NCBI GenBank assembly: GCA_024281695.1
Contig: JAMXAE010000011.1
Location: 1-34,719 of the forward strand
Length of the DNA: 34,719 bases
From: Nitrosomonas sp.
GTDB taxonomy: Bacteria > Pseudomonadota > Gammaproteobacteria > Burkholderiales > Nitrosomonadaceae
Direction of reading: 5' to 3'
Shown: positions 1-34,719 of the stretch, piece after piece
How the letters are laid out: every line of letters starts with the position of its first letter
How positions within the stretch are numbered: the stretch's first letter is position 1
Made by a program: the position numbers and the translations under genes
The notes under the pieces: generated by a model
Database searches by the model: none
What the model was told of the DNA's origin: nothing
Seen by the model: the letters and a program-made list of their open reading frames with translations, nothing else

Positions 1-2059
1 CATTACCCAAGGCATGCGCGGACAAGTTGATCGCATAGACGACTTTTGATTGAGGATGAAAGCGTTCCTTAAGTAATTTAAGAGATTCTTCCACGACCCA
101 TTGATCGATCATCAGCATTTGGTCATGGCGTTCAGCAGAAGAAAGAAAAGAACCGGGTAGGATTAATTGATTCTGCTCATCTCGGAGTCGTAACAGAAAC
201 TCGCCATGTTCTTCCAGTTCGTTTTTATTCGAGAGTGCTATGATCGGTTGAAAATATAAGCATAATCGCTTGTCTGTGATCGCTTGTTGGATGCGTGGTA
301 ACCAGCGCATTTCTCCAGATCTTTTCTGCAGTTCACTGTCGTCTGCTTGATAAATATGAACCCTGTTTCTCCCTTCATTTTTGGCTGCGTAACAGGCACT
401 ATCGGCTGCACTCAATACATTCGCTAGATTTTCATTCCCTTGCTTGATGGGAAATAATCCAATACTAACGCCGATTGTGAAAGTTTTTTCGAGCCACTGA
501 TAGCGAAAGTTCTGCACCAGTTCACGTAAGGTGTTGGCAACTTGTACTGCCTCATTTTGCGGACAATGTTCTAGAATAATTCCAAATTCGTCGCCTCCCA
601 GGCGCGCCAAAGTGTCCCGTGCGCGTAGTTTAGAATGCAAAAGTGCCGTTATTTGGCGCAATAATTCATCTCCTGCGCTATGTCCACAAGTGTCGTTGAT
701 CACTTTAAACTGATCTAGGTCGAGATACAAAAGCGCATGGGTATCATTTTTCCGAATTGATGCCAGAATTTTCCTGAGGCGATCTTCAAATTCGTCACGA
801 TTTAATAGACCCGTTAGAGAGTCGTGCGCGGCCTGATAGGCAAGTTTTTGTGTCAGCTTGCGTTGTTCTGTTACATCTCGAAAGGTTAATACCGTGCCGA
901 TCACTTTCTTTTTATTATCTTGAATCGGAGCTACGGAATAATCGATGATACATTCCTGTTTATTGGTGCGTATTAATCGACATTCCTGATTTCTATTGGA
1001 TTTCTCGGCTTTATTAAAACAATTTAAGAGCAGATCTTCAATAGGTGCCAGAGTGGTTGCATCCGTAATGTGGAAAATATTTTGTAGTGGCTCTCCGTTA
1101 GCATCGCTATTTTTCCAGCCTGTGAATGATTCCGCAATTGGATTTAAATAGGTTATTTTCCCAAGTGAGTCTGTCGTGATGACTGCATCACCAATACTTG
1201 CTAATGTGACCTGGAAAAGTTCTTTTTCCTGGTGCAGGATGTCGTTTGCCAAAGCAAGCGCTTCAGTACGTTCCGCTACGCGTTGCTCCAATTGCTCCTT
1301 TACATTTTGCAGCGCTTTCTGAGAGCGGTCTTTTTCTGCAATTTGCGCTTGTAATTCTCGATTGATTACGTTTTGTTGATCCTTGGCCTGAATTAAGCGG
1401 CCTAGTAAGTCGAAATTATCAAATCGCAACTTAAGCGAATCAGTAATTGTGCGGTGCAGCCGATGAGAAATACTTCCCATCGTAAAGAGAAACAGTAAAT
1501 AAGTAAGGCCAATTGTAATACTCATATCACTTTCATGACGTATTACTTGGTAGGTGAAAGGAAAGATAATCGGTACTGAAAGAATCGGAAAGGCATATTG
1601 ATAGGATGATAGAGTAGTCATTCCTCCCGCTACTATGCCTCCTAATAAATAGGCAAGAAATAGCTGATGCATTGGGCTATCGGCAACAAAAAAAGCACCG
1701 CCCGCTAACCCCCAAAGTGTCCCCGATAAAAATACGCCGCATATAAAAAAATGGCCCCAAATGACTGACTCATCGGCCGAAGGGTTTTTACTGAAGTATG
1801 ATCTGACAAGTAGAAATCTCACGGCAGTCAGTAGATAGACAGCAGCTAGCCAACTTAAAAGCCAGTCTTTCGAAATATAATTCCAAAAAATAAAAATAAG
1901 CGCTGCGGAGAGAAAAAGGGTAGCAAAAAGTGCTTTAGTAGCTTGCTGGTAAAGCAGCTTGATCTGTTCAGCCAGAATCGCTGCAGAATAATTTGGTTGT
2001 TGAACGCTAGAATCTTTAGAGTGGCTATTCAATATCGATTCCTTCTCAGCATTTTTCAT
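1..2059 (-). CDS. Membrane PAS-GGDEF-EAL cyclic-di-GMP protein (C-terminus cut by window edge)
   Basis: An open frame starts at an ATG whose complement lies at 2057-2059 and is still open at base 1, so about 686 N-terminal residues are visible. Order of parts: a short cytoplasmic lead; several hydrophobic helices at about residues 40-190; a coiled-coil-like Gln/Glu-rich stretch; a PAS domain (begins near FQVTLASIGDAVITTD); a GGDEF domain; and the beginning of an EAL domain. GGDEF is intact (encoded at 584-598, residues 488-492). An RxxD inhibitory site (RARD) lies five residues before it. The EAL part shows LYFQPI and EFLLRL, where the first catalytic Glu is expected. It may both make and degrade cyclic-di-GMP; which activity dominates cannot be told because the rest of EAL lies outside the window. 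It is divergent from the FadL gene. Confidence 0.88.
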   Translation of the reverse strand, partial: MKNAEKESILNSHSKDSSVQQPNYSAAILAEQIKLLYQQATKALFATLFLSAALIFIFWNYISKDWLLSWLAAVYLLTAVRFLLVRSYFSKNPSADESVIWGHFFICGVFLSGTLWGLAGGAFFVADSPMHQLFLAYLLGGIVAGGMTTLSSYQYAFPILSVPIIFPFTYQVIRHESDMSITIGLTYLLFLFTMGSISHRLHRTITDSLKLRFDNFDLLGRLIQAKDQQNVINRELQAQIAEKDRSQKALQNVKEQLEQRVAERTEALALANDILHQEKELFQVTLASIGDAVITTDSLGKITYLNPIAESFTGWKNSDANGEPLQNIFHITDATTLAPIEDLLLNCFNKAEKSNRNQECRLIRTNKQECIIDYSVAPIQDNKKKVIGTVLTFRDVTEQRKLTQKLAYQAAHDSLTGLLNRDEFEDRLRKILASIRKNDTHALLYLDLDQFKVINDTCGHSAGDELLRQITALLHSKLRARDTLARLGGDEFGIILEHCPQNEAVQVANTLRELVQNFRYQWLEKTFTIGVSIGLFPIKQGNENLANVLSAADSACYAAKNEGRNRVHIYQADDSELQKRSGEMRWLPRIQQAITDKRLCLYFQPIIALSNKNELEEHGEFLLRLRDEQNQLILPGSFLSSAERHDQMLMIDQWVVEESLKLLKERFHPQSKVVYAINLSAHALGN

Positions 2060-2384
2060 TGCAGATTGATTTTAGAAAAAGGTAGCGCGCTTAGTTAAAG
2101 GATTCTTCAATCGACTTGAATAGATCTAAGCCTGTCAATTAGGTATGAATATGAACTGGCGTCAATGCACAAAGAGCCGAACCGTGAATAAGTGTACACA
2201 ATTTACTCGAATTAAAATAAACCATTTTAGCTGAAAGAGTATAAAGTGCCCAACTCTAGTTGGAAGATCTAACTGTCAGATAGATCCGATTGACAGCGCT
2301 AAAATTATACCTAAGAATTCGAATTAATAAGGAAATCATTGGATTACCCTGAAAGAGTCGTGTGTATCATATTCATCAAATTTT
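2060..2384. other. Divergent intergenic region between the GGDEF-EAL gene and fadL-like gene
   Basis: About 325 bases with no credible gene on either strand. It must hold the promoters of both divergent genes. Visible structures are an 8-base palindrome GTGTACAC at 2192-2199 and a 6-base inverted repeat with a 12-base spacer (2273-2278 and 2291-2296) that overlaps a promoter-like element, listed separately. Confidence 0.6.
2273..2318 (+). promoter_or_regulatory. Candidate sigma-70 promoter with overlapping inverted repeat upstream of fadL-like gene
   Basis: A perfect -35 hexamer TTGACA lies at 2290-2295, and a 17-base spacer leads to AAGAAT at 2313-2318, a 4/6 match to the -10 consensus. The inverted repeat CTGTCA / TGACAG (2273-2278, 2291-2296) covers the -35 box, as an operator for a repressor would. 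The predicted transcript start is about 60 bases before the GTG start at 2385. This is a pattern match only; no regulator is identified. Confidence 0.35.
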
Positions 2385-3788
2385 GTGATTATTAATAGTA
2401 AAACTACTAGGAGTCCAATCATCAAATCGAATAGCGTCGCAGCTTATTGTTATCATCGAAGTATTATTCACCTATTAGGTTGTTTTCTGGTTTGCTTTTC
2501 GATACCTGTAATGAGTGCTGGTATTGCCGTGATGGAACAAAGCGTGAAGGAATTGGGTCAGGCATTTTCCGGTGCGCCAACCAATATCGAAGACGGAAGC
2601 ATGGTGTTCTTTAATCCTGCAGCGATGAGTCAAGTTCGAGGCAAGTTATTATCGGTATCGGGATATGTTATTGCGCCATCTGTAACTTTTCAAAATAGTT
2701 CTTCGCATTTAAGCCCGCTACTGGGAGGTGCACCCCTTAAGGGGAACAATGGAGGAGATTCGACAGGTCTGATTTTTATTCCCAATGTTTATTATGTTCA
2801 GGAACTGACTAAGCGGGTGGCATTTGGTTTTGGATTTAACACTCCCTTCGGTACACAAAATAGCTATCATTCCGATTGGAAAGGGCGCTACCAAGCAATC
2901 AACTCAGAAATTGGGGTCTTAAACTTCAATCCCTCCATATCGTTGAAGGTCACTGAGCAGCTTTCGCTAGGTGCCGGTTTCAATGTGCAATACCTACAAT
3001 CAAGATTAACGAATGCAATCGATTTGGGAACAGCCTGCCTTCAAGCGTTAGGCCCCATATCCTGTGCTAGCCGGGGGTTGTTACCGCAGGCAGCGGATGG
3101 GCATGCTTCTCTAAAAGGCGATAGCGTAGGGTTTGGATACAATTTCGGTGCTTTCTATGCGCCGACTCAAGACACTCGTTTGGGCGTCAGCTACCGATCC
3201 AGAGTGGCTCATGATGTCCATAGCAATGCGAATTTCTCGGTACCTGGTAACGCGTTGGTATTGACTCAGGGTAATTCGTTTGTCGATACCCATTCTCGTA
3301 CATCTGTTACACTGCCCGACAGTGTTTTATTCGGTTTCTCGCATCGCGTCAATCCGCGTTGGGCTATTTCTGCAGATGCATTGTGGACACACTGGAGTCT
3401 TGTGCGAGAACTCAGAACGGATTTTTCTTCCGCGCAACGCGACGATGTTCTAGATTTAAAATGGCGAGATACTTGGCGATACGCCTTTGGTGTCAATTAT
3501 TTTTCAGAAACCAATAAATGGGTACTCAGAACCGGATTTGCCTATGACCAAACGCCCGTTCCGAATGCGCAGCACAGATCACCGCGCATCCCCGATAGTA
3601 GCCGTTATTGGCTGACGGCTGGTGTGACTTATGCGTTGCTAAAGAATATCCATATCCACGCTGCTTACGCTCACTTGTTCATGGATGATGCTCCCGTTAA
3701 TAAAAAAGGCGCAACGGCTGATTTTCTGGTGGGACAATATTCCGAGCAAACTAATATCGGTGGCTTGCAACTGGATTGGCGTTTCTGA
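2385..3788 (+). CDS. FadL/OMPP1/TodX-family outer-membrane transport protein
   Basis: 467 residues, close to the usual FadL length. A hydrophobic signal segment (about residues 27-44, ending VMSA) precedes a mature start AGIAVMEQSVKELGQAF. That is the FadL-type N-terminal hatch signature, followed by the typical FNPAAMS motif. The C-terminus ends in alternating polar and aromatic residues with terminal Phe, as expected for BAM-assembled beta-barrels. FadL proteins pass long-chain fatty acids or other hydrophobic compounds through the outer membrane; the substrate here is unknown. The start is GTG; no ATG exists between it and the signal segment, and the ribosome site is weak. The downstream ftsH-like gene is only 55 bases away on the same strand and could be co-transcribed. 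Confidence 0.88.
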   Translation: MIINSKTTRSPIIKSNSVAAYCYHRSIIHLLGCFLVCFSIPVMSAGIAVMEQSVKELGQAFSGAPTNIEDGSMVFFNPAAMSQVRGKLLSVSGYVIAPSVTFQNSSSHLSPLLGGAPLKGNNGGDSTGLIFIPNVYYVQELTKRVAFGFGFNTPFGTQNSYHSDWKGRYQAINSEIGVLNFNPSISLKVTEQLSLGAGFNVQYLQSRLTNAIDLGTACLQALGPISCASRGLLPQAADGHASLKGDSVGFGYNFGAFYAPTQDTRLGVSYRSRVAHDVHSNANFSVPGNALVLTQGNSFVDTHSRTSVTLPDSVLFGFSHRVNPRWAISADALWTHWSLVRELRTDFSSAQRDDVLDLKWRDTWRYAFGVNYFSETNKWVLRTGFAYDQTPVPNAQHRSPRIPDSSRYWLTAGVTYALLKNIHIHAAYAHLFMDDAPVNKKGATADFLVGQYSEQTNIGGLQLDWRF

Positions 3789-3843
3789 TTGGACCAACAT
3801 GTAGGTAAATAAGCACTATCGATTACTCCTAGGAGACTAATCA

Positions 3844-5667
3844 ATGGATAAAAGAACCCAAATTAATTTCTGGTTTGTTATTGTGGCGGTATTGAGTTTG
3901 TTGCTGGTACAAAATCTTTATACGCAATACACCCAGGTTAAACCCATTCCCTATAGCCGCTTTCAACATTTTCTTGAAGACGGGCGTATCGCTGAGATTG
4001 CCATTACCGAGAATCAGATTTTCGGCACTCTCAAAGAAGCGCATGCCGATGGATTTAAAGATTTCGTAACCACGCGGGTGGAACCCGAATTGGCCGAAAT
4101 ATTGGATAAGCACAATGTGGTTTATACCGGTATTATTAAAAGTACTTGGTTGCGCGATTTACTTTCCTGGATTGTACCGACAGCAATTTTTATCGGTATC
4201 TGGTTGTTTGTCATTCGCCGTATGGGTAGCAGTATGGGGAACGGATTGATGTCGATCGGTAAGAGCCACGCTAAGGTATTTGTAGAAAAGGAAACCAAGG
4301 TGACCTTTGACGATGTGGCGGGAGTGGATGAGGCCAAGGAAGAGTTGGTGGAGATTATCAATTTTCTGAAAAATCCAGTGGATTATGGTCGACTCGGTGG
4401 GCGCGCTCCTAAAGGTATTTTACTGGTGGGGCCACCAGGTACCGGGAAAACGTTATTGGCACGCGCTGTGGCGGGTGAGGCCGGAGTACCGTTCTTTTCC
4501 ATTTCCGGTTCGGAATTCGTGGAAATGTTTGTTGGTGTGGGAGCTGCCAGAGTGCGCGATTTGTTCGAGCAGGCGCGACAAATGGCACCAGCTATTATCT
4601 TTATTGATGAATTGGATGCACTGGGTCGTGCACGCGGAGCTTATGGACTGGGTGGAGGGCATGACGAGAAGGAACAAACTCTGAATCAGTTGTTGGCAGA
4701 GTTGGATGGCTTTGATTCCAGTAGTGGGATTGTACTGTTGGCGGCGACCAATCGACCGGAAATCCTCGATCCGGCATTATTGCGTGCTGGGCGATTTGAT
4801 CGTCAAGTGTTAGTAGATCGACCTGATAAGATAGGGCGCAAACAAATTCTTGCCGTACACGCCAAAAAAGTAAAACTGAATATAGATGTAAAAATAGAGC
4901 AAGTTGCTGCTTTAACCCCCGGATTTACTGGTGCAGATCTGGCAAATCTGATCAATGAAGCTACTTTGCTGGCTACACGGCGCAATGCAACATCCGTCAC
5001 GATGGATGATTTCAATAATGCGATTGAGCGTATCGTGGCTGGTCTGGAAAAACGCAACCGTTTGCTGAATCCGGATGAACGGCGTGTGGTGGCATTCCAT
5101 GAGTTGGGGCATGCGATGGTAGCGCTGGCGCTTCCAGGTACCGATGAGGTACACAAAGTATCTATCATTCCGCGAGGTGTTGGTGCATTGGGTTACACTA
5201 TCCAACGTCCGACGGAAGATCGCTTCCTAATGACCCGTGTAGAATTGCAAAATAAAATGGCGGTTTTGCTGGGTGGGCGTGCAGCCGAACAGACTGTGTT
5301 TAATGAAGTATCCACCGGCGCGTCGGATGATTTGGTACGTGCCACTGATATCGCGCGCGCCATGGTGCTTCGTTATGGTATGAGCGAAGCTTTGGGTAAT
5401 GTGGCCTATGACCGTGAGCAATCCGCTTTTTTGCAACCCAATATCTCTATGCCGCAAAGTCGCAATTACAGTGAAGAAACCGCCAATAAAATTGATATTG
5501 CCGTGCGGATTTTTGTTGATCAGGCACTGGAACGTGCCGTGAGTATTCTGCAAACCAATCGAACCTTGCTGGATCAAACTGCCGAGGCATTGCTGAAAAA
5601 CGAAACACTCAATCAACCTGAGATAATGAAACTAAAGCAGGCAATAGTTTCTAATATATCGCGTTAG
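3844..5667 (+). CDS. ftsH: FtsH-family ATP-dependent zinc metalloprotease (probable second paralogue)
   Basis: 607 residues with full FtsH architecture. There are transmembrane helices at about 9-25 and 106-124 flanking a periplasmic domain, then an AAA+ module with Walker A GPPGTGKT (196-203), pore motif MFVGVG (228-233), Walker B IIFIDE (251-256) and the SRH region LLRAGRFDR. The M41 protease domain follows, with HELGH (419-423) and the third zinc-ligand region STGASDDL. The start is supported by AGGAG eight bases upstream. FtsH degrades membrane and short-lived cytoplasmic proteins. Details such as HELGH instead of the common [16 protein letters not shown] after Walker B, and the absence of the usual neighbours (rrmJ/folP/glmM) suggest an accessory copy rather than the housekeeping gene. 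The paralogue assignment is inference; family membership is certain. Confidence 0.93.
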
Positions 5668-5831
5668 CACAATATCTATCGCAGACCCTGTAAGCCTATG
5701 AGTAATGAGGCAGTTCATATACTTTCTAGTGTTGCTGGCAATGCAGGAGTGGAATACTAGGTTAGCTTAAGCAGTGATTTTGTTTACTCACGTTTCCCTA
5801 TTCATATTACCTGCTGCTCGATAAATTTCGA

Positions 5832-6833
5832 TTAATTACTCGCAGCTTTTAGCGTATGAATGCTCAAGCAAGATGGAATTAATACCCGAATGGGTCGTGC
5901 ACTAATACTAAACTCGACGGTACTTTCAGCTTCGATATCGCGATTGCGAAAATAATCACCATCGACCTGTAATGGATAAGACTGCTGATGTAAAGTGCAG
6001 GCAATATTTTTTCCTGAGAAATACTGCATGGGCAGATTGGCCGGTTTGTGTTGCAGAATTTTCATGGCTTTGACCAGTTCATGCTGATGGCGTGCTCCTG
6101 GCAAGAACCCAAGAACAAGCTCGTTTTTTGATGGATTAGCGGCGGGGACAAGTTGTAAGTTTCTAGCATATGCAGAATTATTCGCCACGATGATATAACC
6201 AGCTCCATGATCAATAACGGGTTGTCCATCAACGCTCACAGATACTGTCGGATGATGTAATGCGCACAAAGCTTTTAGTCCATGCCAGATATAAATGGAG
6301 TCATTGAGCGGGCCTTTTCTTTTGCCAATATTCTTAACGGTCAGTGAATCCAGTCCCATGGAAGCCATATGAAAGAAAGGTTTTTCCCCTTGAATTCCCT
6401 TACCGCTGATTAGGCCATAAAATTGTTGCAGGCAAGTGCCGGATGCGATGGCCTGAAGTAAGTCATCGGCGCTTGTGCTCATTTCATAAGAGCGTGCAAA
6501 TAGAGACTCGTTTCCACCCGGGATGGCGTAAATCGGTGTGCCCGTTTTATTGATAGAATCGAGCAATTTTCTTATCGTTCCGTCTCCGCCGACCACCACA
6601 ACGAGATCATGTGCAGCAATGTCATCGGTGATGCGTGTATAACCCTTCATTTTCTTTTCGGACGCACGCACCTCAACATTTTTTCCATGAAAACTCAATT
6701 CCATTTCCAGCTTGCAGGCCATTGCTTCTGTGTTTCCTGCACTGGATATTGGATTGTAAATAATCAGAATTTTTTGTGGGGAAGGTATTTTAATAACCAT
6801 CTGATTGGGTTGGAATAAAGAATTATCTTTCAT
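5832..6833 (-). CDS. Diacylglycerol kinase/sphingosine-kinase-like (YegS/LCB5-type) lipid kinase
   Basis: The DAGK catalytic domain opens with KILIIYNPISSAG and carries the nucleotide-binding GGDGT loop. Further on lies the second phosphate loop, written here PGGNE instead of the usual PxGTxN. A C-terminal beta-sandwich domain with CTLHQQSYPLQVDGDY follows, typical of the family. The family phosphorylates lipid hydroxyls such as diacylglycerol. The frame is open up to 6992, but that would overlap the upstream glycosyltransferase by 74 bases; the ATG at 6833 (333 residues) or the one at 6800 just before the domain is more likely. Neither has a strong ribosome site. It is last in a minus-strand run with glycosyltransferase, patatin and LpxH-like genes, which supports a role in lipid turnover or glycolipid supply. 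Confidence 0.82.
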   Translation of the reverse strand: MKDNSLFQPNQMVIKIPSPQKILIIYNPISSAGNTEAMACKLEMELSFHGKNVEVRASEKKMKGYTRITDDIAAHDLVVVVGGDGTIRKLLDSINKTGTPIYAIPGGNESLFARSYEMSTSADDLLQAIASGTCLQQFYGLISGKGIQGEKPFFHMASMGLDSLTVKNIGKRKGPLNDSIYIWHGLKALCALHHPTVSVSVDGQPVIDHGAGYIIVANNSAYARNLQLVPAANPSKNELVLGFLPGARHQHELVKAMKILQHKPANLPMQYFSGKNIACTLHQQSYPLQVDGDYFRNRDIEAESTVEFSISARPIRVLIPSCLSIHTLKAASN

Positions 6834-6918
6834 GTGTGGGTTTTGATTGCTTATTTTTAGAATACGTTGATCATGAGTTATTAACACATCTGCTATCAAT
6901 TGAATTTCAATGACTACA

Positions 6919-7956
6919 TCAATCAACTGGCAATACTTTGACATCAGCCCAAATATGCCGATACCAGGATTGATCCATTGATGGCATGCCATCCTTTATC
7001 CACTGCACCAGATATCTGGCGGTATTGGGATAGGTAACTCGAATGGCTTTTGATTCATATAGCCACTTTTCGATCATTTTAGAATCTACCGTTTGCATCA
7101 TTTGCCCATACCCTAACAGTTGCAGAGCCGCTGCATTCGAAGTTTGCTCCATCTGTGCATGCACAGGTTTTACCAGAATTTTTTTGCCTAATTGCAAGGA
7201 TTCGCTGGCTAACTCAAAGCCAGCATTGCAGATAATACCTACACAATCCGACAAATTTTTTTGGAATCCATGCAGCGACAATGGGTTGCAATGGATATGT
7301 GCGTACACAGAGGTCACGTTTTCTGGAGAATAAATAAAAAACTCAAATTCCTTGAAAGGCGATAACAGCTTCATCACATGTTGTTGATCTTCAAAGGGGA
7401 GGTAAACAACAATTTTGTTCTTTTGTGTTGTCCTTGCAAGGATGGGGGTTTCAATCACAGGCGGTAAAATAGGCTGATCAAAATGATGCCAGTGCAGACC
7501 GATGCCGACATCAACCGGCGCGAAGTTTCTCATCACCACTTCGGAAAACGGATCCGTGCCCGCACGAGGTATCTGATGTTGAAATGCATATTGATGGCTG
7601 ATACCAATCGTTTTCTTATTTTGCTGGCGTGCCGCCCAGGCGGTGATCGGTTCGTAGTCACAAATAACCAGATCATAGCTACTCAAGTCCAGTTGCTTGA
7701 TATCTTTCAGGAAGCGCAGCGGTTTAGATTGCAATACGGTTTTAAGATGATTAATTTTGCCGTTCTTGGTACTGAAAGTCAGACCATCGCAGCATTGATA
7801 ACCATTAAACACTTCCATATCAAAATATTTGTCGTGCGGTCTGCCGGTAAATTGATAAGTGACTTCAAGATTGGCAGCTTGTAATTCTTTTGCCATGATT
7901 CGACCACGTGTAATATGGCCATTGCCGGTTCCTTGGATACCATAAAATATTTTCAT
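6919..7956 (-). CDS. MJ1255/VC2487-type GT-B glycosyltransferase
   Basis: 345 residues from the ATG at 7956, chosen because GAGGA lies about ten bases upstream; an upstream ATG at 7989 has no ribosome site. The N-terminus IFYGIQGTGNGHITRG is the Rossmann entry of the MJ1255-like glycosyltransferase group, related to GT28 MurG-like enzymes. The C-terminal half has GIICNAGFELASESLQLGK and PVHAQMEQTSNA, the usual nucleotide-sugar site of GT-B enzymes. No signal peptide or transmembrane helix is seen; these enzymes work at the inner face of the membrane. Donor and acceptor are not known. Its place between a DAG-kinase-like gene and a patatin suggests a lipid acceptor such as diacylglycerol, which is inference. 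Confidence 0.8.
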   Translation of the reverse strand: MKIFYGIQGTGNGHITRGRIMAKELQAANLEVTYQFTGRPHDKYFDMEVFNGYQCCDGLTFSTKNGKINHLKTVLQSKPLRFLKDIKQLDLSSYDLVICDYEPITAWAARQQNKKTIGISHQYAFQHQIPRAGTDPFSEVVMRNFAPVDVGIGLHWHHFDQPILPPVIETPILARTTQKNKIVVYLPFEDQQHVMKLLSPFKEFEFFIYSPENVTSVYAHIHCNPLSLHGFQKNLSDCVGIICNAGFELASESLQLGKKILVKPVHAQMEQTSNAAALQLLGYGQMMQTVDSKMIEKWLYESKAIRVTYPNTARYLVQWIKDGMPSMDQSWYRHIWADVKVLPVD

Positions 7957-8058
7957 CTCGGTACAATTCCTCAATTGATTAATATCCATCCAACTAAGAA
8001 ATTTTAATAAACGACTGTGACAGTCAAATGACGTTTTTCTGATGGTTACGTGACAGTT

Positions 8059-8295
8059 TTATGGATTGCGATTGCGTTTATGTAAATTGCGGGTTTTACG
8101 CCAGAGTTGATGGCTATAGCGATTCTTTTTAAAAAGGCTGATAGCCAGACGCTTAGCCCTATTAGAAGCTTTTAGTATAATTGACAGACCAATGATCATG
8201 ACGGGTATGCCAAGAGGTACCGGCATTGGAAAAAGAATGAGTCCAATGATAAATATTACTCCTCCGGTACTCGTTAATGCAGCTCGCTTGAGCAT
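8059..8295 (-). CDS. Small two-helix membrane protein (hypothetical)
   Basis: 78 residues. Two hydrophobic helices (about 8-22 and 28-42) are separated by the turn FPMPVPLGIP, followed by a strongly basic tail with many Arg, Lys and His, implying a cytoplasmic C-terminus. AGGTAG lies six bases before the ATG. It resembles the small Pro-Gly-rich inner-membrane proteins loosely grouped around PGPGW-type motifs, but no firm family is recognised. It lies between and co-directional with the patatin and glycosyltransferase genes, so it may anchor or assist them. Confidence 0.6.
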   Translation of the reverse strand: MLKRAALTSTGGVIFIIGLILFPMPVPLGIPVMIIGLSIILKASNRAKRLAISLFKKNRYSHQLWRKTRNLHKRNRNP

Positions 8296-8376
8296 GTGGC
8301 TACCTGTTTATTATTTTATAAGCGTTTTTTGGTAACCGGAAGGGATCATTGGGATCGACAATTCAAAGTTGATGGA

Positions 8377-9315
8377 TTAATCATGTTGAGCACAACCGGC
8401 GGGGGGATTTCGAATCCATTGTTGAATCTGTTCTTGATGCTGCACATACCAAAGTTGGCCAATGGCCAGTGCTTTTTGCTGGAACACCGGATTATTTGCC
8501 GAATCCATATGATCGGGCATGTCATAGGCTTTCAGGTACTCATTGATATACAACACGCGATGCCCCAACATTTCTTCGGTCATTCTGACATTCGCCAGCA
8601 TTTTTTCGCGCAGGATGATAGAAGCAATGCCTTTAACCGACCATTGTATGCCGCCATATCCACATTCTTGAGTACCGTTAAATGCAAAGCTGCGCCAGCC
8701 TGATCCGATCGAAAGCACTTTGATGTCACAGTCGTTCCAGCATCGCTTGGCATGTAGATAAGCACTTAGGCCTGGATTATTCATGCCGACGCCACCGTCA
8801 ATGCGCCAGTATCCATCTTCCATTTGTACCGGCGGGTAATACGAAGGGGCAGCCGTGCAGGCATCGGCAATCTCGCTCAGTAAAAAATCTGATTGATTTT
8901 CATTGGTGAAAATTTCCAGACGATCTTGGTTCAAGTTAAAGCAAGGAATGAAAAGGTGCTTGCTCAGTGACGACAATCTCAGATTTCCCAATTCATTGCG
9001 TAATGTCAGGCTTTTCGCGCTGCCTTGGTATTTAGGGCGGATTTGCAGCGTATTTAGCAAGCGGTCCATCCAAGATTCCGCCATCATCTTTTCCAATAGT
9101 TTTTCCTGTAAAACCATTTGAATGATTTGTTGGGCGCTCAAGCTACGTCCCAGGATCAAACAGGCGATCAATCCTCCCGATGAAGAGCCGGCGAACATGT
9201 CGAATAAATCGTAAGTGGACGCGCCGGTATCTTCTTCCAGACACGCCAACACGCTAAGTTGAATTAACATATGGCTGCCGCCGCCATCCAAGCTTAGAAC
9301 GGATTTAGATGGCAA
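8377..9315 (-). CDS. Patatin-like phospholipase
   Basis: 312 residues. The oxyanion loop LSLDGGGSH is at 8-15, the nucleophile elbow G-S-S-S-G at 43-47 (Ser45), and the catalytic-dyad Asp is in the motif IDGGVGMNNP (Asp173). This is the complete patatin Ser-Asp dyad. No signal peptide is visible, so it is probably cytoplasmic or peripheral to the inner membrane. Patatins hydrolyse acyl esters of phospholipids or glycolipids. GGAGA precedes the ATG at a normal distance. It lies 29 bases after the LpxH-like gene on the same strand and is probably in one operon with it. Confidence 0.9.
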   Translation of the reverse strand: MPSKSVLSLDGGGSHMLIQLSVLACLEEDTGASTYDLFDMFAGSSSGGLIACLILGRSLSAQQIIQMVLQEKLLEKMMAESWMDRLLNTLQIRPKYQGSAKSLTLRNELGNLRLSSLSKHLFIPCFNLNQDRLEIFTNENQSDFLLSEIADACTAAPSYYPPVQMEDGYWRIDGGVGMNNPGLSAYLHAKRCWNDCDIKVLSIGSGWRSFAFNGTQECGYGGIQWSVKGIASIILREKMLANVRMTEEMLGHRVLYINEYLKAYDMPDHMDSANNPVFQQKALAIGQLWYVQHQEQIQQWIRNPPAGCAQHD

Positions 9316-9344
9316 CGGATTTCTCCAACTGTCTGACTGCTTGA

Positions 9345-10181
9345 TTAAGCTGCTTTTTTGCTGGCAAGTAATTCTTCTTGAATATGGTTTTTGTATTGTT
9401 CAAAGCGCTCGGCCCAGAAGACTAACTCCAGCGATCCATCGGTATGTTCCAGCAGAGTCGAACAGCTTTCTACCCAATCGCCATCATTGCAATACAGGAT
9501 CGAATTGATTTCTCTTAATTCTGCGTGGTGAATATGGCCACAAACAACACCATCGACTCCGCGCTCGTGTGCTAGATGCGCCAATGCATCCTCAAAACTG
9601 CTGATATAGCTGACTGCATTTTTAACTTTCAATTTCAGGTATGCAGCCAATGACCAATAGGAAAAACCGAAAAACTTGCGCAGGCTATTGATATAGTGAT
9701 TCAGATCCAACAGAGTGTCGTAGGCGGCATTACCCAGTTTAGCCAGCCAGCGACTGTTTTTGACGATCACATCGAATTCATCGCCATGCATCACCAGGAA
9801 TTTTTTGCCTGCGGCTGAGGTATGCACATAATCTTGATGAATCTCAATGTTGCCAAATACATGACTGACACAATCCCGTAAGCCCTCATCATGGTTGCCC
9901 GGTATATAAATGACTTTGGTGCCATGCTTGGCTTTACCTAAAATAGAACGAATCACATTGGTATGTTCTTGCGGCCAGTAAGGGCTTTTCTTAATGCTCC
10001 AGAAATCGACAATATCGCCCACGAGGAAAAGATAATCCGTTTCGACAGAATGCAGAAAATGCAACAGCGCATCCGCCTGACAACCGCGGAATCCGAGATG
10101 AACATCTGAGATCCAAACGCTTCTGACTTTGATAGGAGCTATATTCTTCACCATACATGCCTTTTTAATTGGATTATTCAT
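9345..10181 (-). CDS. LpxH-like calcineurin-type metallophosphatase (UDP-2,3-diacylglucosamine pyrophosphatase family)
   Basis: 278 residues. All metallophosphoesterase motifs are present: SDVHLG (25-30), GDIVD (55-59), GNHDE (95-99), MHGDEFD (131-137) and CGHIHH near the C-terminal third. The sequence between the motifs, with HGDEFD and a long helical insert, matches the LpxH-like subgroup annotated as UDP-2,3-diacylglucosamine diphosphatase, although classical lpxH is shorter (about 240 residues). It may hydrolyse a nucleotide-diphospho-lipid or another phospholipid head group. The ATG at 10154, with AAAAAGG just before it, is an alternative start. It is first in a minus-strand run of lipid-type genes and divergent from the M14 peptidase gene. 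Confidence 0.82.
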   Translation of the reverse strand: MNNPIKKACMVKNIAPIKVRSVWISDVHLGFRGCQADALLHFLHSVETDYLFLVGDIVDFWSIKKSPYWPQEHTNVIRSILGKAKHGTKVIYIPGNHDEGLRDCVSHVFGNIEIHQDYVHTSAAGKKFLVMHGDEFDVIVKNSRWLAKLGNAAYDTLLDLNHYINSLRKFFGFSYWSLAAYLKLKVKNAVSYISSFEDALAHLAHERGVDGVVCGHIHHAELREINSILYCNDGDWVESCSTLLEHTDGSLELVFWAERFEQYKNHIQEELLASKKAA

Positions 10182-10361
10182 GGCATCACAGCATAAAGAG
10201 GGTTTATGAAGCTACGTTGAAGTATTTGTTAAATATTCATGAAATGTTTATTAAAAAGAGGGAAAGGGCATGGTTGCCATGATTCTTTGCCGCGGATGAA
10301 TAGTTTCCAGTAAGATCCACTTTTAACAACCATAGAGGCTGTAATTGCAGATTAAAACACA

Positions 10362-11390
10362 ATGCACGGAAAATCGATCCTGAAACGGCAATTACCCGAA
10401 CTGCAACAAATTGAAGCCATCCTTCAACAGGACAATCAAAGGCATTTACGTACTAAAGTGCTGTGTCATGTTTCCTACGAGGAGGATATATTGCCGATTT
10501 ATGCTTTGACGCTAGGTAATAGTGCGCGAGATATTCCTTGTATAACTTATGTGGCTGGCATCCACGGGTTGGAACGCATCGGCACGCAAGTCGTTATTGC
10601 TTTTCTGGAAGGATTGCTGGAGCGTCTCAAGTGGGATCGCGTTCTGGCAGAAATTTTGCTACGAGTGCGCATCAATATTTTACCGCTGGTGAATCCAGTG
10701 GGTATGTTGAACGAAACTCGTGCGAACGGGCTAGGGGTTGATCTGATGCGCAATGCGCCCGTTGATAGTCATGAAAAGACCATCTGGTTGGCGGGCGGGC
10801 ACCGTATTTCATCGCGCTTGCCGTGGTATCGAGGAAAAGTCGGCGAGCCTATGCAGCCGGAAGCAAAAGTGCTATGCGATTTTATTACACATGAAGTTTT
10901 GCCCGCTCCGTTCAGTCTGGTTTTGGATTGCCATTCCGGTTTTGGATTTCGCAATCAGATCTGGTTTCCTTATGCCAGAAGTCGGCTTGAACCCATTGAA
11001 CATCTGAAAGAAGTCTATTATCTGCGTAAGTTGTTTCAGCAGACTTATCCGCATCAGGATTATTTGTTCGAACCACAATCACAGCATTATCTGACCCATG
11101 GAGATTTATGGGATTTTCTTTATGCGCGGTCGTTGGAAAGCGGCAATGTGTTCCTGCCCCTAACCCTTGAAATGGGTTCCTGGCGATGGATTCGCAAGAA
11201 TCCGCTGCAATTGCGTCAATTATTGGGGTTGTATCATCCGATCAAACCTCATCGTCTGAATCGCGTGCTAAGAAGCCATTTGATATTAATGGAATTCTTG
11301 TTGCATGCCACTTTATCGTATGAAAACTGGCTCGGCCAAAATGAAATGCAGGCATTGGAACAACAAGCGCTAACGCTGTGGTATTCATGA
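10362..11390 (+). CDS. M14-family zinc carboxypeptidase / aspartoacylase-like protein
   Basis: 342 residues. The zinc-binding pattern is GIHGLERIGTQ (His68, Glu71) with the third ligand in LDCHSGFG (His191). The expected catalytic Glu is in LTLEMGSW (Glu270). VDLMRNAP takes the place of the common DLNRNF substrate-binding segment. No signal peptide is seen, so it is likely cytoplasmic. M14 relatives trim peptides (for example murein peptides) or deacylate N-acyl amino acids; the substrate cannot be told. Its stop overlaps the ATG of the next gene (ATGA), so the two products are probably made together. Confidence 0.8.
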   Translation: MHGKSILKRQLPELQQIEAILQQDNQRHLRTKVLCHVSYEEDILPIYALTLGNSARDIPCITYVAGIHGLERIGTQVVIAFLEGLLERLKWDRVLAEILLRVRINILPLVNPVGMLNETRANGLGVDLMRNAPVDSHEKTIWLAGGHRISSRLPWYRGKVGEPMQPEAKVLCDFITHEVLPAPFSLVLDCHSGFGFRNQIWFPYARSRLEPIEHLKEVYYLRKLFQQTYPHQDYLFEPQSQHYLTHGDLWDFLYARSLESGNVFLPLTLEMGSWRWIRKNPLQLRQLLGLYHPIKPHRLNRVLRSHLILMEFLLHATLSYENWLGQNEMQALEQQALTLWYS

Positions 11391-12136
11391 CCGATAACCA
11401 ACACTTTGTATTGATTCGTGGATTATTGCGGGAAGCCAGGCACTGGGGAATGTTCACTGCAAGCCTGCAACAGCAATTTCCAGAGGCTACCATCAGTACG
11501 CCGGATATTCCGGGTAACGGAAAAATGCACCATGCCACCAGTCCCACGACCATCGCCGAGATGACCGAAGTTTTGCGTGCACAAGTGGTGACCAAGTATC
11601 CGGTCAGAATAGTCGCGCTTTCCATGGGGGGAATGATCGCCATCGATTGGATGATGCGCTATCCGCATGAAGTGGAAGCCGCGGTGTTGATCAATACCAG
11701 CGCACGGCCATTTTCTCCGTTTTACCACCGTTTGCGCTGGACAATCTATCCGCAAATTATGAAAATGATCGTTCATTCTGCGGCGCAGAGAGAATCGGAT
11801 ATTTTGCGTTTGACTTCAAATCGCCACAGTCATGACCACAAACTGCTGGAATCCTGGCAGCAATGGCAACAGCAAAATCCGGTGTCTACCGTCAGTGCCA
11901 GGAACCAATTCCTAGCAGCCGTAAACTTTTCCATCGCAGCTAAACCTCAACAACCTATCCTGATTGTTACCAGTCGGGCCGATCGTTTGGTGGATTTTCG
12001 TTGCAGCCTGAAACTTGCGCAAACCTGGGGAACCGACTATATGCAGCACGAAACAGCCGGTCATGATTTGCCGCTGGATGAACCGGAATGGTTAGCCAAT
12101 GCACTCAAGCAATGGTTGCGTGCTAATCTTGTATGA
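11387..12136 (+). CDS. Alpha/beta hydrolase
   Basis: 249 residues from the ATG at 11387, which overlaps the stop of the previous gene in an ATGA junction; a GTG nine bases earlier is in frame but less likely. Fold features: an N-terminal strand HFVLIRGLLREARHWG, the nucleophile elbow ALSMGG (Ser79, with Ala in place of the first Gly of GxSxG), an acid in SRADRLVDF and the histidine in AGHDLPLDEP. The protein is cytoplasmic by appearance. Relatives include esterases and BioH-like enzymes; the substrate is unknown. Translational coupling to the M14 peptidase suggests a shared small pathway or consecutive processing steps. Confidence 0.82.
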   Translation: MTDNQHFVLIRGLLREARHWGMFTASLQQQFPEATISTPDIPGNGKMHHATSPTTIAEMTEVLRAQVVTKYPVRIVALSMGGMIAIDWMMRYPHEVEAAVLINTSARPFSPFYHRLRWTIYPQIMKMIVHSAAQRESDILRLTSNRHSHDHKLLESWQQWQQQNPVSTVSARNQFLAAVNFSIAAKPQQPILIVTSRADRLVDFRCSLKLAQTWGTDYMQHETAGHDLPLDEPEWLANALKQWLRANLV

Positions 12137-12205
12137 ACGGCGCGCTTTGCACGCGCTCGCTGGGTTGTGCGATTTGATGCGGTTTTATTGTCGTGACGAT
12201 CTATT

Positions 12206-13087
12206 CTACTTGGATACAAATTCCACTGTATTCAAGTCAATCTGTATCTTGATCTGATTATTGACCTGCTCCAGGACATTGCTGAGTTTGCTTTTCAACT
12301 TCCCTCCGTGGGCCGCGTGTACGACAAAGGTATCATTCTCGTCGAATTTTTCTGAAAGGAAATCATCGACATCGCGCCCCGGTTCGAATTCTCCCCCTGC
12401 CCATCGTAACGCATCGACGCAACGTCTGAAAATCTTTGGATACACTAAACTGCCTCCATTCGGACCCAGATCGTCGAGTGTGTTGACTGTAAACTGACGC
12501 GTTCTATCGAGTTGCCAGATGCCTCGATGCGCTGCTTTGGCTCTTTTATAGGCGGCGATCAGTTCTGATTGTATTTCGAATGACAATCCACCGGAATACA
12601 GACCAAGATAAGCAAGCCCCGCAGTCACCGAGTGAAGATTGTATGTTTTCTCTAAGAGAGATTGAGTCAGCTTGATATCCGTTCCATCCGCAACATCCCA
12701 ATCCCGTAACACAAAAGCGATCGGTCTACCATGTCCCTCGAAGCCATCGCATAGGATGGCAGCTTCCGTTTCCCATTCGAATCCAGCGGGTGCTATTTCC
12801 CAATCCCAAGCGGATGGATCCACGTCGAGCCACGATAATAAACCATCGCGACTTTCCCTTCCATGCGGTTGAACGGCTCCTCCATAATGAAGTTCGGGAG
12901 TGTCTATCGCCTGGAATCGTAATTGATAACTTTCGATACTGCCGGCAATGCTAGGTGGGGAATACCGAGGAAGTGTTTCAAAAAGAGACATGTCGTTTGC
13001 GATGAAACGCATGCTATCGCCATCGGGCGATTGGCGTTGTCTAACGATCAAACGACCCTTGATTAATTTGTAGAATCCTAATGACAT
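12206..13087 (-). CDS. Staphylococcal nuclease-like (TNase/SNc) protein
   Basis: 293 residues, clearly longer than plain thermonucleases. Family signatures are SPDGDSMRF (acidic metal-site region), LRFQAIDTPEL (Arg57, Asp62, Glu65, matching SNase Arg35, Asp40, Glu43) and GHGRPIAFVL (Arg121, matching Arg87). The helix RAKAAHRGIW closes the domain. All active-site residues appear to be kept. Inserts lie between the first strand pair and around residues 85-110, and a C-terminal extension of about 85 residues has no recognised family. No signal peptide is seen, so either an intracellular role or a non-Sec export route is possible. AGGAG precedes the ATG. It is 151 bases from the FG-GAP gene on the same strand. 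Confidence 0.75.
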   Translation of the reverse strand: MSLGFYKLIKGRLIVRQRQSPDGDSMRFIANDMSLFETLPRYSPPSIAGSIESYQLRFQAIDTPELHYGGAVQPHGRESRDGLLSWLDVDPSAWDWEIAPAGFEWETEAAILCDGFEGHGRPIAFVLRDWDVADGTDIKLTQSLLEKTYNLHSVTAGLAYLGLYSGGLSFEIQSELIAAYKRAKAAHRGIWQLDRTRQFTVNTLDDLGPNGGSLVYPKIFRRCVDALRWAGGEFEPGRDVDDFLSEKFDENDTFVVHAAHGGKLKSKLSNVLEQVNNQIKIQIDLNTVEFVSK

Positions 13088-13238
13088 TGGGTTCTCCTTT
13101 TCTGTTGTGAATGAACAGGGCGCTTATGTTGAAAGGGAAGGCTAACTCGAATCAGATTATCAGAGCGCGCAAGTATTCACAGTGAAATTTATCACGATCA
13201 GTGGCATGATGCCTGTTACAAAATCCACCAGCCATCGG

Positions 13239-15185
13239 TTACACAACAAAATCCGTCGTCACGTTCACCCCGACCAGCAACACCGCTCCGCCACCGTCCT
13301 CAGTATAGATGTGATTTCCATCGCCATCGAAACCGCCATCCGTCCAGCCGCTACTCAGTCCGACAATATGGTCTCCCGCGTCACCCTTCACTCGTAACGT
13401 ATTCGAGGTACCCGATAATGTACGCACCTCCGCTGCGGTTAAAGTCAGCGTATTATCTCCTCCCTTACCAAATAAGTGGATAGTCTCGATACCGTGGATC
13501 TTGCCATGAACACGGGTCAAATCCAGATTTAAGCCACCGCGACTTAATGCCAAGATGTCTACCCCCGCACCACCGTCGACTAATTGGAAGTCCAGATCCG
13601 GCACCCGAATGTAGTCCGCACCTTTGCCACCATGAAACGTATCCGCCCCACCGCGGCCAATCATGCGGTCATTGCCGTTACCGGCATCAAAAATTTCTCC
13701 CTCTCGAGTTCCTATGAGATTGTCATCCCCGGGTGTGCCTGGGAAATCCACTATCTCATCAAAATGACTCCGGCCAAATATAATGTAAGTGGAACCTGAG
13801 AAGTCAGCACCATTCTGGGGACTACCGATCATCAGATCATCGAATCCGTCACCGTTCACGTCCCCTGCAGTGCCTACAGCGCTAACTCTAAGATCCCCGC
13901 CATATAAACCAAAACCTTCACTATTGTCAAGGCTGGATAAATTTATCGTAGCACTAAAACCGGAAGCTTTGCCAAATACCACATAGCTGGAATCTAGAGC
14001 ACCGACAATCACATCATCGAATCCGTCACCGTTCACGTCCCCTGCAGTGCTGGGTACTCCCCTTCCATCCAAACGAAAGCCATTGCTGCCATCGAGGTCA
14101 GATAAATTCATCGTGGCACTAAAACCGGAAGCCTTGCCAAATACCACATAGCTGGAATCTGAAGCACCCACAATCACATCATCCAATCCGTCCCCGTTCA
14201 CGTCTCCAGCGGTGCTGACCGTTTCCCCCAATAAATCAAAAGTCCTTTCCCCATTTAGCCGGAAGCCATTGCTGCCATCGAGACTGGATAAATCCAGCGT
14301 GGCATTAAAACCGGAGGCTTTACCGAATATCACATAGCTGAAGCCTGTGCTGTATACACCATAACCATGATAACTTTGGCCATATCCGGGGGCACCAATA
14401 ATCACATCGTCCAAGCCGTCACCGTTCATATCTCCGGCATTGCTGACCGAAATGCCCGAGTGATCAAGTTCTTCCTCCCCATCCAGTTGAAAACCATTAC
14501 TACCATCGAGACTGGATAAATCCATCGTGGCATCAAAACCGGCGGCTTTGCCAAACACCACGTAACTGGAACCTGAATCGTGGGCATTGGAGTCAGCTTG
14601 AGGGGTACCAACAATCACATCATCCCATCCGTCACCGTTTACATCTCCAGCGGTACTTACCGACCACCCCGAGAAATCATATTTCTTCTCTCCATCCAAA
14701 CGAAAACCATTACTACCATCGAGACTGGATAAATCCATCGTGGCATCAAAACCGGCAGCTTTACCAAACACCACGTAGCTGAAGCCTGGGCTATCTGAAC
14801 TATAATAATCGCTGACCATTCCGGCAGCACCAATAATCACATCATCAAAACCGTCTCCGTTCACATCTCCGGCAGTACTGACCGACCACCCCGAACGATC
14901 AAATTCTTCCTCCCCATCTAAACGAAAACCATTGCTGCCATCGAGATTGGATAAATTCATTGCGGCACTAAAGCCAGATGCTTTGCCAAACACAACATAG
15001 CTGGAGCCTGATTTGTTGCCATGTGGGTCTGCAAACATAGCGCCGACAATCACATCGTCAAATCCGTCTCCGTTCACATCTCCGGCATTGCTGGCTGAAG
15101 TGCCCGAATGATCAGATTCTGCCTCACCATCCAGTCGAAAGCCATTGCTGCCATTAAGGCTGGATAAATTAATACTGAAAGTCAT
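13239..15185 (-). CDS. FG-GAP beta-propeller protein with RTX-like calcium-binding C-terminus (probable type I secreted protein)
   Basis: 648 residues. Seven repeats, each opening like NLSSLDGSNGFRLDGE and containing a calcium loop DVNGDGFDDVIVGA and a strand SSYVVFGKASGF, cover about residues 1-475 and predict a seven-bladed integrin-alpha-like propeller. A glycine- and aspartate-rich part with GDDNLIGT, GNGNDRMIGRGGADTFHGGKGAD and DGGAGVD follows, which resembles RTX nonapeptides. The tail ends in VNVTTDFVV. No N-terminal signal peptide exists, and RTX repeats plus a short hydrophobic C-terminus point to type I secretion. The role could be adhesion, biofilm matrix or an extracellular enzyme scaffold. 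AAGGA precedes the ATG. No transporter genes for it lie in the window. Confidence 0.85.
   Translation of the reverse strand: MTFSINLSSLNGSNGFRLDGEAESDHSGTSASNAGDVNGDGFDDVIVGAMFADPHGNKSGSSYVVFGKASGFSAAMNLSNLDGSNGFRLDGEEEFDRSGWSVSTAGDVNGDGFDDVIIGAAGMVSDYYSSDSPGFSYVVFGKAAGFDATMDLSSLDGSNGFRLDGEKKYDFSGWSVSTAGDVNGDGWDDVIVGTPQADSNAHDSGSSYVVFGKAAGFDATMDLSSLDGSNGFQLDGEEELDHSGISVSNAGDMNGDGLDDVIIGAPGYGQSYHGYGVYSTGFSYVIFGKASGFNATLDLSSLDGSNGFRLNGERTFDLLGETVSTAGDVNGDGLDDVIVGASDSSYVVFGKASGFSATMNLSDLDGSNGFRLDGRGVPSTAGDVNGDGFDDVIVGALDSSYVVFGKASGFSATINLSSLDNSEGFGLYGGDLRVSAVGTAGDVNGDGFDDLMIGSPQNGADFSGSTYIIFGRSHFDEIVDFPGTPGDDNLIGTREGEIFDAGNGNDRMIGRGGADTFHGGKGADYIRVPDLDFQLVDGGAGVDILALSRGGLNLDLTRVHGKIHGIETIHLFGKGGDNTLTLTAAEVRTLSGTSNTLRVKGDAGDHIVGLSSGWTDGGFDGDGNHIYTEDGGGAVLLVGVNVTTDFVV
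13760..15176 (-). repeat. Seven intragenic FG-GAP repeats of about 180-230 bases
   Basis: Blocks encoding the repeated phrase LDGSNGF plus the DVNGDG calcium loop recur seven times. Copies around 14500-14580 and 14715-14790 are nearly identical at the DNA level, indicating recent duplication or gene conversion. Outer copies have diverged more, and the last (LDNSEGFGLYGG) most of all. Such repeats can gain or lose blades by recombination. Confidence 0.8.
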
Positions 15186-15605
15186 GATATCGATTCCTTA
15201 TAAGAAATTAACTTGGTTCATTTTTTATACTGCTCGGTAATTTGTTATGATTTTCTTCATAGTTTATGAAATTGAGGGTTATCGTTTTGATCATACACCA
15301 TAAACCATAATAACCATTGGTGTTCCCAGAATACGGAGAATAATGAATTCTATAGATCAAGAACGACTTATCCATGAATCTTTTTGCAGGTAAGCACTTG
15401 TTCTATATGTGTATAGAAAATACACAAAATCATGAATAATTCGTTCCATAGCAATAACTTGCGTGCCAGTATCTTGGATACAAATTGCAAATATTGCAGT
15501 GAATACACATGGAGCAGAGTCTGCAGCGAAGGTTTGCGTCATTGTTCTGTCATATTGATTCTATATCTTACCCAGAACGTACTGAGCGTGATGGAGGATA
15601 CAGTG
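15186..15605. other. Divergent intergenic region between FG-GAP gene and OlsF-like gene
   Basis: 420 AT-rich bases without a convincing gene. The OlsF-like reading frame is open back to 15432, but that stretch has no ribosome site and reads as non-homologous leader. Two palindromes are visible: TTCATA-gtt-TATGAA at 15256-15270 and TTCTATA-tgtg-TATAGAA at 15401-15418. Either may be a regulator site for the divergent genes. Confidence 0.5.
15401..15418. promoter_or_regulatory. 18-base palindrome TTCTATA-N4-TATAGAA, candidate operator
   Basis: Perfect 7-base arms with a 4-base spacer lie about 190 bases before the chosen ATG of the OlsF-like gene. Symmetry of this size is typical of binding sites for dimeric helix-turn-helix regulators. 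It has no T-run, so it does not look like a terminator. No regulator gene is adjacent. Confidence 0.35.
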
Positions 15606-17363
15606 ATGTTGGATGTGGATGCGTTGCTCAAAGAGTATTTTCAGAATACGGATGAAGCTAACGACAAGCCTTTGATGAAGGCGGCTTGTTCGGTGTTAAA
15701 AAAGCTTTTTCACCAGAAGGAAATTAATCAATTCATTGAAACTCACCAATACTTGGAAGGGCTGGAGTTCAATGATGCGGTTCTAGAGCATTTTAATTTT
15801 ACTTTCCAGGTTTCCAGCAAGGATCGAGCGCGTATTCCTGATCAGCGCCGTGTGTTGATTGTGGCCAATCATCCATTGGGTTCTTTGGATGGATTAGCGC
15901 TTCTGAAACTGGTATCGGAAATCAGAACTGACGTTAAAATCGTTGCCACAGATTTGCTGGATTGCATCGATCCTCTGAAAAGTTTATTCCTGTCGGTGGA
16001 TAATTTGTCCAAATCTGCTCATCATCGCCACAGTATGAATCTGATGGTTGATGCGCTGGAAGCGGAGCAAGCTGTTATCCTATTTCCAACCGGAGAGGTG
16101 TCGCGAATATCGCCGCTGGGTGTGCGTGACGGTAAGTGGAAAACCGGTTTTTTATCGTTGGCCAAAAAAACAAAAGCACCGATTGTTCCGGTCTATATCG
16201 GTGGCAAAAATTCAACCTTTTTTTATGGTCTTTCGAGCATTTATAATCCGCTGGGCACGATGATGTTGGTCAATGAGATGTTTAATCAGAAGGGCGGTGA
16301 AATTTCTTTCCGCATCGGCAAACCTATCCCGTGGGAATCCATCGCGGCGATGGATTTGTCTAAAAAGGCGGTTGCCAAATTAATGCGCAAGCAGGTTTAT
16401 TTATTAAGCCAAAAAAAGAAAAAGGAATTGTTCAAACCGATTGAAAATATTATCCATCCGGTCAGAACGAAGTTAATTCGCAAGGAACTAAAAGCTTCGC
16501 GACTTATCGGCAAAACCCAGGATGGCAAGTCTATTTATTTGTTTGACTATATGCCCAATTCCAGCGTGATGCGTGAAATAGGGCGTTTGCGCGAGTTATC
16601 TTTCCGGCAGGTGCAGGAAGGCACCGGCAATGCATTGGATATCGATAACTATGATCGCTATTACCGACACCTTATTGTGTGGGATGAAGATGAGCTGGAG
16701 ATTATCGGTTCGTACCGGATCGGGGAGGCGGACAGAATACTTAAGAAACATGGGGAGGAGGGACTGTATACGCATAGTTTATTTAAGTTCAATCCATCCT
16801 TTCTGCCTTATCTTGAGCATTCGATTGAGCTAGGGCGCAGTTTCATTCAACCCCGGTATCAAGGAAAACGCAGCTTGGATTATCTGTGGTACGGGATTGG
16901 TGCCTATTTGTATCAGCATCCGGAGATCCGTTATCTGATCGGACCGGTTTCACTCAGCACTGCCTGGCCGGAGCCTGCGCAAAAAGTGATCGCCAGTTTT
17001 TACACGGAATTGTTTGGCAATGACAAGGTGCTGGCCAATCCCCGGCTTCCTTTTGATTTTGAGCGCATGCAGGAATTTGTACCCTTTAAGCAGGTCGCTG
17101 ATGAAGCTGATTATAAGCAGGCTTATGCGATTCTGAAAGAAAGAATGGAAGAGTTCGGTGTGAAGGTGCCCATACTGTATAAGCAATATGTGGAACTATG
17201 TCAGCCGGGAGGATGCGAGTTTCTGGGGTTTAATATTGATCCTAATTTCTCAAATTGTGTCGATGCCTTGATCCTGGTGCATATCAATACGATTAAAGAG
17301 AGAAAACACCAGCGTTATATCGAAAGTCATGCAATGGCTATGCAGAATTTAAACTCTGCATAA
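15606..17363 (+). CDS. OlsF-like bifunctional acyltransferase (PlsC-type domain plus GNAT/OlsB-type N-acyltransferase domain)
   Basis: 585 residues from the ATG at 15606, chosen because GGAGG sits eight bases upstream. The N-terminal half is a lysophospholipid acyltransferase domain with NHPLGSLD (His89 and Asp95, five rather than four residues apart), LFPTGEVSR as the second motif and PIVPVYIGG. The C-terminal half is a hemolysin-C/OlsB-like N-acyltransferase of the GNAT superfamily (FRQVQEGTGNALDIDNYD, HLIVWDEDELEIIGSYRIG, and later GRSFIQPRYQGKRSLDYLWYG). This order is that of OlsF, which makes ornithine lipids alone: the C-terminal domain N-acylates ornithine and the N-terminal domain adds the second acyl group. 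The amino acid used here is not proven. The next gene is convergent. Confidence 0.8.
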   Translation: MLDVDALLKEYFQNTDEANDKPLMKAACSVLKKLFHQKEINQFIETHQYLEGLEFNDAVLEHFNFTFQVSSKDRARIPDQRRVLIVANHPLGSLDGLALLKLVSEIRTDVKIVATDLLDCIDPLKSLFLSVDNLSKSAHHRHSMNLMVDALEAEQAVILFPTGEVSRISPLGVRDGKWKTGFLSLAKKTKAPIVPVYIGGKNSTFFYGLSSIYNPLGTMMLVNEMFNQKGGEISFRIGKPIPWESIAAMDLSKKAVAKLMRKQVYLLSQKKKKELFKPIENIIHPVRTKLIRKELKASRLIGKTQDGKSIYLFDYMPNSSVMREIGRLRELSFRQVQEGTGNALDIDNYDRYYRHLIVWDEDELEIIGSYRIGEADRILKKHGEEGLYTHSLFKFNPSFLPYLEHSIELGRSFIQPRYQGKRSLDYLWYGIGAYLYQHPEIRYLIGPVSLSTAWPEPAQKVIASFYTELFGNDKVLANPRLPFDFERMQEFVPFKQVADEADYKQAYAILKERMEEFGVKVPILYKQYVELCQPGGCEFLGFNIDPNFSNCVDALILVHINTIKERKHQRYIESHAMAMQNLNSA

Positions 17364-17431
17364 TGTCGAATAATCATCTTGAATGAAGATGTCGTCGACA
17401 GGAAACGGACAACCGACTAATCAGATAAATT

Positions 17432-18712
17432 TTATAGGTAGCGTCCAACTACTTTATTACGGCCAGTTAATTTTGCTTGGCAAAGCGCATGATCAGCGGC
17501 TTTAAATAATTCAGAAAAACCTTCTTCCGATTCCTGCTGCATTTCAGCAACGCCAAAGCTGGCGGTTACAGTCAATCCTGCTGGGTGTAAATTTTCGATG
17601 GATTTTCGAATCTTCTCGGCGATGTTCAATGCATTTGCAAGATCGCAGTGGGACAATAGCAATACAAATTCTTCTCCGCCATAGCGAGCAACAATATCTT
17701 CTTTGCGAATAAATTCAGTTAATACATAGGCTATTTCTTTTAAGACAAAATCGCCGGTTGCATGTCCATGCTGGTCATTGACTAGTTTGAATTTGTCTAC
17801 ATCCACTACAATCAGGCTAGATGAAATACGATAGCGCCTTGCTTCACTTAATTTCGATGGCGCTGCTTCCATCAGAAAATGGCGATTATGCAAACCGGTT
17901 AATTGGTCTTTCATCGCCAAATCGTGCATGAGATTTTGTTGTGAGGTGATTTGATCCAACCGTTTCTTACTGATGACCAGATTGTTGACTCTGGCCAATA
18001 ATTCTTCTTGAACCAGCGGTTTGGTCACATAATCATTGGCTCCTGAACGTAATAATTCAATTTTCCGGGCCACATCGTCCAGAACTGAAAATACCAGTAA
18101 CGGTATATATTTTTTCTCATCATCAAAATTTCTGATTGCCCTTAGAATGCCATAGCCATTTAACTTGCCTTTGAGCATGATGTCAGTCAACACTAAATCA
18201 TAAGTATTTTTCTGGAATGCTTCGATGCCTTCTTCGCCGATAGTAAAATGATCGACGGTATAACTATTGTCTCTGAGTAATTGAGATGTCAGCGTTGCAA
18301 TGGATAGACTATCTTCAATATATAAAATACTTCCTTCCATGATTTTTCTATATCGTTTACTGGAGAATTGCGCGGTATAGCGGGTAATTTTATCCAATTC
18401 GTGCTTAGCAAATATTTCTGTTATCCCTGCTGAAAACGCTTTATCCAGAAACTTTTTGTCTTCATTTGATGTAATCATTACCAAAGGAATTTGGCGAGTG
18501 CGGTTATCGGCACGTAGGTGCGATGAAAACATCGAAGCATCCATATCGCGTAAATGCATAGCGATAAATACCAGATCAAAAGATTGTTTCCTTAGTAAAT
18601 TTAAGGCCTCGCCACCGGTTGAAGCTTGTTTGGTTTCCAGTCCACCCGATTCTACTGCCGATGATAAAAGTTTTTGATATGTCCTGGATGGTTCAACAAT
18701 AAGTCCTTCCAT
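17432..18712 (-). CDS. PleD-like response regulator: REC-REC-GGDEF diguanylate cyclase
   Basis: 426 residues. Receiver 1 (about 1-115) is degenerate: the phospho-acceptor position in DLVFIAMHL is Ala51 and the acidic pocket is Glu-Pro. Receiver 2 (about 128-245) is intact, with Glu133-Asp134, Asp177 in LVLTDIML and Lys231 in TKPL. The cyclase domain has DQLTGLHNR, GGEEF at 345-349 and an RxxD inhibitory site (Arg336 to Asp339). This matches PleD, in which one receiver acts as a dimerisation adaptor. It should make cyclic-di-GMP when receiver 2 is phosphorylated. No histidine kinase is adjacent, so its partner is elsewhere. With the GGDEF-EAL protein at the left edge it is the second cyclic-di-GMP gene in the window. 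Confidence 0.92.
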   Translation of the reverse strand: MEGLIVEPSRTYQKLLSSAVESGGLETKQASTGGEALNLLRKQSFDLVFIAMHLRDMDASMFSSHLRADNRTRQIPLVMITSNEDKKFLDKAFSAGITEIFAKHELDKITRYTAQFSSKRYRKIMEGSILYIEDSLSIATLTSQLLRDNSYTVDHFTIGEEGIEAFQKNTYDLVLTDIMLKGKLNGYGILRAIRNFDDEKKYIPLLVFSVLDDVARKIELLRSGANDYVTKPLVQEELLARVNNLVISKKRLDQITSQQNLMHDLAMKDQLTGLHNRHFLMEAAPSKLSEARRYRISSSLIVVDVDKFKLVNDQHGHATGDFVLKEIAYVLTEFIRKEDIVARYGGEEFVLLLSHCDLANALNIAEKIRKSIENLHPAGLTVTASFGVAEMQQESEEGFSELFKAADHALCQAKLTGRNKVVGRYL

Positions 18713-18941
18713 ATTTTAATGCCCTCTTGATTGTACAAATCTGGTTGTTACTTGTCAGTAGATTCAGATATTTACAACATAAAAATTTACGTTTGTCTTA
18801 TATCGACATCAATGCTGACTTCTTTGAGAGGAATTATTGGGAATTATGTAAAAGCTATTTTCAGTATTGCAAGCTTTTTGCAGACGGAAGGAAAATAGAA
18901 TCTAACGGCCTGAATGATGGATGATCATTATTGAGCGATTC

Positions 18942-19757
18942 TTATCGATTACGGATTGGTTTTACCAGCAACGATAAGCTGAACGATAACGCGCTGAATA
19001 GGACAATGGTTGTTCCCGAAGCCACATTAAAGATATAACTGAGATACATACCGATTACGCCGGTTACAGAACCAATCAGAGTTGAATAAATAATCATTTT
19101 GCTAAAGCTATCTGTAAGCATTCTTGCTGTCATGGCGGGTGCAATCAGTGTGGCGGCTACCATGGTGACGCCGATTACGTTGAGGGAGGCAATGACGGAA
19201 AAGGTCAACAGAAGGGAAAATAAAAATTGTACCGACTCGGTTTTGATGCCAAAGACGCGCGCAGCTTCATTATCAAATGTAGAAAAGAGGAGGGCTCTAT
19301 ATGAAAAAAACAGGGTGACCAGTGTGATGGCTGTTACCAATCCAATAACCACCAAGTCATGATCAGTGATTCCCAGAATATTGCCAAATAAGGCGGCCTC
19401 AAAGTTTTGCTTAAAATTGCGCAATTTACTCACGATTGCAACCCCCAAAGCAAACATGGCCGTTGTTACAATACCGATTGCGGCATCTAATTTAATCTTG
19501 TTGTTTTGTGTGATTTTGTTGATGATCAATACGGCTAGCAAGCCCATGGCAAAAGCGCCGGTGTAAAAATTCAGATTTAGCGTAAAGCCCACCACGGCAC
19601 CGCCAATGGCGGCATGAGATAATCCATGGCCGACATAGCTCATGCCACGTAGAACGACATATACGCCAATCATGCCACCGGATGCACCGACTAGCAAAGC
19701 AGCTAGCAAGGCGCGGCGAAAGAACTCATACTCAAGTGGCTCGAGGAGGAATTCCAT
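18942..19757 (-). CDS. Metal ABC transporter permease (ZnuB/TroC/MntB family, cluster A-I)
   Basis: 271 residues with about eight or nine hydrophobic helices and the family phrases RGMSYVGHGLSHAAIGG near the N-terminus and NVIGVTMVAATLIAPA in the middle. This family imports zinc, manganese or iron; nickel is inferred here only from the nearby NikR gene and operator. Its ATG shares one base with the TGA stop of the ATPase gene, so the two are translationally coupled. It is the last gene of a three-gene minus-strand operon. Confidence 0.9.
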   Translation of the reverse strand: MEFLLEPLEYEFFRRALLAALLVGASGGMIGVYVVLRGMSYVGHGLSHAAIGGAVVGFTLNLNFYTGAFAMGLLAVLIINKITQNNKIKLDAAIGIVTTAMFALGVAIVSKLRNFKQNFEAALFGNILGITDHDLVVIGLVTAITLVTLFFSYRALLFSTFDNEAARVFGIKTESVQFLFSLLLTFSVIASLNVIGVTMVAATLIAPAMTARMLTDSFSKMIIYSTLIGSVTGVIGMYLSYIFNVASGTTIVLFSALSFSLSLLVKPIRNR

Positions 19758-20575
19758 CAGTGCTTCTGATCCCTAAAGTGCAAGGGTGTGCTGTTAGCAA
19801 TTAACAAATGGCCTTCATATTTAACGATCACAATGTCGCCACCATACGTCTGAGTCAGGATTTCATTGGTAAAAATATCATGCGGTTGACCTTGTGCGAC
19901 AACACCTCGATTAAAGCAAATAACCCAGGGTAGATGGGAAGCCACGGCATTCAGGTCGTGCGTGGTCAGTAAAATGGTCATTCCTTCACTATTGAGATTG
20001 CCCAATAGATGCAATACTTCATGCTGGGTTTTGATATCGACGCCTGAGGTGGGTTCATCCAGAATCAAAAGTTTAGGGTTGCTGATTAATGCGCGCGCAA
20101 GAAATGCACGTTGTCGTTGACCACCCGATATATCGATAATATGCTGTTGCAAGCAATCCTCAACACCCAATCGATGAGCCAGATCGTGAACATTTTTACG
20201 TTCTTCTTTGCTGAGCCAAGGCAAGATGCGCCCATTGGTATACAGTCCCATTGTAATGACTTCTTCGACAGTCACCGGAAAATTCCAATCGACGCTGCCA
20301 AGCTGGGGCACATAACCGACTGTGCCCGGCTTCACTTGATTTACTGGATTGTTGTGCACCAGTATCTTTCCGCAAATCACCGGATGAATGCCTAGAATGA
20401 TTTTAAGCAGAGTGGTTTTGCCACTGGCTGTGGGACCCACAATGCCGGCAAACTGACCTACAGCTATATTCAATGACAGATCAGAAAATACTATATTCTG
20501 TTCATACCCGGCTTTGACATTGCTTAGTTGGACAGCAGCGCTGAGTTGCGCATTAAAAAGCGATGTTGCTTGCAT
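19757..20575 (-). CDS. Metal ABC transporter ATP-binding protein (ZnuC-like)
   Basis: 272 residues from the ATG at 20575; a TTG one codon earlier is also in frame. Walker A is GPTASGKT, the Q-loop lies in GYVPQLGSVDWNFPVT, the ABC signature is ISGGQRQR, Walker B is LLILDEP, and the switch His is in LLTTHDLN. The phrase DWNFPVTVEEVITMG is typical of zinc and manganese importer ATPases. The start lies inside the 3' end of the binding-protein gene (about 23 bases of overlap), so expression of the three genes is tightly linked. The cargo is probably a divalent metal, perhaps nickel given the NikR-like site in front of the operon. Confidence 0.92.
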   Translation of the reverse strand: MQATSLFNAQLSAAVQLSNVKAGYEQNIVFSDLSLNIAVGQFAGIVGPTASGKTTLLKIILGIHPVICGKILVHNNPVNQVKPGTVGYVPQLGSVDWNFPVTVEEVITMGLYTNGRILPWLSKEERKNVHDLAHRLGVEDCLQQHIIDISGGQRQRAFLARALISNPKLLILDEPTSGVDIKTQHEVLHLLGNLNSEGMTILLTTHDLNAVASHLPWVICFNRGVVAQGQPHDIFTNEILTQTYGGDIVIVKYEGHLLIANSTPLHFRDQKH

Positions 20576-21521
20576 CAATATTGGCCATGCAGGTTGGATT
20601 GCCTCCGAGTGCTTCTGTCATAATAGTCATATTGCGGGTCATCATGCCAATGAAAGAGTGATTGGGTGGAGCTGGCAGCTCATCATCTGAAAGCTGATCA
20701 ATAAATTTGACGTTCGCTTCACGCGCGATTTGCCCCATTACTTTACTAGGAAAAACTTCTGAGCCAAATATTGCAGGTACAGCGGTTTTTCTGATCTGCT
20801 TAATAATACTAATGACTTCTTGCGGACCAGGTTCGGAGAAATCGGAAGGTTGTATGGCGGCAATCACGGTCATGCCATAGCGGGGTGCAAAATAAGCAAA
20901 CGAATCATGGTAAGTCACTAGTTTGCGATTATTTTTAGGAATGGTTTCAACACATTTGAATATTGCTTGATCCAATTTCTGCAGCTTATCGAGATAAATG
21001 GTTGTATTTTCCAGATAGCTTTTTTTATTGATGGGATCAAACGCGATAAGATTTTCTTTGATTATTTCCGCATACCGCATGACCAATTCGATATTCAACC
21101 ATAAGTGAGGATTAGGATGCCCGTGTTCGCGCGGGAAACTAAAATCATATTGCCAATCTTCTTCTTTAAGTGCGTGGTTTCCCAATTGCAGAATACGGGT
21201 GTTAGGGTTTTTTACCTTCTCTGCGAGTATTAATGTGGGTAATTCGAGATCCAAGCCATTAACGATAATTATATCAGCTGCTTGCAATATTTTTATATCG
21301 GAAGGGATGGGTTCAAATGTGTGAGAATCGGTTCCATCCGGAACAATCCCCGTAACATTGACGTGAGTCCCCCCAATGTTTTGCACCATATTCGTAATAG
21401 GGGAGACAGTTGTCACAATGTTAAGCTTCTTATAAGTATCCGACGCGAGAACTGCATTTTGAAGAGAGAGGATGAATAGGAGTAATAAAAGATTTGTAAT
21501 ATGACTCATTGATAGTTTCAT
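20553..21521 (-). CDS. Metal ABC transporter periplasmic binding protein (ZnuA/TroA family)
   Basis: 322 residues from the ATG at 21521, which has AGGAAG six bases upstream; the longer form from 21545 has none. A signal peptide (hydrophobic LLLLLFILSL, cleavage near VLA-SD) precedes a cluster A-I binding protein. Expected metal ligands are His67 (DSHTFEP), His139 (NPHLWLN), His205 (TYHDSFAYF) and Asp275 (FIDQL), the His3-Asp set of zinc-type members; manganese types usually have Glu at the third site. The long His-rich loop of E. coli ZnuA is reduced to a short EHGHPNPH. A NikR-like palindrome lies 26 bases before the start, so this may be a nickel importer, or a zinc importer placed under nickel control. 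Confidence 0.9.
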   Translation of the reverse strand: MKLSMSHITNLLLLLFILSLQNAVLASDTYKKLNIVTTVSPITNMVQNIGGTHVNVTGIVPDGTDSHTFEPIPSDIKILQAADIIIVNGLDLELPTLILAEKVKNPNTRILQLGNHALKEEDWQYDFSFPREHGHPNPHLWLNIELVMRYAEIIKENLIAFDPINKKSYLENTTIYLDKLQKLDQAIFKCVETIPKNNRKLVTYHDSFAYFAPRYGMTVIAAIQPSDFSEPGPQEVISIIKQIRKTAVPAIFGSEVFPSKVMGQIAREANVKFIDQLSDDELPAPPNHSFIGMMTRNMTIMTEALGGNPTCMANIDASNIAF

Positions 21522-21547
21522 AACGATCTTCCTCGTTTTAGTCAAAT

Positions 21548-21576
21548 TGTATGAAAAAAAAGCAATTTATCATACA
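21548..21576. promoter_or_regulatory. Candidate NikR operator TGTATGA-N15-TCATACA
   Basis: Perfect 7-base inverted arms (21548-21554 and 21570-21576) contain GTATGA and TCATAC, the half-sites of the E. coli NikR operator (GTATGA-N16-TCATAC). The spacer here is 15 bases, one shorter. The site lies 26 bases before the metal-binding-protein gene on one side and about 70 bases before the TonB-receptor start on the other, with a nikR gene in the same cluster. Nickel-bound NikR would be expected to repress both divergent units. Confidence 0.72.
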
Positions 21577-21645
21577 TATTGGATTATGATCACGATTCAT
21601 GCAACTTTGAAGAAATAAAACACGTGAGTTTTGGGGAGAATGAGC

Positions 21646-23716
21646 GTGAAAAAAGCGATAGGAGTTGTGATTACTATGCAGCAATTGATCATGAGCTGCA
21701 TTGTTTTTTCAATTGGTTGGCTATCTTTGCTGGTTAATGCCGCCAACATTGCGGGAAGTCACAGTACGCGCCAATGCAAAGGAATTGATTGGAACCGCAA
21801 ATTCTGCGAATGAAGGCACGGTTCTTAAACAGCAATTGGATTCGCGCACCGTTTATCGGCCAGGAGAATTGCTGGAAACTGTGCCAGGCCTGATCGTAAC
21901 TCAGCACAGTGGTGAAGGTAAAGCCAATCAGTATTTCCTGCGTGGCTTTAATCTCGACCATGGTACAGACTTACGCATTACGATAGATGGCATGCTGGTT
22001 AATCAACGCTCGCACGGGCACGGACAAGGTTGGGCTGATACTAATTTTATGATTCCGGAGCTGGCGGGAAATGTGCAGTACATGAAAGGACCTTATTACG
22101 CCAGTCAAGGCGATTTCTCCTCAGCCGGTTCGGTTAGCATGGGCTATGTTGATAAATTACCCAAAGGTATTGCCAGTTATGGTTTAGGGCAGCAAGGGTT
22201 TATGCGCGGATTGGTGGCAAAATCACACGAAGTGGGTAAGGGGAATGTTCTGTATGCTGTCGAATTACTGACAAAAGACGGTCCGTGGGTTAAGCCTGAG
22301 GATTTCAAGAAATTCAATGCGGTGTTGCGCTATAGCCAGGATACGGGACCAACCACATTTAATATTACTGCAATGGGCTACGGGGGGAATTGGAATTCTA
22401 CCGATCAGATTCCACAAAGAGGAGTTGCGAGCGGATTCGTTCCGCGATTGGGTGCGATTGATCCCAGTGATGGTGGGGAAGCACACCGCTTTAGTCTTTC
22501 CAGTGCGCTACGGCATAAGAGTCGTTTCGGAACCACACAATTAAATTTATATACACTACACACCAATCTCGCTTTATTTTCAAATTTTACTTATTTCCTT
22601 GATGATCCCGTGAATGGCGATCAATTTTCCCAGGTCGACAAACGCTTCCAATCCGCTATGAATTTAAGCCATCTATGGATCAATAAAGTTGGCGGAATCG
22701 AGATCGAAAATACGGTAGGTGTTCAATTCCAGAACGATGTGATTGATAACGGATTATCAAGTACAAAACAACGTCAAGCGCTATCAACCACTCGCAGAGA
22801 CCACATTAATCAGAATAGTGTCGGTATTTACTATCAGAATAGTATACAGTGGCTGGAAAAGTTTCGTAGCGTGACTGGTGTGCGTTCGGATTATTACTGG
22901 TTCAATGTAAATAGTAATCTAAATGCTAACTCAGGTAATCGCTATGACAGCATGACTAATCCCAAGCTGAGTTTAATTGCCGGGCCTTGGGTACAAACGG
23001 AATTCTATTTCAATTACGGTAGCGGTTTTCATAGCAATGATGCACGCGGAACTACCTCTACCGTTGATCCAAAATCGGGAGATCCCATCAACAGGGTTAA
23101 TCCGCTGGTACGTTCGACGGGATATGAAACGGGATTTCGCACGGCTATTGTTCCAGGGTTACAAGCTTCTTTTGCATTATTTCGTTTGGATTTGGATTCA
23201 GAACTGCTATTTGTGGGCGATGCCGGAACGACAGTGGCAAGTCGTCCAAGCAAACGAGAAGGGTTTGAGATCTCGACATTCTACATGCCTACTGATTGGC
23301 TAACGATCGATATAGATTATGCACTGGCACGTGCACGCTTTAGCGATAGGGATCCGAGTGGCGACCACATACCCGGAGCAATTAATGGAGTCGGTAAACT
23401 GGCAGTTTCCCTAGACAATATAGGTGCATTCTTTGGGAGCATGCAATTGCGTTACTTCGGTCAGCGTTCTCTCACCGAAGATAGCAGTGTGCAGTCAAAT
23501 TACACGATGACACTGAATGGTCAGATCGGTTACAAAATTAGCAAAAATGTTCGAATATCGGTGCAGGGGTTTAATCTATTGAATAGTCGAGCTCACGCAA
23601 TTGATTATTTTTATACTTCCAGGCTTCCAGGTGAGTCTGCTGCTGGCGTGAGTGACTTGCATTTTCATCCTATCGAGAGTCGATCATTTCGCGTCAATTT
23701 AGTCGCTAATTATTAG
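21646..23716 (+). CDS. TonB-dependent outer-membrane receptor, probably for a nickel chelate, with an apparent frameshift after the signal peptide
   Basis: The receptor body is one open frame from 21701 to 23716, with a TonB box (EVTV), a plug (ETVPGLIVTQHSGEGKANQ, FLRGFNLDHGTDLRITIDGM) and a 22-strand-type barrel ending NLVANY. In that frame the N-terminus is not a signal peptide. In the frame one base off, a good signal peptide reads from GTG 21646 (GGGGAG upstream): MKKAIGVVITMQQLIMS, a hydrophobic core, then LLVNA. Removing one C from GCCGCC at 21739-21744 would join them as LLVNAATLREVTVRAN, a normal mature start. So there is one extra base, whether real or a sequencing error. Position between the NikR-like operator and nikR points to nickel uptake. 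Confidence 0.82.
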
Positions 23717-23800
23717 TCAATGTAAATATTATCCATCCATGAGTGGAATTAAATCTATTGTTTTGATAAGTTCTTAGCAGTGAAAGCTTGGGAGAAATTT

Positions 23801-24262
23801 ATGGAACGTTTTACTATTTCGATGGATGATCAGTTGTTTGAACAGTTCGACAAGGTGGCACATGCACGGGGTTACGATAACCGATCGGAAGCGATTCGTG
23901 ATCTTATCCGCGAGTATCTTGAAACTGCTCGTTTGGAGAAAGATAACAAAGGATATTGCATTGCTACGCTTAGTTATATTTATAATCACCACGAAAGAGA
24001 TCTGGCCAGTCAAGTAACATCGGCACATCATGATCATCACGACTTAACTTTGTCGAGCATGCATGTTCATATGGATCATGATAACTGCCTGGAAGTGGTT
24101 ATTCTTCGCGGCACCATTCAAGACGTCAGGCTTTTTGCCAATCAAGTGATCGCGACGAATGGGGTGCGGCATGGCAAGTTGCACATTGTACCGATTGAGC
24201 TTTCACAAGAGTTGCATGCGCACTCTACAGTACCGCATACGCACAGTAGCCCGTTGACTTAA
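23801..24262 (+). CDS. nikR: Nickel-responsive transcriptional regulator NikR
   Basis: 153 residues from the ATG at 23801, with GGGAG six bases upstream; a start at 23780 is open but lacks support. The N-terminal ribbon-helix-helix domain MERFTISMDDQLFEQFD and NRSEAIRDLIREYL is followed by the ACT-like nickel domain. High-affinity nickel ligands are all visible: His77, His88, His90 and Cys96 (HVHMDHDNC), matching E. coli His76, His87, His89 and Cys95. The C-terminal tail is His-rich. NikR binds palindromes such as the one at 21548-21576 and turns off nickel uptake when nickel is sufficient. It follows the TonB receptor by 84 bases, so it would repress its own operon. Confidence 0.96.
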   Translation: MERFTISMDDQLFEQFDKVAHARGYDNRSEAIRDLIREYLETARLEKDNKGYCIATLSYIYNHHERDLASQVTSAHHDHHDLTLSSMHVHMDHDNCLEVVILRGTIQDVRLFANQVIATNGVRHGKLHIVPIELSQELHAHSTVPHTHSSPLT

Positions 24263-24282
24263 TATTGTTTGATTGGAAATAA

Positions 24283-24315
24283 AAATCCCCACCTATTGGC
24301 GGGGATTTGTTTTTA
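24283..24315. terminator. Bidirectional rho-independent terminator between nikR and urea transporter
   Basis: Arms AAATCCCC (24283-24290) and GGGGATTT (24301-24308) enclose a short loop in which CC and GG can extend the stem. The plus strand continues TGTTTTT, and on the minus strand the hairpin is followed by a T-rich run. It fits convergent termination of nikR (plus) and the urea operon (minus). Confidence 0.88.
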
Positions 24316-24335
24316 GGACACTATTAGTTTCAGTT

Positions 24336-25313
24336 CTAATTTCCCCAATGCTTGGATTTGCTGGCGGCAAACAAGAACATCCACATGACCAGCACAAAAG
24401 GAAAGGTTAATGTAGGCAACCCTATCGGTGCTAGGAAATTAGCTAAGCCAGCCTGGCAGATAATCGTCAAAATTCCTGCCAGCAGCGCAAGTATTGCACT
24501 TCCCGTAGTCGGTTTGAGAAAGACCCATCCTATCGCCATCATTGTCAGTACCGGATTGAATGCATAGAGTCCCATCTCAATCAACGTTTTATCTGCGCCG
24601 AGTAAAACTGGCACGGCAACCCCAACGATGGCACCGGATAATGCCATGAATGCACCACGCATCGAGGTTATCGCGATGCCAACCAGAAACAAAATACCTA
24701 CAATAATGCTATCAGCAAACATGACTTCACCGATACCCTTGGTGATCGCTGTATACCAGGCCTCAACTGCGTTTTGCGTAAAGTTCGCGAACTCGGTCGA
24801 AACCACTGAAGCTGCAGCAATGTCAGCGGGGATTCCCGGGGCTGGTAGCACGGGGCCACGTGAGAATCCATCAAAAGCATAAACCGCGACCATGAACATC
24901 CAACACGTTAAAACAAAGGGTGAAGTGGAAGCCGGGATGTTATAGGGTTGTAAGATCCTCATCAGCGCTGCCAGTACGACTGTAGACAATATCGAAGCGA
25001 GCACCACATATAACCAAAGCTGCGGTGTGTTCTCGAGAAACAGGAATAAGCAAGGGCCTACCAGCGTGCCGTTAAATCCATACAATCCTGCGTCGATGTC
25101 ATCTTCTGAGAATCCCAGTAAATAAGCAGCAACGGTACTGCTGACTACACCCACGGTTGCGGCAAGCCCCGCAGTGATTCCTCCCACATATAAAGCAATT
25201 AAGAAAATAAGTCCTGTCACTGCATTGCAACAGAAAAAAACTTGCCCAACTCCTCTGAGAATTACCCGCAGAGGTTTGGGGAATGCTTTGTCAATTGATA
25301 AAGACCAATCCAT
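24336..25313 (-). CDS. yut: Urea transporter of the UT/Yut family
   Basis: 325 residues, almost entirely hydrophobic helices in two inverted halves. The UT signature appears in both: YGFNGTLVGPCLFLFLE near residues 78-94 and YAFNPVLTMMAIGW in the second half. VGQVFFCCNAVTGLIFL at the N-terminus is also family-typical. It forms a urea channel in the inner membrane. AGGAG lies about ten bases before the ATG. It is the last gene of the minus-strand urea array, after ureG, and it supplies urea to the urease encoded just upstream. Confidence 0.93.
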   Translation of the reverse strand: MDWSLSIDKAFPKPLRVILRGVGQVFFCCNAVTGLIFLIALYVGGITAGLAATVGVVSSTVAAYLLGFSEDDIDAGLYGFNGTLVGPCLFLFLENTPQLWLYVVLASILSTVVLAALMRILQPYNIPASTSPFVLTCWMFMVAVYAFDGFSRGPVLPAPGIPADIAAASVVSTEFANFTQNAVEAWYTAITKGIGEVMFADSIIVGILFLVGIAITSMRGAFMALSGAIVGVAVPVLLGADKTLIEMGLYAFNPVLTMMAIGWVFLKPTTGSAILALLAGILTIICQAGLANFLAPIGLPTLTFPFVLVMWMFLFAASKSKHWGN

Positions 25314-25422
25314 GGTGAATAGCTCCTAAAGATTTTGAGAAAAATATAACTACAGTAAATAAAACAAAGTTCTATATAATCATTCAGGCGAAAACTATTA
25401 ATTAGTGAGTAAGGGAGTTGCA

Positions 25423-26058
25423 TCAGTTTTTCTGGTGTTTCACTTCTTCCAATAATCCTTGTTTTACAATGAAATCTACAATTTGATCGACGCCTTCACC
25501 CGTATGCATATTGGTAAACACAAACGGCCGATCACCCCGCATTTTTTTAGCATCTCGTGCCATCACTTCCAGACTTGCACCGACGTAAGGGGCGAGATCT
25601 GTTTTATTGATGACAAGTAGTGCAGAGCGCGTGATACCAGGGCCACCTTTGCGAGGTATTTTTTCACCGGCAGCAACGTCAATTACGTAGATAGTCAAAT
25701 CAGACAGCTCAGGACTAAAAGTTGAGGCGAGGTTATCGCCTCCCGATTCGACCAGAATGAGATCAAGATTAGGAAAATCGGCAGTCATACGTGCAATTGC
25801 TTCGAGATTGATGGAAGCATCTTCCCTGATTGCCGTGTGCGGACAGCCGCCAGTTTCTACTCCCATCAAACGTTCAGGAGGCAACGCATTGGCGCGCAGT
25901 AGAATCTCCATATCTTCCTTGGTATAGATATCGTTGGTGATGACAGCCATTTCATAACGATCACGCATTCTCTTACTGAGTGCTTCGCACAGAGCTGTTT
26001 TTCCGGATCCAACCGGGCCGCCGATTCCAACACGAAGTGGATTTGATTGTTTGCTCAC
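25423..26058 (-). CDS. ureG: Urease accessory GTPase UreG
   Basis: 211 residues starting at GTG (ribosome site GGGAT upstream). The SIMIBI-class GTPase motifs are GPVGSGKT (14-21), the metal-binding Cys-Pro-His ([11 protein letters not shown], Cys72 and His74), ESGGDNLAS, and the guanine-specifying NKTD. UreG dimerises on nickel and GTP and passes nickel into apo-urease with UreD, UreF and UreE. It follows ureF by 17 bases and ends 109 bases before the urea transporter gene. Confidence 0.97.
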
Positions 26059-26075
26059 GTTTTATATCCCAAAAA

Positions 26076-26753
26076 TTATGATCGATAAATTCTGCTGTAC
26101 TGCGTTTCATGTAGTATTGACAGCAACGATAACCCTGGCGCCCAATTGGATAAGTCATCATCCTTGAGTTGTTGTGCGCGTAGCGACACCGTTTCAATAA
26201 TAGAATGTAATGAAAGTAGCAGACTCTGTCCAGAAACCTGACCAAGTGGTACGGATTTAACACAGACGAGTACTTGGTTTTCAACTATTGAAAAAAGCAT
26301 TCCGAGTAACGCAACTTCATGTGGTATAGCAAATGCTTCTGCAGCACAAGCAAATGCGGTGGGCAAAGGAACTTCCGATTGATTTCTCAAGATTGCTTGT
26401 AAAGATTCATCGGCAATTTTTAGATCCATGATGAGTTTTCCTAGGGAATATCCCATTTGGATAGTTTCGGCACGAAACTCAGACGTATCGCGTGCCGCTA
26501 TAAAATATTCGGTCCAATAACTGACAGCCTTTGCGTCACGCTCAGTAAATGCCTTGAGCAAGCGCCATAATATCGGCGCTTCAAAGTCGGCAATAATACT
26601 TAAGGACTCAGCAATCCATATTTTTGCAGTATTTTCATTGTAGACGATACCTTTCTCGATGGCTGATTCCAGGCCTTGGGAATAGGTATACGCACCAATC
26701 GGTAAAGATGGACTTGCTAACTGTAATAGGCGGAGCAATACACTGGATTGCAA
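26076..26753 (-). CDS. ureF: Urease accessory protein UreF
   Basis: 225 residues, all-helical. The N-terminal motif LLRLLQLASPSLPIGAYTYS is the UreF hallmark, followed by GLESAIEKGIV. The start is a TTG with AGGA eight bases upstream; no ATG exists near the conserved N-terminus. UreF bridges UreD on the urease apoprotein to the UreG dimer and gates GTP hydrolysis. It lies ten bases after ureE. Confidence 0.95.
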   Translation of the reverse strand: MQSSVLLRLLQLASPSLPIGAYTYSQGLESAIEKGIVYNENTAKIWIAESLSIIADFEAPILWRLLKAFTERDAKAVSYWTEYFIAARDTSEFRAETIQMGYSLGKLIMDLKIADESLQAILRNQSEVPLPTAFACAAEAFAIPHEVALLGMLFSIVENQVLVCVKSVPLGQVSGQSLLLSLHSIIETVSLRAQQLKDDDLSNWAPGLSLLSILHETQYSRIYRS

Positions 26754-26762
26754 GGTTTTTTC

Positions 26763-27284
26763 CTAGGATTTTGAGTCAGAAGGTCGATGAATCTTCTGAC
26801 GTGCAGGTATTGGAGCCAGTGGACCATGTGCATGATAGTGACCATCGCCGTGATGATGGCTTCCGCTACCATAAGCGCCTGATTCTGGTTCGAACTGAGC
26901 ATCTTCTTCCACGATATTGGCCCCCAGACCTTCTAACATCTGCTTTAATACACTGTCTTTGTGAATACGTAAGAAAGCTTCGCCAACTTGTGTTTGTGTG
27001 TGACGATTCCCTAAATGAAAGGCGCAGCGCATTAAATCATGAGTTGTACGACAAGTAATGCGGTAAGTAGGCTCATGGGCTGCGATAATTTGCACGACAC
27101 GACCGTCGTCGCTTTTGAGCAAATCATTATCTCGTAGAATCGTGCCGCGTGTAGTAAAAATAGCAACTTCCTCACCGGACGCAAGCACTGTTCTAAGTCG
27201 GCTGTTTTCACGCATTTCATAGGGTAGAACGAGTTGCGCAAAAACTGATTCTGCATGATCTATTTTAGTATTCAACGTAAGCAT
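26763..27284 (-). CDS. ureE: Urease accessory nickel chaperone UreE
   Basis: 173 residues from the ATG at 27284; an in-frame TTG at 27302 is less likely. The N-terminal domain carries the conserved start of UreE (FAQLVLPYEMRENSRLR). The second domain has RCAFHLGNRHTQ, where the nickel-binding His of the dimer interface sits. The C-terminal tail SHHHGDGHYHAHG is a His-rich nickel-binding tail as in Klebsiella UreE. It delivers nickel to UreG. It is separated from ureC by 153 bases that contain two strong hairpins, the largest gap in the urease gene set. Confidence 0.95.
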   Translation of the reverse strand: MLTLNTKIDHAESVFAQLVLPYEMRENSRLRTVLASGEEVAIFTTRGTILRDNDLLKSDDGRVVQIIAAHEPTYRITCRTTHDLMRCAFHLGNRHTQTQVGEAFLRIHKDSVLKQMLEGLGANIVEEDAQFEPESGAYGSGSHHHGDGHYHAHGPLAPIPARQKIHRPSDSKS

Positions 27285-27322
27285 CGGTTTTCTTATGATC
27301 AATTAAAGATTGTGTGTAATGA

Positions 27323-27349
27323 CTATCACAGTAATGGATACTGTGATAG
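27323..27349 (-). promoter_or_regulatory. Perfect 10-bp hairpin between ureC and ureE
   Basis: CTATCACAGT (27323-27332) and ACTGTGATAG (27340-27349) are perfect inverted arms around a 7-base loop. There is no T-run after it on the minus strand, so it is not a standard terminator. It may be an mRNA stabiliser, a processing site setting the ratio of urease subunits to accessory proteins, or a DNA-level operator. Confidence 0.6.
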
Positions 27350-27369
27350 CGATCATTAAAATAGAGAGG

Positions 27370-27410
27370 CTTCTTCTTTATGAAGAATATTATTCACATA
27401 AAGAAAGAAG
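27370..27410 (-). promoter_or_regulatory. Second, longer imperfect hairpin after ureC
   Basis: CTTCTTCTTTATG (27370-27382) can pair with CATAAAGAAAGAAG (27397-27410) with one bulged base. A smaller hairpin, TTCTTC-N5-GAAGAA (27371-27387), uses the same left arm, so the two folds exclude each other. It is the first structure met downstream of the ureC stop codon. Confidence 0.5.
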
Positions 27411-27437
27411 ACTTGCTCTGTATCGGATACTGCTCTC

Positions 27438-29144
27438 CTAGAATAGGAAATATCGCTGTGCCATGGGTAGAACATCTTCTGGACCACATGTCAATAACTG
27501 TCCATCAGCGCGTACTTCATAAGTTTCTGGATCGACTTCCATTTTAGGTGTTGCGCTATTGTGAATCATGTCTTTCTTGCGCAGATTCCGTGTATTTTTG
27601 ACTGGAATAATGTGTTTGTCGAGCTTAAGTTGATCGATTAAATCAGCATTAAGCGCGGCTTGTGAGGCGAATGTGAAACATGATGTTTTGATTCCTCCCC
27701 CATATCCACCAAACATATACCGATAATGCACGGGCTGAGGCGTTGGAATCGATGCATTAGGATCGCCCATCAGAGATGCTGCAATCATTCCGCCTTTTAA
27801 GATCATGGATGGTTTCACGCCGAAGAAAGCAGGTCTCCACAATACAAGATCTGCATACTTACCGACCTCTATCGATCCAATTGCGTGTGAGATGCCGTGT
27901 GTAATGGCTGGATTAATAGTGTACTTGGCAACATAACGCTTCACACGGAAATTATCATTCCTTGAGCTATCCTCCTGTAGTGTGCCGCGTTGTATCTTCA
28001 TTTTATGTGCGGTTTGCCATGTGCGCAGTACGACTTCACCAATGCGCCCCATTGCTTGCGAATCTGAGGACATCATAGAGATAGCTCCCATGTCATGGAG
28101 AATATCTTCAGCCGCGATGGTTTCTTTCCGAATGCGTGATTCTGCAAAGGCAAGATCTTCTGCAATATTGGCATGCAAATGATGGCATACCATCAGCATA
28201 TCCAAATGCTCATCAAGGGTGTTCACCGTATAAGGGCGAGTTGGATTCGTTGATGAAGGTAAAACATTATCCTGTCCCACGACCGCTATGATGTCTGGCG
28301 CATGACCACCGCCTGCACCTTCAGTATGGAAAGTATGAATGGTTCGATCTTTCATGGCAGCAATGGTGTTTTCTAAATAACCGCCTTCATTGATTGTGTC
28401 GGTATGAATAGCAACTTGCACATCATATTTATCTGCAACATTCAAACAGTTATCAATAGCCGCATAAGTTGTGCCCCAGTCTTCATGAAGTTTTAGACCA
28501 CAAGCACCGGCAAAAACTTGTTCTTCAAGTGGTGTTGGCAGACTGGTATTACCTTTACCAAAAAAGCCTGTATTCATTACTAACCCATCCGATGCTCTGA
28601 GCATGGAATGAATATGCCAGGGCCCGGGTGTACAAGTGGTTGCTGCTGTCCCTACTGCAGGACCTGTACCGCCTCCCAGCATGGTGGTGATGCCATTCAT
28701 CATGGCATCTTCAGCTTGCTGTGGCGAAATGAAGTGAATGTGGGTATCTACACCTCCGGCTGTAACAATCAGATTTTCGCCGGCAATGATTTCGGTGGCC
28801 GAACCAATAGCCATTGTAACATTGGGTTGAATATCTGGGTTTCCAGCTTTGCCGATTGCTGCGATCTTGCCATTCTTAAGGCCTATATCCGCTTTGACAA
28901 TCCCCCAGTGATCAATAATGATTGCATTGGTAATGACGGTGTCCATGACATCGGCATGATTGCGTTGTGATTGACCCATTCCATCGCGAATCACTTTTCC
29001 ACCTCCAAACTTCACCTCTTCTCCATACGTAGTGAAGTCTTTCTCAATCTCTATAAAAAGCTCTGTATCGGCCAAACGGACACGATCGCCAGTTGTTGGG
29101 CCCATCATTTCGGCATAGGTTTGACGGGAAATTTTTACGCTCAT
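27438..29144 (-). CDS. ureC: Urease alpha subunit UreC
   Basis: 568 residues, full length. The di-nickel site is complete: His135 and His137 (THIHFISPQ), carbamylated Lys218 (GLKLHEDWG), His247 (AIHTDT), His273 ([12 protein letters not shown]) and Asp361 (SSDSQAMGR). The mobile-flap Cys320-His321 ([17 protein letters not shown]) is present. It hydrolyses urea to ammonia and carbamate in the cytoplasm. AGGAG precedes the ATG. It follows ureB by 33 bases. Confidence 0.99.
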
Positions 29145-29177
29145 TTTTTTGCTCCTGTAAAATTATTGCAATACAAG

Positions 29178-29498
29178 CTATTTAAGTTTGCCCATCACTT
29201 TTTGATTGAATCCATAGACGATTCGGTCACCACCAAGCTCAACGAGTTCAACGGTTCTTTCTTGCCCTGGTTCGAAGCGGATAGCTGTTCCGGCCATAAT
29301 ATTCAGCCGCATACCATAAGCAGCTTCCCTGTCAAATTTCATGGCAGAATTTACTTCAAAGAAATGAAAGTGGGAGCCAATTTGTATTGGACGATCCCCT
29401 CCATTAGAGACAGTTAAGGTTTTAGTGTTTCTACCAACATTTAATTCAATTTCGCCCGATTCAGTAAACACTTCACCTGGAATCATTGGTGTTCTCAT
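29178..29498 (-). CDS. ureB: Urease beta subunit UreB
   Basis: 106 residues with typical UreB features: [19 protein letters not shown] at the N-terminus, [15 protein letters not shown] and the tail [14 protein letters not shown]. It is a structural subunit that wraps around UreC. It is separate from UreA, as is usual in bacteria other than Helicobacter. It lies 21 bases after ureA. Confidence 0.98.
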
Positions 29499-29519
29499 GA
29501 TGATCTCCTATTTTAATGA

Positions 29520-29822
29520 TTAAACTATCGGATTATGAACAGTAACCAGTTTGGTTCCATCTGGGAACGTTGCTTCGACTTGGATATCCGGAATCATTTC
29601 GGGGACACCTTCCATGACATCAGCGCGAGTCAGTATTTTTTGTCCACCTGTCATCAATTCGGCTACCGTTCGACCATCTCTGGCACCTTCCAATACTGCG
29701 CAGGTGATCAGTGCTACAGCTTCTGGGTAGTTGAGTCGTAGACCACGGGCTCTACGTTTTTCAGCTACTAATCCTGCAGTAAATATCATTAGTTTGTCTT
29801 TCTCTCTAGGTGTTAAGTCCAT
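29520..29822 (-). CDS. ureA: Urease gamma subunit UreA
   Basis: 100 residues, the standard length. [20 protein letters not shown] at the start, [21 protein letters not shown] in the middle and the C-terminal [17 protein letters not shown] are diagnostic. AGGAG lies eight bases before the ATG. It is the smallest structural subunit and the first of the structural genes, after ureD. Confidence 0.98.
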
Positions 29823-29919
29823 AGTTTTTCTCCTGGGTAAAATAACATTTTCAATTTTCGAAGTTACTGCAGCATCTGAGATTTATTAGAAAACCACCTT
29901 AAGTCAACAATATAATTAA

Positions 29920-30864
29920 TCAAGTATTCCACATACGTGGAACAATTTCAGCGCGTCCCAGAATTTCAGGACGAAATAAGCCCCAGACACGCAGCATAAC
30001 ATGCCGTGCTACCTCGCTTGAATCGCCTAAATAACGGACCACCACAATCGATTTAAGTTGAGAAATACCTACCTGACCAATACCATTGATAATCTTTTCT
30101 GCTTCTTCGCGCGCTAAATCTATCAATGGTTGAGGTATCATTTTTCCCGTCAAAATAAGTGAAGCACAGACTGTCCTGCCAGATAACGCTAAAGAGCCAT
30201 TCATCGCAGAACTTTCACCGAGAAGGCGGATCTGCTCAAGCCAAATTAACTTATCATTCCGTCGGATGCTAGTACGCTGTTTGATTTGACCATGATTGAA
30301 TGTTTCGCCTGACGCCGTGCGACCAAAACATAATATTTCACAACCGACATAAACCGCATCATCTTCAAGTATGACCTGATGATCAATCTCTACCTCGGCA
30401 TGATTATAAAAAATGGTCTCTTGCGGTACCCACTCGAGTGAGCCACCCTTGTTGACATTAATTCTAATTTTCTGTTGTGAGTTATGCCCATTGGCTTTGT
30501 ACCATTTGGTGGCCCCAGGTGTAGTAATTTGTGCGTTTGCAGATGTACCAATTTGAGCCGAAATTTCTAATTGATCACCCCCAACGACTCCACCCGGCGG
30601 ATGAATAATCACCACATGGCAGACTTCTCGTCCTTCCGGATAAAAAGGTTTTTGCACTAACAATGGACCAAAGTGATCTCGTTCTACAAGACGTGTTGTG
30701 TCATCGAATTTAGAAAACTTAAGTGATAATTTTGCTTGTAACGGTGTATAAGTTGGATCTATGGTTGGCTCCGGTACGTACTGTATAGGCTGCTTCAGAT
30801 AAGACAGGATAGTGGAGCTTGGTTGCATACTGACGAGTTCTTCCTTGTGTGCTGACAGGTGCAT
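29920..30864 (-). CDS. ureD: Urease accessory protein UreD (UreH)
   Basis: 314 residues. Family phrases: LSLKFSKFDDTTRLVERDHFGPL, VIIHPPGGVVGGDQLEI, TPGATKWYK and WVPQETIFYNHAEVEI. UreD binds the apo-urease and recruits UreF and UreG; a tunnel in it carries nickel to the active site. TAGGAAT lies six bases before the chosen ATG; a second ATG 12 codons later is less supported. It is the first of the urease genes, 42 bases after the porin gene, in the order D-A-B-C-E-F-G. Confidence 0.97.
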   Translation of the reverse strand: MHLSAHKEELVSMQPSSTILSYLKQPIQYVPEPTIDPTYTPLQAKLSLKFSKFDDTTRLVERDHFGPLLVQKPFYPEGREVCHVVIIHPPGGVVGGDQLEISAQIGTSANAQITTPGATKWYKANGHNSQQKIRINVNKGGSLEWVPQETIFYNHAEVEIDHQVILEDDAVYVGCEILCFGRTASGETFNHGQIKQRTSIRRNDKLIWLEQIRLLGESSAMNGSLALSGRTVCASLILTGKMIPQPLIDLAREEAEKIINGIGQVGISQLKSIVVVRYLGDSSEVARHVMLRVWGLFRPEILGRAEIVPRMWNT

Positions 30865-30906
30865 TTTATTCCTAATCCTTAAGGAATCGTTGGTCTCTAA
30901 AGGTAT

Positions 30907-32283
30907 TTAAATTTGTAGTTGGAAAGAAATTTTAAAAACATCTTGTGTATGACCCGATACTCCAGGTGCATAATTCAACCCTTTGGATAAGAGATCGCCA
31001 TGCTGATAGTAAGCTGAAACACGTGCATTAAAGCCATCAATAATATAATTTACACCGGCTTCAATTTCTTCTCGGTTGCTGCTTCGATTAGGTTGAATGC
31101 TGGTAAATCTACCGTAGGGCTGAAATTGCCCAATACCGACTTTACCCGGTAGTAAATACAGGCCCGTTACTGTCCATGACTTGCCATCAAACATACAAAA
31201 GCAATCACGATCAGAGAATGCGGTAGTCGAATATCCTGCATAGAATTGTTTATATTCAGCATTTAATGTGGTTACGCCCATATTCCGAGGTAATACTTTC
31301 TCGAATAATAAGTCACCTGTAAAACCGAGAAAATCACTCCGATGTGCGAATGATCCAGCGCCATTTTTTTGGTATGACATACCGAATGCCAACGCTAAAA
31401 TATCTCCCGCTTTGCCGAAATACGTACTAGAAGTGTAGTAGCCAGGATTTTTCTCTGGATTCAGAAAATTATAGGTAACACGTGCAGCTGTTAGTATGGT
31501 GCCGCTTGGATTAGGTCCCGCAGTGTGCGATGATTCTAAACCGCGAAAGACTCCCATTGCATAACCCAGCGTTCCGGGCACAAAACCTGGTTCTGCATTG
31601 CCCCAGAAAGTTACTCCATCGTCACGACCATAACGACCGGCGCCACCATTGCCAAAATTTGTACTGAAATCTTGAGAAAAGAAGGGCGTTTTAAAAGCAT
31701 CATGGGTAGCTTGGAAAAAAGGACCACTTAACTCTCCCCGCTCTGTGGGCGCTAACATGCGCCCTCCCCAGATGTTGAAATAACGGTTGTATTCGAATTT
31801 TGCAATGGCATCGAGGATGTTGTAGGACATCCTGGGATTTTCGCCAGAAGCGGTATTGTTGCAGAAAAAGCACTCGGTATTGACTTCAAATTTAAGATAT
31901 TGATTAAACTGACCATTCAGATAAATACGAGCATTATCATTGCTATAATGACCGCTATCCAAATTACCGCTTAAGTTTTCAGTCCATAACCCGGTTCCTC
32001 GATAGCCTGCTCCTAAGCTAATCCATCTGGTTTCACTGGATTTCACTTTTAGCTTGTCAGAAATTGGTTTTACTGAAAAATCCATTGCATAAACATTGGA
32101 TACAAACAAGAGAAAAGCGCTCATGAATATAGCGATCAGGAAAAAATTTCCAGATACCTTGATATCTTTTTTCTCATTATAAAGAGGTAAACAAGGCTGA
32201 CTAGAGATGCTTAGTGACATCAATCTCGCATTCTTAATTTTTGTCTGTAAACTGTAATTGACTTTCTGCATGAGCCTGTCCAT
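30907..32283 (-). CDS. FmdC-like outer-membrane porin, candidate urea/short-amide porin
   Basis: 458 residues. A long N-terminal leader precedes a signal-like segment (FFLIAIFMSAFLLFVSNVYA). The mature part is rich in amphipathic beta-strands with Gly and aromatic residues and ends in KISFQLQI, typical of an outer-membrane barrel. The sequence recalls the FmdC porin (short-chain amides and urea in Methylophilus) and OprP/O-like barrels. Two Cys clusters, ECFFCNN and DCFCMFD, are unusual for a porin and may form disulfides or bind metal. The true start may be the ATG at 32220. It is the first gene before ureD on the same strand, so a urea-entry role across the outer membrane is likely but inferred. 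Confidence 0.75.
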   Translation of the reverse strand: MDRLMQKVNYSLQTKIKNARLMSLSISSQPCLPLYNEKKDIKVSGNFFLIAIFMSAFLLFVSNVYAMDFSVKPISDKLKVKSSETRWISLGAGYRGTGLWTENLSGNLDSGHYSNDNARIYLNGQFNQYLKFEVNTECFFCNNTASGENPRMSYNILDAIAKFEYNRYFNIWGGRMLAPTERGELSGPFFQATHDAFKTPFFSQDFSTNFGNGGAGRYGRDDGVTFWGNAEPGFVPGTLGYAMGVFRGLESSHTAGPNPSGTILTAARVTYNFLNPEKNPGYYTSSTYFGKAGDILALAFGMSYQKNGAGSFAHRSDFLGFTGDLLFEKVLPRNMGVTTLNAEYKQFYAGYSTTAFSDRDCFCMFDGKSWTVTGLYLLPGKVGIGQFQPYGRFTSIQPNRSSNREEIEAGVNYIIDGFNARVSAYYQHGDLLSKGLNYAPGVSGHTQDVFKISFQLQI

Positions 32284-32418
32284 CCTCTAATGTGGGTTTA
32301 TCAAATTGGATGATTAATAAATAATTCTATACTAAAATTCTAAATGGATACGTTTGTAATATTTTTCTTACGTTTTGTATGATGGTTCTTTTACTTTACC
32401 AGAAAAGCCAAAATACTT

Positions 32419-32520
32419 AGGGAAGCGCTGATTTATTCGGTTTTTGAGAATCTTTAGCGTGCAAGTCATTGATTCTAATTGCGGCGGAATCTGAGAAAGC
32501 GAATTGATCAGCACTTCCTT
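32419..32520. mobile_element. MITE-like element of about 102 bp with IS5-type ends
   Basis: The left end AGGGAAGCGCTGATTTATTC (32419-32438) and the inverted right end (32501-32520) match at 16 of 20 positions. The flanks TTAG and TTAA fit the YTAR target duplication of IS5-group elements with one mismatch. There is no coding content inside. It probably derives from an IS5-family element by internal deletion and could be moved by a transposase encoded elsewhere. Confidence 0.55.
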
Positions 32521-32621
32521 AAGATGTCAATTACCAAAGACTAGGTATCCCCTGAACAAGTTATAAATAGAAGGTTTCGAATTTATTGTTTACTGGTTTT
32601 GGGTAATTTTAGATTGCAGAA

Positions 32622-32669
32622 GGATTGGAGGATTGGAGGATTGGAGGATTGGAGGATTGGAGGATTGGA
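32622..32669 (+). repeat. Octanucleotide tandem repeat (GGATTGGA)x6
   Basis: Six perfect head-to-tail copies of GGATTGGA fill 48 bases. They lie in non-coding DNA between the MITE-like element and the transposase remnant. Perfect identity implies recent expansion by replication slippage, so copy number is likely to vary between strains. Confidence 0.95.
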
Positions 32670-32742
32670 AATGGTTTTCTAATTCCATTCGAGTCAACGA
32701 TCCGGTTAATACTGACATTCTGGACGGATTAAGCCGGTGACA

Positions 32743-33439
32743 TTAATAATGCTCGTCTGACCTGATTTTGGTATAGCCAAACTGACCCTTCAAGATCCTG
32801 AACGGATGTTCGGCGATGACACGAATCCGTGCGATTGTTCTGTTGAACCACTTTGGTAGTGGCACCTAGTGCTTTGCCTGGTGTAGCCTTTCGCGCTACC
32901 CAATCGACCGCTTCTTGTTTTCGCAGGTGTTCATGCACACTGGGATAATCATAGTTCCGATCCGTACTGATTCGTTCTTCTTCATGCAACAATGCCTGAA
33001 GCTGTGACATATCCGAATCTTTGGTCGTGGTGCCAACACGGTATGAGCTAATCCGCTGCGGTCATCCACCCCAATATGCGTTTCATTCCAAAATACCATG
33101 ATTGCTTTTCTTCGTCTGAGTCATCTCAGGATCGCGCTTGCCTTTCCGTAACAGCAAACCTTGCTCTGCTAACATCATATTGACTTTCCCAAAAGCCTTG
33201 CTGTCAATTCATGTTTCTCCAGAAGATGGCGAAAGTGCAGTGCAGTGCAGTGCAGTGCTCTCGCCCGGTATTGTCCTCATTCCCCGCTTTCGGATAGTGT
33301 GGCTCTACCACTGCAATTAACCGTGCTCCACGGAACGACCCGCCTCCATCTCTTCCAGAAGCTTCTCTCGCCTCGTCCTTTTCGGCTTCACCCCATACTC
33401 GTTTGCTCCAAATCTCACTTGCTTTATCGTCACCACCAT
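32743..33439 (-). pseudogene. Decayed IS5-family transposase
   Basis: Reading the minus strand and changing frame several times recovers an IS5 transposase: MVVTIKQVRFGANEYG and TRREKLLEEME, then LIAVVEPHYPKAGNE, FRHLLEKHELTARLLGKVN, AEQGLLLRKGKRDPEMTQTKK, WYFGMK, HIGVDDRSGLAHTVL, and finally ARIRVIAEHPFRILKGQFGY and TKIR before a stop. Several frameshifts and at least two internal deletions (after KAGNE and after LLLRKG) make it dead; it is about 700 bases instead of about 1 kb. No clear terminal inverted repeats are seen at its own edges. Confidence 0.85.
33234..33258 (+). repeat. Pentanucleotide tandem repeat (AGTGC)x5 at a transposase deletion scar
   Basis: Five perfect copies of AGTGC sit exactly where the IS5 transposase remnant jumps from the KAGNE segment to the FRHLLEKH segment, that is, at the internal deletion junction. 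Slippage on a short repeat may have accompanied the deletion. Confidence 0.85.
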
Positions 33440-33505
33440 TGAGGGTTAATCTTTACCATGAGTATCGATCATCTTGCTACTTGTTGTGATGATGAAAATT
33501 ATTGT

Positions 33506-33535
33506 GTGACAAATTGCCGCGCGACAATTTGCCAC
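33506..33535. promoter_or_regulatory. 11-bp near-perfect inverted repeat upstream of RIO kinase gene
   Basis: GTGACAAATTG (33506-33516) and CAATTTGCCAC (33525-33535) pair at 10 of 11 positions around an 8-base GC-rich loop. It lies about 130 bases before the kinase start, in the 230-base non-coding stretch after the IS remnant. There is no T-run, so it may be an operator rather than a terminator. A direct repeat GATAGATATT x2 lies nearer the gene at about 33594-33618. Confidence 0.45.
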
Positions 33536-33666
33536 ATTCCAAATAGAGATCATTCTTTTTACAATTTACTCAACGTGGTTAATTTAGTTCTGGATAGATA
33601 TTCTAGATAGATATTAAATACCACGCGAGATGGGTTAATTATTTTTACAATCCTGGAGGATGAGAA

Positions 33667-34569
33667 GTGCACAGAAACACTGAATGCACTTTATTACGAA
33701 CTATGAGAATACCCAAACGACTTGAGCCATTAATTGAAGAAGGTTTGATTGATAGCGTGGTTTGTCAGCTAATGAGTGGCAAGGAAGCCATGATTTATAT
33801 GGTGCGTTGTGGAGAGAATATTCGCTGCGCTAAGGTCTATAAGGAAAGCAATAAGCGTAATTTCCAGCAACGTTCTTGCTATATGGAAGGGCGCAATGTT
33901 AAGGGCAGTCGACGTGCCAGAGCGATGGAAAAAGATAGTCGGTATGGCCATCTTGCGCGTGAAGAAGCATGGCAAAGTACAGAAGTTGATATGTTATGCC
34001 GATTGGGAATTGCTGGCGTGCGCGTGCCAAAATTCTATAATTTCTTTTCCGGTGTTTTATTGATGGAATTAATTACCGATTTAGAAGGTAATGTGGCTCC
34101 ACGATTGAGTGATTTAGTGCTTACACCTAAGCAAGCACGTGAGTATCATCGCATTCTAATTAAACAGATTGTGCAAATGCTTTGTGCTGGGATCGTTCAT
34201 GGTGATTTATCACAATACAATGTGCTGGTAGATAACCAAGGGCCGGTGATTATTGATCTACCGCAAGCTGTTAATGCGGCAGATAATCATCAAGCACGCA
34301 GCATAATTAAACGTGATGTTGATAATTTAACAACGTACTTCAGCCGATTCTCTCCAGAACTGGCACAATCTGACTATGCTACGGAGATATGGTCTTATTA
34401 TCAACGTGGAAAACTACCTCAGGCTAATTTAACTGGAAATGCTAAGCAACAAGACAAACCAGTGGATGTCAGCAATATTCTTCACATTATCGATGTAGTG
34501 CTTAGAAAGGAGATAGCCTGGCAACGGCATAAACAAGCAAGATGGACTAGCCATTTCTCGCAATGCTGA
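33667..34569 (+). CDS. RIO-family atypical serine/threonine kinase
   Basis: 300 residues from a GTG that has GGAGG seven bases upstream; an in-frame ATG at 33703 has weaker support. Kinase features: flexible loop SGKEAMIY, ATP-binding Lys56 (CAKVYK), catalytic HGDLSQYNVL (Asp180, Asn185) and metal-binding IIDLPQAV (Asp197). RYGHLAREEAWQSTEVDML is the RIO-specific linker. No activation loop or substrate-binding subdomains are seen, as expected for RIO proteins. In eukaryotes and archaea RIO kinases mature the small ribosomal subunit; bacterial members are common in proteobacteria but their role is little known. The downstream neighbour is initiator tRNA-Met, a curious link to translation that may be chance. 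Confidence 0.9.
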   Translation: MHRNTECTLLRTMRIPKRLEPLIEEGLIDSVVCQLMSGKEAMIYMVRCGENIRCAKVYKESNKRNFQQRSCYMEGRNVKGSRRARAMEKDSRYGHLAREEAWQSTEVDMLCRLGIAGVRVPKFYNFFSGVLLMELITDLEGNVAPRLSDLVLTPKQAREYHRILIKQIVQMLCAGIVHGDLSQYNVLVDNQGPVIIDLPQAVNAADNHQARSIIKRDVDNLTTYFSRFSPELAQSDYATEIWSYYQRGKLPQANLTGNAKQQDKPVDVSNILHIIDVVLRKEIAWQRHKQARWTSHFSQC

Positions 34570-34607
34570 ATTTTATCGATGTGTTCACGAGCTGTGGCAG
34601 ACTTTGA

Positions 34608-34638
34608 TTGACCTGTATGGACTAGCTTGTGTTATACT
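34608..34638 (+). promoter_or_regulatory. Candidate promoter of the initiator tRNA gene
   Basis: TTGACC (34608-34613) and TATACT (34633-34638) are close to sigma-70 consensus with a 19-base spacer. The tRNA begins 11 bases after the -10 box, a typical distance for a tRNA transcript with a short leader. Confidence 0.5.
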
Positions 34639-34649
34639 GATTGCTCTGA

Positions 34650-34719
<70 letters not shown>

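Follow-up and report, generated by a model that had tools for sequence, protein, structure and literature searches.

A probable nickel importer of the cluster A-I class next to urease in Nitrosomonas and its relatives

RESULTS

Genes of the nickel and urease block

The window analysed here (34,719 nt) is a Nitrosomonas contig whose nearest relative is N. oligotropha Nm45. Profile searches of its proteins recovered, at the same positions and on the same strands, every gene that the initial annotation had named. The block begins on the minus strand with an ABC-3 type permease (18942..19757; PF00950, 235 bits for a cut-off of 20), an importer ATPase (19757..20578; PF00005) and a substrate-binding protein (SBP) of the ZnuA/TroA family (20553..21521; PF01297, 233 bits for a cut-off of 29). 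The open reading frame of the SBP is listed from a TTG at 21545; on inspection, the ATG at 21521 is the likely start. None of the three proteins reached the cut-off of a more specific NCBIfam model: the permease was below those of AztB, SloB and ZnuB, the best models for the ATPase (MntA and AztA) were under theirs, and the SBP fell short of the zinc and manganese equivalogs (AztC, 181 of 350 bits; ZnuA, 79 of 268; MntC, 167 of 400). Its candidate metal ligands are H75, H147, H213 and D288 (numbering of the TTG reading frame). The three histidines align with positions of PsaA which we take to be metal ligands; each of them is shared by 54 of 55 sequences, and the aspartate by 53 of 55. A site of three histidines and one aspartate is also used by zinc SBPs. 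The combination of a PF01297 SBP, an ABC-3 permease and an ATPase, together with the conserved candidate ligands, bears out the earlier assignment of the importer to the zinc/manganese class (cluster A-I). Its separation from NikABCDE and CbiMNQO held as well, since the subunits are of the PF00950 and PF01297 types and the locus contains no subunit of the peptide/nickel family or of the ECF type. Outside the family, no near-full-length match to the SBP above 33% identity was present among the matches listed for 399 genomes of the order (some of them family members).

Divergent from the importer genes, and separated from them by a common intergenic stretch, are the plus-strand genes for a TonB-dependent receptor with plug and barrel (21701..23716; PF07715, PF00593) and for the nickel-responsive regulator NikR (23780..24262; NF002815, 201 bits for a cut-off of 83, with the RHH and NikR_C domains above cut-off). 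In the window contig the signal-peptide stretch of the receptor (from 21640) and its mature part lie in different frames, a break that is absent from the eight relatives compared. The His/His/His/Cys positions of NikR, presumably metal ligands as in E. coli NikR, are each conserved in 52 or more of 53 sequences.

The remainder of the block is on the minus strand. It consists of a UT-family urea channel (24336..25313; PF03253; TIGR03441, 347.6 bits for a cut-off of 274.6), UreG (25423..26058; TIGR00101, 341 bits), UreF (26076..26753; PF01730), the nickel chaperone UreE (26763..27302; NF009751, 163 bits; PF02814/PF05194), the urease alpha subunit UreC (27438..29144; TIGR01792, 993 bits), UreB (29178..29498; TIGR00192), UreA (29520..29822; TIGR00193), UreD (29920..30864; PF01774) and a porin-like protein (30907..32283). 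The urease set, UreA to UreG, is thus complete; urease needs nickel. The porin-like protein, which the initial annotation called FmdC-like, gave 63.6 bits with the ExtI porin model, below the cut-off of 150, and had no Pfam match; against the PDB no chain was found at E < 0.001, the only hits being antibody chains at E values of 0.019 to 0.14. An Rfam match to 5_ureB_sRNA at 28710-28990, antisense to ureC, may merely reflect the conserved urease coding sequence.

As to the proposal that all these genes form one block, their contiguity stands. Judged by its layout, this is not a single operon: the importer and receptor units are divergent, and a terminator-like hairpin (24283..24308, minus strand, 11-pair stem; such scans find about equal numbers of hairpins in shuffled sequence) separates nikR from the urea-channel gene that converges on it. 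The gene order is no chance of this contig, since it is identical in N. oligotropha Nm45 and since, of the 71 genomes with both SBP and UreC, 54 have the two genes within 20 kb of each other. The latter figure also answers the question, raised with the initial annotation, of whether related genomes keep these genes together. Rearranged relatives still keep the SBP gene with ureE or with the receptor gene, and ureE is directly upstream of the SBP gene in 16 relatives. In three genomes (G051, G052 and G062) both the SBP and UreC are kept although they are 83 kb to 1.8 Mb apart on one contig. Around 79 further UreC loci (the best 80 listed, less L002), scanned over up to 10 kb on each side (several over less), no relative of the SBP, permease, TonB receptor, UT channel or porin was detected at E ≤ 1e-4; nikR was present at one of them.

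A predicted NikR operator in the divergent promoter

NikR is a regulator of nickel uptake. The divergent SBP/receptor promoter contains an exact GTATGA-N15-TCATAC sequence (21549..21575), 27 bp before the SBP ATG, and the whole window has three such sites with at most one mismatch for 0.08 expected. Its half-sites and N15 spacing fit the enterobacterial NikR signal of 27-28 bp, as described in passages of PMC545781 and PMC7055735. By its operator match, the importer/receptor promoter of the window would be a member of the NikR regulon.

When the 55 regions upstream of SBP genes were searched with no motif chosen beforehand, this same sequence emerged as the commonest gapped palindrome (exact in 25 of 55, against at most 2 in 20 shuffles). 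At 44 loci nikR is present and ureE is absent from the 400 bp preceding the SBP gene; 39 of these have the operator with at most two mismatches, for a background of 4.3% of shuffled 600-mers, and five do not. The sequence flanking the operator is only 28-30% identical among relatives. In the relatives where ureE comes first, operators stand before the receptor gene or ureD and not before the importer: at such loci with nikR, the 600 bp before ureE or the SBP gene contain no site with two mismatches or fewer, save one two-mismatch site in L123. Nine genomes with the SBP have no detected nikR. A contrast between loci with nikR (39 of 50 with the operator) and those without (0 of 5) was dropped as not clean because ureE precedes the SBP gene in the nikR-less loci and fills part or much of the scanned region.

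Operator-like matches inside ureC (at 28402 in the window and in several relatives) were set aside, since the coding sequence is conserved there and the protein accounts for them. A one-mismatch site at 33041 precedes the porin start by 758 bp and a RIO-kinase gene by about 600 bp; besides it, no non-coding site with two mismatches or fewer was found near the porin gene or ureD in the window. Such a site is present between the porin gene and ureD in L120-L123 and L131, and a two-mismatch one before ureD in L295. NikR sites at the urease operon are therefore variable.

Co-occurrence of the SBP and urease

We surveyed 125 Nitrosomonadaceae genomes. The SBP was found in 71 of the 78 genomes with UreC versus 1 of the 47 without; in all, 71 genomes have both, 46 neither, 1 the SBP only and 7 UreC only (the unrelated SBP of G032 being omitted). 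The single exception, G020, retains the SBP, ureE, nikR and the receptor, with no detected UreC. On an rpoB tree, 16 independent pairs of genomes showed on the average 15.6 changes of the SBP and UreC in the same direction and 0 in opposite directions (p 3e-5). This tree covers 109 genomes, including the partial rows G000, G002 and G118 as well as G040, which had a long branch in the first tree; the 16 outside it had either no rpoB match (9) or only a split or partial rpoB (7).

SBPs of the ZnuA family nearly always occur singly and in genomes that have urease. Among the 47 genomes lacking UreC, a ZnuA-family match was found only in G020, in G032 and, as a fragment below the cut-off, in G003. 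The sole ZnuA-family SBP of G032 is a different one (28% identity), with no Zur-like neighbour among the four L289 proteins scanned.

The seven genomes with UreC only all belong to genus g2, where urease and the porin are present without the nickel module; urease-bearing genomes lacking the SBP imply that other nickel routes exist. The porin is found in 73 of the 78 UreC-bearing genomes. The urea channel is present without UreC in eight genomes, in some as fragments. This, together with the situation in g2, indicates two modules. As for other nickel permeases, a NiCoT transporter is encoded in 4 of the 125 genomes, and of the 71 genomes with both SBP and urease, 57 have no HupE/UreJ match above 100 bits and 46 none at all. 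Paralogous receptors fused to a HupE/UreJ nickel-permease domain also exist, and in several NikR-less relatives such a HupE/UreJ-TonB fusion polypeptide seems to take the place of the receptor.

DISCUSSION

The initial annotation had guessed that the importer carries nickel. Four comparative observations support this cargo: the NikR operator, the co-occurrence with urease along the tree, the position of ureE beside the importer in 16 relatives, and the finding that relatives lacking urease hardly ever have an SBP of this family. We consider it highly probable, on these genomic grounds, that the block combines a nickel-supply module with a urea module, and that the former contains a dedicated cluster A-I nickel importer repressed by NikR in this lineage. 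Nickel would cross the outer membrane through the TonB-dependent receptor and the inner membrane through the importer. Nickel-charged NikR would bind the operator in the common divergent promoter and shut off both receptor and importer when nickel is sufficient. UreE, UreG, UreF and UreD would put the metal into UreABC, and urea would enter through the porin and the UT channel. The genes, the operator and its conservation, the co-occurrence and the rearrangements are observed directly, while the importer cargo, the receptor ligand, the direction of control and the porin cargo are inferred.

That the importer is an ordinary zinc transporter, placed beside urease and nikR by happenstance, is very improbable. 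It does belong to the same family as ZnuABC and AztABC, its candidate ligand set is that of zinc SBPs, and no clear NikR site precedes it in ureE-first relatives. Yet its promoter has a conserved NikR operator, ureE adjoins the SBP gene in relatives, the ZnuA and AztC equivalog cut-offs are not reached, and only three UreC-less genomes have any ZnuA-family match; since nearly all urease-free relatives are without ZnuA-type SBPs, the SBP is not the zinc importer of these bacteria, and on this ground we rejected zinc uptake as its principal role. A broad-range importer, carrying another metal (for example cobalt or zinc) as well as nickel, at a level set by NikR from the nickel status, is unlikely but deserves more weight than the zinc reading: the predicted three-histidine, one-aspartate site is zinc-like, cluster A-I sites can be polyspecific, as in YfeA with its two polyspecific metal-binding sites (abstract of PMC5505154), and the NiuBDE importer of Helicobacter pylori is reported, in the part of PMC5140060 consulted, to carry cobalt and bismuth too. 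Against it, the presence of the genes tracks urease and not a general need for metal.

The short distance between the SBP and UreC genes in most genomes makes joint gain or loss easy, and physical linkage could by itself yield much of their co-occurrence. A mobile or co-deleted island uniting importer and urease with no functional tie is nevertheless the least probable reading of all, as three genomes retain both on one contig at a great distance from each other, rearrangements still leave the SBP gene with ureE or the receptor gene, and the operator is conserved amid unconserved flanks.

Parts of this arrangement resemble known systems. AztABC, ZnuABC and PsaABC/MntABC, of cluster A-I, share with it the PF01297 SBP, the ABC-3 permease, the ATPase and the histidine ligand positions; their cargo is zinc or manganese, under control of the Zur or MntR type. 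In Neisseria the TonB receptor ZnuD and ZnuABC, both controlled by Zur, form a zinc route. There, as predicted for the window, one metal sensor governs both a receptor and an importer of cluster A-I, whereas the window has a NikR operator and urease. The NikABCDE importer of E. coli belongs to the peptide/nickel family and has no urease alongside; like the importer of the window (by prediction), it is under NikR. In H. pylori, with NikR, FrpB4, NiuBDE and urease, a TonB-dependent receptor and an ABC importer feed urease, as predicted for the window, but the importer is of another kind (FecCD), the NikR operator sequence differs and the nickel genes are scattered. The E. coli operator has the same GTATGA/TCATAC half-sites, spaced by N16 instead of the N15 of the window (passages of PMC7055735). 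According to the part of PMC5140060 consulted, the H. pylori receptor is repressed by nickel via NikR, and niuE was formerly annotated as fecE.

In the literature searched (titles, beginnings of abstracts and passages) we found neither a cluster A-I nickel importer nor a HupE-TonB fusion. We lean slightly towards a broader reading of the sequence comparisons, in which a cluster A-I branch, detected by these searches in no bacteria other than ammonia-oxidising Nitrosomonadaceae, turned into a dedicated importer of nickel that is controlled by NikR and has a TonB receptor of its own, several NikR-less relatives having instead the HupE/UreJ-TonB single polypeptide, perhaps cut by signal peptidase to give inner- and outer-membrane nickel transporters from one gene.

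In a survey of 2009, 62 bacteria had nickel enzymes but none of the known nickel transporters (passages of PMC2667541). If dedicated nickel import by this importer is confirmed, cluster A-I would join the transporter classes to be searched for nickel, and it would be unwise to label all PF01297 proteins importers of zinc or manganese. Urea can sustain ammonia oxidisers, and the same finding would link nickel supply to urea-fed nitrification.

Gene layout of the block

Every gene named in the initial annotation was recovered by ORF and profile searches, and the contiguous nickel-plus-urea block that it had described is confirmed. The window corresponds to contig C217, and its source genome is a 3.0-Mb draft, 89.7% complete and 6.7% contaminated; among the UreC matches listed, the nearest with a name is Nitrosomonas oligotropha Nm45 (96%), where the gene order is identical. 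Judged by layout, the block comprises at least three transcription units: a leftward one for the ZnuA/TroA-type binding protein (SBP), ATPase and permease; a rightward one for the TonB receptor and nikR, which shares an intergenic stretch with the former (listed ORFs 155 bp apart); and a leftward urea block of porin, ureDABCEFG and the UT urea channel. nikR and the UT gene are separated by a terminator-like hairpin (24283-24308).

A few oddities were revealed in the window. The receptor's signal-peptide coding stretch (21640-21720) has a different reading frame from the mature part, unlike in the eight relatives compared (8/8 in frame), which reflects either a true mutation or a draft-assembly error. 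An Rfam 5_ureB_sRNA match (28710-28990, 121 bits) runs antisense to ureC, AGGATTGG occurs in six perfect copies upstream of the porin gene (32621-32669), and a patatin-like phospholipase (8377-9315) scores 128 bits with a CBASS effector model, below its cut-off of 200.

Co-occurrence of the importer with urease

Among 125 Nitrosomonadaceae genomes, an SBP ortholog was found in 72 (73 matches minus an unrelated protein, 28% identical, in G032), UreC in 78 (short fragments in G029, G048 and G102 counted as present) and NikR in 64. SBP and UreC were both present in 71 genomes and both missing from 46; one genome (G020) had SBP only and seven had UreC only, all of genus g2 and with a urease about 65% identical. 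In the g2 genomes G001, G002 and G004-G008, which carry this divergent urease, SBP and NikR were not detected and the porin was present in 6 of 7. An rpoB tree built with FastTree from 109 genomes gave 16 independent pairs, on well supported branches, whose members differed in SBP; UreC differed in the same direction in an average of 15.6 of these pairs and in the opposite direction in none (sign test, p = 3e-5). Physical linkage alone could produce such co-occurrence, and the unlinked genomes therefore matter. Of the 71 genomes, 54 had the two genes within 20 kb of each other and 14 had them on different contigs; in the remaining three both were kept far apart on one contig, at 83 kb (G052), 225 kb (G062) and 1.8 Mb (G051).

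The porin was found in 73 of 78 UreC genomes versus 3 of 47 without UreC, g2 having it without the nickel module, and UT in 69 of 78 and 8 of 47 (some as fragments). These distributions fit best with a urea side made up of porin and UT and a nickel side comprising importer, receptor and nikR. The window-type receptor (at least 70% identical) was present in 54 genomes, 52 of them with UreC; the other two were G012 and G020.

A NikR operator in front of the importer

Scanning the window with the E. coli half-sites gave a perfect match, GTATGA-N15-TCATAC (21549-21575), which precedes both divergent genes: it lies 27 bp ahead of the probable start codon of SBP (ATG, 21521) and also in front of the receptor. 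Three window sites had at most one mismatch, versus 0.08 expected from dinucleotide-preserving shuffles; one is inside ureC and another, with one mismatch (33041-33067), precedes the porin start by 758 bp and is also upstream of a RIO-kinase gene. Over 62 loci (950 kb; L002 and L097 are one and the same contig), a spacing of 15 yielded 69 sites with at most one mismatch, some of them in ureC coding sequence, versus 1-5 for each other spacing from 10 to 21. The enterobacterial signal, as given in PMC545781, is GTATGAT-N13/14-ATCATAC (27-28 bp), which includes the window spacing; the E. coli operator, as given in PMC7055735, has N16, whereas that of the window has N15.

SBP was present in 55 stretches (drawn from 60 fetched from relatives, plus the window). 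When gapped palindromes (6-mer arms, gap 4-21) were listed with no motif chosen beforehand, GTATGA-N15-TCATAC came top, in 25 of 55 SBP-upstream regions; in 20 mononucleotide shuffles the count never exceeded 2. In the 50 SBP stretches with nikR, the operator was exact in 25, within one mismatch in 34 and within two in 39. Of the 44 nikR-containing stretches with no ureE in the 400 bp before SBP, 39 had it within two mismatches, the five failures being L092, L094, L110, L120 and L138; about 4% of shuffled 600-mers contain such a site by chance. In 24 non-redundant sites the flanks were 28-30% identical and the half-sites 93-95%, the former being the informative figure because the search itself selected half-sites. 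Of 53 NikR sequences, at least 52 retained each of the His/His/His/Cys positions known from E. coli NikR.

In 16 genomes (G009, G013, G019, G020, G042, G043, G044, G048, G053, G057, G060, G061, G070, G072, G074 and G078) the next searched gene upstream of SBP on the same strand is ureE, which encodes the nickel chaperone of urease. From the gaps between aligned parts (19-90 bp in 11, 151-217 bp in three, about 480 bp in L120 and L127), we infer that ureE and the importer genes are co-transcribed; no ureE was found between ureC and ureF in those stretches holding both. G020 (L148) keeps ureE-SBP-ATPase-permease, nikR and an operator-bearing receptor, with UreC, UT and porin not detected; in its sister G019 these three lie between ureE and nikR.

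The operator sits elsewhere in these relatives. NikR-like sites precede the receptor and ureD in L121, L122 and L123, and ureD in L120 and L295; none was found in the stretches L129, L148 and L149, the receptor of G020 having an exact operator on another stretch (L290). Only L123 has a site before ureE itself, with two mismatches. NikR control of the importer is therefore not supported in this group; the conservation of the operator supports it in the window's lineage and in most Nitrosospira-like (g3) stretches. In stretches lacking nikR, no non-coding site within two mismatches was found in 12.9-17.9 kb of L124-L128, nor any such site in L293, L294 and L297; L292 had one 2-mismatch site and L296 (G124, 51% complete) one 1-mismatch site.

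NikR-like sites also lie between porin and ureD in L120-L123 and L131, where the urease genes themselves might be under NikR. Four g3 stretches (L131, L133, L141 and L144) carry, close to the porin gene of the urease block, a more divergent nikR (55-63% identical) that is additional to the main copy of these genomes; in L141, ORFs resembling, by inspection, a two-component system lie in between.

Cargo of the importer

Aligned to PsaA, the SBP has His at three and Asp at the fourth of the PsaA metal-ligand positions (His kept in 54 of 55 sequences, Asp in 53), a predicted site compatible with zinc or nickel that does not decide the cargo; scores against the NCBIfam zinc and manganese equivalogs were below cut-off. 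Matches to the ZnuA family (PF01297) came from 74 of the 125 genomes: the 71 that also have UreC, G020, G032 (another SBP) and G003 (a broken fragment below cut-off). Nearly all urease-free relatives thus do without this family, which argues against a general zinc importer. The comparative evidence supports nickel, the cargo proposed in the initial annotation, as the probable one.

Among other nickel carriers, NiCoT (PF03824) was found in 4 of 125 genomes, and HupE/UreJ (PF04955) was matched in 48 at E ≤ 0.001. HupE/UreJ matches were absent from 46 of the 71 genomes carrying both SBP and UreC; the other 25 had some: 14 above 100 bits (stand-alone in G023, G038 and G054, shorter in G051, fused to the receptor in nine including G023, and fusion-like fragments in G057 and G060) and 11 weak or partial (at most 44 bits). 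Ignoring weak and partial matches, 60 of 71 have neither form; the match in the window's own genome is marginal (23.6 bits versus a cut-off of 23).

In 11 genomes (G019, G023, G024, G041, G042, G043, G044, G053, G059, G075 and G078) a HupE/UreJ nickel-permease domain and the plug and barrel of a TonB receptor are encoded in one open frame of 900-960 residues; all three domains were confirmed by Pfam in both frames scanned (L124 13270-15978, from G042; L125 13717-16431, from G044). The fused gene follows the UT gene beside urease in G042, G043, G044 and G078, where nikR was not detected; in L124 and L125 a beta-type carbonic anhydrase-like gene lies between UT and the fused gene (L124 12418-13200, by Pfam; L125 12907-13653, by inspection). 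Because the stretch before the plug resembles, on inspection, a signal peptide, the protein may be cleaved there into two parts. The fusion provides a link between this receptor family and nickel that does not depend on NikR, but UreC was not detected in two of the 11 genomes (G059 and G075).

Proposed mechanism

When nickel is low, apo-NikR would leave both divergent transcripts to be made, receptor and importer would take nickel in, and UreE, UreG, UreF and UreD would load UreABC with it; when nickel suffices, Ni-NikR would cover the operator and turn importer and receptor off together. This direction of control is inferred by analogy with E. coli (PMC7055735) and H. pylori (PMC5140060).

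A urea transporter and ure genes are already described in ammonia oxidisers (PMC10753782), as is urease in N. ureae (PMC4786657). PMC2667541 lists nickel importer families; no cluster A-I member was seen among them in the passages covered, and its main text does not mention ZnuA or TroA. Our literature search, which covered few subscription papers, found no nickel importer described from cluster A-I, the class to which the window's importer belongs. The comparative evidence supports a locus of a familiar kind, in which urease has nickel uptake under NikR control next to it, but here the importer is of a class not expected in that role.
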